A stretch of DNA of 64,000 nt. Origin: an uncultured Dehalococcoidia bacterium. GTDB taxonomy: Bacteria; Chloroflexota; Dehalococcoidia; Lucifugimonadales; Lucifugimonadaceae. The stretch spans positions 1,426,001-1,490,000 of the forward strand of contig OY282385.1 in assembly GCA_958295935.1 (NCBI GenBank), read 5' to 3'. Shown here one piece after another: positions 1 through 64,000 of this stretch (position 1 is its first letter; the number at the start of each line of letters is the position of its first letter). Below the pieces are notes generated by a model. That model was given only the letters and a program-made list of their open reading frames with translations, made no database searches and was not told the origin of the DNA. The position numbers were made by a program, and so were the translations under genes.

Positions 1-4591
<4,591 letters not shown>

Positions 4592-4612
4592 GTGGCGTAG
4601 TCGGCAGTACTA

Positions 4613-5026
4613 TCACAGTCGGAAAAGACACTCGTTGACCTCGAAAAAAGTAAAGCCACTGTCCAGCACCCGCCCGTCTATCGCGGCGGGGGCGCCGTCA
4701 GGGGTTCGCAGATCGCAGAACGGGCGGGCGACCACGTTCTCGGCAGGCTGCCATGGAAGCAACTGCCAAGTAGAGGGGTCGGACAGCGTGACCATGCCGG
4801 TTTCTTCAACCCTGGCCTTCCCGGCTACTGACGCCCCGTCAAAGGACGCTCCATTGCAAAGCGCTTCCTCCAACCCATCAACGGTTATGGCGAAGCCCTT
4901 GAGAATGCCAAGCATGTCGGTGAACCAGAGCCGTATGAATCTGACGTCGTGCTCCTGAACGGAGAAAAGAACAGGTTTCTCAGCCCCTTCATTGAAACCC
5001 GGCGCCTCTTCAGGCATTTGGGTCAT
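4613..5026 (-). pseudogene. Glutamine synthetase N-terminal domain fragment, catalytic domain missing
   Basis: The 137-residue product matches the start of a type I glutamine synthetase: VRFIRLWFTDMLGILKGFAI and the following FDGASVAGKARVEE, LPWQPAENVVARPFCDLRTPDG are the beta-grasp domain signatures. Similarity continues to GFTFFEVNECLFRL, where GlnA proteins have the first metal-binding glutamates (GPELEFFLF). The frame then stops (TGA, with TAG next). The catalytic barrel, about 300 residues, is absent, so it cannot make glutamine. Start ATG 5026 is chosen; TTG 5050 is an in-frame alternative and neither has a good ribosome site. It sits between a decayed response regulator and gltB. It is most simply a deletion remnant of glnA, but the clean frame leaves open a small regulatory protein. 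Confidence 0.7.
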
Positions 5027-5127
5027 AAGATGGAGAGCCGGGCCGAACAACGTTTCGATCTCGGATGTGTCCGGTGGGCGCCATGTTCGGAAAGGGGTGT
5101 TTACGAAGACCTCAGAAGATTAGGGCG

Positions 5128-5169
5128 CAAGTTTGAAACATTGTGAAGTTTTTGTCAATCAAGTTTGAA
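5128..5169. promoter_or_regulatory. Direct repeat pair CAAGTTTGAA upstream of the glnA-fragment/gltB unit
   Basis: The 10-mer CAAGTTTGAA occurs at 5128-5137 and again at 5160-5169, start to start 32 bp, about three helical turns, in an unusually AT-rich stretch. On the minus strand TTGACA (5158-5153) lies between them, with a weak -10-like CAAACT 17 bp downstream. OmpR-family regulators bind direct repeats and the gene next upstream is a decayed member of that family, so an operator is plausible. Function is inference only. Confidence 0.35.
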
Positions 5170-5268
5170 TTGATCCGATTGTGGGCCGCAAGCACAATCG
5201 CGCCGCTTCCGTTCTCCGTCCCCATCAGCTCACCACTCCTTGTTAAGCGGACCTGGCAACAAACTGGG

Positions 5269-5665
5269 TTATGCCACGCGACTTTCGGCCACGCGGAAAC
5301 GATAACCGACGTTCCACACCGTCTCGATGAAACGATGAGGGACCCAGTCGATTTTCGAACGCAAGCTCCCGCCCGTTGTAGGGGGCATACCAACCCACTA
5401 CGTGGTAGAGATCCATCAGAGCCTCGTCCGACAGTGAGGCCACTACGGGCAGACCAGCCTTGATCGCCTCATAAGCCAGATCGGCCTCTGCGGATACCTC
5501 CTCGTCGCCTCTCCATGCCAGCGCCGCCGCCCCGGTCAGGCCAGACGTCTCTGAAAAGTCTCCATCCACTTCAACGAATTTCGCGCCGGAGACGTACCGC
5601 TTCAGCGCCTCGACTACGCCAAGCGACGCAGCAGAGGTGAAACCGATAAGGCAAATGGTCTTCAT
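5269..5665 (-). pseudogene. Decayed OmpR-family (GlnR-like) response regulator with internal deletion and frameshift
   Basis: Reading from ATG 5665, about 105 residues (MKTICLIGFTSAAS... to YAPYNGRELAFENR) resemble a degenerate receiver domain, ending in the PVVASLSDEAL and YNGREL region. The continuing frame then makes no sense. Shifting one frame gives GGSLRSKIDWVPHRFIETVW followed by NVGYRFRVAESRVA and a stop at 5269. That is the end of an OmpR/PhoB winged-helix domain (LRSKI...IETVWGVGYRF). The middle of the protein, roughly 90-100 residues including most of the DNA-binding domain, is gone. Orphan OmpR-type regulators such as actinobacterial GlnR control glnA and gltB, so the position next to both is suggestive. 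The wing fragment is clear; the receiver assignment is weaker. Confidence 0.6.
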
Positions 5666-5960
5666 ACCGCTATCTTGACCGCGGGGACTATTCGCTCTCC
5701 ACAAGGCCAAGAGTCTACTAATATGGGGCAAGGGCGCTGACAACCTACGGCATCTATAATCATGAGGTGGCGAAGAGTATGCGCACTTCCACCGATCAAA
5801 CAAGCGAAGCCCGACCCCTGGCATCCTCTGCATCCCGGTCGGGCGTTCTGCACAGGGCCTGTTCACCCCGCCCCGCCCCTGCACACTCCGTCCAAGCGAA
5901 GGGACGCCGCCCAGTGCCGGTTGAGAGGCCAAGCCCGACGGTCAGCGAAAGGAGACCATC
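5666..5960. other. Divergent intergenic region between the decayed regulator and the NYN gene
   Basis: About 295 bp with no supportable gene. A perfect TATAAT lies at 5755-5760 on the plus strand, but only a 12-bp gap separates it from the nearest -35-like element (CTGACA), so it is not called as a promoter. The final 10 bp hold the GGAG ribosome site of the NYN gene. Confidence 0.5.
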
Positions 5961-6557
5961 GTGCGAACATGCGTCTACGTGGACGGTTTCAACTTGTACT
6001 ACGGCGCGCTGAAAGATTCCCCATGGAAATGGCTCGATCTACAGGCCTTCTTCGAGAGCCTGCTCAATCAGCAGGATGTTCGCCGGATCAAGTACTTCAC
6101 TTCGGTTGTCTCCGACCAAAACCCCCGAAATCCCCATGCCAGAGAACGCCAACAGGCCTATCTGGACGCAGTAAAGACATTGCCAAAGGTCGAAATCATC
6201 ACGGGACGGCTCCGCAACGGTAAGGAGAAGATGACGGACGTCGCTATAGCCGTCCACATGCTCGATGACGCTTATCGGCAGGAGTTCGACCAGTTGGCTC
6301 TGGTAAGCGGAGACGCCGACTTCTTGCCAGCGTTGGCGATGATCAAAAAACGGTTCAGGAACAAGGACATAGTGGTTTACGTTCCCGACAATGACAAGGA
6401 CGCCATCGGCAGTTTCTACGCCATGAAAGACATCGTCGACCACATCCGGTTCCTACCGACCCAAGGACTGAAGCACTCGATGCTCCCCAACCCTGTCCGT
6501 TCAGGGCAACGCGACATCGCGAAACCTGAAGCCTGGGGCCGTGTACGAATAAAGTAG
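5961..6557 (+). CDS. NYN domain (LabA/DUF88, PIN-like) protein
   Basis: A 198-residue protein of the NYN family, a PIN-like fold found in RNases and RNA-processing factors. The start is GTG 5961 with GGAG 9 bp upstream; the protein opens with the typical first strand and acidic residue, VYVDGFNLYYGAL. Further acidic conserved positions follow at MTDVAIAVHMLDDA and LVSGDADFLPAL, which together would form the metal-binding nuclease site. The last 30 residues are basic and unconserved. It lies alone between the glt locus and the ribosomal cluster, so context does not help. RNase activity is inferred from the family; the substrate is unknown. Confidence 0.88.
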   Translation: MRTCVYVDGFNLYYGALKDSPWKWLDLQAFFESLLNQQDVRRIKYFTSVVSDQNPRNPHARERQQAYLDAVKTLPKVEIITGRLRNGKEKMTDVAIAVHMLDDAYRQEFDQLALVSGDADFLPALAMIKKRFRNKDIVVYVPDNDKDAIGSFYAMKDIVDHIRFLPTQGLKHSMLPNPVRSGQRDIAKPEAWGRVRIK

Positions 6558-6638
6558 CCGCGTGGCTGCACTTGGCAGTGGGTCAGGCCAGTTTCCGCCC
6601 CGGTCTCAGGCAGCATCGAGCATCTGTTACGAAACTCG

Positions 6639-6668
6639 TTGACTACACGCGCTCATAGTTCATATACT
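6639..6668 (+). promoter_or_regulatory. Sigma-70 type promoter of the ribosomal supercluster
   Basis: TTGACT at 6639-6644 and TATACT at 6663-6668 are separated by 18 bp, each one mismatch from consensus. The start of rpsL is about 70 bp downstream, and this is the first gap before 21 kb of tightly packed genes. Confidence 0.82.
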
Positions 6669-6739
6669 AGTCCCTTGTGTCCGGTACAAAGAGGGCCGGG
6701 GGCTAATTGTATTCCTGACTTATCCGCTTGGAGAAGATC

Positions 6740-7159
6740 GTGCCAACCATCAACCAGCTTGTGCGCAAAGGCCGCCGCCGAACGCGGAAGAAGCCCAAGA
6801 CCCCTGCGCTGCGGTTCACTCTGAACTCTTTGGAGAACCGCATGACGAGGGGCCGCAAAGGCAGCCCACAAAAACGCGGCGTGTGCCTCAACGTACGCAC
6901 AGTCACCCCGAAGAAGCCGAACTCGGCCCTCCGTAAAGTGGCCCGTGTAAGGTTGACCAACGGCATGGAAGTAACCGCATACATACCGGGCGAGGGTCAC
7001 AATCTCCAAGAACACTCGGTGGTTCTCATCCGCGGAGGCCGCGTTCGCGATCTGCCCGGAGTCCGCTACCACGTCGTGAGAGGCACACTCGATACGTCAG
7101 GTGTCCCCGACCGGCGACAGGGACGAAGCAAGTACGGTTCAAGCCGGAGCGGATCATAA
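6740..7159 (+). CDS. rpsL: 30S ribosomal protein S12
   Basis: Decoding-centre protein of the small subunit. Start GTG 6740 gives the usual N-terminus ([12 protein letters not shown]) with GGAG at 6730; an upstream in-frame start would add residues found in no S12. The signature [19 protein letters not shown] includes Lys58 and Lys59, equivalent to the residues where streptomycin resistance arises, both wild type. At 139 residues it is longer than E. coli S12 (124). The extra length is an inserted segment between TPAL and SPQKRGVC (residues 25-41, [16 protein letters not shown]), a form I recall from Chloroflexota and some other phyla. It is the first gene of the supercluster. Confidence 0.97.
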
Positions 7160-7177
7160 TCCAAGGGATCGAGTAAA

Positions 7178-7209
7178 AGCCGCCTGTTCGGAATCACGGG
7201 CAGGCGGCT
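7178..7209 (+). promoter_or_regulatory. Perfect hairpin in the rpsL-rpsG intercistronic gap
   Basis: AGCCGCCTG (7178-7186) pairs exactly with CAGGCGGCT (7201-7209) around a 14-nt loop, ending 26 bp before rpsG. In E. coli, S7 represses its own operon by binding the rpsL-rpsG gap. This hairpin is in the equivalent place, so a similar role is possible. It could also be a weak attenuator, since only TTT follows. No sequence match to the E. coli site was established. Confidence 0.45.
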
Positions 7210-7235
7210 AGGTTTGTCCGACAGAGTTCCAACAA

Positions 7236-7706
7236 ATGTCAAGGCGTAGGCGCGCAACACGGCGGATCATCGCTGCCGACCCCAAATTTGGCAGCGTAGA
7301 CCTAGCCAAATTCATCAACCGGCTCATGATTGGCGGCAAGAAGTCCGTCGCACGACGCGCTATGTACGAGGCCATGGGCCAGCTTGAAGGTGAGACCAAC
7401 CGACCGGGCTTGGAGGTTTTCCAACAGGCGATCAGGAACGCTACGCCAACGTTAGAGGTAAAACCCAGGCGCGTTGGTGGAGCCACCTACCAGGTACCCG
7501 TTGAAGTGAGACCGGAACGCCGCACTGCGTTGGCCCACCGGTGGATCATACAAGCAGCGCGTTCGCGCTCCGGTCAGCCGATTGCGCGCAGGCTCTACCA
7601 AGAGCTCCTGGAAGCATCCCGGGGCCAGGGTTCGGCAACACGACGCAGAGAAGAACTCCACCGAATGGCGGACGCCAATCGGGCTTTCGCACACTACCGC
7701 TGGTGA
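7236..7706 (+). CDS. rpsG: 30S ribosomal protein S7
   Basis: Primary binder of the 3' major domain of 16S rRNA, next to the E-site. The 156-residue length matches the family. Conserved blocks are ADPKFGSVDLAKFINRLMIG near the start, then VKPRRVGGATYQVPVEVRPERR and ALAHRWIIQAAR. ATG 7236 is used although no clear ribosome site precedes it, consistent with control through the upstream hairpin. The order rpsL-rpsG-fusA is the standard str operon. Confidence 0.97.
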   Translation: MSRRRRATRRIIAADPKFGSVDLAKFINRLMIGGKKSVARRAMYEAMGQLEGETNRPGLEVFQQAIRNATPTLEVKPRRVGGATYQVPVEVRPERRTALAHRWIIQAARSRSGQPIARRLYQELLEASRGQGSATRRREELHRMADANRAFAHYRW

Positions 7707-7777
7707 ACCGAGAACAGCTTGAAATACCGGGAGCAGGCAAAAGGCCGCCCAAACGGCCCGACGTTTAGCCACTACGA

Positions 7778-9868
7778 ATGACTACCGCGATGACCACTGC
7801 GCCAAGCCGAACGGACTTGCAGAAAGTCCGAAATATCGGCTTCATTGCACACATAGACGCTGGAAAGACCACCGTTACAGAGCGGGTGCTCTTCTTCACG
7901 GGCCGCACCTACAAGATCGGCAATATCGACGAAGGCACCACGGTCATGGACTTCATGGACATAGAGCGCGAGCGGGGCATCACCATAGGCTCGGCTGCCA
8001 CGGCCGCCGAGTGGAACGGCTACCAAGTCAATATCATAGACACCCCAGGCCACGTGGACTTCACGGCCGAGGTCGAACGAAGCCTTAGAGTTTTGGATGG
8101 CGGGGTGGTCGTCCTCGATGCCGTAGCAGGCGTTCAGCCGCAGTCTGAAACGGTCTGGAGACAGGCCGACCGACATGGCGTGCCGCGACTTATCTTCGTT
8201 AATAAGATGGACAGGCTGGGCGCAGACTTTGATCACGCCGTCGATTCCGTGCACCGTCGACTTGGCGCAAACGCCGTGCCCGTCCAGATCCCCATCGGCG
8301 TGGAAGCCGAGTTCCGGGGCATGATAGACCTCATAAGCAGACGCGCATTCGTCTACGATTCGGAAGAGGCCATAGGCCACGGGGAAACGCCGGTTCCCGA
8401 AGAGTTGATAGATAAGGTCGAGGTATACCGGCAGCGACTCGTCGAGAAGGTTGCAGAGACCGACGATGACCTCCTTATGAAGTATCTGGATGACCAGGAA
8501 ATTACCGAGCAGGAACTCGGCTCAGCCTTGAGAAGGGCCGTCTGCACGCTGAAGATCTTCCCTGTCTTTTGCGGATCCGCACTTCGACACCGAGGCGTCC
8601 ATCCGCTGCTAGATGCAGTAGTCAGCTATCTCCCCTCGCCGCTAGACGTACCGCCCGTCAAGGGCTCAAATCCCTCCGATCGCACCCAGACAGTAGAACG
8701 ACCAGCCTCCCTCGGTACCCCGCTAAGCGCACTTTCATTCAAGGTCGTCACCGATCAACACGTGGGCAGACTCGTCTATCTGCGCGTCTATTCCGGGGCG
8801 CTTAGGTCCGGCGCAACCGTCCATAACCCATCAACAAGAAAGAAAGAGCGCATCGGCCGCCTTCTAAAGATGCATGCCGAACGCCGCGAAGAGATCCTGG
8901 AGGCCGGTCCGGGCGAGATCGTGGCAGCTATCGGGTTGAAGAACGTCTTCACCGGCCACACGCTATGCGACAGAAACGACCCGATAATCCTTGAGGCAAT
9001 CGAATTTCCCGACCCAGTACTCTCCGTGGCAGTGGAGCCAAAGACGCGAGTCGACCAGGACAAGATGACCTTCGCGCTGGCCCGGCTCGTGGATGAAGAC
9101 CCAACCTTACGCCTTTCCGAAGATGAGGAAAGCGGGCAGCAGGTTCTCGCCGGAATGGGAGAGTTGCACCTTGACGTAGTTATCGAGCGCATGCGCCGCG
9201 AATTCAACGTCGAGGCCGCGGTCGGCGCGCCTCGCGTCGCATACCGGGAAACCTTTTCCAGAGTCGCAGAGGCTCAAGGCCGCTTCGTGCGACAGACTGG
9301 CGGACACGGCCAATTTGGCGACGTCACCCTTCGCATAGATCCCCTTGAAAGAGGCGCTGGACTCGTGTTCGAGAGCGCTATCACTGGAGCCACACTCCCT
9401 AGGGAGTACTTTGCGGCCATCGAGGCGGGGTTCAGAGAAGCCGCTCAATCGGGCATCATCGCAGGCTATCCGATAGTGGACGTCAAGGCTCAACTTGTAG
9501 ACGGCTCCTACCACGAGGTGGATTCCTCCGAAATAGCCTTCAAGGTGGCAGCCTCCATGGCTTTCAAGAACGCTGCCGCAAAGGCCAGGCCCATAATCCT
9601 TGAACCTGTAATGAAAATGGAGGTCATCACCCCCGCCGAGTTCTTGGGAGACGTACTAGGAGACCTGAGCTCGCGGCGCGCACAAATCCAGAACATGGAG
9701 GGTACCGTCGGGACTCAGACCGTCACCGCCCACGTGCCCCTCGCCGAAACATCACAGTACGCTACGCATCTACGCTCCATTACCACTGGCCGTTCCAGTT
9801 TTGTGATGGAGTTGGACCACTATGCTCCGGCCCCAACCGAAGCAATCAAAGCCGCTGTGGGAGCCTGA
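7778..9868 (+). CDS. fusA: Translation elongation factor G
   Basis: Ribosomal translocase GTPase, 696 residues, the usual length. The G domain carries AHIDAGKTT (24-32), the switch region RERGITIGSAA, DTPGHVDFTAEV and NKMD. Domain IV ends in the standard tail with GYPIVDVKAQLVDGSYHEVD, and domain V has the conserved HLRSITTGRSSF. ATG 7778 is chosen; a second in-frame ATG lies four codons later and could equally be used. tufA, often next in str operons, is absent: fusA is followed 3 bp later directly by rpsJ. Confidence 0.97.
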   Translation: MTTAMTTAPSRTDLQKVRNIGFIAHIDAGKTTVTERVLFFTGRTYKIGNIDEGTTVMDFMDIERERGITIGSAATAAEWNGYQVNIIDTPGHVDFTAEVERSLRVLDGGVVVLDAVAGVQPQSETVWRQADRHGVPRLIFVNKMDRLGADFDHAVDSVHRRLGANAVPVQIPIGVEAEFRGMIDLISRRAFVYDSEEAIGHGETPVPEELIDKVEVYRQRLVEKVAETDDDLLMKYLDDQEITEQELGSALRRAVCTLKIFPVFCGSALRHRGVHPLLDAVVSYLPSPLDVPPVKGSNPSDRTQTVERPASLGTPLSALSFKVVTDQHVGRLVYLRVYSGALRSGATVHNPSTRKKERIGRLLKMHAERREEILEAGPGEIVAAIGLKNVFTGHTLCDRNDPIILEAIEFPDPVLSVAVEPKTRVDQDKMTFALARLVDEDPTLRLSEDEESGQQVLAGMGELHLDVVIERMRREFNVEAAVGAPRVAYRETFSRVAEAQGRFVRQTGGHGQFGDVTLRIDPLERGAGLVFESAITGATLPREYFAAIEAGFREAAQSGIIAGYPIVDVKAQLVDGSYHEVDSSEIAFKVAASMAFKNAAAKARPIILEPVMKMEVITPAEFLGDVLGDLSSRRAQIQNMEGTVGTQTVTAHVPLAETSQYATHLRSITTGRSSFVMELDHYAPAPTEAIKAAVGA

Positions 9869-9871
9869 AAC

Positions 9872-10180
9872 GTGCCTGGACAAAAGATCAGAATCGTACT
9901 CAAGGCATTTGACCACCGCGTGCTGGACGTCTCAGCCCAGCAAATTCTCGACGCCGCAGAACGTACCGGGGCTCAGATCGCAGGACCTGTACCGCTGCCC
10001 ACCGCCATAAGGCGTTTCTGCGTCATCAGAAGCCCACACGTCGACAAGGACTCAAGGGAACACTTCGAGTTGCGCGTCCACAAACGCCTCATCGACATTC
10101 TGGAACCGAGTTCGAAGACCATCGACTCGTTAACGCGGCTGAACGTGCCGGCCGGTGTCGACATCGCAATAAAGCTGTAA
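9872..10180 (+). CDS. rpsJ: 30S ribosomal protein S10
   Basis: Head protein of the small subunit, also the NusE partner in antitermination. 102 residues, full length. GTG start ([18 protein letters not shown]), typical of the family. The conserved loop [20 protein letters not shown] and [19 protein letters not shown] are intact. It starts 3 bp after fusA and opens the S10 block. Confidence 0.97.
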
Positions 10181-10197
10181 AGCAAGAAATCGAAGCC

Positions 10198-10824
10198 ATG
10201 GGAATTCAAGGCCTGTTGGGCCGCAAGATAGGGATGACCACCCATTACCGCGAAAATGGCGTGGCTATACCCGTGACCGCAATTGAGGTTGGGCCGTGTG
10301 TAGTGACCCAAGTCAAGACCAGCGCAAGAGACGGTTATGAGGCCGTTCAGGTTGGTTTCCTCCCTGCGACCATGTTGAACAAGCCAGCCGCGGGGCACTT
10401 GGAACGCTCGGGTGGAAAGTTCAGGCACTTGCAGGAGTTCAAGGCGACTGATCTAGGCGATTTCGAGGTAGGCCAGGAGATCAAAGCCGATGTCTTCACG
10501 GCGGGTGATACGATTAAAGTCGTCGGCCGCTCGAAAGGACGCGGGTTCGCCGGAAACGTAAAGCGCCATGGATTCCGGGGCGGCCCCAAGACCCATGGCC
10601 AGTCTGACCGACACCGAGCTCCGGGATCCATCGGAGCAGGCACCTCTCCAGGACGAGTTTGGCCCGGAACGCGAATGGCCGGGCACTATGGAAATACCAA
10701 AGTAACCGTGCGTGGGCTCACTGTAGTTCTCGCCGATGCGGAGCGAAGCCTCGTCTTGATCAAAGGCGCGATTCCGGGCCATGCAAACGGGATCGTACAG
10801 GTCCAGAAACAGAGATCCTACTGA
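10198..10824 (+). CDS. rplC: 50S ribosomal protein L3
   Basis: Early assembly protein near the peptidyl-transferase centre, 208 residues. It has the typical start IQGLLGRKIGMT. The long loop GFAGNVKRHGFRGGPKTHGQ carries the conserved glutamine (HGQSDRHRAPGSIG) that is methylated by PrmB in some bacteria. The C-terminus has GTRMAGHYGN. Its stop codon shares one base with the rplD start. Confidence 0.97.
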   Translation: MGIQGLLGRKIGMTTHYRENGVAIPVTAIEVGPCVVTQVKTSARDGYEAVQVGFLPATMLNKPAAGHLERSGGKFRHLQEFKATDLGDFEVGQEIKADVFTAGDTIKVVGRSKGRGFAGNVKRHGFRGGPKTHGQSDRHRAPGSIGAGTSPGRVWPGTRMAGHYGNTKVTVRGLTVVLADAERSLVLIKGAIPGHANGIVQVQKQRSY

Positions 10825-11456
10825 TGGAACTCCAAGTTAAAAACGACAGCGGAGACGTCGTTGGCACGATTGAGGCCTGCGACCATGTTTGGGCTGCGCC
10901 GAGTAACGACTCGTTGCTCCACCAAGCGGTCGTAGCACAACTCGCCAACAGGCGGAGCGGCACGCACAGCTCCATGCGCCGCAGCGAGTCCCGGTATTCA
11001 TCGGCTAAATTGCGCTCGCAAAAGGGATCGGGCAGAGCGAGACAAGGCAGCCGAAGCTCCATGCTGAGGGGCAACAGCGTGGCCCACGGTCCCCAGCCGC
11101 GTTCGCACCGGCAGCGCCTGCCCAAGAAAATGCGGCGCCATGCTTTAAGGATCGCGCTTGCGGACAAAGTCAGGGAAGACAGACTTACCGTCATAGACTC
11201 TATTTCTATAGACACTCCTCGGACCAGGTACGTCAAGGACCTCGTGGATAACCTGGGTCTTTCCGGCAGCGCCTTGGTCGTGATCGGGGAGCCCAACCCG
11301 GCGGTCGTCAAGTCGGCCGGAAACCTTGAAAACGTGTCAGTCCTGCCCGCTCCTCAACTCAATCCACTGGAAGCCACGTCCACGCGGCATCTGTTGATTA
11401 CTCAGGAAGCGGTCAAAATCATCGACTCCCTGTGGGGTGAGGGAGGGACCCCATGA
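10824..11456 (+). CDS. rplD: 50S ribosomal protein L4
   Basis: Lines the exit tunnel; in some bacteria it also represses the S10 operon. ATG 10824 overlaps the rplC stop by one base and gives 210 residues, the normal size. The frame is open further upstream, but that part lies inside rplC and is not S10-like. The tunnel loop is visible as KLRSQKGSGRARQGSRSSML followed by GPQPRSH (the usual GTGRAR...RGGG region, with HGPQPR where most have FGPKPR). The C-terminal Rossmann-like part ends LLITQEAVKIIDSLWG. Confidence 0.96.
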   Translation: MELQVKNDSGDVVGTIEACDHVWAAPSNDSLLHQAVVAQLANRRSGTHSSMRRSESRYSSAKLRSQKGSGRARQGSRSSMLRGNSVAHGPQPRSHRQRLPKKMRRHALRIALADKVREDRLTVIDSISIDTPRTRYVKDLVDNLGLSGSALVVIGEPNPAVVKSAGNLENVSVLPAPQLNPLEATSTRHLLITQEAVKIIDSLWGEGGTP

Positions 11457-11740
11457 ATCCCGCTAAAGTCCTTAAACGGCCCCTCATCACGGAACAAAGC
11501 ACTCTGCTGCAAGAGAGCGGCAAATACGTATTCGAAGTGGACGTCCGAGCTACCAAGGCGGATATCGCGGCGGCGGTCACGTGGGCGTTCGACGTGAAGG
11601 TGCGCTCGGTCAACACCTCCAGGATGAAGGGCAAGATGAAACAGTACGGGCGCAGCAGGCCGTCTAAACAGCCGGACTGGAAGAAGGCTATCGTCTCACT
11701 GGGTCTCGGCGAGAGCATACAGTTGTTCGAGGGAACGTAA
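11453..11740 (+). CDS. rplW: 50S ribosomal protein L23
   Basis: Tunnel-exit protein that docks trigger factor and SRP. 95 residues. It begins MNPAKVLKRPLITEQSTLLQ, with the family signature DVRATKADIAAAVTWAFDVKV and the extended loop NTSRMKGKMKQYGR. ATG 11453 overlaps the rplD stop by 4 bp (ATGA), indicating coupled translation. Confidence 0.96.
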   Translation: MNPAKVLKRPLITEQSTLLQESGKYVFEVDVRATKADIAAAVTWAFDVKVRSVNTSRMKGKMKQYGRSRPSKQPDWKKAIVSLGLGESIQLFEGT

Positions 11741-11743
11741 GAA

Positions 11744-12577
11744 ATGGGCCTCAGAACACGCAAACCCACGTCGCCGGGACGACGCAACACCATCGTTCCC
11801 GACTTCAGTGAGATCACCAAGAAAAAGCCCGATAAATCTCTGCTCGCGCCCCTGACCAAAAAGGGCGGACGAAACAACAGAGGCCGGATAACCGTCCGGC
11901 ATCGCGGCGGGGGTCACAAGAGGCGCTACCGAATAATCGACTTTGCCAGAAACAAGAACAAGGCGGGAGCCACAGTCTTGGCCATTGAGTACGACCCCAA
12001 CCGGTCGGCTCGTATAGCGCTCGTGCGCTACGAGGATGGAACAAAGAGATATGTCATAGCTCCAGAAGGGCTGGGGGTGGGAGACCCCATCCAAAATGGA
12101 GACGACGCTCCCGTCACTCCGGGCAATTCGATGGAGGTCGGACTCTTGCCGGCGGGGACCTACGTGCACAACGTCGAACTGACTCCCGGCAACGGAGGTC
12201 AGCTTGTGCGCAGCGCGGGGACGGTGGCCCAGATCATGGCCCACGAAGCCGGGTATACCCTTGTAAGGCTTCCAAGCGGCGAGATGCGGCGCGTTCGAAG
12301 TGCGTGCATGGGCACAGTTGGCCAGGTCGGCAACCAGGACCACAAAAACAGGAAACTAGGCAAGGCGGGCAGCAATAGGCACAGGGGTCGCCGCCCCACC
12401 GTGCGCGGCTCGGTGATGAGCCCTGCAGCCCACCCCCACGGCGGCGGCGAGGGGCGCGCTCCCATAGGTATGCCTGGGCCCAAAACCCCGTGGGGGAAAC
12501 CCGCTCTAGGACACAGAACTCGTAAGAAAAAACTCAGATCCAGCAAGAATATCCTCAGAAGGCGTTACGACGCCTAG
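11744..12577 (+). CDS. rplB: 50S ribosomal protein L2
   Basis: Core large-subunit protein needed for subunit joining and peptidyl transfer; 277 residues. The OB and SH3-like domains are complete: [20 protein letters not shown], then [20 protein letters not shown]. The C-terminal loop [19 protein letters not shown] carries the conserved functional histidine (HPHGGG). A basic tail, [17 protein letters not shown], ends the protein. Confidence 0.98.
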
Positions 12578-12616
12578 GCCAGCAAACCATCCGATCAGGC
12601 GCATAGGTAGACGAGC

Positions 12617-12892
12617 ATGTCAAGATCAGTCAAAAAAGGTCCCCACGTAGACGCTAAACTGATGAAGAAGGTGGTGCGCGCTCAGAAGACAGGGGCAAGG
12701 GCGGCCATCCGCACTTGGGCGCGATCATCCATGATGATGCCGGAAATGGTAGGGCTCACTTTGGCCATACATGACGGCCGCCGCTTCGTTTCGGTCCTCG
12801 TAACAGAAAACATGGTCGGCCACCGACTGGGCGAGTTTGCACCCACCCGACTCTTCCGCGGCCATTCCTCCAAGTCTGATCGCACTGGCTGA
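12617..12892 (+). CDS. rpsS: 30S ribosomal protein S19
   Basis: Head protein contacting the A-site finger. 91 residues. [18 protein letters not shown] and the later [22 protein letters not shown] are diagnostic. It is separated from rplB by 39 bp and followed after 16 bp by rplV. Confidence 0.97.
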
Positions 12893-12908
12893 TAGGTTTA
12901 AGTCCAAA

Positions 12909-13244
12909 ATGGCGAAAGCAGTTTCAAAACTGGTTGGAATATCCAGCGTCAAACTTCGGCACGTGATCGACCTCGTCCGGGGAGCGCCGGTGGAAGAGGC
13001 CGTCGACACCCTTCGTTTCATGACAACCCCTGCTGCAACAGAGGTGAGAAAGACAATCCAGTCAGCCGCTGCCAACGCAGTGAACAACGACCTACAGGAT
13101 GCGGACTCGCTGGTAGTCAAAGAAATATATGCAGACCGAGGACCCTCTCTCAAGCGGTTCAGGCCCAAGGCAAGGGGACGCGCCGGCGCCTTTGACCGGC
13201 CCACGAGCCACATTACGGCCGTAGTCGAGGAGTTGGAGAACTGA
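12909..13244 (+). CDS. rplV: 50S ribosomal protein L22
   Basis: Tunnel-constriction protein, 111 residues. Start ATG 12909 gives MAKAVSKLVGISSVKLRHVI, the family N-terminus. A longer in-frame reading from 12837 would overlap rpsS by about 55 bp and adds unrelated residues. The beta-hairpin AYADRGPSLKRF-like segment appears as IYADRGPSLKRFRPKARGRA, where macrolide-resistance changes occur in other species. Confidence 0.95.
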   Translation: MAKAVSKLVGISSVKLRHVIDLVRGAPVEEAVDTLRFMTTPAATEVRKTIQSAAANAVNNDLQDADSLVVKEIYADRGPSLKRFRPKARGRAGAFDRPTSHITAVVEELEN

Positions 13245-13395
13245 TAGCCGCACCGAAATTGAAGCTGCAAAGTGACACTGGCGCATGAGAAAAATCAGGC
13301 GGGCGGCTTGTGAGTGGCGTAGGGCGCCCTTTGGGCTCAGGAAAGCGTCAACCCGCCGGTGACAAGAAAACAAAGATTCTGAAAGCATTAAGCAC

Positions 13396-14115
13396 ATGGG
13401 ACAGAAAACACATCCGATAGGCTTCCGGCTGGGCGTGATCCAGGACTGGCAAGCCCACTGGTTTGCTGATAAGGGAAGCGACTACAGTCGTCTGACGCTT
13501 GAAGACGAAGCTATCCGAAATCTGATCGACGAGCGGTACGGCGACAGCGGGGCGGTCTCGCGCATCGACATTGAGCGGGGTTCACAGGATTTGGTAGTCA
13601 CCATCAACACTGCACGCCCCGGCATCATCATTGGGCGCGGCGGGCAAAGAGTCGATGAACTCCGGTCGGACCTCGAAAAACTGACCAAGAAACGCGCCCG
13701 TCTCAACATCCAGGAAGTGCGCCAACCGGAGACCGACGCCAAGCTAGTGGCCCGAAGTGTGGCGGAACAACTCGAACGGCGGGTCGCCTACCGGCGGGCC
13801 ATGCGACTGACCATCCAGCGCACCATGCAATCGGGCGCTCAGGGAATAAAGATCATCACCTCCGGGCGATTGGGCGGGGCCGAGATCGCCCGCTCGGACA
13901 AGCAAATGGCAGGGCGAATCCCCCTACACACACTCAGGGCTCAGATCGACTTCGCCATCGCAGAGGCCAAAACCACTTTCGGTGTCATCGGCGTAAAAGT
14001 CTGGATATATCGGGGCGATGCAACATCCTCCGATGAAACCATACGGGCCAGACCTGTCAGCAGGATGTCACTTGGCCGAGGCCCACAGCGCCAGGTAAGG
14101 GAAACCAGGTCCTGA
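13396..14115 (+). CDS. rpsC: 30S ribosomal protein S3
   Basis: mRNA entry-channel protein; 239 residues. The start MGQKTHPIGFRLGVIQDW is typical. The KH domain has PGIIIGRGGQRVDELRSDL (GXXG loop), followed by the C-terminal S3 domain with GAEIARSDKQMAGRIPLHTL and VKVWIYRGD. It is preceded by a 151-bp gap, the longest between ribosomal genes in this block, in which I see no gene or clear signal. Confidence 0.97.
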   Translation: MGQKTHPIGFRLGVIQDWQAHWFADKGSDYSRLTLEDEAIRNLIDERYGDSGAVSRIDIERGSQDLVVTINTARPGIIIGRGGQRVDELRSDLEKLTKKRARLNIQEVRQPETDAKLVARSVAEQLERRVAYRRAMRLTIQRTMQSGAQGIKIITSGRLGGAEIARSDKQMAGRIPLHTLRAQIDFAIAEAKTTFGVIGVKVWIYRGDATSSDETIRARPVSRMSLGRGPQRQVRETRS

Positions 14116-14209
14116 ACCGAGAAAACAAGGTCTTTACGGCACACGGGACGGAGCGAAACAACCAGACTCGCGGAGCAAAGCGCGGTACCTGAACTAACGA
14201 AACAGAACG

Positions 14210-14626
14210 ATGCTACAGCCAAAGAGGACAAAATTCAGAAAAATGCATCGGGGCCGGATGAAAGGCGTCCGGACCGGAGGCAGTACCCTTGTCTTTGGAG
14301 ACTTCGGCCTGAAAGCCGAACAGCCGGGATGGTTGACCAGCCGCCAAATTGAATCGGCCAGACGCGCCATCACCGGCCACGTACGCCGGGGTGGGCAAAT
14401 ATGGATAAGGGTGTTCCCTGACCGGCCGGTCAGCGCCCGCCCCGCAGAGACGCGAATGGGTGGCGGAAAGGGCGCCGTTGACCATTGGGTCGCACCGGTT
14501 AGACGAGGCCGAATGCTATTCGAAATGGCCGACGTGCCGGAAAACTTGGCTCGCGAGGCTCTCAGATTGGCTTCTCACAAGCTGCCAATGCCTACCCGCA
14601 TAGTCGCCCGCAACCAAGATATCTAG
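14210..14626 (+). CDS. rplP: 50S ribosomal protein L16
   Basis: Central-protuberance protein near the A-site; 138 residues. [19 protein letters not shown] opens the protein. [20 protein letters not shown] is the family signature; the conserved arginine hydroxylated by YcfD in E. coli lies in this region. 94 bp separate it from rpsC. Confidence 0.97.
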
Positions 14627-14638
14627 GCGCCGACCACG

Positions 14639-14935
14639 ATGAGAATCAATGAAGTCCGGGAACTGAACGGCAAAGAGCTTCAACAAGAGCTCAATGAACA
14701 GGAACGTTCATTGATGAACTTGCGATTCAGAATGGCGACGCTCCAGCTATCGGACAGCAACCAGATAATGGGTACGCGTCGCACCATTGCCAGAATCCGA
14801 ACGGTGATGCGCGAGCGTCAGATCGTGGCCCAATACAACCTGATTCCCTCGCCGCCCGAAACGGTGGCTCAAGATGAAGCGGACACCGCGTCGGCGGCCA
14901 AAGTGGATTCAACCAAAGAAGAAGTAGAGGAGTAA
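14639..14935 (+). CDS. rpmC: 50S ribosomal protein L29
   Basis: Tunnel-exit protein of about 65 core residues (ELNGKELQQELNEQERSLMN, then LRFRMATLQLSDSNQIMGTR and RTIARIRTVMRERQ). The 98-residue product has an extra acidic tail of about 30 residues (ending KVDSTKEEVEE) not found in most homologues. rpsQ follows 4 bp later. Confidence 0.95.
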   Translation: MRINEVRELNGKELQQELNEQERSLMNLRFRMATLQLSDSNQIMGTRRTIARIRTVMRERQIVAQYNLIPSPPETVAQDEADTASAAKVDSTKEEVEE

Positions 14936-14939
14936 CGCA

Positions 14940-15242
14940 TTGGCAGGGAGACGCCGAACCCGGGTAGGAACCGTCCTGAGTGACAAACCGGACAAGACGA
15001 TTACGGTCGGAGTGTCCTGGCTTCAGCGCGACCGGATATACAGGAAGAAGAGGCGAAGGCTGACACGCCTGGCGGCACACGATAAGGACAACATAGCCCG
15101 AACAGGCGACCGCGTCCTGGTTGAAGAGTCCAGACCAATGTCCCGCCGTAAGCGCTGGAGGCTTGTAGAGGTCCTCGACCAGGCCGATAGAGCCGATGTT
15201 GAACCTGAATCCACTCCCACCGGAAAGGGCAAGGCCGCTTAG
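14940..15242 (+). CDS. rpsQ: 30S ribosomal protein S17
   Basis: OB-fold 16S-binding protein, 100 residues including an acidic C-terminal tail. The start is TTG 14940, the only candidate before GRRRTRVGTVLSDKPDKTIT, the standard family opening. VEESRPMSRRKRWRLVEVL is the C-terminal signature. Confidence 0.95.
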   Translation: MAGRRRTRVGTVLSDKPDKTITVGVSWLQRDRIYRKKRRRLTRLAAHDKDNIARTGDRVLVEESRPMSRRKRWRLVEVLDQADRADVEPESTPTGKGKAA

Positions 15243-15274
15243 CCCCAGGGCGAGGCGCGCACAGGTAAAATTTG

Positions 15275-15643
15275 ATGATCCAGCGAGAATCGAGGCTCAA
15301 AGTAGCCGACAATTCGGGCGCACGAGAGGTGTTGTGTATCAACATCACCGGCGGCGGCGGGCGCAAGTACGCCAGCTTGGGTGACGTGATCACCTGCGCC
15401 GTCAAGGATGCCACGCCCGGCGGTGCAGTACGCATGCATCAAGTCGTGAAAGCGGTGATCGTGAGAACCGCCAAGGAACAAAGACGGACGGACGGCTCCT
15501 ACATCAGGTTCGATGACAACGCATGCGTGATAGTCGGCGAGGACAAAAACCCCGCCGGCACTCGCATATTCGGCCCGGTAGCCAGAGAACTGAGAGAACG
15601 TGACTTTATGCGCATCGTTTCTCTGGCGCCGGAGGTTCTGTGA
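15275..15643 (+). CDS. rplN: 50S ribosomal protein L14
   Basis: Subunit-bridge protein, 122 residues from ATG 15275, exactly the family length ([20 protein letters not shown]). The preceding TTG is ignored. [20 protein letters not shown] and the end, [12 protein letters not shown], are diagnostic. Confidence 0.97.
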
Positions 15644-15990
15644 CAAACGGCCCGGAGACTATCGAGGTGGCACAGCGAATCAAGACCGGGGACTCCGTAT
15701 TGATCCTGTCCGGAAAGGACAGGGGCAAAAGAGGCGCGGTGGTAAGGGTATTGCCTCGTGAGAACAAAGTGGTGGTCGAAGGCGTGAACATCGTCACCCG
15801 GCACGTGAAGCAACGACAAGGGGCGAGACAAGCAGGTCTGATACAGCAAGAATCGCCGATTTCCCTCAGCAAGGTAATGTTGATAGATCCGGACACTGGC
15901 AGGCCAGGACGCACCGCACGGCGCTACCTCGAAGACGGATCTAAGGTGAGAGTAATAAAAAGTGGCAGACGAGACCAAAAAGAACAATAA
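15640..15990 (+). CDS. rplX: 50S ribosomal protein L24
   Basis: Assembly initiator, 116 residues. GTG 15640 overlaps the rplN stop by 4 bp. The KOW motif is [20 protein letters not shown], followed by [15 protein letters not shown] and the [16 protein letters not shown] segment. Its last 29 bp overlap the start chosen for rplE. Confidence 0.96.
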
Positions 15991-16678
15991 GAGGGTTAGG
16001 CGCAAGGGCGCCGCAGAGGGTAGCAGTACCCGAGCGCGGGCGCGCAGAACCCCTCCAAAGGCCGAGCAGCCGCCGCCGCCGTCCGCACGGACGAACGGCT
16101 CGGGAGAGACATTCGCCCCTCGCCTGCTCACTATCTACCGTGGTGAAGTGATGCCAGTCCTGATGCGAGAGTTTGGATACTCAAACGCGATGATGACGCC
16201 TAAGCTGGCAAAGGTCACGGTAAACATAGGACTGGGAGAGGCTCTCACAAACTCCGGGGCATTGGACGCCGCCACAAGAGACTTGACAACCATCACTGGG
16301 CAGAAGCCTGTGGTAACCAAGGCTAAGAAATCTATTGCAAACTTCCGCCTGCGCACCGGCATGTCGATAGGAGCAATGGTCACGTTACGCTCCGCCCGCA
16401 TGTGGCAATTCGTGGACCGGCTCGTGAATCTTGCCCTGCCGCGCGTTCGAGATTTCAGAGGCGTGCCCCGAGATTCGTTCGACGGTAGGGGCAACTACAC
16501 GCTTGGGATCCGAGAGCAGATAGTCTTTCCGGAAATTGACTACAATTTAATCGACCGACTGCGCGGGCTTCAGATGACTTTCGTGACGACGGCCCGGACC
16601 GATGAAGAGGCCAGGCGACTGCTCGAATTGTTGGGAATGCCGTTTGCAAGACCCGGTGAGGTTGTCGGAGCCAGGTAG
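15962..16678 (+). CDS. rplE: 50S ribosomal protein L5 with basic N-terminal extension
   Basis: 5S rRNA-binding protein of the central protuberance. The L5 fold begins near residue 53 ([20 protein letters not shown]) and has the usual signatures [31 protein letters not shown] and [15 protein letters not shown]. Starting at GTG 15962 gives 238 residues, about 55 more than usual. The addition is rich in Lys, Arg, Pro and Ala ([15 protein letters not shown]) and overlaps rplX. A start nearer the core is possible (ATG 16151 is too late; no good ATG precedes the core), so the extension is probably real. Confidence 0.92.
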
Positions 16679-16731
16679 ACGACTGGGCAAGCCCGCAGAT
16701 CATCGCGGAAACAAAAGTGAGAGGCCGTTAC

Positions 16732-16917
16732 TTGGCCAAGAAATCAAAAATAGAACACTGGAAGAAGGAAAAACGCTTCAAGGTGCGCCAGAAGAACCGC
16801 TGCCATCGGTGCGGGCGGCCAAGGGCGTATATCCGATTTGCAGGGCTATGCCGAATCTGTTTTCGGGAGATGGCCCTGCTAGGCCAGTTGCCCGGAATAC
16901 GCAAGGCCAGTCTGTAG
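16732..16917 (+). CDS. rpsN: 30S ribosomal protein S14, zinc (type Z) form
   Basis: Start TTG 16732, preceded by GAGAGG, gives the standard 61-residue short S14 ([20 protein letters not shown]). Four cysteines, Cys24, Cys27, Cys40 and Cys43 (CHRC and CRIC), form the zinc ribbon of the zinc-dependent form. A GTG 15 bp upstream would add RGRY-like residues not found in relatives. Confidence 0.95.
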
Positions 16918-16938
16918 CCTACGCGGGGAGTTGATCGA

Positions 16939-17337
16939 TTGCCAGTAACAGACCCCATAGCTGACATGCTTACACGCATCAGGAACGCGGTGCAGGTACG
17001 CTACGACCACGTAGACGTGCCAGCCTCGCGCATGAAGTCCTCACTCCTCCGGCTTATGGAAGACGAAGGCTTCATCGGTAGCGTGAATCCATTCGCGGAC
17101 GGAAACGTCAATATGCTCCGAGTCGGTCTCCGTTACTATAAGGACAGAGAACCGGTGATTCACGGCTTGGAAAGGGTCAGTAAGCCGGGGCTCAGGGTCT
17201 ACGTGGGCAAGAGCCAGATCCCGCGTTACTACGGCGGTCTCGGAGTTTCGTTTATGTCCACGTCCAGAGGAGTGATGACCGGACGGCAAGCGTACAGACA
17301 AGGCATCGGAGGAGAACTCCTTTTTTACCTCTGGTAA
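16939..17337 (+). CDS. rpsH: 30S ribosomal protein S8
   Basis: 16S central-domain binder; in E. coli it represses the spc operon. 132 residues from TTG 16939, the only start before PVTDPIADMLTRIRNAVQV. The C-terminal signature reads GLGVSFMSTSRGVMTGRQAY, with STSRG where most have STSKG. Confidence 0.96.
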   Translation: MPVTDPIADMLTRIRNAVQVRYDHVDVPASRMKSSLLRLMEDEGFIGSVNPFADGNVNMLRVGLRYYKDREPVIHGLERVSKPGLRVYVGKSQIPRYYGGLGVSFMSTSRGVMTGRQAYRQGIGGELLFYLW

Positions 17338-17400
17338 AGCCTCAACCTCTGGAAACGTGACCAGACCTCGTGAGCCAACAGCTGCGATCAGTAGAGAAAA

Positions 17401-17949
17401 ATGTCCAGGATAGGTAAAACACCCATACCCATGCCGGAAGGCGTCGAAGTAACTATCGACGGCTCTCATGTATCGGCCAAAGGAAAGCTTGGAGAACTCT
17501 CGGCCCGGTTCGCCTCGACCATTGAGATCACCTTGGAAAACGGCCAACTGAGGGTTGAACGATCCAACGACCACCCCTCCCAGCGCGCTCTCCACGGCCT
17601 GACGAGAAGCCTCCTGGCCAACATGGTGCAGGGAGTAGACGCCGGGTATCTGAAGACGCTTGAGCTGGTAGGCACAGGCTACCGGGTGGAACAAAAAGGC
17701 AAGGGCTTGGCGCTGCAAGTCGGTTATTCGCATCCGGTCGAGGTGACGCCCATAGGGGACAATGAGCTCAGCGTACAAGGCAACAACCGGATCATCGTCA
17801 AAGGAATAGACAAGCAGGCTGTGGGAGAACAGGCGGCGCGCATTCGCAAAATCAGAAAACCCAACCCGTATACTGGAAAAGGTATCAAGTACGCCGGAGA
17901 ACAAATCCGGCGCAAAGCCGGCAAGGCTGCAACAGGAGCGCTGGGTTAG
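17401..17949 (+). CDS. rplF: 50S ribosomal protein L6
   Basis: Two-domain protein near the sarcin-ricin loop; 182 residues. It opens MSRIGKTPIPMPEGVEVTI and contains GLTRSLLANMVQGVDAGYLK. The C-terminal signature PNPYTGKGIKYAGEQIRRKA is intact. The stop is immediately followed by the rplR start. Confidence 0.97.
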   Translation: MSRIGKTPIPMPEGVEVTIDGSHVSAKGKLGELSARFASTIEITLENGQLRVERSNDHPSQRALHGLTRSLLANMVQGVDAGYLKTLELVGTGYRVEQKGKGLALQVGYSHPVEVTPIGDNELSVQGNNRIIVKGIDKQAVGEQAARIRKIRKPNPYTGKGIKYAGEQIRRKAGKAATGALG

Positions 17950-18318
17950 TTGAGCAAGAGGAAATTTGACCTCAGACCGCGCTGGCTTCGGCATCGAAGG
18001 CTGAGAAAACGCGTCAAGGGCGGGCCCGAGAGACCGCGCCTCGCAGTCTTTCGCAGCGTCAAACAGATATACACACAGGTCATCGACGATGAAAGAGGCC
18101 ATACGCTGGTGGCAGCCTCATCGCTGGAACCAGGTCTCCGAGAGGAATGCGCCAAGGCTGGAAGAGTGGGCGCCGCAACCTTGGTCGGAACTGCCGTGGC
18201 AAAACGCGCCAGGGAAGCAGGCGTGACCCGCGTCGTGCTAGACCGGGGCGGTTACAAGTACCACGGCAGGGTCAGAGCCCTGGCCGATGCAGCCAGAACC
18301 GAAGGGTTGGACTTTTAG
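17950..18318 (+). CDS. rplR: 50S ribosomal protein L18
   Basis: 5S rRNA-binding protein, 122 residues. TTG start at 17950 directly after the rplF stop. [20 protein letters not shown] and [20 protein letters not shown] are diagnostic. rpsE begins with no gap. Confidence 0.97.
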
Positions 18319-18897
18319 ATGGTTTCTAGAGACCGGGGCGGCCGCGGGGAACGCAGGCGACGACGTGAAGAAAGCGAAGATTCAGGACTCGTCGAGCGGG
18401 TGGTAAAGATCCGAAGAGTCTCCAAAGTAGTCAAAGGCGGACGGAACCTGACCTTCAACGCCATGGTCGTCGTGGGCGACGGCGCAGGAAACGTGGGCTC
18501 AGGGCTCGGCAAGGCCGGGGCAGTGCCGGACGCAGTGCGTAAGGGCACCACCATAGCCCGCAAAAACATGCACCCCGTCACCCTCAGCAAATCCACCATT
18601 CCCCATGAGATGGTGGCCAAGTACGGAGCGGCCAAAGTACTGTTGAAACCAGCTGCCCCTGGCGCAGGAATCATCGCCGGAGGCGGCGTGAGGGCCGTAA
18701 TGGAAGCTGCCGGCGTTCGTGACGTACTCTCCAAGACATTCGGCTCGAACAACACCATAAATATCGTCAAAGCCACGATGAAGGCCCTTGACTCAATGCG
18801 AGACCCTGCCGGCGAAACCGCACGACGGCGCGGGCTGACTCCGGCTGACGCGCCTGCTACAACCGAAAGCAACGGCTCGGCAGGCCGCGCTTCCTGA
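18319..18897 (+). CDS. rpsE: 30S ribosomal protein S5
   Basis: Decoding-fidelity protein at the mRNA channel, 192 residues. The dsRBD-like N-domain has [20 protein letters not shown] and [20 protein letters not shown]. The C-domain has [20 protein letters not shown] and [13 protein letters not shown]. It has short basic and Ala/Thr-rich tails at the two ends. Confidence 0.97.
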
Positions 18898-18908
18898 GAC
18901 GAAATCCG

Positions 18909-19112
18909 ATGGCCGAAACCCTGAAAGAAAGAAAGCCCGGCAAAATCCGCATCATGCAGGTCAAGAGCGTGATCGGTACAACCCCCGGGCAGCGCGCCAC
19001 TGTAAGGGCATTGGGGCTCCGTCGCATACGCCACGAGGTAGAAAAAGAAGACTCTCCCGCCCTGAGGGGAATGATCGAAAAGGTACGGCACCTTGTAGCC
19101 GTTACCGAATAG
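18909..19112 (+). CDS. rpmD: 50S ribosomal protein L30
   Basis: Small 67-residue protein with the L30 signature KIRIMQVKSVIGTTPGQRAT and ALGLRRIRHEVEKEDSPALR, ending GMIEKVRHLVAVTE. Gap to rpsE 11 bp. Confidence 0.96.
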   Translation: MAETLKERKPGKIRIMQVKSVIGTTPGQRATVRALGLRRIRHEVEKEDSPALRGMIEKVRHLVAVTE

Positions 19113-19152
19113 ACGACAAGCCCGCACACGGCAACGGAAAATTCAATCGGCA

Positions 19153-19617
19153 ATGCCTGGATTACACCAACTCAAACCTGCACCCGGATCGAAGAAGCGG
19201 CGTACCAGAGTCGGCCGGGGTCGCGGCAGCGGACGCGGCGGCTACTCCGGTCGAGGCATCAAAGGCCAGCGCTCCAGGGAAAGTCTGAACCCAGTATTCG
19301 AGGGAGGGCAGCTTCCGCTTGTTAAGCGTCTACCCTTCATGCGCGGGTTCACCAATATCTTCCGCGTCGAGTATTCCCCCGTGAACGTAGGCTCGCTCAA
19401 TCTGTTCGAGGATGGGATCGACGTAACTCCCGAGTTGTTGGTAGAGAGGCTGTTGGTCAGGCGAAAGAGGGACAAGATCAAGATACTAGGCGACGGCGAG
19501 TTGTCCCGTGCACTAAACGTAACCGCCCACTCTTTCAGCAAGTCCGCCCGCAAGAAGATCGAGTCGGCGGGAGGCAAGGCGACCGTATTGTCCGATAGCG
19601 CCTCCAAGGTTGACTGA
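19153..19617 (+). CDS. rplO: 50S ribosomal protein L15
   Basis: 154 residues. The glycine/arginine-rich start (SKKRRTRVGRGRGSGRGGYSGRGIKGQ region) is typical, followed by FEGGQLPLVKRLPFMRGFTN and the C-terminal KSARKKIESAGGKATVL. Its stop shares a base with the secY start. Confidence 0.96.
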   Translation: MPGLHQLKPAPGSKKRRTRVGRGRGSGRGGYSGRGIKGQRSRESLNPVFEGGQLPLVKRLPFMRGFTNIFRVEYSPVNVGSLNLFEDGIDVTPELLVERLLVRRKRDKIKILGDGELSRALNVTAHSFSKSARKKIESAGGKATVLSDSASKVD

Positions 19618-20984
19618 TGCTTAGAGACGCTCCTGCACAGAGAGCCGATTCAGGTCGGCCGGCGCTGCTGCAGGCCGTTATAGATGCAATGCGCATACCG
19701 GACCTCCGGTACCGCATTCTCTTCACCCTAGGCATGCTGGTGGTCTTCCGGTTCTTCGCCCACGTACCGGTACCGGGAGTAGACCGCGCTGCCTTGGGCG
19801 CAGCTTTCGACGCAAATCCACTGCTGGGTTTTCTGGATCTCTTCAGTGGCGGCGCGCTGCGCAACATGAGCATCGCCGCGCTCGGTGTGTACCCATACAT
19901 CACTGCGTCTATCATCATTCAGGTACTAACCCCGATAGTGCCCAGCCTAAAGGCCCTCTCGCAGGAAGGTGACTATGGCCGGCAGAAGATCAACCAATTC
20001 ACACACTACCTCACCGTCCCGCTGGCCTTCATGCAGGGATACGGACAGATCAACCTCCTGGGAGGCGCCTTAGGTACCAGCCAAGGGGCCGTCATCACCG
20101 GCTTCGGCTTTGGAGGCGACACCACGCTAAACACCATCACTATCCTGGCAGCGATGACCGCAGGAACTATGTTGCTGGTATGGATGGGAGACCTCATCAC
20201 GGAGAAGGGCATCGGCAACGGCATATCCCTGATCATCTTCGCAGGCATAGTCACCTCGTTCCCGTCGATCTTCGGACAACTGTGGCTGCTACGAGACCAG
20301 TTGTTCCAGGTCCTGCTGCTCGTCTCTATTGGGCTGCTGATCATCTATCTCATAGTCTTCTTCAACGAGGCTCAGCGCAGAATTCCCGTGCAGTACGGAC
20401 GAAGCGTCTTTCGAGGTGGGCGGATGTACCGCCAAGCTGGGTCTACCTACATACCCTTGCGCGTCAACTCCGCGGGAATGATCCCGCTCATATTTGCTTT
20501 CTCGCTGCTCATACTGCCGCCTACCTTGGCCAGCTTCTTCCTGAACCCCGGCAGTAACTCGATAGGCGCCCAAATAGCGGACTTCTTCGCCAATTCACTC
20601 GGACCTACCAGCGTCTTCTACTGGACCGCAGTCTTCTTCCTGGTGGTCCTCTTCACCTTCTTCTATACACTCGTGGTGTTCAACCAGCAGAACCTCGCTG
20701 AAAACCTGCAAAAGAACGGAGGGTTCGTGCCAGGCATACGCCCTGGCGTACCAACTCGCGACTACCTCATGCGAGTCATCATTCGCATCACCTGGGGAGG
20801 CGCGCTGTTCCTCGGTTTCATCGCAATCATCCCATACTTGGCGGGCCTTGTTTCCGGGCTGGACGCTGCAACCAGCATCATCAGCAGCACCAGCCTGCTG
20901 ATACTTGTGGGAGTCGCCCTGGACACCATGCGGCAACTCGAAGCCCAGCTTCTGATGCGCAACTATGAAGGTTTCATCAGGTAG
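19617..20984 (+). CDS. secY: Preprotein translocase subunit SecY
   Basis: Channel-forming subunit of the Sec translocon in the cytoplasmic membrane, 455 residues with about ten hydrophobic segments. Signatures: HVPVPGVDRAAL in the first periplasmic loop, the plug-region GGALRNMSIAALGVYPYITA, NEAQRRIPVQYGRSV in the cytoplasmic loop used by SecA, and the C-terminal VALDTMRQLEAQLLMRNYEG. ATG 19617 overlaps rplO by one base, so secretion capacity is tied to ribosomal protein expression. Confidence 0.97.
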   Translation: MLRDAPAQRADSGRPALLQAVIDAMRIPDLRYRILFTLGMLVVFRFFAHVPVPGVDRAALGAAFDANPLLGFLDLFSGGALRNMSIAALGVYPYITASIIIQVLTPIVPSLKALSQEGDYGRQKINQFTHYLTVPLAFMQGYGQINLLGGALGTSQGAVITGFGFGGDTTLNTITILAAMTAGTMLLVWMGDLITEKGIGNGISLIIFAGIVTSFPSIFGQLWLLRDQLFQVLLLVSIGLLIIYLIVFFNEAQRRIPVQYGRSVFRGGRMYRQAGSTYIPLRVNSAGMIPLIFAFSLLILPPTLASFFLNPGSNSIGAQIADFFANSLGPTSVFYWTAVFFLVVLFTFFYTLVVFNQQNLAENLQKNGGFVPGIRPGVPTRDYLMRVIIRITWGGALFLGFIAIIPYLAGLVSGLDAATSIISSTSLLILVGVALDTMRQLEAQLLMRNYEGFIR

Positions 20985-21008
20985 CCGCTAAGGCACGGGA
21001 TCGACACT

Positions 21009-21656
21009 TTGCGCATCGTTCTACTTGGCCCACCCGGCGCGGGGAAGGGCACCCAGGCGTCGAAGATTGCGGCGAATCTCGGCGCAAAGCACTTGGCCAC
21101 AGGCGACATACTCCGCGCCGAGGCGGCGGCAGGCACCACTCTGGGCAAGTCGGCAAAGTCTTATATGGACAGGGGCGACCTCGTACCGGACAAGGTCATA
21201 ATCGGTATGATCCGCTCCCGGTTGAGTGATGGGGGCGGCATGGTACTCGACGGCTTCCCCAGAACTGTGGCACAAGCCCAAGCCTTGGACCAAGAACTAA
21301 CCAAAGCGAAGGCCCCCCTGGACTTGGCGCTATACCTCGACGTCGACCGGGAAGAACTGGTCAGCAGGCTCTCGAACCGGGCAGTCTGCGCCAGATGCAG
21401 CAAGCCGTTCAAACTCGACGACGCAACAGAGCGGCCCAAGGACGTATGCGACAACTGCGGCGGTGAATTACAAGTTCGGGAGGACGACCGACCCCAAGCC
21501 GTGCGTCACAGGCTGCGCGTGTATGAAGAACAGACTTTGCCAGTCCTCGGATACTATAAGAGTTCTGGCCGAGTGGCAGAGGTGGACGGTGTAGGGTCCA
21601 CCGAAGAAGTCGGAGAACGCCTCGAGGCGGCTATCAAACAACAATCCCCCGTGTAA
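21009..21656 (+). CDS. adk: Adenylate kinase, zinc-type LID
   Basis: Converts ATP and AMP to two ADP. 215 residues from TTG 21009. P-loop GPPGAGKGT (7-15), AMP-binding GFPRT (82-86). The LID carries four cysteines, Cys127, Cys130, Cys147 and Cys150 (CARC...CDNC), the structural zinc set of long-form bacterial kinases. Located between secY and map as in most spc operons. Confidence 0.97.
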   Translation: MRIVLLGPPGAGKGTQASKIAANLGAKHLATGDILRAEAAAGTTLGKSAKSYMDRGDLVPDKVIIGMIRSRLSDGGGMVLDGFPRTVAQAQALDQELTKAKAPLDLALYLDVDREELVSRLSNRAVCARCSKPFKLDDATERPKDVCDNCGGELQVREDDRPQAVRHRLRVYEEQTLPVLGYYKSSGRVAEVDGVGSTEEVGERLEAAIKQQSPV

Positions 21657-21674
21657 TTCAACTCCATTTCAGGA

Positions 21675-21680
21675 TATACT
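21675..21680 (+). promoter_or_regulatory. Candidate -10 element before map
   Basis: TATACT sits 17 bp upstream of the map ATG in the 41-bp adk-map gap. No good -35 is present 16-18 bp further up, so this would be a weak internal promoter at best. Confidence 0.3.
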
Positions 21681-21697
21681 CGTAAGGTTCAGCGCGA

Positions 21698-22495
21698 ATG
21701 AATAGCTCCACCATCTCCGGTCTGAGTACCGACCATTCCCCGGTACGCGGCGCTACGATCAAGTCTGACCGCGAGCTTGAGGCAATGCGGGAAGCAGGAC
21801 GGATTGTCGCGCTTGCCGTCCGTCAAATGGTCCGGAATTTGGAGCCTGGCGTCACGACCGCTGAGTTGAACCACATTGGCGAAGGAGAAATAAGAAAACT
21901 GGGAGCGCGGCCCGCATTCTTGGGCCTCTACGGGTTTCCTGCCACAGTTTGCATATCACTCAACGAAGAAATTGTGCACGGCATCCCCGGCGAGCGCATA
22001 GTGGAAGATGGCGATCTGGTCTCATTCGACTGTGGCGCCATTGTGAACGGCATGTATAGCGATCACGCCGTCACCGCGATTGCAGGCAAGGAAACGAAGA
22101 AGAAGCGCGCACTTGTCGAGACTACAAAGGTCTCCCTCGATAGGGCGATCCAGGCGGCACAGCCCCGGAACCGAGTGGGTGACGTGTCGAATGCCGTTGA
22201 GAGCTACGTTAGGCCAAAGGGATATGAACTTGTCAGAGAGTATGTCGGACACGGCATCGGGCACTCTCTTCACGAGCCGCCGCAGGTGCCAAACTACGGA
22301 ATGGCTGGACGAGGGCATATCTTGATGCCTGGCATGGTGATCGCAATCGAGCCAATGGTCAATGCTGGAGGATGGCAAACGGAGGTACTGAAAGACAAAT
22401 GGACTGTCGTGACAGCCGACCGGTCCCTCTCCGCCCACTTCGAGCACACGGTGGCCATTACCGAATACGGGCCGGAAGTACTCACGGCTCTGTAA
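21698..22495 (+). CDS. map: Methionine aminopeptidase type I
   Basis: Removes the initiator methionine from nascent proteins. 265 residues from ATG 21698 with an AAGG ribosome site. The five metal ligands are present: Asp111 (SFDCG), Asp122 (YSDHAVT), His185 (GHGIGHSLHEPP), Glu218 (AIEPM) and Glu249 (HFEHT). The N-terminal 20 residues before IKSDRELEAMREAGRIVA are extra and poorly conserved. Confidence 0.97.
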   Translation: MNSSTISGLSTDHSPVRGATIKSDRELEAMREAGRIVALAVRQMVRNLEPGVTTAELNHIGEGEIRKLGARPAFLGLYGFPATVCISLNEEIVHGIPGERIVEDGDLVSFDCGAIVNGMYSDHAVTAIAGKETKKKRALVETTKVSLDRAIQAAQPRNRVGDVSNAVESYVRPKGYELVREYVGHGIGHSLHEPPQVPNYGMAGRGHILMPGMVIAIEPMVNAGGWQTEVLKDKWTVVTADRSLSAHFEHTVAITEYGPEVLTAL

Positions 22496-22517
22496 CCCCG
22501 GATCACAGTAACGCAAA

Positions 22518-22736
22518 GTGGCAAAGAAAGAAGCAATAGAAGTGGAGGGCTTGGTCAGCGAGGCCCTGCCTAACACCACCTTTCGCGTGGAACTCCCCAA
22601 CGGCCACGAGGTGCTTGCAAGAGCCTCCGGAAAGATAAGAATGAACTTCATCAGAATCCTGCCGGGAGACCGGGTCCTCGTCGAGTTGTCGCCTTACGAC
22701 CTTACCCGAGGCCGCATCACTTATCGTTTCAAGTAA
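22518..22736 (+). CDS. infA: Translation initiation factor IF-1
   Basis: 72-residue S1/OB-fold factor that binds the A-site during initiation. GTG start; [20 protein letters not shown] and [38 protein letters not shown] are the standard sequence. It sits in the usual map-infA-rpmJ order. Confidence 0.97.
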
Positions 22737-22774
22737 CTCGCTCAGGGGATACGAACTCCGCACGAGGCCAAATC

Positions 22775-22888
22775 ATGAAAGTCAGAGCGTCCGTAAAGCC
22801 AATGTGCGCCAGTTGCAAGGTGATCCGGAGGCGTAACACCGTTCGGGTACTGTGCACCAACCCAAAACACAAGCAAAAGCAGGGTTAG
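22775..22888 (+). CDS. rpmJ: 50S ribosomal protein L36, zinc form
   Basis: A 37-residue gene, ATG 22775 to TAG 22888: [20 protein letters not shown] then [17 protein letters not shown]. Zinc ligands Cys11, Cys14, Cys27 and His32 are all present, so this is the C+ form. Exact family length, and it occupies the canonical slot between infA and rpsM. Confidence 0.96.
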
Positions 22889-22974
22889 ACAGCCCGCACG
22901 ACTCCGATAGCAACCCGGAAAGGTCGCATGACCCGCGACAGCCGCAGGCTCAGGGGAAAGTCAGGTAACGAAAA

Positions 22975-23358
22975 ATGGCGTTGATCGCAGGTGTAAATGT
23001 GCCGGACAACAGGCGGCTTGAAGTAGCATTGACCGCCATTCATGGGGTAGGCCCCAAAGTCTCCAAGCAGCTGATCAACCGGATCGGACTGGACCATAAC
23101 CCGCGAGTGAGAGAACTCAACGAAGAAGACCTTGCAAGAATACGCAGTGCAATCGACCGCAGCGGTGTGCTGATCGAGGGCGACTTGCGCCGTGAAACCC
23201 AGATGAACATCCGCCGATTGGTCGACATCCAGGCCTACCGCGGCCTGAGGCACCGCCGAGGATTGCCCGTCCGGGGGCAGCGCACACGCACGAACAGCCG
23301 CACCAAGCGAGGCCGACGCGCCACCGTAGCCGGGAAGAAGAGAACCGCGAAGCACTGA
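22975..23358 (+). CDS. rpsM: 30S ribosomal protein S13
   Basis: Head protein bridging to the large subunit; 127 residues. IAGVNVPDNRRLEVALTAIH, then DIQAYRGLRHRRGLPVRGQR and TRTNSRTKRG are diagnostic; the basic tail contacts P-site tRNA. The 86-bp gap from rpmJ shows no gene. Confidence 0.97.
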   Translation: MALIAGVNVPDNRRLEVALTAIHGVGPKVSKQLINRIGLDHNPRVRELNEEDLARIRSAIDRSGVLIEGDLRRETQMNIRRLVDIQAYRGLRHRRGLPVRGQRTRTNSRTKRGRRATVAGKKRTAKH

Positions 23359-23427
23359 CCCAACTCGACGTGCCGAGAGAACGTTCCCGCCTCATGGCGG
23401 GCCGCCTGGACCTGAGTCACACAACCC

Positions 23428-23814
23428 ATGCCTAGAAAACCCAGAACGAGAAGACGCGAGAAGAAGTTCGTTCCCCAAGGACGCGCTTACGTCACCGCAA
23501 CCTTCAACAATACAATCATCACGCTTACCGACCCTGCCGGTAACGCCATCGCCGCCAGCAGCGCAGGCGCAATGGGCTTTAGGGGATCGAGAAAGTCCAC
23601 CGCTTTCGCAGCCCAGCGCGCCGGGGACAGCGCCGCAAGACAGGCAATGGACCAAGGACTCCGCACGGTCGACGTCCTTGTAAAGGGCCCCGGAGCAGGT
23701 AGGGAAGCCGCCATAAGAGCCCTCCAGAGCGCCGGCATCCGCGTCGTAAGTATCAAGGACGTCACCCCAGTCCCCCACAACGGCTGCCGTCCACCCAAGA
23801 AGCGGAGAGTCTAG
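23428..23814 (+). CDS. rpsK: 30S ribosomal protein S11
   Basis: Platform protein near the mRNA exit, 128 residues. [34 protein letters not shown] and the C-terminal [18 protein letters not shown] are the family signatures. Confidence 0.97.
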
Positions 23815-23900
23815 ACCCTCCGCCGGCGCAACCAAGGCGCATCCCACTTGTCCGTTCGCCTAGCCTGACACCCACCCGCGACCAACTGCTAAGGAAAGAG

Positions 23901-24536
23901 ATGGCACGTTACACAGGACCAGTCTGCAGACTCTGCCGAGCGCAGAGCCTGAAGCTCTTTTTGAAGGGCGAGCGCTGCTTCACGCCCAGGTGCGCCATTG
24001 AACGGCGAAAGTCCCCCCCCGGCGACAAGTCGATAATGCAGCGGCGGAGGCGCGTCTCAGAACACGGTATGCAACTCCGCGAAAAACAGAAGGCCCGAAA
24101 TATCTACGGCGTCTTGGAGAAGCAGTTCCGAAAGTACCTCGAAAAGGCCGCTAGATCCCGAGACGTCACCGGAACGATGCTTATGCAACTACTGGAGAGG
24201 CGCCTCGACAACGTTGTCTACCGCCTTGGCTTCAGCGACTCCAGGGCGCAGGCCCGACAGACAGTCAGGCACGGCCACATAAAGATCAATGGCCGTAGAG
24301 CTTCGATACCCTCTTACCAAGTCCGTCAAGGTGACGTGGTCACTTGGAGGGACCAATCGAAGGAGACCGGCCTGTTCAAGAACGTATCAGCCGGCTTGGA
24401 ACGGAAAAACCCACCAAACTGGCTCAAACTAAACCCGGACGTTGCGTCCGGCGAGGTCATCTCCTTGCCGGAACCAGACGAAATCGACTCGGGCGTCGAC
24501 ACCCGCCTGATAGTCGAGTTCTACTCAAGGAGGTAG
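23901..24536 (+). CDS. rpsD: 30S ribosomal protein S4, zinc form
   Basis: Primary 16S binder and, in E. coli, repressor of the alpha operon. 211 residues. ARYTGPVCRLCRAQSLKLFL holds Cys9 and Cys12, with Cys26 and Cys31 completing a zinc site lost in many S4 proteins. The S4 RNA-binding domain is LERRLDNVVYRLGFSDSRAQ then ARQTVRHGHIKINGRR. The stop codon overlaps the rpoA ribosome site. Confidence 0.97.
   Translation: MARYTGPVCRLCRAQSLKLFLKGERCFTPRCAIERRKSPPGDKSIMQRRRRVSEHGMQLREKQKARNIYGVLEKQFRKYLEKAARSRDVTGTMLMQLLERRLDNVVYRLGFSDSRAQARQTVRHGHIKINGRRASIPSYQVRQGDVVTWRDQSKETGLFKNVSAGLERKNPPNWLKLNPDVASGEVISLPEPDEIDSGVDTRLIVEFYSRR
24527..24534 (+). promoter_or_regulatory. Strong ribosome binding site that fixes the rpoA start
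   Basis: AAGGAGGT at 24527-24534 overlaps the rpsD stop and lies 7 bp before ATG 24542, the best Shine-Dalgarno match noted in the window. It decides the rpoA start although the frame is open far upstream within rpsD. Confidence 0.85.
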
Positions 24537-24541
24537 CCCGG

Positions 24542-25600
24542 ATGCTGGAACGGATGTACGGCCTACCGCCGACGGAGGAGTTGTCACCGCCGGCAGAGGT
24601 TGAAATCCCAGACCTTTCCATAAAGGTCGAGGAATCCGGTCAAACTTACGGGCGTTTCGTGGCCGAGCCACTGGAGCGCGGATGGGGCGTCACGCTTGGA
24701 AACCCCCTGCGCAGGGCACTGCTCAGCTCGCTCCCAGGCGTCGCCATCACATGGGTCAAGATAGACGGCATCCTGCACGAGTATTCGACCATCGAGCACA
24801 TGCGCGAAGAGGTAGGCGAATTCCTGCTGAACGTTAAGGGCATTCGCCTGCGTTCCTTGGTCAACCGCAGCGGACGACTGCGCCTCGAAGTGGATGGAGA
24901 GGGTGAAGTCCGGGCCGGTGACATCATGGCTACCGCAGACTTTGAGATCGTCAACCCCGAACGACACCTGGCCACCCTGGACTCCCCACGCGCAAGGCTC
25001 TCCGCCGAGTTCAACGTCGAGCATGGCTCAGGATACGTACAGGCAGCTCACGACGAGGGATTGCCCATAGGCGTGCTCCCCGTCGATTCTGTCTTCACCC
25101 CCGTCAGAAAAGCCAACTTCCGGACGGAAAGAACCAGGAGCGGCCAGAGGTCAGACCTCGAAAGACTTGTGCTCGAAGTGTGGACTGACCGGACTATTAC
25201 ACCTCTGGAAGCCACTCATAGCGCATCAAACCTGCTCATAGAGAAGTTCTACTTGTTCTCCAAGCCCGAACTCAAAACGGGACAGCAGGAAGAAGCCAGC
25301 TTCCCGCCAGGGGTGTCACACGAGGTTTACAACACTCTCATCGAAACGCTGGATCTCTCGGCTCGGACCTTGAACTGCCTCAAGCGCGCCAACGTCAATC
25401 GCGTCGGGGAAGTGCTCGCCATGTCCAAGACCGACCTGCTCAACATCAGGAACTTCGGCCAAAAATCCTTGGAAGAGCTCTCTGACGCCCTGGTAGCCAG
25501 AGGCATGCTGGAGATGAGTTCAAGCGACTACGCACAGAACGAGGCCGGCGAGGAAGAATCCCCACAGCCTGTAAGCGGAGACCCGGACGATGAGGCATAG
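24542..25600 (+). CDS. rpoA: RNA polymerase alpha subunit
   Basis: Assembly platform of RNA polymerase; the C-terminal domain contacts UP elements and activators. 352 residues from ATG 24542. The N-terminal domain has GRFVAEPLERGWGVTLGNPL and RRALLSSLPGVAIT, plus VDSVFTPVRKANF. The C-terminal domain has DLSARTLNCLKRANVNRVGE and LLNIRNFGQKSLEEL, including the DNA-contacting residues. An acidic tail of about 30 residues follows. Confidence 0.98.
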   Translation: MLERMYGLPPTEELSPPAEVEIPDLSIKVEESGQTYGRFVAEPLERGWGVTLGNPLRRALLSSLPGVAITWVKIDGILHEYSTIEHMREEVGEFLLNVKGIRLRSLVNRSGRLRLEVDGEGEVRAGDIMATADFEIVNPERHLATLDSPRARLSAEFNVEHGSGYVQAAHDEGLPIGVLPVDSVFTPVRKANFRTERTRSGQRSDLERLVLEVWTDRTITPLEATHSASNLLIEKFYLFSKPELKTGQQEEASFPPGVSHEVYNTLIETLDLSARTLNCLKRANVNRVGEVLAMSKTDLLNIRNFGQKSLEELSDALVARGMLEMSSSDYAQNEAGEEESPQPVSGDPDDEA

Positions 25601-25940
25601 AGTCGCAGGCCGGCATTTTGGCCGGGCAAGCGGCCCAAGAAAAGCGCTCTTCAGAAATCTCGTAACTGAACTGCTGAAGCGTGAAAGTATCCGCACAACC
25701 TTGTCCAAGGCTCGGGAGGTACGACCAATAGCCGAGAAAATGGTTACCCTCGGCAAGGCCGGCACACTTCATCACCGCCGTAGAGCGGCCTCGTTTATCA
25801 CTGACAAGGAAGTCGTCTACAAGGTGTTCGATGACCTCGCGGAGCGTTATAGCGAGCGGGAAGGTGGCTACACTCGCATCGTAAAACTCGGACCGCGCAA
25901 GGGAGACGCAGCAGAGATGGCGGTCATCGAACTGGTCTAG
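25590..25940 (+). CDS. rplQ: 50S ribosomal protein L17
   Basis: Tunnel-exit protein, 116 residues: RHRVAGRHFGRASGPRKALF, RNLVTELLKRESIRTTLSKA, and GGYTRIVKLGPRKGDAAEMA. It starts 11 bp inside rpoA, so the two are translationally coupled. Confidence 0.97.
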   Translation: MRHRVAGRHFGRASGPRKALFRNLVTELLKRESIRTTLSKAREVRPIAEKMVTLGKAGTLHHRRRAASFITDKEVVYKVFDDLAERYSEREGGYTRIVKLGPRKGDAAEMAVIELV

Positions 25941-25961
25941 GACGACCGACCGCGGTACGGA

Positions 25962-26729
25962 ATGCGAATAGGACTGATCATTGAGTATGACGGGACCGCT
26001 TTTCATGGGTCACAGCTACAGGCCAACACCCGCACTGTCCAGGGAGAATTGGAAAACGCAGCAACAATCCTGTTCGGAGAACACAGGAGAGTAGCCTTGG
26101 CCAGCAGGACGGACTCAGGAGTACACGCCACCGGACAGGTCGCCGCGCTCGATGCAGATACGCGCCTCACCACTGGAGAAACCAGAAACGCCCTCAACTA
26201 CTACCTACCGGATGATCTGAAAGTTCACTGCGCCGCTACGGTCGCCAGCGACTTCGACCCCAGACGCAGCGCCACACGCCGCACGTACGAGTACACGTTG
26301 AACGACGCCCCCTTTCCACCCGTCATAAACCGGCATGTGTCGGTGCACGTAAGGAACCGCCTAAACGAGACCGAAATGAACGACGCATGCCAGTCCCTGT
26401 TAGGCGCCCGGAACTTTTCAGCATTCGCCGGACCCTCGACACCGCCGGACGCCGTTACGATTCGACGCGTCGATTCAGCGAGAGTTGAACGCTTCGGCAA
26501 CGCCGTGAAATTCACCATCACCGCCAACGCATTCTTGCACCAACAGATACGTCGCTTGGTAGGATCGCTGGTAGACGTCGGACTGAATAAAGTCGGCCCG
26601 CAGTGCATTCAACGTCTACTCAGCCATCCCGCACGGGGCGCCGCACATCGTGTGATGCCGCCCCGCGGCCTGTGCCTAACTTCAATCCAGTACGATGGAA
26701 GCGAGCCCGGACGCCTCCCAACGACGTAA
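25962..26729 (+). CDS. truA: tRNA pseudouridine(38-40) synthase
   Basis: Isomerises uridines 38-40 in the anticodon stem of tRNAs. 255 residues. The catalytic aspartate is Asp51 in [31 protein letters not shown] at the start and [20 protein letters not shown] near the C-terminus match the family. The order rplQ-truA-rplM-rpsI is common. Confidence 0.96.
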
Positions 26730-26749
26730 CCAGTCCATACGGAACAAAA

Positions 26750-27628
26750 ATGGTCACCAGAATCAAGCCATACAACCCCAGCGCCAATGACCTGGTCGCT
26801 GACTGGCACGTTATCGATGCCGATGGAGAGGTCCTCGGACGCCTTGCAAGCCGCATAGCTTGGCTGCTCATTGGCAAACACAAGCCGGGATACGTGCCCC
26901 ATCTCAAATCCGGAGACTTTGTCGTAGTAGTCAATGCGGAAAAGGTAAGGGTAACCGGAAAGAAGAGCCAACAGATAGTCTACCGACGGCACAGCCAGTA
27001 CCCTGGCAATCTCAAGGAAATCCCTTACCGAACCATGCAGGAAAAGCACCCCACCCGGATTATCGAGCATGCAGTTAGAGGAATGCTGCCCAAATCCAAG
27101 CTCGGAGACCGGATGTACACCCGCCTCAAGGTCTATGCCGGCGACGTGCATCCCCACGCCGCGCAGGTCACCGGGTCGCAGCGGCGTGTTGAACAGTTGG
27201 CCGAGCTAGCTGCCAGGGCCGCGGAAGAAGCGACCACGAAGGCGGAGACTGCCTCCACTGAGGACGTGCCCAAGAGACGGAGGCGGCGAAGACGACGTAT
27301 CCTCTCGGCAGATGAGGCAACTACCTTAGCCACAGGTACGGCAACCACAGCGAAAGAAGCCGCCGCAGACGCCGGGGATGCGGAAACCGATCCAGCCGAA
27401 GACGCCCCCAAACGGCCCCGCCGGCGTAGACGCCGCACTCGTTCGGCCACACAAGCGGCAGCCGTAGCCGCTGGCGAGACGGGGGCAACCCCTGCCAAAA
27501 CCCAGGACTCTGTACCAGAAGCTAAGGACGCTATACCCGAGGCCGACAACGCAGACTCCGACACGGAAGTGACCACAGATGCCAAAACATCTCGAAACAA
27601 CGCCAAAGACGAACCCGGAGACGCCTAG
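26750..27628 (+). CDS. rplM: 50S ribosomal protein L13 with long arginine-cluster C-terminal extension
   Basis: The L13 core is residues 1-145 ([60 protein letters not shown]). ATG 26750 is chosen because upstream codons lie in truA or read as non-L13. The protein then continues to 292 residues, twice normal length. The added 147 residues are low in hydrophobics and contain two similar units. Each has an acidic/proline lead (EDVPK, EDAPK), then a run of basic residues (175-183, one Lys and eight Arg; 221-229, Lys-Arg-Pro and six Arg), then an Ala/Thr-rich spacer. The tail ends in an acidic stretch. It is likely disordered and could bind rRNA. Confidence 0.93.
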
Positions 27629-28024
27629 GTGACCCAGCAGCAGTATTACTACGGTACCGGCCGACGAAAGAACGCCGTAGCGCGTGTGAGAGTCTACGCC
27701 GAGGAAGGCCCCGTTACCGTCAACGGCAAACCCTTCAATGAAGTGTTCCCGGTCGACTCGTGGCGGCAGCACGCCCTGCGGCCCCTCATAGTCACCAGCA
27801 CACAATCATCGGTTACCGTCATCGCCAAGACCCACGGCGGCGGCTCATCCGGGCAGGCAGGAGCATTCGCGCACGGACTAGCTCGAGCCCTCGTCGTTAT
27901 GGACGAAAGCCTCAGGAAGCCCCTACGCTCAGCCGGACTCCTCACCCGGGACTCCCGAATGAAGGAAAGCAAGAAATACGGCCTCAAGAAAGCAAGAAAA
28001 GCGCCCCAGTACACCAAGCGCTAA
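27629..28024 (+). CDS. rpsI: 30S ribosomal protein S9
   Basis: Head protein whose C-terminal tail reaches P-site tRNA. 131 residues from GTG 27629, directly after the rplM stop. YGTGRRKNAVARVRVYAEEG, GGGSSGQAGAFAHGLARALV and the end KKARKAPQYTKR are diagnostic. Last gene of the plus-strand block, convergent with prmC 70 bp on. Confidence 0.97.
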   Translation: MTQQQYYYGTGRRKNAVARVRVYAEEGPVTVNGKPFNEVFPVDSWRQHALRPLIVTSTQSSVTVIAKTHGGGSSGQAGAFAHGLARALVVMDESLRKPLRSAGLLTRDSRMKESKKYGLKKARKAPQYTKR

Positions 28025-28093
28025 CCCACGCGGCCCTATGCAAGAGTTCATACGCGCCGAAGTGAGGCGAAGCATGAAAGGCTTTCTCTTGCC

Positions 28094-28942
28094 TTAGGCA
28101 TAGACTGCCAAACACCTATCCAGCCCTGCCAGATCAGGCACGACCTCTATTCGCGCCCGCGGAAACGCATCCTTGGCGCGCTTAGCGCAAGGACCGGACA
28201 CCGGCGGGTCTATCTCTATGAAGACCCCAGACTTACCGGTCGCAAGCAAGCCGGGAAGTGAAGCGATGAGGGGCCCCAGCACGTCCATACCATCTTCCCC
28301 CCCGTCCAACGCCCTACTCGGCTCATACGACAGTTCAGACTCAAGGCCCGGCAGCACACCCCTCAACACGTACGGCGGATTGGACACCACCACGTCGAAC
28401 CGGCCATAAAGCGGATCCAAGATATCGGCTTGAACGAATTCAATCCGCCCTCTAAGACCCAGCCTCTCGGCGTTCATACGCGCTACGAAAAGAGCGTCGA
28501 CGTCTATGTCAACCGCCGTGATGAGAGCCTGAGGCATTTCGGCTGCCAGTGTAACCCCCAGTACCCCGCTGCCAGTACCCACATCCAAGATCGACGGACG
28601 ATCTTTCTCGAAGTCCCGCAAGAACTGCATCGCCTTTTCCACCAGTAGCTCGGACTCCGGTCTAGGAATCAGGACCCGCGAGTCAACCTCGAACACACGT
28701 CCATAGAATTCCTTCCTACCGATAATGTAGGCAAGCGGTTCTCGCCGGAGCCTACGACTCAACGATTCCTCTAGCAGTTCCAGCTTGGCTTGCGGAAACC
28801 GCGCCGCATAGGCCGTAAGCAAACCTTCTGCGGAAAGCCCCGTCGCATGCCGTACCAGCAATCGCGCCTCCGCCGCGGCATCAGGCGCTCCCGCAGCCCG
28901 AAGTCTCGACGCAGACTCCCGGATAAAATCTCTGATAGTCAT
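28094..28942 (-). CDS. prmC: Peptide chain release factor N5-glutamine methyltransferase
   Basis: Methylates the glutamine of the GGQ motif in release factors. 282 residues. The AdoMet motif is SILDVGTGSGVLGVTLAAEM; the catalytic NPPY is in FDVVVSNPPYVLRG. It lies 97 bp downstream of prfA, its substrate, in the same direction, the classical prfA-prmC pair. Confidence 0.96.
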   Translation of the reverse strand: MTIRDFIRESASRLRAAGAPDAAAEARLLVRHATGLSAEGLLTAYAARFPQAKLELLEESLSRRLRREPLAYIIGRKEFYGRVFEVDSRVLIPRPESELLVEKAMQFLRDFEKDRPSILDVGTGSGVLGVTLAAEMPQALITAVDIDVDALFVARMNAERLGLRGRIEFVQADILDPLYGRFDVVVSNPPYVLRGVLPGLESELSYEPSRALDGGEDGMDVLGPLIASLPGLLATGKSGVFIEIDPPVSGPCAKRAKDAFPRARIEVVPDLAGLDRCLAVYA

Positions 28943-29039
28943 TCCCGCGACAACAGACAGCCTATCTCGGTTCAGGCAGCCTACCCCTCACTTACCATCC
29001 CAGCGTCAACACTCCCTCACTGCCTACCTTTCGCCGCTC

Positions 29040-30140
29040 CTAATTTCCGGGACCGCCGACAGAAAGAGCCGCTAGCTTTCGAGCCTGTTCCTCTCTGAGC
29101 AGCGAGTCGATGAACTCGTCGATCTCTCCGTCCAGAACGCGCTCCAGTTGGTGGCTGGTGTGGCCAATACGGTGGTCGGTAACCCTGTTCTGAGGGTAAT
29201 TGTAGGTCCTGATCTTCTCAGACCTGTCCCCGGTACCCACCTGCGCGCGCTTGTCCGCGCTGATTGCGGCCTGCCGCCTGCGAAGCTCCTGATCCCAGAG
29301 GCGGGCACGCAGTATCTCCATAGCCTGCATGCGGTTCTGGAGTTGGGAACGTTCATTCTGGCAGATCGCAACTGTACCGGTTGGCAAGTGAGTTATACGA
29401 ATGGCCGTCGCCACTTTATTCACGTTCTGTCCGCCGTGGCCGCCGGCGTGAAAAACATCCACCTTCAGATCGGAATCACTCACCTGTATGTCGATGTCCT
29501 CCGGGCGTCTAAGCACCGCTACAGTGGCCGTAGAGGTGTGGATCCGGCCCTGTGACTCCGTTACAGGTACCCGCTGCACCCGGTGCACACCGCTCTCGTG
29601 CTTCAGACGAGAATACGCACCATCGCCCGCAACCTCGAAAACCACCTCCTTCACGCCGCCCACGCCCGTTTCATTGAAACTGACTATCTTCGACGGCCAG
29701 CCGCGCCGCTCACCATACCTCTGGTACATACGGAACAACCCGGCTGCGAACAACCCGGCCTCATCGCCGCCTGCCCCGGCCCGTATCTCGACTACCGCGT
29801 CCGCGTGTTCCGCAACATCCTTAGGCAGCAGAGCAGCGCGCAACTCTAAATCCAGCTCCTCCGACCGCCTTTCCATCTCGATAGACTCGCTGCGAGCGAG
29901 CTCAAGCAACTCCAAGTCGCTCTCGGACTCCAGCATCGCCTGCGCCTGCTCCACGCTATCCCGGGCCCGCTCGTACTCCTCCCACAGCTTGATGACGGTC
30001 TGCAGCTCGTTGTACTCACGCCCCAGCTTGCGCAGCAACGCGGGATTCGACGCCACCCCGGGCTTCGACATCTCCCGCTCGATTTCGCCGTGCCGGTCCG
30101 ACATCTGCCGAAGCCTTACGAAGGTTGAATCTTGCATCAT
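29040..30140 (-). CDS. prfA: Peptide chain release factor 1
   Basis: Recognises UAA and UAG and triggers peptide release. 366 residues. The codon-reading tripeptide is PVT (192-194, in VQRVPVTESQGRIHTST), the PxT form of RF1 and not the SPF of RF2. The catalytic GGQ is 236-238 in HAGGHGGQNVNK. The flanking wording differs from the usual enterobacterial GAGGQHVN. ATG 30140 or the next codon (also ATG) is the start. Confidence 0.96.
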   Translation of the reverse strand: MMQDSTFVRLRQMSDRHGEIEREMSKPGVASNPALLRKLGREYNELQTVIKLWEEYERARDSVEQAQAMLESESDLELLELARSESIEMERRSEELDLELRAALLPKDVAEHADAVVEIRAGAGGDEAGLFAAGLFRMYQRYGERRGWPSKIVSFNETGVGGVKEVVFEVAGDGAYSRLKHESGVHRVQRVPVTESQGRIHTSTATVAVLRRPEDIDIQVSDSDLKVDVFHAGGHGGQNVNKVATAIRITHLPTGTVAICQNERSQLQNRMQAMEILRARLWDQELRRRQAAISADKRAQVGTGDRSEKIRTYNYPQNRVTDHRIGHTSHQLERVLDGEIDEFIDSLLREEQARKLAALSVGGPGN

Positions 30141-30259
30141 TCGAGAATATCAGCCCGACGAGGGTCGAAACGCAGGCCCCTTCGGGCCGGATGGCTGCAA
30201 CCGCCCCGCACGAAAAGAGCTTTGCACAAATCCCGGCCTCCGTGATCCGCAATCTCCAA

Positions 30260-31531
30260 CTAGGCGCGAAGAGACGCGGCGACTCTTTCGGCGTCCAGGG
30301 CCACGTCCGTCTGTTTGCCATCGCTCAGTGACTTCAAGGAAGCTGTGCCCCGCTCCAGTTCCTGCTGGCCGATGATCAGTGCGAACCCGGCGGATAGTGA
30401 GTCAGCGTAGCGTAACTGGCCGCGCATGGAGCGCCCCGGCGCCAGTACAGTCCTGACCCCTCTCAGCCGCAACTGCGCGGCAAGCAAGACGCACGCACGC
30501 GTAGCAGCCCGTCCGAGGTGAATTATGACCACCTCCGGCGCATCGCCCCCGCATGACTCAGACTCTTGCCGACTTAGATTCAGTATGTGCCGCTCTATAC
30601 CGCTCCCAAAGCCGATCCCGGGAGTTGATGCGCCTCCCAATTCCTCGATCAGGCCATCGTAGCGGCCGCCTGACAGGACCGAACTCTGCGCCCCAACGTC
30701 CGGGGGGTGGATCTCGAACACGGTTCGAGTGTAGTAATCAAGCCCGCGTACCAGCCTATGGTCGATCTGAAACTTGAAGTCGGAATACAGAAGCTTCAAG
30801 TCCTCGACGTACCCCAGAAGCTCGTTCCAGTGATTGAGGCATTGGTCGTCCAGAAAGTCAACCGAGTGAGGAGCGCCCGCGCAAAGTTCCGCCGTGCCCG
30901 CTTCCTTCGAATCGAGCAATCTGAGCGGACTTCGCTCCAACCGAGCGCGGTCAACACCGGAAAGCCCGCCGGCATGGGGCCGGAAATAATCCCTCAGCGC
31001 CTCCAAATACGCCGGCCTGCAATCGCCGTCCCCAATGCTGTTCAACTTGACCGTGAGACCCTCCATCCCTATGCCCGAAAGGAATCCCAAGGCCAGCTCT
31101 ATCACCTCCGCGTCCACCTGTGCCGAGCCGTCGCCTATCGCCTCGACGCCGAATTGGTGGTGCTGCCTCAACCTCCCCGCCTGGGGCCGTTCGTAGCGAA
31201 ACATGGCCCCCATGTAGTAGAGGCGAACCGGTTGCGGCTGATTATGCATCCCGTGCTGTATGTAAGCCCTGCACACTCCCGCCGTGCCCTCCGGCCTAAG
31301 CGTAAGCGAGTCCCCCCCGTGATCTTCAAACGTGTACATCTCCTTCTGAACGATGTCGGTATCTACGCCCACCCCGCGCTCGAAGAGATCCGTCGCCTCG
31401 AATAAGGGAGTCGATATCCGCCCATAGCCGAACTGGCGAGCCACCTTCTCGCCAGTGGCTGTAACAAGGTCCCAACGAGTCTGCTCTTCCGGCAGAATAT
31501 CGTAAGTCCCCCGAGGTACGCGAAACGTCAT
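30260..31531 (-). CDS. hisS: Histidyl-tRNA synthetase
   Basis: Charges tRNA-His. 423 residues from ATG 31531 (TTG two codons upstream is possible). Class II motif 2 is in YYMGAMFRYERPQAGRLRQH with QFGVEAIG following. The histidine-specific motif is LVRGLDYYTRTVFE, and motif 3 is GFGSGIERHIL. The C-terminal anticodon-binding domain (VLLAAQLRLRGVRTVLAPGR) is present. Tight minus-strand neighbour of prfA and guaB3. Confidence 0.97.
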   Translation of the reverse strand: MTFRVPRGTYDILPEEQTRWDLVTATGEKVARQFGYGRISTPLFEATDLFERGVGVDTDIVQKEMYTFEDHGGDSLTLRPEGTAGVCRAYIQHGMHNQPQPVRLYYMGAMFRYERPQAGRLRQHHQFGVEAIGDGSAQVDAEVIELALGFLSGIGMEGLTVKLNSIGDGDCRPAYLEALRDYFRPHAGGLSGVDRARLERSPLRLLDSKEAGTAELCAGAPHSVDFLDDQCLNHWNELLGYVEDLKLLYSDFKFQIDHRLVRGLDYYTRTVFEIHPPDVGAQSSVLSGGRYDGLIEELGGASTPGIGFGSGIERHILNLSRQESESCGGDAPEVVIIHLGRAATRACVLLAAQLRLRGVRTVLAPGRSMRGQLRYADSLSAGFALIIGQQELERGTASLKSLSDGKQTDVALDAERVAASLRA

Positions 31532-31618
31532 TATCAATACTCCGACCCTTCCGGCGGCGGAAGAGGTGCGTCCGTACGTCGGTAGGCGCTGCCGCTGATC
31601 AGCGCCCGCTGAGCAGGC

Positions 31619-32818
31619 TCACGAGCCCAACCCGCTCATCTGGAAGACCTTGCCCTCCGTCTTGACGGACGGAGCATGGATCAACTCCGCCGAGTGCATT
31701 TCCCTGATGTTTCTGGCGCCCACCATTCCCATCGAAATCTCAAGGGCCCCAACCAGATTCTCTGTGCCGTCAGTCTTGGACGAAGGCCCGAACAAAATCT
31801 GCTCAAGCGAGCCGGACGTGCCGACCTTGATGCGAGTCCCTCTTGGAAGAGACGGATGCGGGGTCGCCATACCCCAGTTGTAGCCCAGGCCCGGGGCCTC
31901 CGCGGCCTGAGCAAATGGCGTGCCGATCATCACCGCGTCGGCCCCCGCGGCGAAGGACTTGCAAACGTCACCGCCTGTGCGAATACCGCCATCCGTAACG
32001 ATCGGCACGTATCGCCCGCGGTCCTTGTAATAGTCGTCCCTAGCAGCCGCGCACTCCAGCGTCGCGGTGACCTGCGGAACCCCTATGCCGAGCACCTCCC
32101 GACTGGTGCAAGCCGCGCCGGGGCCAACGCCCACCAAGACACCCTGCACCCCCTCATCCATCAACTCGCGCGTCACGTCGTAGCTAACCGTGTTGCCCAC
32201 CAGCACCGGCGCATTCAACTGCTCGACGATCTCCGAAAAGATCAACCCCCGCAGGCTCTTCGATATGTGCCGAGGAGTCGTCACCGTGCTCTGCACCACT
32301 ACGGCATCCGCACCCGCCTCGACGGCCACCGGCGCGAGACGTTTGGCGCTGGCAGGTATCAGTGAAACGGCTGCCGCCGCTCCCCCGCTCTTTATCTCCT
32401 CGACGCGGCGGCTCACAAGATCCTCCCGAATTGGCTGCGAGTACAGCTTCTGCAGCAACTCAGTCGCGGCCTCTCTAGGCGCCTCCGCTATCTCCGAATA
32501 GAGAGGCGATGGATCGTCATAGCGAGCGTGCAATCCATCCAGATTGAGCACCGCAAGACCGCCCAGCCTACCAAGTTTGATCGCGAAACCAGGATCTACA
32601 ACCGCGTCCATGGCTGAGGCCATGAAAGGAATATCGAGCCCCACGCCGTCGAAATTCGTTGAGATGTCCACCATCTCAGGATTGATGGTTATCGCGCCAG
32701 GCGCAATGGCAACGTCATCAAATCCAAAGGCCCGCCGCAATTCCTTCACCAATTTTGGCAAGAAGACTGACTCCTTAGTCGTCCAAAAGCCCTGGCGCAG
32801 CGCTCCGACGGCTCTCAC
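31619..32818 (-). CDS. GuaB3 family IMP dehydrogenase-related protein
   Basis: 399-residue TIM-barrel protein of the IMPDH/GMPR family without the CBS pair (real GuaB is about 490). Features: PFMASAMDAVVDPGFAIKLG, the catalytic loop GPGAACTSREVLGIGVPQVT with Cys237, and the phosphate-binding IVTDGGIRTGGDVCKSFAAG. This matches GuaB3, the paralogue of Actinobacteria, Cyanobacteria and Chloroflexota. Cyanobacterial GuaB3 has been reported to act as a GMP reductase, so the reaction here should not be assumed to be IMP oxidation. Start GTG 32818 is tentative; residues before SVFLPKLVKELRRAFGFDDV are poorly conserved. Confidence 0.88.
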   Translation of the reverse strand: MRAVGALRQGFWTTKESVFLPKLVKELRRAFGFDDVAIAPGAITINPEMVDISTNFDGVGLDIPFMASAMDAVVDPGFAIKLGRLGGLAVLNLDGLHARYDDPSPLYSEIAEAPREAATELLQKLYSQPIREDLVSRRVEEIKSGGAAAAVSLIPASAKRLAPVAVEAGADAVVVQSTVTTPRHISKSLRGLIFSEIVEQLNAPVLVGNTVSYDVTRELMDEGVQGVLVGVGPGAACTSREVLGIGVPQVTATLECAAARDDYYKDRGRYVPIVTDGGIRTGGDVCKSFAAGADAVMIGTPFAQAAEAPGLGYNWGMATPHPSLPRGTRIKVGTSGSLEQILFGPSSKTDGTENLVGALEISMGMVGARNIREMHSAELIHAPSVKTEGKVFQMSGLGS

Positions 32819-33174
32819 GACATCGGGAAATCCCGGATCGACGTTACGAAAATCGCCGCGCTAAGTCAGCGCAGTATAACGCCTTTGAAAGCCAAGTAGG
32901 ACTTCACGCGCCGGCAATCACAGCCTCACCCTCGTCATAGCCTGTGGTAATCTTCAAATGCCGCCTACTTCAGCAGGCTGGACTTCCGCCCCTATTGGGG
33001 CAGGAAGGGAAACACCAAGCCGGCCAGAGGCGAGCCCCTTTCGAGCAGGTAGCCCGGCCAGCCGCGCATGTACCGGTTCGCACCGGACTTGACGATCACG
33101 GTTGACCGGATTCTCCCCGTGCACCGCATAGGGTTCGCCCGAAATGCCGGCCGCGCACAGAGCGGGGCGAACGC
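32819..33174. other. Divergent intergenic region guaB3 / P1 peptidase
   Basis: 356 bp with no gene. TATACT on the minus strand (32878-32873), about 55 bp before the guaB3 start, is a possible -10 without a recognisable -35. No terminator or repeat seen. Confidence 0.4.
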
Positions 33175-34179
33175 TTGTACGACGCCACCAACGCTTCCCG
33201 ACCGCGTGCCAAGGGCCGACTCACCGACGTCAGCGGTCTGAGGGTTGGCCACTGGACCGACCCAGCCAACGGCACAGGCTGTACGGTCGTGATCTGCGAC
33301 CCGCGCGCAACCGCGGGCGTTGAGATACGCGGCGCCGCGCCGGGCACGCGAGAGACCGCCTTACTGCACACCCTGGCCCAGGCATCGTGGGTAAACGCAA
33401 TCGTACTGGCCGGAGGAAGTGCCTTTGGCCTGGAAGCCGCCGCCGGCGCAGTAAAGTATCTCGAAGAGCAAGGGCGGGGAATTAGGGTCGGGCGGGCCGT
33501 GATACCCATAGTGCCAGCCGCCATTCTGTTCGACCTCGGCCTCGTCACTCACGAAGTCAGGCCAAATGCCGACTCCGGGTACGCCGCCTGCCTGGCCGCC
33601 TCCCGAGACTTCCAGAGGGGCAGCGTAGGCGCCGGAACCGGAGCCACCATTGGCGGTATGAGAGGACGAAAGAACCGCGTCAAAGGCGGCATAGGTACCG
33701 CATCGGTGCGATTGGCCGGAGGCGCTGCCGTCGGAGCGCTCGCCGCGGTCAATCCTGCCGGGTCGGTCGTAGACCCATCGAACGGGAGAATCGTCGCAGG
33801 CCCTGTCAAAAAGGACGCGTCAGGATTTGAAGACTCCGTACAGATCCTGATAGCCGACCCTCCGAAAGAGCGCGGCTTCTTCAGAAACACCACGCTGGGC
33901 GTCGTGGCTACCGACGCCCCACTCGACAAACGCGGAGCCGCACGACTCGCGGTCGCCGGCCAAGACGGCATAGCCCTCACCATAAGACCGGCCCACACCT
34001 CCAACGACGGAGACATCGTATTCTCCCTATCCACCGGCTCCCACCGTGCAGAAACAGGGCCGGACGAACTGCACGCAGCGGCCCTCAGAGCCATGAGCGA
34101 GGCCATCCTCGACGCCGTAGACACCGCCAACGCAATCGGCGGAGTGCTGCCCGCCAGGGAGGCCATCCGGCATGACTAG
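33175..34179 (+). CDS. P1 family (DmpA/NylC-like, S58) N-terminal-nucleophile peptidase
   Basis: A 334-residue member of the family of D-aminopeptidase DmpA, beta-peptidyl aminopeptidase and nylon-oligomer hydrolase NylC. Signatures: TDVSGLRVGHWTD, IVLAGGSAFGLEAAAGAVKY, GAGTGATIGGMRG, AAVNPAGSVVDP. These enzymes cleave themselves to expose a nucleophile. Here the site is probably between Asn238 and Thr239 (FFRNTTLGVVATDA), as in NylC. Start TTG 33175 is tentative. Its end overlaps the DUF2520 gene by 8 bp, so it appears to lead the pantothenate operon. The natural substrate cannot be told from sequence. Confidence 0.88.
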   Translation: MYDATNASRPRAKGRLTDVSGLRVGHWTDPANGTGCTVVICDPRATAGVEIRGAAPGTRETALLHTLAQASWVNAIVLAGGSAFGLEAAAGAVKYLEEQGRGIRVGRAVIPIVPAAILFDLGLVTHEVRPNADSGYAACLAASRDFQRGSVGAGTGATIGGMRGRKNRVKGGIGTASVRLAGGAAVGALAAVNPAGSVVDPSNGRIVAGPVKKDASGFEDSVQILIADPPKERGFFRNTTLGVVATDAPLDKRGAARLAVAGQDGIALTIRPAHTSNDGDIVFSLSTGSHRAETGPDELHAAALRAMSEAILDAVDTANAIGGVLPAREAIRHD

Positions 34180-35104
34180 GGGAACAACAAGCGACAACCT
34201 CGCCCCGAACACGGTCGGCATAGTCGGCGCGGGAAGACTGGGATCCAGCCTCGCGCAAGCAATGGCCGCGACCGGTTACACCGTCGTTGCAGCAAGCACC
34301 CGCAGACCGAACCATGCCAACCACCTGCGCCAAAGACTCCCCGGAACCACCGTCAGCAGCAGCGCACGGCAGGTCGTCAAGGCCGCAGACGCCATATTCA
34401 TCACCGTCGACGACGCCAGCATAGGCCAAGTCTGCGACTCTCTGATATGGCGAAAAGGGCAAACCGTCATACATTGCTCCGGCGCGCAGCCGATCTCCCT
34501 GCTTGGCAAAGCGGAAGCCCACGGAGCCGCTATCGGCGGCTTCCACCCCCTGCAAACCTTCCCCGGCCCGGACGAGCCCCACAGATTCCAGGGCATCACG
34601 TTCGGGCTTGAGTCTCCCCGCGAACCGACATACGCCTGGCTGAAGCGCTTGGCTCACAGGCTCGGCGGCGAGACCGTCCCCCTTTCAGAATCGGTAAGGG
34701 CCGCCTATCACGCATCCGCAGTCATGGCCTGCGGGCTGTTGGCAGGGCTGATGGGGCTGTCCGCAGAAATGTGGGAAGTCTTGGGCTTCGACAGGCGCAA
34801 TGCTCTGGAACGTCTGATGCCGCTGGTCGTATCGACCGTAGAGGGCGTTCGGAGCAGCGGCCTCCCCGCAGCCCTGACCGGGCCCTACGTACGCGGAGAC
34901 GTGGAGACCATTCGGGCCCACCTCCAAGCTGCCGGCGCCGCCTCGTCCAACACCGGAGCAGCCTACGCCGCGCTGGCGCTTGCAGCCCTCCCCATAGCAG
35001 TGGAACAAGGCGGTCTGAGCGGTCCTGCGCGCACCGAAATCGAACGCCGTCTCTACGAGGCCATTGGAAGCTGGAAGGCCGCCGAACTCACGCCGACCGA
35101 ATGA
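34172..35104 (+). CDS. Rossmann-like DUF2520 oxidoreductase in the pan operon
   Basis: 310 residues in two domains. The N-terminal Rossmann domain has VGIVGAGRLGSSLAQAMAAT, a GxGxxG dinucleotide site, and VIHCSGAQPISLL. The helical C-terminal DUF2520 domain has GFHPLQTFPGPDEPHRFQGI and YHASAVMACGLLAGLMGLSA, resembling the 6-phosphogluconate/ketopantoate reductase fold. DUF2520 genes often neighbour panC, and no panE is visible here. A ketopantoate-reductase-like or related redox role in pantothenate synthesis is therefore plausible but unproven. Confidence 0.85.
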   Translation: MTRGTTSDNLAPNTVGIVGAGRLGSSLAQAMAATGYTVVAASTRRPNHANHLRQRLPGTTVSSSARQVVKAADAIFITVDDASIGQVCDSLIWRKGQTVIHCSGAQPISLLGKAEAHGAAIGGFHPLQTFPGPDEPHRFQGITFGLESPREPTYAWLKRLAHRLGGETVPLSESVRAAYHASAVMACGLLAGLMGLSAEMWEVLGFDRRNALERLMPLVVSTVEGVRSSGLPAALTGPYVRGDVETIRAHLQAAGAASSNTGAAYAALALAALPIAVEQGGLSGPARTEIERRLYEAIGSWKAAELTPTE

Positions 35105-35210
35105 GGCGGTCGGCAACACACGAACCAAATCACTGAGAAAATCTCTGAATACCGCACAATCGAGAACCCCAACCAGTCGGGAAAACGGCGCAGAAAGGAA
35201 GAAAGAGACA

Positions 35211-36083
35211 ATGCCGCCAAGACGCGTTACCACCTCCACCATCCGGTCGATGAAGCGGCGAGGAGAGCGCATACCAATGATCACCGCCTACGATTACCCG
35301 TCGGCTCGCTTCGCCGATGAGGCGGGAATCCCGATGATCCTCGTGGGCGATAGCATCGGCAACGTAGTATTCGGCTACGACTCCACCATACCGGTAACCA
35401 TGGAGGACATGATCCGCGCCGCGGCCTCCGTAGTGCGCGGCGCCAACCGGTCCCTGATCGTCGCAGACATGCCATTCATGAGTTATCAGACAGACGCCGG
35501 CACCGCCATTCGCAACGCCGGACGATTGCTCCAGGAGGGCGGCGCACATGCCGTGAAACTGGAGGGCGGACGCACCATCGCGCCAGTCATTCAGCAGCTC
35601 TCAGATGCCGGAATCCCCGTGATGGGACACGTCGGCCTTACCCCGCAATCAGTGCATAGCATCGGCGGATACCGAGTACAGGGCAGGTCCCAAAAAGGGG
35701 CCGACGCTCTCATGCAAGACGCTCTGGCCGTTGAGGAGGCCGGCGCCTTCGCCATAGTCCTCGAACTGATCCCCGCAGAGTTAGCCGCAGAGGTCACCCG
35801 CCGCCTGCGCATACCGGCCATAGGCATAGGCGCCGGCGTCAACTGCGATGGGCAGGTGCAGGTACTCCACGACATGCTCGGCCTGGCCCTCGACCACAAG
35901 CCGCGCCACGCAAGACAGTACGCCGACGCAGGCGCCCTCATCCGACAGGCCATCGCCAACTACGCGTCCGACGTGCAGACAGGCGCGTTCCCCGGCGACG
36001 AGGAGTCGTTCTTCTCCAGCGGCCCGCCGGTAAGAGAAGGCGCCGCCGGCCAAGCCGCGTCCCTGTCTGAACGTTGCGCATAG
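35211..36083 (+). CDS. panB: 3-methyl-2-oxobutanoate hydroxymethyltransferase
   Basis: First committed step of pantothenate synthesis: methylene-tetrahydrofolate plus 2-oxoisovalerate to ketopantoate. 290 residues from ATG 35211, with AAGGA upstream; the open frame before it lies in the DUF2520 gene. Motifs: MITAYDYPSARFADEAGIPM, ILVGDSIGNVVFGYDSTIPV, AVKLEGG, GHVGLTPQSVHSIGGYRVQG, IGIGAGVNCDGQVQVLHDML. The C-terminal 25 residues are a low-complexity tail that overlaps panC. Confidence 0.96.
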   Translation: MPPRRVTTSTIRSMKRRGERIPMITAYDYPSARFADEAGIPMILVGDSIGNVVFGYDSTIPVTMEDMIRAAASVVRGANRSLIVADMPFMSYQTDAGTAIRNAGRLLQEGGAHAVKLEGGRTIAPVIQQLSDAGIPVMGHVGLTPQSVHSIGGYRVQGRSQKGADALMQDALAVEEAGAFAIVLELIPAELAAEVTRRLRIPAIGIGAGVNCDGQVQVLHDMLGLALDHKPRHARQYADAGALIRQAIANYASDVQTGAFPGDEESFFSSGPPVREGAAGQAASLSERCA

Positions 36084-36916
36084 CCCAAACAGTGCGTGAC
36101 GTGCGCGCGGCGAGAGACCGCCTGACCGGGCGTGTGGGGCTAGTGCCCACCATGGGCGCTCTACATGCCGGGCATGAGGCGCTGCTTGCACGCGCCAGAA
36201 GCGGTTGCGACTCGGTTATAGCATCGCTATTCGTAAACCCCGCGCAGTTCGGCCCGCTGGAAGATTTTGCCGCGTACCCCAGAGACCGCCACCGCGACCG
36301 CGCCATCTTCGAGGCTTGCGGCGTAGACGTACTCTTCGAGCCGGCGGTGGAGGAAATATACCCCCCAGGAGAATCGACACGCGTGGACCCGGGACCAATT
36401 GCCCGCGTCCTCGAAGGCGCAAGCAGGCCCGGACATTTCATCGGTGTCGCCACGGTCGTAGCCAAGCTATTCGCTATCACCCGCCCAAGCGTCGCATACT
36501 TTGGACGAAAGGACGCCCAACAGCTCGTCATAGTGCAGAGGCTCGCGAGAGACCTGCGGCTCGGAATCGAGATCGAGCCGGTCAACACCGTGCGAGACGC
36601 CCGCGGACTTGCGCTGAGCAGCCGCAACGTCAACCTCAGCCCGAAACATCGAACCGCCGCAGGCGCGCTCTACAAGGCCCTCCTGACCGCAAAGTCCGCA
36701 TGGACGAACGGCCAACGCTCGGGCCAGGCGCTAAGGAAAGCAATGCGAGACGTGCTCGACCATGAGGAAGCCATCGAGACCGATTACGTCAGCGCAGCTC
36801 ACCCGGAAACGCTGGAAGAACTGGACGACGTGCCCGGCCCCGTCCTCCTCTCCCTCGCCGCGCGCATAGCCGGCACGCGCCTCATCGACAACATCACCCT
36901 ACCCGACCCGGACTAA
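36074..36916 (+). CDS. panC: Pantoate-beta-alanine ligase
   Basis: Joins pantoate and beta-alanine using ATP. 280 residues from TTG 36074, 10 bp inside panB. VGLVPTMGALHAGHEALLAR contains the HxGH nucleotide site; VFVNPAQFGP appears as LFVNPAQFGPLEDFAAYPRD. FGRKDAQQLVIVQRLARDLR and the KMSKS-equivalent ALSSRNVNLSPKHR are present. panD is not in the window. Confidence 0.96.
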   Translation: MRIAQTVRDVRAARDRLTGRVGLVPTMGALHAGHEALLARARSGCDSVIASLFVNPAQFGPLEDFAAYPRDRHRDRAIFEACGVDVLFEPAVEEIYPPGESTRVDPGPIARVLEGASRPGHFIGVATVVAKLFAITRPSVAYFGRKDAQQLVIVQRLARDLRLGIEIEPVNTVRDARGLALSSRNVNLSPKHRTAAGALYKALLTAKSAWTNGQRSGQALRKAMRDVLDHEEAIETDYVSAAHPETLEELDDVPGPVLLSLAARIAGTRLIDNITLPDPD

Positions 36917-37059
36917 CCCGCTCACTCCGGCGGCAGGAAGGCCGCTGAACTCCCCTTCAATCCCTAAACTGCCGCCCACCCTCTCTTACCTCGCAGGAGA
37001 GTGCTACGCTGAGCAGCCCAATGGCGAACCTTCCCTCCCCCTCTTTCACGAGCCAACGT

Positions 37060-37065
37060 TAAAAT
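37060..37065 (+). promoter_or_regulatory. Candidate -10 giving a leaderless transcript of the type IIG gene
   Basis: TAAAAT ends 7 bp before ATG 37073. A start site at the normal distance from it would place the transcript start at or next to the start codon, and no Shine-Dalgarno is visible. The -35 is not recognisable. Confidence 0.35.
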
Positions 37066-37072
37066 CAGGCCA

Positions 37073-40000
37073 ATGCCGCCGTCATCGCACATACCCATAT
37101 GGTCGGACGATTTCCTGAGTCGGGAGATAAGGGAAACTCCCGAATATCGCGCCATCCTCGACGACCCCGCGCCCTTCGATACCTTCCGGGACGCCGCGCA
37201 ATCCGCCTTATGCAACATGCTCGCCGTGCGAGGAGCCAACGAAACCATCACCATGGAGCGCGCCATTCGGCCCATCCTCAGCGCGCTCGGCTGGCCGGAC
37301 CCACTCGAAGCGCAGAGCATCACCGCAAGAGAAAGGGTGGACCTCGTTCTCTTCGCCGCAGACTCTGAACGAGAGGACGCACTGGCCGAACAGGAAACCC
37401 ACCGCATAAGGCACGCCGTCGGCCTCGTAGAGTGCAAGCAGTGGCGTAGAGACTTCGACGCCAGAGGATCAGGCGGACGAGCGACCGAGAGCGGCGCCGA
37501 GCAGACCTGCCGTTACCTCCTAAACGCAGGCGCCGACTCCGACGGCCGGGTCGCCTGGGCCATCACTACCAACGCAACCCACTGGCGGCTATACGGCTAC
37601 CACACACGCCCCAGGACCCGCTTCCAGGAATTCGACCTATACCGGCTACTGGATCCCAAACCCCAGGGATCATTGTTCATAGACCTCGACGAAAAATCCC
37701 TTCACCAGCTCCGAGTAGCCTTCCTCCTCTTTCGCCGCGACTCGTGGACCCCGGTAAGAGGCGAACGAGAGTCCTTCCTCCAACGACTCCTTGCAGAGGG
37801 CCGACGCTCCGAGGAACGGCTAGCCGCCGACCTCTCGAACGTCATCTTCCAAAACGTCTTCCCCGACCTGGTGAAACTTTTCTGGCGAAAACAACCGGAT
37901 GCAAGCCCGGAAGAGATAAGAGAAGCAGCCTTTACCTTCCTCTATCGCCTTCTCTTCATCTGCTACTCCGAGGATCGCGGCCTGCTGCCGGTCGAAAACA
38001 TGAATTACCAGGAATACAGCCTGCGGCACGAGCGCGACGCAATCGCTAAGCAGAGGGGACGCGCAGCCGCCTTTTCCACCGTCTCAACAAGGATATGGAA
38101 CCGCTTAAGTACCCTTCGAGAAATGATCGATGAGGGCGACGACTCCATTGGCCTACCCGCTTACAACGGCGGCCTCTTCGAGCCCTTCTCGTTCGTGGAC
38201 ACCATCCAAGTTCCGGACGCAGAACTAGTTGACGTCATCCACTCACTGAGCCACAACAACGGGAGATACATCAGCTACCGAGACCTCTCCATACAGCAAC
38301 TCGGCAGCATCTACGAGAAACTGCTCGAACGCACGCCCAGACGAAATGCCGACGGCGAGACGGAAGTCGCAATACATCCATACGCCCGCAAGGATTCCGG
38401 TTCCTACTACACACCGCAGGAGCTGGTAGACCTCATCGTCGAACAGACTCTAAGACCACTCGTCGATGAACGCATCGCCGCCTTCAGATCCAACCCAAGC
38501 TCCGCGCCCGACCCTGCCGAGGCCATTCTGGAATTGAAGGTACTAGACCCCGCGATGGGATCGGGACACTTCCTCATAACCGCCCTCGATTGGCTCACTA
38601 ATAGGGTCCTGGAACTGATCGACCCTGATGAGGAACAGGCCCGGAACTACAAGTCGCCCCTGCGCAACCGCCTGGACCGCATAAAGGAAGAACTGGCCGC
38701 CAGGGACATTGAAGCCAGCGACCAGGTCCTGGTGCAGCGCTTAGTTCTGAAGCGCTGCATATATGGGGTAGACAAGAACCCCATGGCAGTGCAGCTGGCA
38801 AAGGTCGCCCTTTGGCTCCACACCTTCACCCCCGGGATCCCACTGCCCTTCATAGACCACCGCCTACGCACGGGCGACGCCCTGCTGGGCACGTGGATAT
38901 CAAATGCCCGGAAATACCTCGAAGAATGGTCTCCCGATTACATAACCAGCGTGCTGGAAGAGCGTTTCGCCGCCCGAATAGGGCGGGAGCGGGAAGACAT
39001 GGAAGAATTGGAACAAAGCCTCGACCTGGATATTGATAAGGTCCTCAGATTAAGTACGCACTTCGATACTGCGGTCGAGCGAAACCTCGGTTACATGCGG
39101 GAAATTCCGAATCTGACCACAGGCCTTGGCTGGCTGAGCGCAGGACTTCGCAGTCTTGAACGACGCAACCTGCACCAACCCTTGATCAGGGCCGTCGGAG
39201 GCAACGCACAGCGCGCAGGCGACGTTCTCTTTGCAGACAGAGAGAAGGCGCAGAAAAATCACATCACCGACGCATTCTTCAAACTAGAGGATCGAGCCAT
39301 AGAAATTGCCGCGCGAGAGCGCATACTGCACTGGGAACTGACCTTCCTGAACATCTGGCCGGAGGGACTCGTAGGCCGCGGGGAAAGCGACGGAGGCTTC
39401 GACGCCGTAATCGGAAATCCGCCCTGGGACCGCATCAAACTGCAGGAAGTCGAGTGGTGGGCGGCTCGCGAACATCCCCTCGCCACCGCACGCACCGCAG
39501 CCATACGCCGGAAGGGAATAGCGCGGCTGCGGTCGGACGGAGACCCACTCGCAGATGACTTCGACAAAGCTTCAGCACAGGCCGCCGAACTATCCAGGCA
39601 CGTCCGAGCCAACGGAGACTATCCCCTACTGGGAACCGGAGACATCAACCTCTACAGCCTCTTCGTAGAGCGGGCAATGCGCCTCATCAAACCAAACGGC
39701 GTCATCGGCCTCCTCACCCCCTCCGGCATCTACGCAGACAAGACCGCCGCACGATTCTTCAAAAGCGTCTCCACCACCGGGCGCGTGGGCGGAATCTTCG
39801 ACTTCGAAAACCGACGCTCTAACAACCCCGACGCAGACTCCCCAAAGTGGTTCCCAGACGTGGACACACGGTTCAAGTTTTGCGCCCTCATCTTTGGCGG
39901 GCCAAAACGCCGCTTCGACGCCACACGATGCGGCTTCTTCCTCGACGGACAGGCCGACCTCCACGATGCCAACCGCGTCTTTTCTCTCGCCCCCAGCGAC

Positions 40001-41071
40001 TTCGCACGCATCAACCCAAACACCGGCACCGCTCCCATACTCCGCAGCCCGCGCGACGCAACCATCGTAAGCGAAATATATCGACGCCACCCCGTACTCG
40101 TAGACCGCTCAGACGACGAGGCCCGCAAAGCCTGGCCGGTCAAGTACGTGCGAATGTTAGATATGACCAACCAATCCTATCTCTTCCGTACCCCAGAGCG
40201 ACTCGAGGCCGATGGAGCCTATCGAACCGCTCCCAACCGATACAGGCGCGGAACCGATACCTGGCTCCCCCTCTACCAGGGCCGCATGATCCACCACTTC
40301 GATCACCGCGCCAACGGAGTCGAGTTCAACCCCGAAAGCGTTAGGAGCCCCTACCTGAGCGTCCCCGTCTCCGACGGACAACACGCAGACCCCCTCTTCG
40401 CACCGGGCGTCCAATACTGGGTGGACGCCGTCGAGGTCAGGGAGATGTTCCCCGAACAGCCCGGCTGGACTATAGGATTCCGCGGCATAACCAACGCCAC
40501 CAACGAACGCACCATGATAGCCGCAATAGTCCCTTGGGCCGGATACGGAAACTCGTTGCCGCTGTTGATGCCCGACCCCGAATTGGACGCCAATAGCGCC
40601 GCCTGTCTCGTGGCAAACCTGTCCAGCATGGCCCTCGATTACGTCGCAAAGCGCAAGGCACAGGGCACAAATTTGAATTGGTTCACCGTCGAACAGTTGC
40701 CCGTCATCGCGCCGGACGACTACGACACGCCATTCGGAAATGCCAGCGCACGCGATCTCATCGCCCATCACGTCCTGCGCCTTTCCTACACCTCTCACGA
40801 CCTCGCCCAATTTGCCCGCGACCTCGGACACCAAGGCCAGCCCTTCACCTGGAACCGACAGGAACGGCGGCAACTCAGGGCGCGCCTCGACGCCCTCTAC
40901 TTTCACCTATACGGCCTGAGCGAAGACGATGCCGCGTACGTACTCGGCCAGTTCCCCGTACTGGAAAGGAACGAAAACCGCGAACATAGACGCTATCTCA
41001 CCAAAGAACTCGTCCTGGGACACTACCGAGCCCTGGCCGCTGGAGACACCGAGACCGACGTAATAGGCTAA
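37073..41071 (+). CDS. Type IIG (Eco57I-like) restriction-modification protein
   Basis: 1332 residues combining nuclease, N6-adenine methyltransferase and target recognition in one chain. The N-terminal nuclease part shows a PD-(D/E)XK-like pair, Asp90 (VDLVLF) and Glu120-Cys-Lys122 (GLVECKQW). A helical linker follows. The methyltransferase has motif I LKVLDPAMGSGHFLITALDW (Met495) and motif IV IGNPPWDRIK (Asn782), plus GDINLYSLFVERAMRLIKPN. The C-terminal 350 residues carry the presumed recognition region and a conserved helical end. It has no separate S, R or accessory defence gene nearby, so it is likely a self-contained phage defence or epigenetic enzyme. BREX PglX is a related alternative, but no other BREX gene is present. 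Confidence 0.88.
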   Translation: MPPSSHIPIWSDDFLSREIRETPEYRAILDDPAPFDTFRDAAQSALCNMLAVRGANETITMERAIRPILSALGWPDPLEAQSITARERVDLVLFAADSEREDALAEQETHRIRHAVGLVECKQWRRDFDARGSGGRATESGAEQTCRYLLNAGADSDGRVAWAITTNATHWRLYGYHTRPRTRFQEFDLYRLLDPKPQGSLFIDLDEKSLHQLRVAFLLFRRDSWTPVRGERESFLQRLLAEGRRSEERLAADLSNVIFQNVFPDLVKLFWRKQPDASPEEIREAAFTFLYRLLFICYSEDRGLLPVENMNYQEYSLRHERDAIAKQRGRAAAFSTVSTRIWNRLSTLREMIDEGDDSIGLPAYNGGLFEPFSFVDTIQVPDAELVDVIHSLSHNNGRYISYRDLSIQQLGSIYEKLLERTPRRNADGETEVAIHPYARKDSGSYYTPQELVDLIVEQTLRPLVDERIAAFRSNPSSAPDPAEAILELKVLDPAMGSGHFLITALDWLTNRVLELIDPDEEQARNYKSPLRNRLDRIKEELAARDIEASDQVLVQRLVLKRCIYGVDKNPMAVQLAKVALWLHTFTPGIPLPFIDHRLRTGDALLGTWISNARKYLEEWSPDYITSVLEERFAARIGREREDMEELEQSLDLDIDKVLRLSTHFDTAVERNLGYMREIPNLTTGLGWLSAGLRSLERRNLHQPLIRAVGGNAQRAGDVLFADREKAQKNHITDAFFKLEDRAIEIAARERILHWELTFLNIWPEGLVGRGESDGGFDAVIGNPPWDRIKLQEVEWWAAREHPLATARTAAIRRKGIARLRSDGDPLADDFDKASAQAAELSRHVRANGDYPLLGTGDINLYSLFVERAMRLIKPNGVIGLLTPSGIYADKTAARFFKSVSTTGRVGGIFDFENRRSNNPDADSPKWFPDVDTRFKFCALIFGGPKRRFDATRCGFFLDGQADLHDANRVFSLAPSDFARINPNTGTAPILRSPRDATIVSEIYRRHPVLVDRSDDEARKAWPVKYVRMLDMTNQSYLFRTPERLEADGAYRTAPNRYRRGTDTWLPLYQGRMIHHFDHRANGVEFNPESVRSPYLSVPVSDGQHADPLFAPGVQYWVDAVEVREMFPEQPGWTIGFRGITNATNERTMIAAIVPWAGYGNSLPLLMPDPELDANSAACLVANLSSMALDYVAKRKAQGTNLNWFTVEQLPVIAPDDYDTPFGNASARDLIAHHVLRLSYTSHDLAQFARDLGHQGQPFTWNRQERRQLRARLDALYFHLYGLSEDDAAYVLGQFPVLERNENREHRRYLTKELVLGHYRALAAGDTETDVIG

Positions 41072-41282
41072 GGGAATTGCAGAAGATCCGCGGGATCCGT
41101 CTAGCCGCAGCCATTGAACTTCTCTTGTAACGAAGGTTGCATAAGGATGCCGGCCTTGTAAGGTTCAACGCGAATCCGATCTCGGATGAACGACGGCAAC
41201 ACCCGTCGCACGGGTTGACGCGCCGGGCCGGCGTTGCACAGAATCTGTGAAACACCCAGTATCATGGAGCCGGAGGGACAAA

Positions 41283-41609
41283 TTGATCTATGAACTGCGT
41301 ATCTACGAATGCTACGGAGGCAGGCTGCCCGCCTTGAACAAGCGATTCAGCGAGCACACCTGCAAGATCTTCGAGCGGCACGGCATCAAAAACGTCGGAT
41401 ACTGGACCAACGTCGTCGGGCCGTCGAGCAACGAACTCATATACCTCGTAGCCTTCGACGACATGGGCCAGAGAGAAAAAGCCTGGGCCTCTTTCGCAAA
41501 CGACCCCGAATGGCTTCAGGCAAAGGCCGCGTCAGAAGAGGACGGCCTGATAGTCAAGAACGTCAGAAATCAGATCCTGGCGCCGACTCCCTACTCGCCT
41601 CTCACCTAG
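41283..41609 (+). CDS. NIPSNAP family protein
   Basis: A 108-residue dimeric alpha-beta barrel protein. Start TTG 41283 is chosen because GGAGG lies 6 bp upstream and because MIYELRIYECYGGRLPALNK is the family opening; an earlier in-frame ATG (41247) adds unrelated residues. FSEHTCKIFERHGIKNVGYW and VAFDDMGQREKAWASFANDP are typical. Bacterial members have no agreed function and often sit with degradative or acyl-CoA genes, as here next to a thiolase-like gene. Confidence 0.88.
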   Translation: MIYELRIYECYGGRLPALNKRFSEHTCKIFERHGIKNVGYWTNVVGPSSNELIYLVAFDDMGQREKAWASFANDPEWLQAKAASEEDGLIVKNVRNQILAPTPYSPLT

Positions 41610-41724
41610 CCGGAAGCAGACGGCCAAGAAACGGGATTGAACGAGACCCATGCCCAGCAACGCCGGATCGGGCGGCAATCGCGATGAGCCTCACGATCCG
41701 GTTGAATCCGGGAACCGCTGAACT

Positions 41725-42888
41725 ATGCCCAACGCCGCCAGGCTTCGAAAAATCTCAGGCGCAGCGGAGATCGTGGGCGTCGCCGAGTCCGACGAGATAG
41801 GCAAGGTTCCCCACAAGTCCCCGCTCGCCCATCACGCCGAAGCCGCCCTCAACGCACTCCAAGACGCAGCCCTCTCCCTCTCCGACGTGGACGGCCTCCT
41901 AACCGCCGGATGGTCCACCCTCGACGTCGCCGAGTACCTCGGAATACAACCCCGATTTACCGACTCCACCTCCGTCGGGGGATCCTCCTTCGTGATCCAC
42001 CTGGCCCACGCAGCCGCGGCCATCTCAGCCGGTTACTGCGAGGTGGCCCTCATAACCCACGGGCAGGCAGGACGCTCAGACCGCGCTCCGATACCGCGCA
42101 ACCCCGGCGCGCCAATGGCGCAGTACGAATACCCATACGGCATAATCGGCCCACCCATCTCATACGCCATGGCCGCCAGCAACTACATGCACCGGTACGG
42201 CAAGGACCGCACTCGACAGGCCCTCGCAGAAATCGCAGTCTCCACCCGAAGCTGGGCAAACCTCAACCCAAAGGCATACTTTCACGACCGGCCGCTGAAC
42301 TTCGACGAATACCACGACTCGCGATGGGTCGCCTGGCCATTCCACCTCGTGGACTGCTGCCTCGTGACCGACGCCGGAGCCGCAGTGGTAGTCACCACCC
42401 CGGAGAGGGCTAGAGACACGCGGAGAGGCGGCGTTGCAATACTGGGCGTAGCAGAAGGCCACGACCATTCGATGGTCTCCCAAATGCCAGACCTCACCTC
42501 CGCCTTTGGAAGAAATACAGGGCCCCAGGCGATGGGTATGGCCGGAGTAACCCATTCCGATATCAACCTCGCAATGATCTACGACTCCTTCACCTACACG
42601 ACGCTGGTAAGCCTGGAAAACCTGGGGTTCTGTGCCGCAGGCGAGGGCCCGGACTTCGTGGCGGGACAGAGAACGGCACCGGGCGGAGAGTTTCCCCTGA
42701 ACACCAACGGCGGAGGCCTCTCCTATACGCACCCAGGAATGTACGGCATCTTCACGGTCGTGGAGGCCGTCAGGCAACTGAGAGGAGAGGCCCACGGCCG
42801 CCAGATCGAAAATTGTCGGATCGCAATGGCCCACGGCACCGGAGGACTACTATCGTCCACAGGCACCGCCATACTCGGACCCGCCTAG
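41725..42888 (+). CDS. Thiolase-fold protein (SCP2-thiolase/acetyl-CoA acetyltransferase family), nucleophile Cys absent
   Basis: 387 residues with the two-domain thiolase fold of the lipid-transfer (SCP2) subgroup: IVGVAESDEIGKVPHKSPLA, ALQDAALSLSDVDGLLTAGW, ISAGYCEVALITHGQAGRSD, LVDCCLVTDAGAAVVVTTPE, NTNGGGLSYTHPGMYGIFTV, and the C-terminal IAMAHGTGGLLSSTGTAILG. The position that normally holds the acyl-accepting cysteine reads DSTSVGGSSFVIHLAHAAAA, with serine or glycine instead. Proteins of this kind work with a DUF35 partner, which is encoded next. They are known in steroid-side-chain aldolases, where retro-aldol cleavage does not need that cysteine. The substrate is unknown. Confidence 0.85.
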   Translation: MPNAARLRKISGAAEIVGVAESDEIGKVPHKSPLAHHAEAALNALQDAALSLSDVDGLLTAGWSTLDVAEYLGIQPRFTDSTSVGGSSFVIHLAHAAAAISAGYCEVALITHGQAGRSDRAPIPRNPGAPMAQYEYPYGIIGPPISYAMAASNYMHRYGKDRTRQALAEIAVSTRSWANLNPKAYFHDRPLNFDEYHDSRWVAWPFHLVDCCLVTDAGAAVVVTTPERARDTRRGGVAILGVAEGHDHSMVSQMPDLTSAFGRNTGPQAMGMAGVTHSDINLAMIYDSFTYTTLVSLENLGFCAAGEGPDFVAGQRTAPGGEFPLNTNGGGLSYTHPGMYGIFTVVEAVRQLRGEAHGRQIENCRIAMAHGTGGLLSSTGTAILGPA

Positions 42889-42996
42889 ACAGCGCAGCAG
42901 AGAGAGAAATCAGGATAGGACAACGGAAGAATTAGATACGAAGCGCGGTCCGCAGACGTGGCCGAACGGCTCAAGGACAAGGGTGTACACACCGTA

Positions 42997-43410
42997 ATGG
43001 CGGAGAACAACATCAGGAACGGATCGCAGGAAGCGGACGCCTACTGGCGCGCCGTCGAAGAAGGACGGCTCATCATCCAGCAGTGCGCCAATTGCCGCGC
43101 GACGCAGTTCTACCCAAGAGTGTTCTGCACGAAATGCGGGGGACGAGACATAGACTGGATAGAAGCCGGCGGAAACGCCGTACTGCACGCATTCTCCATC
43201 GTCCATCAGCCCCCCACTCCCGAATTTGCGGACGGCGTTCCATACGTCACCGCCATTGTCGAGATCGAGGAGGGGCCGAGGATCCCGACGCGCATCGTCG
43301 GCGTTGACCCCGACCCTGAAGCGCTGAAAATCGGCGCTCCACTGAAATTGACCTTTACCGAGGTCGCCGGCAGAAAGCTGCCCGTATTCAGGCCGGCCCG
43401 ACCCAGGTAA
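42997..43410 (+). CDS. OB-fold/zinc-ribbon (DUF35) partner of the thiolase-like protein
   Basis: 137 residues from ATG 42997 (GTG 42958 would add 13). The N-terminal helix EADAYWRAVEEGRLIIQQC leads into a rubredoxin-like zinc ribbon with Cys30, Cys33, Cys44 and Cys47 (CANC...CTKC). An acyl-CoA-binding OB fold follows (HAFSIVHQPPTPEFADGVPY, VTAIVEIEEG, IGAPLKLTFTEVAG). Such proteins form obligate complexes with SCP2-thiolase-like proteins, matching the upstream gene. Confidence 0.87.
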   Translation: MAENNIRNGSQEADAYWRAVEEGRLIIQQCANCRATQFYPRVFCTKCGGRDIDWIEAGGNAVLHAFSIVHQPPTPEFADGVPYVTAIVEIEEGPRIPTRIVGVDPDPEALKIGAPLKLTFTEVAGRKLPVFRPARPR

Positions 43411-43574
43411 CGGGCCTCGAAAGACGCCGGACGGTTGGGCAAAGGCCATGGCGAAGATATCTGCTTCTAGACAGGCCCCAGGGCACGGCGCACGACCGGT
43501 ATGCGAAGGTACTTCTATTCTCGTCCCGATCATCTACCATCTAAAGTAGTAAGTGGAACTCCGGAGCTCCTGCA

Positions 43575-44489
43575 ATGAAACGCGACTTCATTAGATTCAA
43601 CGACCTGGATCAGAGCGAAATCTTGCCCCTATTGGAGCGCGGGATCGAACTGAAACACGGCGCAGAAAGCCGAGCCCTCAGCGGCAAGAGCGCTGTTCTG
43701 CTATTTGAAAAGCCCTCCCTGAGAACCAAACTGAGCTTCTGGATAGGGGTCGAGAAACTCGGCGGCAAGCCCGTCTACTTCAGCCCCGAAGAGGTGAGTA
43801 TCGACAAGCGGGAACCGGCAGAGGACATCGCGCAGATCGTGGCGCGCATGGCAGACGTCGCCATCCTGCGCACCTTCGCCCAGAGTACTATCGACCGCTT
43901 CGCAGCCGCATCCTCGGTACCCGTTATCAACGCGCTAACCGATGACGAACACCCCTGCCAGGCTCTGGCCGACCTGCTTACCATTCTAGAGCGGCGCGGC
44001 TCTCTGTATGGCGCGCGGGTCGCATACGTCGGCGATGGAAACAACGTTGCCACCAGCCTGGCCTACGCAGTAGCTGCCACCGGGGGCAGCATGGTCGTCG
44101 CATCGCCCCAAGGATACGAACTCCCTGACCATACCGTCGACGCAGTGCGCAAGACCGCATCCCGCGCAGAGGGAGAGTTGGTACTAGTGCGCCGTCCCGA
44201 GGCAGCCGTCGCAGGCGCTGACGTGGTCTACACCGACGTGTGGACCTCGATGGGACAGGAAGCCGAGTCGGAACGGCGGCGAAACGACTTCCAAGGCTAT
44301 CAGGTCAACCCCGCACTGCTGGATCTGGCCGGCGAAAATACGCTGTTCATGCACGACATGCCCGCACACCCCGGCGAGGAAATATCACCCGGCCTACTTG
44401 ACCATCCGCGATCTATCGCATACCAGCAGGGCGAGAACCGACTTTGGGCGCAGGCCAGCCTGATGGAATTCCTCATGCAGAACTCCTGA
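43575..44489 (+). CDS. argF: Ornithine carbamoyltransferase with variant active-site motif
   Basis: Makes citrulline from ornithine and carbamoyl phosphate in arginine synthesis. 304 residues. Carbamoyl-phosphate site SLRTK (48-52, usually STRTR) and HPCQALAD (126-133). Ornithine-side motif DVWTSMGQE (221-229). The hallmark HCLP loop reads HDMP (260-263, FMHDMPAHPGEEI): the catalytic cysteine is replaced by aspartate. The overall match, including the PEEVSIDKREPAEDIAQIVA region, still fits ornithine rather than aspartate transcarbamoylase. Either the substitution is tolerated in this lineage or the substrate differs. Confidence 0.85.
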   Translation: MKRDFIRFNDLDQSEILPLLERGIELKHGAESRALSGKSAVLLFEKPSLRTKLSFWIGVEKLGGKPVYFSPEEVSIDKREPAEDIAQIVARMADVAILRTFAQSTIDRFAAASSVPVINALTDDEHPCQALADLLTILERRGSLYGARVAYVGDGNNVATSLAYAVAATGGSMVVASPQGYELPDHTVDAVRKTASRAEGELVLVRRPEAAVAGADVVYTDVWTSMGQEAESERRRNDFQGYQVNPALLDLAGENTLFMHDMPAHPGEEISPGLLDHPRSIAYQQGENRLWAQASLMEFLMQNS

Positions 44490-44510
44490 CCCAACCCAAA
44501 ACACGTCCAC

Positions 44511-45845
44511 ATGAACAACGACAACGCCTCGCCCAGACCGGTGATCGCCATCGTAGGCCGCCCCAACGTCGGCAAATCCGCTCTATTCAACCGCCTCGCA
44601 GGAAGGCGGTTCGCCATAGTGAGCGATCTGCCCGGCACGACTCGCGACCGGGTCTCTACCGACGTAGAGTGGGATGGACAGCCCTTTACTCTGCTCGACA
44701 CCGGAGGCATAGAGGAACGGCCGGAACAGGCCCTGCACGACGAGGTAAGGGCACAGACCGAACGGGCGCTGGAACAGGCGGACGCCGTGGCGCTAGTGGT
44801 AGACGCCGCCGAAGGAATGACGCCAGGCGATAGCGAGGCGGCCGACCTCGTGCGACGATCAGAAAAGCCATCAGTACTCGCCGCAAACAAGGCCGACAAC
44901 CTCAACAGGGAATACAACGCCGCCGAATTCTACGCACTCGGTATTGGCGAGCCGGTTCCGGTCAGCGCCTATCACGACATCGGCATCGCCGACCTCATGC
45001 AACGACTGATAGCCCTCTTGCCCATGCCGGAGGCCGATAGGGACGATGGAGGCGCCGTGCGCGTCGCCATAGTCGGCAGGCCGAACGTCGGAAAGTCGGC
45101 TCTGCTAAATGCCATGACCGGTGAGGAACGGGCGATAGTAAGCCCGGTGCCCGGCACAACCAGGGACACCGTGGACACACACGCCGTTTTCGAGGGCCGA
45201 AACATCACCTTCCTCGACACCGCCGGCCTGCGGAGACGAGGACGCGCCGAGCCCGGCATCGAAAAATTCAGCGCCATACGAACGTTCCAGTCCATACACC
45301 GCGCCCACGTAGCAGCTATGGTCATGGACGCCCAGGAGTTCGCTACGGCCCAGGACACCCACATAGCCGGATACGCCGACGACGCAGCCCGAGGAGTCGT
45401 CATAGTGGTCAACAAGTGGGACCTCGCGGCAAAACTCAACCTTGTAAGAGAAGACGTGCTGCACCGCATCCGAAACAGATTCAAGTTCCTCTCTGACGTC
45501 CCCGTGCTGTTCATATCCGCCCTGACCGGCCAGGGAGTCCAAGCGTTGCCGGGCAAGGCCATACAGGTCCACGCCGAGTTCACCCGAATAATCCCCGAAG
45601 ACGACCTCCGCCGGGTCGTGTTCGGGGCCATCGCCGCCAACCCCCCGCCGGGGCGAGGACGCCGCCCCCCTCACGTATACCGGGTAAGGCAGACCATCAC
45701 CGGCCCGCCAACTTTCCTCCTTAACACGAATGCCCCGGACCTAATACACTTCACCTACCGGCGTTACTTGGAAAACCGGCTGCGGGAAGCTTTCGGCTTT
45801 GCCGGATCGCCCGTGCGGCTACACTTCAGGACAGGGCGCGAATGA
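44511..45845 (+). CDS. der: Ribosome-associated GTPase Der (EngA)
   Basis: 50S assembly GTPase with two G domains and a KH-like C-terminal domain; 444 residues. First G domain: GRPNVGKSALFNRLAGRRFA, DTGGIEERPEQ, NKAD. Second: GRPNVGKSALLNAMTGEERA, DTAGLRRRGR, NKWD. KH region NPPPGRGRRPPHVYRVRQTI. Its stop overlaps the plsY start (ATGA). Confidence 0.97.
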   Translation: MNNDNASPRPVIAIVGRPNVGKSALFNRLAGRRFAIVSDLPGTTRDRVSTDVEWDGQPFTLLDTGGIEERPEQALHDEVRAQTERALEQADAVALVVDAAEGMTPGDSEAADLVRRSEKPSVLAANKADNLNREYNAAEFYALGIGEPVPVSAYHDIGIADLMQRLIALLPMPEADRDDGGAVRVAIVGRPNVGKSALLNAMTGEERAIVSPVPGTTRDTVDTHAVFEGRNITFLDTAGLRRRGRAEPGIEKFSAIRTFQSIHRAHVAAMVMDAQEFATAQDTHIAGYADDAARGVVIVVNKWDLAAKLNLVREDVLHRIRNRFKFLSDVPVLFISALTGQGVQALPGKAIQVHAEFTRIIPEDDLRRVVFGAIAANPPPGRGRRPPHVYRVRQTITGPPTFLLNTNAPDLIHFTYRRYLENRLREAFGFAGSPVRLHFRTGRE

Positions 45846-46492
45846 ACGAATATGCAGCATGGGCCATCACGTTGCCCTTGGCCTATCTCATCGGCTCTGT
45901 GCCCTCGGGACTCATCGTCGCCAAACTCGTCAAAGGCGTCGACATACGCAGCTACGGCAGCGGCAGCACCGGCGCAACAAACGTGTTGAGAACCCTCGGC
46001 CCGCGCGCCGGAGCCCTCGTACTCGCAATCGACATGGCAAAGGGAGCAGGAGCCGCCGCCATCGCAAAGTGGGGGCTGTTGCCTAACTCAGACCTCGCTC
46101 TGGCCCTGGCCGGAACCCTCGCCGTCGTAGGACACACCTGGCCCATATTCGCCCGATTCCGAGGCGGAAAGGGCGTCGCAACCGGGTTGGGAGTGTTGTT
46201 CGTCCTATGGTGGCCGGTTGGCCTCACCGCGTTCGCAGGCGCAATCATCGCCAGAATCACAGGCTTCGTATCAATCGGATCGCTCATGGGCACCGTCGCA
46301 GGTTTGACTTTCCTGGCCGTCCTCATCGCCGTAGGAAGATTCCCCATCGAATACCTGTGGTTCGCCATACCCGTGACCGCGCTCATATTCGCCAGGCACG
46401 CTGCCAACATCAAGCGCCTCATCAAGGGCACCGAGAGCCGACTCGACACAAAGCCAAAGAAGGCGCGCGCCGCAGGCGCCAAACACACCTGA
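45842..46492 (+). CDS. plsY: Acyl-phosphate glycerol-3-phosphate acyltransferase
   Basis: Membrane enzyme for the first acylation in phospholipid synthesis. 216 residues with about five transmembrane helices. Family motifs: PLAYLIGSVPSGLIVAKLVK, YGSGSTGATNVLRTLGPRAG, and GHTWPIFARFRGGKGVATGL. A basic tail of about 25 residues ends the protein. It is followed 12 bp later by gpsA, which makes its glycerol-3-phosphate acceptor. Confidence 0.96.
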   Translation: MNEYAAWAITLPLAYLIGSVPSGLIVAKLVKGVDIRSYGSGSTGATNVLRTLGPRAGALVLAIDMAKGAGAAAIAKWGLLPNSDLALALAGTLAVVGHTWPIFARFRGGKGVATGLGVLFVLWWPVGLTAFAGAIIARITGFVSIGSLMGTVAGLTFLAVLIAVGRFPIEYLWFAIPVTALIFARHAANIKRLIKGTESRLDTKPKKARAAGAKHT

Positions 46493-46504
46493 CCCGGTAA
46501 CCCT

Positions 46505-47509
46505 ATGGCCAAGATAGGCGTGGCCGGCACCACCGGCTGGGGCGTGACACTCGCCATAGTCTGCGAGCGAAACCGCCACCGCGTAACCCTCTGGGCCAGG
46601 ACCGGGAGCGAAGCCGAGCAACTCGCCGCAGGCCGCAGTCCGAGGCCCCGCCCCGGCGTCCAAATCCCGCCAGGCATCACCGTCACCCCATCCGCCGAGG
46701 AGGCCTTCCACGATTCCGACCTCGCCCTCATCGTCGTCCCCTCCACCACCATGCGCGCCAACGTCGCTGCCATAGCGCAGTTCCTCCCCGCCGGCGCGAT
46801 ACTCGTCAGCGGCGCCAAGGGCATCGAGATAGAGTCCGGAAAACGTATGTCCGCGCTCATAAGCGAGGAGGCCCCCGGAGTCGATCCCGCACGAATCGGC
46901 GCACTGTCCGGCCCCAACCTGGCGCTGGAAATAGCCCACGGGCAAGTATCCTCCGCCACCTTGGCCTTTAACTCGCCCAAAGTCGCCGCAGAGGCCCAGG
47001 CCATACTCAACTCCGAGCGCTTCAGGGTATACAGCAGCCAGGACGTGGCCGGTGTCGAGATAGGAGGCGCGCTGAAGAACGTCATCGCCATAGGCGCCGG
47101 CATCATCGACAGCATGGGCGTAGGCGACAACGCCAAGGCCGCATTCGTCACAAGGGGACTCCACGAAGCCGCCCGCTTCGGTGTCGCCATGGGCGCACGA
47201 CAGGAAACCTTCGCTGGACTCTCAGGCATGGGAGACCTCATCGCCACCTGCTACAGCGGACTCAGCCGAAACCGGGGCCTCGGCGAACAACTCGCCGCGG
47301 GCAAGAGCCCCGGCGACCTGATCGCAGGCCGGACGCAGACCGCAGAGGGCGCGCCAACCACTCGAGCCGCCATGCGCATAGCAAGAAGGCTGGGCATCGA
47401 AATGCCGATCACCGAAATGACCCATCGCATCCTGTTCGAGGGCCTGCCGCCGCAACAAGCCCTCGTGGAACTCATGCGAAGGGCACCGCAGCCCGAGGCA
47501 AGAATCTGA
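46505..47509 (+). CDS. gpsA: Glycerol-3-phosphate dehydrogenase (NAD(P)+)
   Basis: Reduces dihydroxyacetone phosphate to sn-glycerol-3-phosphate for lipids. 334 residues. The dinucleotide loop is GVAGTTGWGVTLAI, with TT where most have GS/GA. VSGAKGIE, ALSGPNLALEIAHGQ, GGALKNVIAIGAGI (catalytic Lys) and FAGLSGMGDLIATCYSGLSR are all present. With plsY it forms a phospholipid-precursor pair. Confidence 0.96.
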   Translation: MAKIGVAGTTGWGVTLAIVCERNRHRVTLWARTGSEAEQLAAGRSPRPRPGVQIPPGITVTPSAEEAFHDSDLALIVVPSTTMRANVAAIAQFLPAGAILVSGAKGIEIESGKRMSALISEEAPGVDPARIGALSGPNLALEIAHGQVSSATLAFNSPKVAAEAQAILNSERFRVYSSQDVAGVEIGGALKNVIAIGAGIIDSMGVGDNAKAAFVTRGLHEAARFGVAMGARQETFAGLSGMGDLIATCYSGLSRNRGLGEQLAAGKSPGDLIAGRTQTAEGAPTTRAAMRIARRLGIEMPITEMTHRILFEGLPPQQALVELMRRAPQPEARI

Positions 47510-47527
47510 CACCGGCCCGAACCAAAG

Positions 47528-48295
47528 TCACAAACCCAACTCCCCCAGCTCGAACATCGCCGCAGCCACAGCCGCAACCGACGCCGTCTCAGACCGAAGA
47601 ACCCGCCGACCCATTCCAGCAACCACGGCCCCCGCCCGCCTCGCATCCTCCACCTCGGCCGCCGCAAACCCCCCGACCGGCCCGATCACTATCGCAAGCC
47701 TGCCCGGCATCCCCCCTTCCAGCAGCCCGCGCAGCGCACTGCGCAAGCCCAACCCGGCCCCGCCTTCTTCCTCCCAGAGAAACACGACCGGCCCCTCCGA
47801 AGCCGCACGAGCCACCCCCTCGCCCAGCCCAACCTGATCCTCGATGCGAGGCACCATCAGCCGCCCCGACTGCTCCGCCGCCGACTGAACGATACGCCGC
47901 CAGCGAGCCAACCTCGACGCACCCGCTGCCGCCCGCACGTCCGTAGACTGCACCCGCGAAGAAACGACCGGCACGAATCCCCAGACCCCCAACTCCGTCG
48001 CCTTCTGCAGCGCAAACTCGAAACGCTCCGGCCGGATCAGCGCCTGCAACAGCGTCACCCGGCAGGCCGACTCCACGCAGGAATAGCTCGCCGCGCCCAG
48101 CCGCGCCTCGACCCCCTGCGAATCAACCCGCGTCAGCGCCGCAGGCCACTCGCACCCACCCCCATCGAACACCGTCACCGCATCCCCAGCGCGCAGCCGA
48201 AGAACCGCGCGCGTATGGTACGCAGCGCTCTCCGGCAACCTCACGCAACCATCGCGGATAGCCTCACCCGGAACGAAGAACCGCGGCACGCTCAC
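47528..48295 (-). CDS. rsmE: 16S rRNA (uracil(1498)-N(3))-methyltransferase
   Basis: SPOUT-class methyltransferase, 255 residues from GTG 48295 (SVPRFFVPGEAIRDGCVRLP). That GTG overlaps the prmA stop by 4 bp (GTGA) and fits the family N-terminus better than the longer upstream frame. FALQKATELGVWGFVPVVSS and the AdoMet knot IVIGPVGGFAAAEVEDARRA followed by GRRVLRSETASVAAVAAAMF are diagnostic. Confidence 0.95.
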   Translation of the reverse strand: MSVPRFFVPGEAIRDGCVRLPESAAYHTRAVLRLRAGDAVTVFDGGGCEWPAALTRVDSQGVEARLGAASYSCVESACRVTLLQALIRPERFEFALQKATELGVWGFVPVVSSRVQSTDVRAAAGASRLARWRRIVQSAAEQSGRLMVPRIEDQVGLGEGVARAASEGPVVFLWEEEGGAGLGLRSALRGLLEGGMPGRLAIVIGPVGGFAAAEVEDARRAGAVVAGMGRRVLRSETASVAAVAAAMFELGELGL

Positions 48296-49188
48296 CGCAG
48301 CCTCACCTCCAGCCCAACCCAATCCTCGACCGTGCGCTCCCACGACACCACCCCGCCAGCCGCCGAGAAAGCCCCAACCACCTCATCTCTTCGCTCGACC
48401 AGCAAGCCGGAAGCCACGAGCGCGCCCCCGTCGGACAGGGCGGCCACGAGATCACCCGCCAATTCGCACAGCACGGCAGCGGATATGTTCGCCGCAACCG
48501 CGTCCCATCCGGCCGCAGCCGCCTCGGGATGAGGAAGCGTGCCATGCAAAACCGTAGCCGCATCGGAAACGCCCGCACGGTCCAGATTCGCCGCAGCCGA
48601 CTTCACGGCCTGCACATCCACGTCCAGACACAACGCACGCTCCGCGCCCAGCTTCAGCGCAGCTATCGCCAGTATCCCCGAGCCTGTGCCCACGTCCAGA
48701 AACCTCATACCGGGCCTCACCCGGCGCTCCAACCACTCCAGGCACGTGCGCGTAGTCGGGTGATGCCCTGTACCGAAGGCAATCCCCGGCTCCAGGGGTA
48801 TCACCACCTCGCCCGCCCGCGTCTCCGGAGACACACTCGGCGGCGAAATCAACAACCTGCGCCCAACCCGCACCGGCTCGAACTCCTGCGCCAGCCACTC
48901 ACTGTCGTCGATCACCCGCTCGCCCACCAACGACACCGCCCCAACGTGCGCCGCAAGGCGCAGCCCAACCTCGATGCTCGCCCGCCGGCTCTCCATAGTG
49001 GCATCCAACGGCAGGTACCCCCGTACCGTCGCCGGAGCGCCCGCAGGAGGTCCTCTCTCACCCTCGTCGGGATTGAAACCGCCCGCCTGCTCGACCGCGA
49101 CGCGCCCCTCCCCGTGCCTCGAAAAGAGATGCACCACCGGCTCCACCAACTCGCCAGACGCCTCGACCGACAACTCCAACCAGCGCAC
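48292..49188 (-). CDS. prmA: Ribosomal protein L11 methyltransferase
   Basis: 298 residues. AdoMet motif MRFLDVGTGSGILAIAALKL, post-I acidic strand LCLDVDVQAV, and DAVAANISAAVLCELAGDLV (the N-I in place of the usual NILA). The L11-contacting N-terminal part has EPGIAFGTGHHPTTRTCLEW immediately before the core. Lies between dnaJ and rsmE, the usual order. Confidence 0.94.
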   Translation of the reverse strand: MRWLELSVEASGELVEPVVHLFSRHGEGRVAVEQAGGFNPDEGERGPPAGAPATVRGYLPLDATMESRRASIEVGLRLAAHVGAVSLVGERVIDDSEWLAQEFEPVRVGRRLLISPPSVSPETRAGEVVIPLEPGIAFGTGHHPTTRTCLEWLERRVRPGMRFLDVGTGSGILAIAALKLGAERALCLDVDVQAVKSAAANLDRAGVSDAATVLHGTLPHPEAAAAGWDAVAANISAAVLCELAGDLVAALSDGGALVASGLLVERRDEVVGAFSAAGGVVSWERTVEDWVGLEVRLR

Positions 49189-49309
49189 GCCTACGCTCCC
49201 CCTACGCCCGGCCCCTACGGATCCTCATCCCACCGGGCAAAGCGCAGCCCGCGCGCGCAAAGCCCCCTCGTCGGCGAGGTCGGCCCTTCGACGAAGCGAG
49301 GCCAAACCA

Positions 49310-50431
49310 TCAACCCCGGTCATCGCCGCCAAACGCACCCTTGATCTTGTCGAACAGACTGCCGCTCTGACCGTCACCCTCCAGCGTGGCCCCCAACTCC
49401 CTCAGCAATTCCTTCTGACGGCTGTTCAGGTTCACCGGAGTCGTCACGTAAACCGTCACCAGCTCATCACCCCGACGGCTCGACCTGCCCGGATGAGGTA
49501 TACCCAGCCCGCGCAGCCTGAACGTCCGGCCCGACTGAGTACCCGCCGGTATATTCAACTCAACCTCCCCATCCAGGGTGGGAACCATCAACCTGTACCC
49601 CAGCGCCGCCCTTGCAACGTTTATCTCCGCCTCCAGGAGCACGTCATGCCCCCGACGACTGAACAGCGAATGAGGCTCCACGCGAACGTACACGTACAGA
49701 TCCCCGGCCTCGCCGCCGGGCGACGACTGCTCACCCTCCCCCCGGATGCGTATACGCGTTCCGTCCTCGATACCCGCAGGTACCTCTATAAGCAGCTTCC
49801 GCAGCCTGCTCTCCACACCCCTGCCGCTGCACCGCGAGCACGCCGTCACCGGATAGCCCCCCTGCCCAGCGCACGTCGAGCACGTAGAAACCTGCTGGAA
49901 CTGACCGAACACCATCCGCTGCACCCGCCGCACCTGACCGCTCCCCCTGCACGTACCGCACGTTATCACCTCCGTACCCGGCTCCGCCCGGCCCCCGCTG
50001 CATCGCGAACACACCTCCGTACGCGCCAACTCCATCTCCTTATCAGCCCCGAACGCCGCCTCCTCGAACGACACGACCACCTGCTGCTCCAGGTCCGCGC
50101 CGCGTCTCGGCCCATCCCGACCGGACGCGCTCCCGAAGAAGGCATCGAAGATATCCCCAAAACCGCCAAATCCGCCAAATCCCTCGAAGCCTCTAGCCCC
50201 ACCCCCGTTCACCCCCGCGTGACCAAAGCGGTCATAAGCCGTCCGACGCTCAGGATCGCTCAAGATCTGATACGCCTCGTTAACCTCCTTGAAGCGGTCG
50301 CTCGCGCCGGGCTCACGGTTGCGGTCAGGGTGATACTTCAGCGCCTGCTGACGGAACGCCTTCTTGATCTCTTCAGCCGACGCACCCCTGGGCACGCCCA
50401 GCGTCTCGTAGTAATCACGCTTAGTCGTCAT
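49310..50431 (-). CDS. dnaJ: Chaperone DnaJ (Hsp40)
   Basis: Co-chaperone that delivers substrates to DnaK. 373 residues. J domain [20 protein letters not shown] with [20 protein letters not shown] (HPD motif), a Gly/Phe-rich linker ([19 protein letters not shown]), and four CxxCxGxG zinc motifs ([32 protein letters not shown]). The C-terminal substrate domains follow. It starts 20 bp after hrcA; grpE and dnaK, which normally separate them, are absent. Confidence 0.97.
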
Positions 50432-50451
50432 CTTTGATCAGCGCAACTCTC

Positions 50452-51477
50452 TCACGAACCATCCAAACGGGTAGCGAAACCGCCGAGCGCCGCAGCCGTA
50501 TACCGCACCAACGGAATCGCACGGGAATACTGCATACGAGTCGGCGCGATCATCCCCACCAGCCCGCCCGCCTGCCCCGGACTACCGTAACGGCACATGA
50601 CCACGCTGAACGTCCGCAGCGACTCGTGAGAATTCTCCGACCCGATGATCGCAGAAACCGAGCCGTCAGAGCCGGCCGCATCCGCAAGACCAACTATCGT
50701 ATCCGCATCCTCTATCGCCGCAAGAGCCATCCGACGACGCGCAGGGTGACCCGTCAGCTCCGGCTGATCGAACAGCCTCGAAAGGCCCTGCATACGAGTC
50801 TCCCGCACCGTCAAGTCATCGTGCTTCCGCAGCATCTCCAGCGCAGAATCCCGCACCTGACCCGCAAGAGCCTCGCCCCCGCCGATCTCGCACCCGGCAA
50901 TCTCCACCGCCGTCTTGCCTGCCAGAGCCTCATTCACCCGCTGGCGCGTAACGTCCATACCGCGAGCCGTCACCGGCTCCGACAACGTGATCAGATGACG
51001 ATAGACGCTAGCCTCCTGCAATATCAGCACCAGCATGACCACCATCTCGCGCAGCCGCACCAGCTCCACGCTCCTCACCGCAGCGCCGGAATCCCTCGGC
51101 GGAGTCGTGAACGCAAGCGTATTCAACAGAAACGCCAACGCAGAGGACGCCGCATCAGCCCAGCGGTCTATGTCCTCGACCGTAGGACCCAACTCCTCGT
51201 CCACCCGCCGCGCATCCACCGCCGCCGGCGCAACGTCCGGCTCGATAGAAAGCACGTAACGGCGGTAGCCGTGATCCGACGGCACCGCCCCGGACGACGC
51301 ATGAGGCCGAACCACGTAGCCGTCATACTCCAGCTCCGCAATCTCATTCCGCACCGTAGCCGAACTCACGTTCAGACCAGGCTTGCCCGCCACCGTCGAA
51401 GACGCCACCGGCGCGGCAGTACTAACGTACTCGTCGACGATCAGGTTCAGTATTTTGTTCTTTCGATCCGTCAGCAT
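50452..51477 (-). CDS. hrcA: Heat-inducible transcription repressor HrcA
   Basis: Represses chaperone operons by binding CIRCE. 341 residues from ATG 51477 (MLTDRKNKILNLIVDEYVST), matching the winged-helix N-terminus; the longer upstream frame adds unrelated residues. AAPVASSTVAG and VSSATVRNEIAELEYDGYVV (recognition helix) and the GAF-like middle domain (ending IIGSENSHESLRTFSVVMCR, YGSPGQAGGLVGMIAPTRM) are present. I found no CIRCE (TTAGCACTC-N9-GAGTGCTAA) upstream, so its target is probably elsewhere, perhaps at a separate grpE-dnaK locus. Confidence 0.94.
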   Translation of the reverse strand: MLTDRKNKILNLIVDEYVSTAAPVASSTVAGKPGLNVSSATVRNEIAELEYDGYVVRPHASSGAVPSDHGYRRYVLSIEPDVAPAAVDARRVDEELGPTVEDIDRWADAASSALAFLLNTLAFTTPPRDSGAAVRSVELVRLREMVVMLVLILQEASVYRHLITLSEPVTARGMDVTRQRVNEALAGKTAVEIAGCEIGGGEALAGQVRDSALEMLRKHDDLTVRETRMQGLSRLFDQPELTGHPARRRMALAAIEDADTIVGLADAAGSDGSVSAIIGSENSHESLRTFSVVMCRYGSPGQAGGLVGMIAPTRMQYSRAIPLVRYTAAALGGFATRLDGS

Positions 51478-51582
51478 GGCAAAGCTCGAACATCGCGACA
51501 ATCGATCCCCCCGGCGCACAAACCCCTACGACCAAATGATCGACCCGCCCTCCCCGTACCGGGGCCTCTCAAGCCAAAGTAT

Positions 51583-52276
51583 CGCAAACCGGCACGGACG
51601 ACCCGTCCCGCCGATTTGCAAAGTGTAAATAAAATATGCATCGGGCGCCTTGCATGGAACCTCCGAATGAGGGCCGGCCTTCAAGCGCGCCCCGCCTGAA
51701 ACGCTCTGGGCTCTGGCGCCCAAAACGACGCCGCCCCCCTCTGGCACCTAAAAAGAAGGAAACCTCACATGGAAATACGTTGGCTGGGCAGAGCATCCTT
51801 TCTCATCTCATCCGCCGTTGGAACAGTCATCACAGACCCCTTCCCCGAGGCCATCGCAGACCAACCGGACCAGGACCAACTCATAGCAGTTTACAGCCGA
51901 CAGACCGGCATCGTATCCAGTTTCCAAAACAAAATCACCACCATCGCCGGGCCTGGCGAGTACGAGGTATCCGGCATAAGCATACTCGGCATACCCACTC
52001 CGGCCGGAAACGGCGACGCCGACCGGCGGATATCAACCCACTACGTCATAAACGCCGACGGCATATCCGTATGCGCCCTCGGACTCATAGCAGCCATACC
52101 GGACGCACGCACCCTGCGAGCCACCGGAAACGTCGACGTCGTCCTCGCGCACGCCCACCCCGACAGCCCGCTCCCCGCCGAGCAACTCGCCGCGGCCGTC
52201 AGGCTCATGGAACCCAAAATCGCCGCACCCACGGGATTCGACCCAGCCGCCGGCCAGCCGGGCCCTGAGCTCCGGC
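51583..52276 (+). repeat. Tandem duplication unit A (694 bp)
   Basis: Spans 186 bp of upstream sequence and the first 508 bp of the MBL-fold gene. It matches 52318-52988 with three substitutions and one about 28-bp length difference upstream, and six substitutions in the coding part. The left end (CGCAAACCGG) and right end (GAGCTCCGGC) abut unrelated or repeat sequence. Confidence 0.93.
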
Positions 52277-52290
52277 TCTGGCGCGTATAA
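51769..52290 (+). CDS. Metallo-beta-lactamase-fold protein, C-terminally truncated copy
   Basis: 173 residues, identical to the first 169 of the next gene and then ending LWRV where the duplication unit runs into a repeat. Family alignment by eye: WLGRASFLISS...TVITDPF and IAGPGEYEVSGISILGI match the small MBL-fold proteins common in Chloroflexota. The metal-binding HxHxDH region reads VYSRQTGIVSS, and the later His and Asp positions read CALGLIAA and APTGFDP. It therefore lacks every expected zinc ligand. ATG 51769 has AAGGA upstream. All differences from copy B are synonymous, hinting that this truncated copy has been under selection or gene conversion. Confidence 0.75.
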   Translation: MEIRWLGRASFLISSAVGTVITDPFPEAIADQPDQDQLIAVYSRQTGIVSSFQNKITTIAGPGEYEVSGISILGIPTPAGNGDADRRISTHYVINADGISVCALGLIAAIPDARTLRATGNVDVVLAHAHPDSPLPAEQLAAAVRLMEPKIAAPTGFDPAAGQPGPELRLWRV

Positions 52291-52317
52291 AAAAGCGCTC
52301 TGGCACCTGAAAAAAAG

Positions 52318-52988
52318 CGCAAACCGGCACGGACGACCCGTCCCGCCGATTTGCAAAGTGTAAATAAAATATCCATCGGGCGCCTTACATGAAACCTCCG
52401 AATGAGGGCCGGCCTTCAAGCGCGCCCCGCCTGAAACGCCACCCCCCCCCCTCTGGCACCTAGAAAAAAGGAAACCGCACATGGAAATACGTTGGCTGGG
52501 CAGAGCATCCTTTCTCATCTCATCCGCCGTTGGAACAGTCATCACAGACCCCTTCCCCGAGGCCATCGCAGACCAACCGGACCAGGACCAACTCATAGCA
52601 GTTTACAGCCGACAGACCGGCATCGTATCCAGTTTCCAAAACAAAATCACCACCATAGCCGGGCCTGGCGAGTACGAGGTATCCGGCATAAGCATACTCG
52701 GCATACCCACTCCGGCAGGAAACGGCGACGCCGACCGGCGGATATCAACCCACTACGTCATAAACGCCGACGGCATATCCGTATGCGCCCTCGGACTCAT
52801 AGCAGCCATACCGGACGCACGCACCCTGCGGGCCACCGGAAACGTCGACGTCGTTCTCGCGCACGCCCACCCCGACAGCCCCCTACCCGCCGAGCAACTC
52901 GCCGCGGCCGTCAGGCTCATGGAACCCAAAATCGCCGCACCCACGGGATTCGACCCAGCCGCCGGCCAGCCGGGCCCTGAGCTCCGGC
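52318..52988 (+). repeat. Tandem duplication unit B (671 bp)
   Basis: Second copy of the unit at 51583-52276. It is flanked on the left by two CTCTGGC repeats (52276, 52298) and continues on the right into the complete 3' end of the MBL-fold gene, so B is probably the parental copy. Confidence 0.93.
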
Positions 52989-53107
52989 GATTCATCGAAG
53001 AACTCGGCGCAAAGCCAGGTGATTCTGTACCTCGCCTCACCATCACCGCCGCAAACCTCCCCGAAGAAACGCGAGTCGCCATCCTGCAACCTAGGCCCCC
53101 CGCCTAA
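52481..53107 (+). CDS. Metallo-beta-lactamase-fold protein, full-length, metal ligands lost
   Basis: 208 residues, the usual size for the short MBL-fold hydrolases of this type. Beyond the shared part it has the normal C-terminus, RRFIEELGAKPGDSVPRLTI and TAANLPEETRVAILQPRP. As in copy A, the histidine/aspartate ligands of the fold are replaced, so zinc-dependent hydrolysis is unlikely; a binding or scaffold role is possible. The start ATG 52481 is preceded by AAAGGAAA. Divergent from hrcA and convergent with the stalk protein gene. Confidence 0.82.
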   Translation: MEIRWLGRASFLISSAVGTVITDPFPEAIADQPDQDQLIAVYSRQTGIVSSFQNKITTIAGPGEYEVSGISILGIPTPAGNGDADRRISTHYVINADGISVCALGLIAAIPDARTLRATGNVDVVLAHAHPDSPLPAEQLAAAVRLMEPKIAAPTGFDPAAGQPGPELRRFIEELGAKPGDSVPRLTITAANLPEETRVAILQPRPPA

Positions 53108-53175
53108 AATCTCTGGCACCTAGAAAAAACCCGCTCTGGCGCGTATAAAAAAGCCCTCTGGCACCTAGAAAAAAA

Positions 53176-53241
53176 ACTGTAATCGTCGATCGTAGCGTAG
53201 ATCAGCGTACGTCCGGCGGCGCTATCGACCCCGCAAAGGCC
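53176..53241. repeat. 66-bp captured copy of part of the stalk-protein gene
   Basis: Matches 53921-53987 inside the stalk gene with two substitutions and one single-base deletion (GTACGTCC for GTACCGTCC). It lies exactly between repeats at 53156 and 53242. The source encodes about residues 178-200 ([18 protein letters not shown]). The copy is outside any gene. Confidence 0.9.
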
Positions 53242-53253
53242 CTCTGGCACCTA

Positions 53254-53283
53254 GAAAAAAAGGGGCGGATCGTGATCCGCCCC
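53254..53283 (-). terminator. Intrinsic terminator of the stalk-protein gene
   Basis: On the minus strand GGGGCGGATC...GATCCGCCCC (53283-53262) forms a 10-bp perfect stem, followed by T8 (53261-53254). It lies 28 bp past the stop. The T-run is part of the repeat at 53242. The stem belongs to the same GGGGCGG..CCGCCCC palindrome type seen near 63.7 kb. Confidence 0.85.
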
Positions 53284-53311
53284 CCCTGATCAGCCCCCCG
53301 CCTGAATTCCT

Positions 53312-54517
53312 CTAGCCCCCTCTGGCACCTATAAAAAAGCGCCTAGAAAAAAGCGCTCTGGCACCTAAAAGAAGCGGCAGCGCCATGATCCACAGCACGC
53401 CTGCATTCGCCTGACCGCCGCCCGTCGACCCGCAGAAGCCCCCGCCCTCCGGCTCCGGCGTTGGAGTCACCGTCGGAGGAACCCGCGTAGCCGTCGGAAC
53501 CGGCGTTGGCGTCGGAGTCGGGATCGGCGTAGGCGAAGGCGTGAGAGCCAGCGTCGCGCTCACCGTCGCCGCAATATCGGGAATCGGCGTAGGCGTAGGC
53601 GTAGGCGTAAACGTCGCCGTCGCCGTCGGAACCGGAGTCGGAGTCCGGGTAGGCTCCGGAGTCGCAGTCGCAGTCGGAGTCAGCGTAGGCGTAAGCGTAG
53701 GCGTCAACGTCGGCGTCAACGTCGGCGTAGGCGTAGGCGTAGGCAGCGCAGGAAACAGCACGATGAGATCAGCCCGGTTCTCCCCCGGCGTGAACTTATA
53801 CGGCTGGAGCGACTGATACGTACCCGCTATGAAGAAATCCACGTCCAGCCCCCCGAACCGCTCCTCCACAGGATTCAGCACCAGCGTGAAGCGCCCATCC
53901 GCAATCGGAATCACCTCGGAACTGTAATCATCGATCGTAGCGTAGATCAGCGTACCGTCCGGCGGCGCTATCGACCCTGCAAAGGCCACGCCCGAAAGGA
54001 ACGCCGGATCCAGCACGACCGGCGTTGCCGTCGGCGTGAACGTACTCGTCGGAGTCGGCTGAGGACCCGCCGCAAAGTTCAGGTCCAGGGTCCGCGATAT
54101 CGGAAGGCCCCATGGGCACGTCAGGCACGCCGCACCCGTAGACGGATTCAGAGGCGCAAAGATCTGATCCGCCTGGTCGGCCTTGATCTGATCCTCCAAC
54201 CAGAACTCGATGATTCCGCCTTCCGCCTCCGCCGCAGGCCCGATGGTCAGTGCGTAGCGCCCCGGAGCCACACCCCGGTCCCCAGCCCCCACCAGCGCAG
54301 CAGGCGACCTGTAATCCCCCACCCGCGCCGTGATCCTCAGACCGCTCGGCGCCGGCTCCCCCGCGATCGTAACCGCACCGATGTAGACCACCGCGCGAAA
54401 GCGCGGCAGGTCCCCCTGAGCCGTAGTGGTACGAGCCGACGTGAACGCAAAAACCCCGCCGGCTATCGCCATCGAAATCAACGCGACCGCCGCCAGTCTC
54501 AGCTTCAAAGCGAACAT
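53312..54517 (-). CDS. Secreted Thr-Pro-rich stalk protein with C-terminal membrane anchor
   Basis: 401 residues. A signal peptide ([20 protein letters not shown]) is followed by two related beta-sandwich-like domains of about 110 residues, each opening with an [12 protein letters not shown]-type strand and an Arg/Ile-rich 'TARVGDY / [10 protein letters not shown]' segment. A linker [12 protein letters not shown] separates them. A long stalk then runs about 100 residues of Thr-Pro with Val and Ala ([14 protein letters not shown] and variants). A glycine patch ([11 protein letters not shown]) precedes the membrane helix [14 protein letters not shown] and a short basic tail, [14 protein letters not shown]. 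The tail is encoded by two copies of the local repeat. Probably an envelope-anchored adhesin or spacer. Confidence 0.8.
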
Positions 54518-54905
54518 CCCTTCACCAAGGCTCGAACCCCCGGTATCAAAAGTGCCAGATCACACATAAGCCTACCATGATCCCAGCCCCTCTTACACAC
54601 TACGCGCAACGCTCCATTCGCACATTCCCGCGCCGCCCTGCTCCCCTCCGCGCAACCCCCTATTCCCACTGCCCTCCCCGCCTGTCTGCTCGACCGAACC
54701 ACGCCGCCCGCGTCACCGCGTAGGCCGCCCTTCGCGAACCGCCCTCTCCCCGATGCACCGTGATTCTCGGGATTCCCATGACCATGACCGGGATGCTCAT
54801 CGACACCGCCCCCTCCTAATCATCCCTATCGCCAAAATCATACGAATCACAGTTCAGACACCAGCCGCCTCGCCGGGCATCCCGTCACGCAGCTACAAAG
54901 AAAAA
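54518..54905. other. Intergenic region upstream of the stalk gene, with a dispersed repeat
   Basis: No gene. 54721-54750 holds a decayed member of the GTAGG..GCCCTTCGCGAACCGCCCT palindrome family. The 40-bp repeat at 54821-54860 is listed separately. No convincing promoter for the stalk gene was found. Confidence 0.5.
54821..54860. repeat. Dispersed 40-bp repeat, copy 1
   Basis: CATCCCTATCGCCAAAATCA continuing TACGAATCACAGTTCAGACA. It matches 63789-63828 at 35 of 40 positions. Both copies lie just past the terminator of a minus-strand gene. Confidence 0.85.
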
Positions 54906-54930
54906 CGCCCCCGGCGCTGAGCCGGGGGCG
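54906..54930 (-). terminator. Intrinsic terminator of the large surface-protein gene
   Basis: CGCCCCCGGC (54906-54915), a 5-nt loop, and GCCGGGGGCG (54921-54930) form a perfect 10-bp stem. On the minus strand it is followed by TTTTTCTTT. It lies 68 bp past the stop codon. Confidence 0.92.
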
Positions 54931-54997
54931 TCTCTCTGGCCATCCCTGCCTCCCCCCAAGGAGGAAGGGGGAAGGGCAGACATGGGTTGTTGTTGCT

Positions 54998-57900
54998 CTA
55001 CGGGGCTATGTCAGGCAGCGAGCCGTCGTTCTGAGGAACGATGAAGACCCATACGCCGTCACCGAACTTCAGCGCGTCCGCGCTCCTGCCGAGCTCTATC
55101 TCCATGTACCTCTGCGACGTCGAGTCGAACCGGTACGCCTTTCGTGCGTCCACCGAGGCGAAGTACCTGTCAGCGCCCACGGTGCTGGCGCCAGACGTGC
55201 CCTCCGTGTTCTCACGGGTCGGGTCGATCACGCCCACGAAGTTCCATCCGCTCGCGACCGGGATCGACATCACCTCAGGAACCTGGCCGCTGGCAGCAAC
55301 CGGACCCGTCAGGGAAACGCCCTGAGGCTTGAAGTTCGTCGTGTGCACCCAGTAGCCGCTGCGTGAGCTCACCTGGCGCAGAGGCGTCGTGCTCGTGCTC
55401 GTCCACACTCCCGAAATCGAGTCACGGGTAGCGATCCGCCACGGGCTGTCCTCATCCGTCGCATCGTACGTCACGATCTGAGTGATCCCAGAGTTCGTGA
55501 ACACCGTGTTGATGTCCGGGTCCATCGGGTCGGAAGGCAGCGATACCGCGTTCCAACCGAAGAACAGCGTCAACTTGAATTCCTTGCGGTCACGCACAGT
55601 CAGCGTGTAGCTCTCGTTCTCAGTCTTGTTGCCCGCCTGGTCCGTGGCCGAAGCCGTGACCTCTACGTCGCCAAGCGGAAGGTCCGAACTCGGTACGTAG
55701 AAGAAGAGCATGTTGTCAGCCGTCGCCAGCTTGCTCTCCACCAGGTCGCCTTCTTTCCTGACCGTATTCACCAACACGTCCGTGCCCAGGGTCGCGGTGT
55801 CTATGCTGACAACCTCGTCCCAACTCATCTGAACCGACGGACGACGCTGGCTGACCTGCACACTCACCGCTTCTCCGTCCGCATCCGTGCCGGTCTGCAA
55901 CTGCGGCCCCGTCTCGTCCAGGGTGAACTTCGTCGTGCCGAACTTGCCCTTCGTCGGGTCATCCGTTCCTGCGACTCGCACGTTCGAAGGTGAGGCGCCG
56001 TCGCGGGCGATCACCCGCACGGCAAGGTCACCCTCTTCTCTGCCAGCGCTCGTCGCGCCGTCGAAGACTGCCTCCCACACGTTGCCGCCCAGGCCGGTCG
56101 CACCCACTGTGCCCTCACAGTTGGTCTCTTCCGCACAGGCCTGGATGTCAGCGGTCGTGGTTGCCGTCGACTTCTCGCTCCAAATCTCCACTATCGGGCG
56201 CCTGGAAAGACCCTCGTCGGAAGATACACGGATCGTCATGTTCTTCTTCGTAAGGCTCGTCGGACCCTTGTTGCCCTCACCCGTGCCGGAACCGTCCGAC
56301 AACGAGATCGTGATCACAGGAGCAAGACCGTCCACCGCGTTTACCGAACCGGATCTCGTCGAGTTCCCCGCGCCGTCCTGGATCGGGCCGGTAACCCTGA
56401 TCCGAGGCGTGTCGTTCGAAGGAAGCTCCTCGTCAAGCGTCAGGTAGACGTTAGCCTTGTTGGCCTCCACGCTGGTCGGCACAAGCGGCGTGGCGTCATC
56501 CAGGATCACCTGAAGGTCATCCGGCTCCACGCCCGTAACGGCCCCGTCGAACCTCACCACTATCGCGGTGCGCCTGTTGGCCTTCTCGCCCGCCTCGAGT
56601 GGACCATCCTCCCCGTCGGGGTCTGTGGTCGCGTCCGCGTCGTCGAGGTAGACGCCCGTTCGCGCCGCCTCGATGACCGGGTTCTTCTGGTCAACGTTCA
56701 CCACGTGGTGCTGCACGCCGTCCATGGTGTCGGAAGCGTCCGAGTAACCGACGTTTCCGGCAAGGTCCTCGGCAACCATGATGAAGTCCACCATGTGGTT
56801 GACAGGCCGCTCGAAGTCGCCGCAACCATCTTGGCTAACGCCGCCGCCGCAAGGTATCGCGCCGGGGTTGATGTCCCAGATTACCGACTCGTCCCCATCA
56901 TCCGGAGAACCGTCGAATTCCAGGTCGTTGTCCTCGTTGTAGGCCTCCACGCCGCCGCCCTGTACGTCGTTTGCCTTCTGACCGGGCGCCGTGTTCGTTA
57001 TGGCCGGGTTGGCGTTTGTCATGTCGTCGGACTCGTCCACGTACAGCGTGATCATTCCGATGTCGAGCCCGGAGCCGCTGTCTCGCACGGTGCCCTCGAA
57101 GTCAGGGCTGCGGTCCTGCGTCGCCTCGTTGTGCTCAGGAGCAGCAACCACCGGCTGTGGCGCAGAAGTGTCTATCCGGAGGCTTGTGCTCACCGTCCTC
57201 GCTCGGGTCCCGGAGGTGGGAGTGGCGTCGCTGTACTTCACCGTCAGCCTGCCGGAGGTGCCAACGACCATCTTCGCGGCAACCTGGGCGTCCGCCGTGT
57301 CGGTCGGAGCCGCGGCTGGCACGGGGTCCAATTCCTCGTCCGGAGTAAGCCCGGCATCGCCCAGAACCTGGCTGCTGCGGCCGTCTTCGACCGCGTCAGG
57401 GTTGTCCAGGTAGAGCTCCACCTCGCCCTCGAACTTGCCGGTGGAGTTGCCGGTTTCCCAAAGCGCAAGCTTCACCTCGTCAGAGTTTGAGCCAGTGCCG
57501 CTGGCCTCCGACGATATGGTGACCTGCACCCAGTTCTTGCCGCTGGTGCTCCACTCGATCCAGAAATTATCCGTCTCGGCTGCTGCTTGGGGGTTGAATA
57601 TAATGACGAAGTCCTGAGATCCAAGCGAATTCACCGAGTTGACTATAAGTGTGTCAACACCGATCAAGGAAGCTGTTCTGACCTGCGCCGCGGTCTGCAC
57701 CGGGTTCTGAGCGGCGCCGTAAGAAGCAAACGTAGCCGGATCCCTACTGTAGAGCCTCACGTCATCCCGCAAGCCGGCCGGGCTGCCGCGCGTGTCAATA
57801 ATGCGCGTTGGAGGCACTACAGGGGGGCCATCGGATCCGGCGTTGTTCAAGGGGACGGTTATCGTCGCTCTAGAAGGAACGTCGGTCGCCACAGCCAAGG

Positions 57901-58255
57901 GGGTGGAATCGGTCGCCACGTCCGCGTCCGGGTCTACGACCGTGATGATGACGACGTTGGCGTCGTCCCGGATGGAGTTCTCGATGTTATCGTCCAGGAT
58001 CTCATTCTCGTCATCGTCCCAGGTGCCCGTCAACACCGTGGAGTAGAGAGAAGTGCCCGAACCCACGTACGCCCGGTCAGGATCGTAATCAGCCTTGCTC
58101 GGGCCGGACTCCGTCGTGAGGTTCGTGTACTTGTTGGTGAGGTAGATTTGGCCGGTTGTCGCGGCCTCCGCGCCCCGTTCCTGGATGCCCACCATCACCA
58201 CAGCGAACAGCGCGAGCGCTGCCAGAGCGGTTAACCATTTCGCTGAAAGCTTCAC
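54998..58255 (-). CDS. Large secreted Ig-like repeat (S-layer-like) surface protein
   Basis: 1085 residues from GTG 58255, preceded by AGGGGG; the longer open frame upstream is not signal-peptide-like. Signal peptide MKLSAKWLTALAALALFAVV ending near GAEA. The rest is acidic and rich in Asp, Thr, Gly and Ala, with cadherin/Ig-like segments: SGSGLDIGMITLYVDESDDM, RAYVGSGTSLYSTVL, RTAIVVRFDGAVTGVEPDDL, TASATDQAGNKTENESYTLT. The last 190 residues form a distinct domain beginning LFFGWNAVSLPSDPMDPDIN and repeating as SIPVASGWNFVGVIDPTREN, a fold seen at the C-terminus of many Chloroflexota exported proteins. No anchor or sorting signal is visible. Size and a strong promoter fit an abundant S-layer protein; that is inference. 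Confidence 0.8.
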   Translation of the reverse strand: MKLSAKWLTALAALALFAVVMVGIQERGAEAATTGQIYLTNKYTNLTTESGPSKADYDPDRAYVGSGTSLYSTVLTGTWDDDENEILDDNIENSIRDDANVVIITVVDPDADVATDSTPLAVATDVPSRATITVPLNNAGSDGPPVVPPTRIIDTRGSPAGLRDDVRLYSRDPATFASYGAAQNPVQTAAQVRTASLIGVDTLIVNSVNSLGSQDFVIIFNPQAAAETDNFWIEWSTSGKNWVQVTISSEASGTGSNSDEVKLALWETGNSTGKFEGEVELYLDNPDAVEDGRSSQVLGDAGLTPDEELDPVPAAAPTDTADAQVAAKMVVGTSGRLTVKYSDATPTSGTRARTVSTSLRIDTSAPQPVVAAPEHNEATQDRSPDFEGTVRDSGSGLDIGMITLYVDESDDMTNANPAITNTAPGQKANDVQGGGVEAYNEDNDLEFDGSPDDGDESVIWDINPGAIPCGGGVSQDGCGDFERPVNHMVDFIMVAEDLAGNVGYSDASDTMDGVQHHVVNVDQKNPVIEAARTGVYLDDADATTDPDGEDGPLEAGEKANRRTAIVVRFDGAVTGVEPDDLQVILDDATPLVPTSVEANKANVYLTLDEELPSNDTPRIRVTGPIQDGAGNSTRSGSVNAVDGLAPVITISLSDGSGTGEGNKGPTSLTKKNMTIRVSSDEGLSRRPIVEIWSEKSTATTTADIQACAEETNCEGTVGATGLGGNVWEAVFDGATSAGREEGDLAVRVIARDGASPSNVRVAGTDDPTKGKFGTTKFTLDETGPQLQTGTDADGEAVSVQVSQRRPSVQMSWDEVVSIDTATLGTDVLVNTVRKEGDLVESKLATADNMLFFYVPSSDLPLGDVEVTASATDQAGNKTENESYTLTVRDRKEFKLTLFFGWNAVSLPSDPMDPDINTVFTNSGITQIVTYDATDEDSPWRIATRDSISGVWTSTSTTPLRQVSSRSGYWVHTTNFKPQGVSLTGPVAASGQVPEVMSIPVASGWNFVGVIDPTRENTEGTSGASTVGADRYFASVDARKAYRFDSTSQRYMEIELGRSADALKFGDGVWVFIVPQNDGSLPDIAP

Positions 58256-58614
58256 AGCGTCAGTCCCCCTTGCTTGACCTGCCGTTGGCGTGTGTCCTTC
58301 ACCGCTCCGGTGGTCTGCTGCAGGATATCTACAGGTATTACCTGTTTGTCTGCCCATTTTTTGCTACGCCGTACCATCGCACGGCCGCCGGTTTGAATTC
58401 TAACGCCCCGCATACCCGGCCCGGCACGGCGCCAACCGGCGCGCGCACGCCCCCGACCGGCGGGACGAACTATCGCGATTCTTACACCGCAATAGTCACA
58501 GTGTCAACCTCATTCAGGCACACGCACCAACGCTTTCAGACCGACCCGGCGGTGGGGCCGGACGACCCTCGGCTCCGATGCGCTTGACCAAACAAACCCG
58601 AACTGCAACTGTGG
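58256..58614. other. Long leader region of the surface-protein gene
   Basis: About 360 bp between the stronger upstream promoter and the GTG start, with no gene. It is lower in GC than its surroundings near the promoters. If transcribed from 58615-58644 the mRNA would carry a long 5' UTR, a feature known for several S-layer transcripts. I could not recognise a riboswitch. Confidence 0.45.
58479..58507 (-). promoter_or_regulatory. Candidate proximal promoter of the surface-protein gene
   Basis: On the minus strand a perfect TTGACA (58507-58502), 17-bp spacer, then TAAGAA (58484-58479). The -35 is consensus; the -10 is poor. Confidence 0.4.
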
Positions 58615-58644
58615 AATATAAATCCGAGACTTCCAAAGTGTCAA
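58615..58644 (-). promoter_or_regulatory. Strong distal promoter of the surface-protein gene
   Basis: On the minus strand TTGACA (58644-58639), 18-bp spacer, TATATT (58620-58615): perfect -35 and a -10 with one mismatch. It would give a leader of about 350 nt before GTG 58255. Confidence 0.75.
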
Positions 58645-58745
58645 CGCAACTTCACCGCGCCTATACGCCAATTTCCTCCCCAAAAACACCGCGCCGCCCC
58701 CCCAACACAACCAAACGTACCCCCACGGACGAACCGCCCGAACCC

Positions 58746-60173
58746 CTACTTCTCCGGCTTCGTGATCGAACCCAGGAACTCCCCGTTGGTCTGTGTCTTC
58801 ACCATCCGCTCCAGGATCCGCTCCGCCGCGTCCGTAGGATTAGATGAGTCCTGAGAAATGATCGCAACCATACGACGCAATAGCCAAACCTGACGAAGCG
58901 TAGCCTCGTCCAGAAGAAGCTCCTCGTGACGAGTCCCGCTCAACTCGATGTTGAAAGCAGGAAAGATCCGACGGTCTGCCATACGGCGGTCAAGATGCAA
59001 CTCCATGTTGCCGGTGCCCTTGAACTCCTCGTAGATCAGATCGTCCAAACGACTCCCCGTGTCCACCAGACAGGTCGCAACGATCGTAAGGCTGCCGCCC
59101 TCCTCGCAGTTCCGAGCGCCCCCGAAGAAATGCTTCGGGGGATATAACGCGATCGGATCCATGCCCCCGGACAACGTCTTGCCGCTGCTCGGGGAAGATA
59201 GATTGTACGCACGAGCAAGACGAGTCAGGCTGTCCAGCAAGAGCACCGCATGCTCCCCGCTCTCCACCAGGCGCTTCGCACGCTCCAACGCAACCTCCGC
59301 CGTCGCAGCATGATCCTCCACCGGCTCGTCGAAGGTCGAACTGTAAACCTCCCCGTGAACCGAACGGCGCATGTCCGTCACCTCTTCAGGACGCTCCCCT
59401 ATAAGCGCAACCAACAGATGCGCGTCCGGGTGATTCGCAGTGATCCCCGCAGCAATCTGCTTCAACAACACCGTCTTGCCAGCCTTCGGAGGAGCCACGA
59501 TCAGCGCACGCTGACCGCGGCCTATCGGAGCTATCAGGTCGATCAGACGCGTCGACAACTGGCGGGGCGTCGTCTCGAGGGTCAAACGGTCGTTAGGGTA
59601 GATAGAGGTGAGGCGGTCGAAGCGGGGACGGTTGCGGGCAGATACCGGGTCGTAGCCGTTCACGACATCCACGCGCAGAAGATTGTAGTAGCGCTCCTTC
59701 TCCTTCGGAGGCCGAACCGGGCCGGCCACCATGTCACCCTGACGGAGGCCAAAGCGGCGAACGTGTGACTGGGAAACGTATATGTCCTCGTGACCGTTCG
59801 GCTGACCAGGAGGACGAAGGAAGCCGCAGCCCTCGTTCAAAAGGTCGAGCACGCCGGCCCCCAGCAACTGCCCGCTCTTCTCCGCATATACCGACAGCAT
59901 CGACAAGACCAGGTCGGAACGGCGGTGAGGCACTCCGTTCTTCAGTCCGGCCTCGACCGCAACCGAACGCAACTCGCTCGTGGGCATCGCCCCCAAACGA
60001 CCAAGCTCCGACTGCAAGGAAGCCTCGGCCAACTCCGCATCGGTTGGAATCTGACCCTGACCGTTGAGACGGCCGTCCACGGGGGACGAAGTACGACGCC
60101 GATGCCCGGGACGGCGGCGGCTGGCAGGACGCGTGGGTGCTCGGCTAGCGGTACTCAGTTGAACTTCCTCCAA
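58746..60173 (-). CDS. rho: Transcription termination factor Rho
   Basis: Hexameric RNA helicase that ends transcription. About 475 residues. An Arg/Pro-rich N-terminal extension (RRRPGHRRRTSS) precedes the Rho N-domain (MPTSELRSVAVEAGLKNG) and the cold-shock RNA-binding domain (GCGFLRPPGQPNGHEDIYVS). P-loop VAPPKAGKTVLLKQIA (about 226-241), Q-loop region ERPEEVTDMRRSVHGEVYSS, and R-loop FKGTGNMELHLDRR. The first codon is uncertain. TTG 60173 sits inside the only Shine-Dalgarno (GGAGGA, 60171-60166). CTG 60158 is correctly spaced from it, and the next GTG is 31 codons in. Confidence 0.95.
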   Translation of the reverse strand: MEEVQLSTASRAPTRPASRRRPGHRRRTSSPVDGRLNGQGQIPTDAELAEASLQSELGRLGAMPTSELRSVAVEAGLKNGVPHRRSDLVLSMLSVYAEKSGQLLGAGVLDLLNEGCGFLRPPGQPNGHEDIYVSQSHVRRFGLRQGDMVAGPVRPPKEKERYYNLLRVDVVNGYDPVSARNRPRFDRLTSIYPNDRLTLETTPRQLSTRLIDLIAPIGRGQRALIVAPPKAGKTVLLKQIAAGITANHPDAHLLVALIGERPEEVTDMRRSVHGEVYSSTFDEPVEDHAATAEVALERAKRLVESGEHAVLLLDSLTRLARAYNLSSPSSGKTLSGGMDPIALYPPKHFFGGARNCEEGGSLTIVATCLVDTGSRLDDLIYEEFKGTGNMELHLDRRMADRRIFPAFNIELSGTRHEELLLDEATLRQVWLLRRMVAIISQDSSNPTDAAERILERMVKTQTNGEFLGSITKPEK

Positions 60174-60613
60174 AATGCCCGAACGCGCGGGGCGTATGTG
60201 TCATTCCTGTATTAGATCCTTACTTCAGCAGTTCCCCGAAAGCCCTGCGCAATAGCAAGCCCGCCGCAATCACCGCTCGCGCGGGACACCGAGAGCAGGG
60301 TCAATTGAAATGGATGCGCAAAGTCGGCTGATCGAGTCTTTCGTTTGCCGTACCTGGGGCGCAGGACATGCGTATCGGATGGCCCGGAGATACGATGACC
60401 TCCGGGAACAGAGTAGAGGATATAGGGATGCCGGCGGACAGGACAAAGCTCATTGTCTCGCGGCTTTGGAACCATCCGCATCGCCGCAGAATCACTGCAG
60501 CTAGAGCCATTGTACCAGAATGCGCCGCATAGGCGCTACATAGGCGCTACATAGGTGACGCCTAGCCGCCGAACATTGCAACTATTCACGATCCCGAACA
60601 CGGCCCACCACGG
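60174..60613. other. Divergent intergenic region rho / glmU
   Basis: About 440 bp with no supportable gene; a 64-codon plus frame at 60310 has no ribosome site and no family resemblance. A short tandem repeat (ATAGGCGCTAC twice, with a third partial) lies at about 60529-60560. The central part could form structure, but I recognise no known RNA family. Confidence 0.45.
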
Positions 60614-60643
60614 TTGACACTCAGGAAAAACTGTACGTATCGT
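60614..60643 (+). promoter_or_regulatory. Promoter of glmU
   Basis: TTGACA at 60614-60619, 18-bp spacer, TATCGT at 60638-60643; about 60 bp before the glmU ATG. Confidence 0.65.
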
Positions 60644-60704
60644 TTACCGTTCCAGCGAAGACTTTCAACCGCTCCCGCCGAGCCCGGAGAGAGACCCACA
60701 CCAT

Positions 60705-62078
60705 ATGACACACCCTTGGGCGGGCGTAATACTCGCCGCCGGCAGAGGTACCAGGATGCGCTCACGCATCCCAAAGGCCCTCCACCCGGTGTGCGGGCAA
60801 CCCATGATCGGATACGCCGCTGACGCCATGAGAAGCGCCGGAGTTCAAAGGGTCGTAGTAGTCGCTCCCAGCACGCAAGAAGACGACCCAAGGTTCGCAG
60901 ACGCCGCACAAACGACGCAGATCGCAGTACAGCCCGAACCCCTAGGCACCGCAAACGCCCTCCTCGCAGCACGCCGGAACTGCGAACGCGCAGAAGATCT
61001 GCTCGTCGGAGCCGCCGATACGCCCCTCGTCAAACCCGACAGCCTCCAACGAATGATGGAAGAACATAATAGAACGCGCGCGCGCGTAACTATACTTACC
61101 GCACGCGTGGAATCCCGCGAAGGAAGGGGCAGGGTGCAAAGAGACGACGACGGATCCCCCAACGCCGTCGTCGAAGAGGCCGAGGCAGATGAAGCAGAAC
61201 GCGCCACCCGCGAGGTCAACGCCGGATGGTACTGCTTCGATGCAGCATGGCTATGGAACTCACTCGAACGCGTCGAGGTGTCCGGCTCCGGTGAGAAATA
61301 CCTGACCGATCTGATCGAAATGGCCGCACGAGAGAAAGCCGCCGCCGCCGTGGAGACCGGCGAACCATCCGAGGCCGTGGGAGTCAACGACCGTATCCAG
61401 CTCGCCGAGGCCGAAAGACTCATGCGCGAACGCATCAGAAGGAAATGGATGCTCGCAGGCGTCACCTTCCAGGACCCGGCAACCACCTACGTCGACGCCG
61501 GCGTCACCATGGAACCGGACACCGTGATCCTCGCCGGATCCCACCTGCTGGGCAATACGCGCGTCGGCAGGAACTGCCGCATAGGGCCCTACGCAGTGAT
61601 TGAGGATTGCCAGATCGGGCAAGGCGCTAGCGTCGTCAACTCCCATTGCGAAGAAGCGCGCATCGGACCCAACGCATCCGTCGGCCCCTTCAGCAGGCTG
61701 CGCCCGGGCGCAGACGTCGGCCCCAACGTCTACGTCGGCAACTACGCCGAAATCAAGAACAGCGTGATCCGAAGAAACGCCCGCATAGGACACTTCAGCG
61801 CCGTACTCGATGCATACGTCGGAAGAAACGTAAACGTCGGTGCAGGCGCCGTCACCTGCAATTACGATGGTATAGAGAAACACCAAACCATAATCGGAGA
61901 CGGGGCTTTCATAGGATCGGGCTGCATGTTGGTAGCCCCGGTCGAAATAGGACGCAGCGCACGAACCGGCGCAGGATCGGTCGTGACCGGAAACGTCCCG
62001 GCCGGTGAAACCGTGCTCGGCGTTCCCGCCAGGCCCATGAAACGGAAGCCCCCAAGAGGAGATCATCAGCAACCATGA
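60705..62078 (+). CDS. glmU: Bifunctional GlmU: glucosamine-1-phosphate acetyltransferase and UDP-GlcNAc pyrophosphorylase
   Basis: Makes UDP-N-acetylglucosamine for peptidoglycan and envelope glycans. 457 residues. The N-terminal uridylyltransferase has ILAAGRGTRMRSRIPKALHP (sugar-nucleotide signature) and EPLGTANALLAARR, GAADTPLV, NAGWYCF. The left-handed beta-helix acetyltransferase has hexapeptide repeats from about residue 255 (VTMEPDTVILAGSHLLGNTR) and the catalytic-site segment NYAEIKNSVIRRNARIGHFS, with GAGAVTCNYDGIEKHQTIIG. Its stop overlaps the next small ORF by 4 bp. Confidence 0.97.
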   Translation: MTHPWAGVILAAGRGTRMRSRIPKALHPVCGQPMIGYAADAMRSAGVQRVVVVAPSTQEDDPRFADAAQTTQIAVQPEPLGTANALLAARRNCERAEDLLVGAADTPLVKPDSLQRMMEEHNRTRARVTILTARVESREGRGRVQRDDDGSPNAVVEEAEADEAERATREVNAGWYCFDAAWLWNSLERVEVSGSGEKYLTDLIEMAAREKAAAAVETGEPSEAVGVNDRIQLAEAERLMRERIRRKWMLAGVTFQDPATTYVDAGVTMEPDTVILAGSHLLGNTRVGRNCRIGPYAVIEDCQIGQGASVVNSHCEEARIGPNASVGPFSRLRPGADVGPNVYVGNYAEIKNSVIRRNARIGHFSAVLDAYVGRNVNVGAGAVTCNYDGIEKHQTIIGDGAFIGSGCMLVAPVEIGRSARTGAGSVVTGNVPAGETVLGVPARPMKRKPPRGDHQQP

Positions 62079-62161
62079 CGAATCTGGAAGAGCCCGGCTG
62101 TAGTACCTGCGCCGGGGTAGACCCGGTAGATACGAACGCCGCGCCGGAGACCGCAACATGA
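62075..62161 (+). CDS. Small 28-codon ORF coupled to both neighbours
   Basis: ATG 62075 overlaps the glmU stop (ATGA) and its TGA (62159-62161) overlaps the CNNM gene start (ATGA). The product is MTNLEEPGCSTCAGVDPVDT followed by NAAPETAT, with a CxxC. It fills the whole gap between two well-defined genes with no spare base. It may be a real microprotein, or only a translational bridge. No family is recognised. Confidence 0.45.
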   Translation: MTNLEEPGCSTCAGVDPVDTNAAPETAT

Positions 62162-63399
62162 CGGTCGAAGCGTGGCTGCCATGGGCGATAGTCGGCGCAT
62201 GCGCCTTCCTCAAACTCATCCTGGCCCTAGTAAACAACACCTACGGCACGGCAGGACAGGGCAGGCCGGGAATCGCTCGCGGCCCAGATAACTCCGAAGA
62301 AACTGAAACCCAACCACAGCTCGACCGGGAAGCGCAGGCCCTCGTGAACCTGCTGCGCTGGACGACTTTGCTCGCAGCGGCAGCAGCCCTCGCGGTAGCC
62401 CTCGAAGGATCAGACCTCACCGTAAGGGGAATCGCAATCGCCGCCGCAGGATCCCTCGCAGCAGCAGCAGCAATAAGCTCCCTCGCCGCGGCGCTGGGCA
62501 GCCGCCTCCGAAGATACCTGTGGGCACCGCTCTCCCCCGTTGCAACCGCGCTTAGAGTCGCTACGGCGCTGCCCGGAGTATCCGCAGCAGCAGCCGTCGT
62601 CACCGGAAGAAAGCCCGGAAACGAGGACATCGACGAAGAAATGAGCGCCGCCCTGCGAGAAAGCTTCGACCTCCTCGAGGCAGCCCGCATACCGGAAGGC
62701 GAGGAAGAACTACGCAGAATAAGGGGCGTGCTGCGAATGGATACCGTGAAAGTGCGGGAAATCATGCGCCCAAGAGTGGACGTGCTCGCCGCTGAGGCCA
62801 ACTCCAAACCCGAAGACGTCACCGAAATGATGGCCGTCGGAGGCTATAGCAAGATACCCGTATACCAGGACTCCATCGACAACGTGACCGGTGTCATACA
62901 CGCACGTGACCTCCTACGCTCAAGAGAAAAGGAAGACGGCAACTCAAGACTGGTGCAGAGACTCGCAAGACCCGCCATGTTCGTGCCGGAATCGCAGAAC
63001 CTCGAAAGCCTGCTGCAAGAATTCCAGGACAAACGCACCAGCATCGCCATAGTCGTCGACGAGTACGGAGGCGTTTCCGGACTCGTCACCGTGACCGACC
63101 TCATAGAAGAAATAGTCGGAGAACTCGAAGACGAATTCGACGTGGACGAGCCGGAACTACAGCGCATCAGCGAGTCCGAGTGCCTCGTGGACGCACGCGC
63201 CTCCGTAGATCTGCTCAACGAAAAGCTCGGCGCCCGTATCGAACCCCAGGGGTTCGATACCGTCGGCGGCCTCATCTACCGGGAGTTGGGAAAAATGCCC
63301 ACCAGCGGAGACACCATACGCGTCGACGGCCTCGAAATCACCGTACAGTCCACCATAGGAAGAAGAATCCACAGAGTCCGAGTCCGCAAACTACCCTAA
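62158..63399 (+). CDS. CNNM/CorC-type membrane protein with CBS pair
   Basis: 413 residues. The N-terminal region has three hydrophobic segments (about 5-25, 64-82, 90-115), a reduced form of the CNNM membrane domain. Then comes the linker and CBS pair: LRMDTVKVREIMRPRVDVLA, GYSKIPVYQDSIDNVTGVIH, RTSIAIVVDEYGGVSGLVTV and TDLIEEIVGELEDEFD. The C-terminal CorC/HlyC domain has EKLGARIEPQGFDTVGGLIY and GDTIRVDGLEITVQ. Homologues annotated as hemolysin are now linked to magnesium or cobalt efflux. Its DUF21 segment is short and lacks clear metal-site motifs, so transport is unsure. Confidence 0.88.
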   Translation: MTVEAWLPWAIVGACAFLKLILALVNNTYGTAGQGRPGIARGPDNSEETETQPQLDREAQALVNLLRWTTLLAAAAALAVALEGSDLTVRGIAIAAAGSLAAAAAISSLAAALGSRLRRYLWAPLSPVATALRVATALPGVSAAAAVVTGRKPGNEDIDEEMSAALRESFDLLEAARIPEGEEELRRIRGVLRMDTVKVREIMRPRVDVLAAEANSKPEDVTEMMAVGGYSKIPVYQDSIDNVTGVIHARDLLRSREKEDGNSRLVQRLARPAMFVPESQNLESLLQEFQDKRTSIAIVVDEYGGVSGLVTVTDLIEEIVGELEDEFDVDEPELQRISESECLVDARASVDLLNEKLGARIEPQGFDTVGGLIYRELGKMPTSGDTIRVDGLEITVQSTIGRRIHRVRVRKLP

Positions 63400-63788
63400 C
63401 CCCCGCCTACGCACGCACGCCCCGGCGCGTCGCCCCAGCACCCCCTGAGAATGCGTCCCCCACGTACCCCCTCGCACGCGCGCACGCGTACTCCTTAGAT
63501 AAATCCGAACCCGGAACCCGGAACCGGATGCCTCCAGGCGCCGCGTCCGTAGGGGCCGTTCGCGATCCGCCCTCCCCATTCCTGAACCACCCTAACCCCC
63601 GCGCCGCCGCGTACGTAACGTCATCGTCTATACACGTAGGGGCCGTTCCAGCGCGAGATCAGGCACGTTTACTTGCGGGAATCATCGTCTATACACGTAG
63701 GGGCCGTTCGCGAACGGCCCTCCCCATTCGTCAACGGCCCTGCTGACGGGGATGCCCCGCGCCCTCACGAACCCCATCCCCTCTTCAT
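63400..63788. repeat. Intergenic palindrome and direct-repeat cluster
   Basis: No gene. The 28-mer TCATCGTCTATACACGTAGG then GGCCGTTC occurs twice, at 63621-63648 and 63682-63709. A third partial copy (GTAGGGGCCGTTCGCGA) is at 63549-63565. At 63701-63720 GGGCCGTTCG/CGAACGGCCC is a perfect 20-bp palindrome. These belong to the GTAGGGGC...GCCCCT repetitive palindromes and resemble REP elements. Confidence 0.8.
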
Positions 63789-63828
63789 CATCCCCATCAC
63801 CAAAATCACACAAATCACGGTTCAGACA
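63789..63828. repeat. Dispersed 40-bp repeat, copy 2
   Basis: Same element as 54821-54860 (35 of 40 identical, CATCCCCATCACCAAAATCA then CACAAATCACGGTTCAGACA), again directly beyond a minus-strand terminator. Confidence 0.85.
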
Positions 63829-63847
63829 ATCTCCACCCGCGCAAGAG

Positions 63848-63874
63848 AAGGCCCCCGGCTAAGCCGGAGGCCTT
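63848..63874 (-). terminator. Intrinsic terminator of the right-end minus-strand gene
   Basis: AAGGCCCCCGGCT (63848-63860) pairs with AAGCCGGAGGCCTT (63861-63874) with one mismatch. On the minus strand it is followed by TCTCTT, a poor T-run. It lies 36 bp past the stop codon at 63910. Confidence 0.65.
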
Positions 63875-63909
63875 CTATATCCGATCAGTTGCGCCGCTGG
63901 AGCCGGCGG

Positions 63910-64000
63910 CTAGTCGGGCTTCTTGTCCACCATCACGAAGGCGGCGAACAACTCAGAACCCCGGTCACCCTTTGCTTCCAACTGGAGCGGCCCGTGGTTG
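63910..64000 (-). CDS. C-terminal end of an unidentified protein, cut by window edge
   Basis: Open frame entering from the right edge and ending at TAG 63912-63910. The last residues read NHGPLQLEAKGDRGSELFAA then FVMVDKKPD. It is too short to identify. The downstream arrangement (terminator, then the 40-bp repeat) copies that of the large surface-protein gene, so another exported protein is possible. Confidence 0.5.
   Translation of the reverse strand, partial: NHGPLQLEAKGDRGSELFAAFVMVDKKPD

Follow-up and report, generated by a model that had tools for sequence, protein, structure and literature searches.

The closest described system to the locus reported here is that of actinobacterial GlnR, whose receiver domain has conserved Asp50 and Arg52 and whose published binding box reads GTnAC-n6-GAAAC, with variants (PMC10704036). 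Tandem boxes of this type (GTnAC/GAAAC, 5+6+5) stand before amtB and glutamine synthetase genes in Actinobacteria, and no sensor kinase adjoins the regulator, an OmpR-family protein that governs nitrogen assimilation. A search of titles and abstracts for GlnR in Chloroflexi/Chloroflexota or Dehalococcoides, and for nitrogen regulation in SAR202, found no paper.

The stretch of DNA analysed here (64,000 nucleotides, hereafter the window) comes from a SAR202-type member of the Dehalococcoidia, the type to which its nearest genomes in the public set also belong, and the genome consists of a single contig of 2.75 Mb that is 95% complete. The family was sampled with 76 genomes, among which 25 others have a completeness of at least 90% and a contamination of at most 5%; the loss described below is claimed for one genome, compared with other genera of its family. 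General decay of this genome was considered and rejected, ORF coverage amounting to 0.87-0.95 in 16 sampled stretches (by a crude greedy count). A sequence-only reading of the window had drawn the comparison with Actinobacteria, of which the match to a GlnR-type regulator was borne out, but the host belongs to the Dehalococcoidia and is not an actinobacterium. We consider it highly probable that what remains at this locus is a ruined glnR-glnA-gltB(-gltD) operon, in a genome that has lost the whole GlnR regulon and is left with GSII as its sole glutamine synthetase.

Remnants of glnA and a regulator gene before gltB

The gene order at this locus is conserved in related genera (L063-L074 and others), where a divergent rpsL is followed by an OmpR-type regulator (~225-250 aa), by glnA (GSI, usually ~455 aa, range ~430-520 aa) and by gltB, all of them intact. 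The corresponding region of the window, and the genes downstream of gltB, comprise the following features:

2..4591, minus strand: gltB, glutamate synthase large subunit (ORF with GATase_2), open frame leaving the window
4592..4634, minus strand: scar between the glutamine synthetase remnant and the gltB start, ~1 kb of glnA missing compared with relatives
4613..5050, minus strand: remnant of GSI (glnA), reduced to the beta-grasp N-terminal domain (PF03951, E 1.3e-19), likely start ATG 5026
5130..5158, minus strand: relic of the glnA promoter, TTGACA-n17-CAAACT (relatives TTGACA-n17-AATACT), overlapping a GlnR-box-like pair
5270..5357, minus strand: end piece of the GlnR-like regulator remnant (C-terminus of the winged helix), read in another frame, with the deletion junction near 5357
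5357..5665, minus strand: GlnR-like regulator remnant, N-terminal receiver-like half (local alignment to the relatives' regulators, z 6.6-12 over shuffles)
5961..6557, plus strand: NYN-domain gene (PF01936, E 5e-17), between rpsL and the regulator remnant
6740..7159, plus strand: rpsL, the syntenic anchor (72-81% identity to the rpsL adjoining glnA-gltB in relatives)
L131:18483-19970: gltD, downstream neighbour of gltB
L131:16634-18406: glutamine-dependent NAD synthase, downstream of gltB/gltD

The sequence-only reading had recognised a glutamine synthetase fragment and an OmpR-like regulator side by side before gltB, both with deletions, and had suggested that together with gltB they may be what is left of a regulated GS-GOGAT operon. 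Both lie on the minus strand where it placed them, and the comparison with relatives that it had proposed lends support to its interpretation, since in these the genes for the whole regulator and for a full-length GSI precede gltB in the same arrangement. The losses amount to ~330 codons of GSI and ~95 codons of the regulator. gltB (1530 aa within the window, start at 4591, frame continuing past the window edge), rpsL and fusA are intact.

The glnA remnant is an open frame of 145 codons that ends 21 bases short of the gltB start. The catalytic domain (PF00120), which the earlier reading had noticed to be lacking from the fragment, was found by domain search neither in this ORF nor elsewhere in the locus, and the ORF is therefore a remnant and not a GSI; its beta-grasp domain shares ~55-65% identity with GSI from the closer genera within the family, but the relatives' orthologue carries both domains. 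We also looked for a GSI C-terminus relic before gltB, a candidate which was rejected, the score being no better than that of shuffled sequences in four of five alignments (best z 2.7). A GSI orthologue is found in all 25 other good-quality genomes of the family, and in 24 of them its frame is open over 428 aa or more; in the remaining one (G085) it is interrupted by an in-frame stop. This glnA (L066:2211-3575, also L041) is split into frames of 203 and 240 aa and represents either a second interrupted GSI or an error of the draft assembly. The short GSI frames of G007 and G045, judged from their coordinates, look like contig ends, and those genomes of the family in which GSI or the regulator was not detected are drafts with a completeness of at most 85%.

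The regulator gene has lost ~95 codons at one junction, with a frameshift, and these codons comprised the end of the receiver and most of the winged helix. That most of the DNA-binding domain is missing had been seen from the sequence alone; the loss of the receiver end is a refinement. What remains behind the junction, LRSKIDWVPHRFIETVWNVGYRFR (about 5357-5270), is the final portion of the winged helix, read in a shifted frame; it matches PF00486 positions 53-77 (E 4e-4) and aligns to residues 196-219 of the intact regulator of relatives with z 17-22 over shuffles. No single frame of the window gene (5270-5665) encodes the whole winged-helix DNA-binding domain, and judged by its sequence the gene is a pseudogene. 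An orthologue scoring above 140 bits occurs in 25 of 25 other good-quality family genomes, whereas in the window's genome the relatives' regulator finds as its best match a paralogue scoring 75 bits. The possibility of an intact GlnR paralogue at another place in this genome was considered and rejected, as none was found in the genome search; the remaining PF00486 proteins, three in number, comprise two ordinary response regulators beside histidine kinases and one GAF-type protein, none of them similar to the lost regulator.

Between the two remnants lies the promoter relic. Its counterpart TTGACA-n17-AATACT stands ~60-112 bp before glnA in 12 of the 15 distinct intergenic regions of relatives. 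In L075 and L083 almost nothing separates the regulator from glnA, and the promoter region found in other relatives is missing.

The relatives' regulator and its predicted operators

Among OmpR-family proteins, the relatives' regulator finds its best full-length match in GlnR: it matches 8hig with E 5e-37 (full length) and 8hih with E 8e-36, both of which we take to be GlnR (the entry titles read OmpR family regulator / Transcriptional regulatory protein), and the next family follows at E 1e-25 with the DNA-binding domain alone. The winged helix is very similar to that of actinobacterial GlnR (LTYKE-ELLKYLA--GRVF-R--LL--VW-YD-FGGTRTVDVH-RRLR-K), and in the loci read the gene is likewise an orphan, flanked by rpsL and glnA-gltB, with no adjacent histidine kinase. 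Unlike the actinobacterial regulator, it belongs to Dehalococcoidia and is encoded beside glnA-gltB, its gene is destroyed in the window's genome, and in the alignment to 8hig its receiver has other residues in place of the Asp50/Arg52 pair; we therefore restrict the claim to a "GlnR-type" regulator, that is, a variant. A similar GlnR-like protein is encoded in 108 of 148 genomes sampled from the class. In genus g3 (G002:C68, G032:C156, G013:C205) the GlnR-like regulator adjoins glnII within a few hundred bases, an adjacency linking it further to nitrogen genes.

Boxes of the GTnAC-n6-GAAAC type are present at amtB and at glutamine synthetase genes in the relatives and, judged from sequence, are predicted to bind the GlnR-type protein, which would activate its targets when nitrogen is limiting; with the match to GlnR itself they bear out the guess of the sequence-only reading that the regulator is of this type. 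A four-block box (GTAAC-n6-GTCAC-n6-GCAAC-n6-GAAAC or close to it) precedes amtB at 27 of the 29 loci of relatives, and GAAAC-n6-GAAAC precedes glnII on the coding strand in 29 of 29 relatives, counts that are not independent as the relatives share descent. The amtB box lies 93-301 bases ahead of the start of the match and scores 21-35 with a matrix from which the box of the locus in question was excluded, compared with at most 14.5 for shuffled sequences (200 tries per locus). The two amtB loci without a box belong to copies at 69-70% identity and are perhaps paralogues. The stretch that separates the regulator from glnA also has a GlnR-type pair in 13 of 15 distinct relatives when a looser pattern is applied (0.96 expected from shuffling).

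In the window's genome these sites have decayed or are absent. The best site before amtB, GTAACTGGTGCTTCACAGTGGCAAAGTAGGCAGGTAAG, stands at -104, the same place as the box of relatives, but scores 8.4, two of the four blocks being recognisable and two gone. Upstream of glnII the GAAAC-n6-GAAAC box is absent, and nothing there exceeds shuffled sequence. A genome-wide scan allowing at most one mismatch gave no four-block box in this genome, and one each, at amtB, in G011, G006 and G029. The amtB and glnII loci of the window's genome are about 450 and 250 kb away from the window.

Remaining ammonium assimilation and the fate of the proposed regulon

The only other glutamine synthetase of the genome is a GSII (GlnII) of 343 aa, which scores 549.4 bits with the NCBIfam GlnII model (cut-off 500) and is the only full-length glutamine synthetase encoded. 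A full-length GSI was sought through the whole genome and not found, PF03951 matching only the remnant and GSII. From the sequence alone, another glnA elsewhere or an unusual ammonium assimilation had been expected; another glutamine synthetase is present, but it is of type II and not a second GSI. GSII occurs in 44 of 75 relatives and is therefore probably inherited. The genome further encodes amtB and glnK as neighbours, as well as gltB and gltD.

In the ancestor, as presumably in today's relatives, a GlnR-type regulator of the OmpR family would have bound tandem boxes with a period of ~11 bp before amtB-glnK and glnII, and also around the glnR-glnA promoter, and may thus have tuned ammonium uptake and glutamine synthesis to the nitrogen supply. 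Deletions in the lineage of the window would then have removed most of the DNA-binding domain of the regulator and the catalytic domain of GSI. Since no regulator was left to keep the operators under selection, the amtB box would have decayed and the glnII box vanished. At present, GSII and the intact GOGAT presumably assimilate ammonium, with the AmtB/GlnK pair at hand, free of GlnR control. It is likely, though held with less confidence than the reading of the locus itself, that an Actinobacteria-like GlnR regulon exists in SAR202/Dehalococcoidia and was lost whole here, which would leave GSII-GOGAT unregulated or differently regulated.

The order of events in this scenario is what we infer, and it could be reversed if control of the amtB and glnII promoters had first passed to another regulator, so that the loss of the boxes preceded and caused the decay of glnR and glnA. 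Such a prior takeover appears unlikely: the sequence of events is not readable from a single genome, which leaves room for it, but no candidate for a replacement regulator was found in the genome and the amtB box, with two of its four blocks still in place, fits passive decay.

A second alternative concerns the short glutamine synthetase ORF, which could encode a functional small protein, acting as partner or inhibitor of GSII or as a translated leader that sustains transcription into gltB. It has a start, is open over its 145 codons up to 21 bases before gltB and retains a -35 element upstream. However, the entire catalytic domain is missing, and a same short gene conserved among relatives, which would have spoken for function, was sought and not found, their GSI being full-length. 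The domain has also changed far faster than neighbouring genes at sites that nine relatives (L083 excluded) share without variation: 13 of 68 such sites are altered, compared with 75 of 1003 in this genome's rpsL, fusA and segments of gltB (Fisher p 0.002), and a similarly deep lineage (L065) has 1 of 56 changed in this domain. These substitutions point to relaxed constraint. Since a random point change in the remnant creates a stop in just 2.8% of cases, an open frame is to be expected after a fairly recent loss, and we regard a functional small protein as very improbable. We give hardly any credence to the view that faults of assembly or consensus produced both deletions in an organism whose glnR and glnA are in truth intact. 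The genome was probably assembled from a metagenome, but its 2.75 Mb form one contig and it is 95% complete; the two losses are clean and internal to adjacent genes next to intact gltB, rpsL and fusA; and the predicted operators of amtB and glnII, which lie hundreds of kb off, are lost as well.

If collapse of a GlnR-type regulon is the correct reading, the genome represents a natural experiment in which regulator, GSI and distant operators were lost and GSII was left as the only glutamine synthetase once GSI had gone. It would also predict how nitrogen assimilation is controlled in an abundant and mostly uncultured marine lineage, namely by a GlnR-type regulator with Actinobacteria-like boxes, a prediction for which the window's genome would serve as an internal test because the broken regulator coincides with decayed predicted operators.

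The NYN-domain gene at 5961-6557 has no counterpart, at the threshold used, at the same place in the syntenic relatives examined, where the gap between rpsL and the regulator measures a few hundred bases and contains no such gene. At L128:2283-3221 (minus strand) a frame of ~312 aa made of near-identical repeats (EGDWDLDD-LDDLFSKLDGYEGGFGLSS...) overlaps the start of an MtrA-like response regulator.
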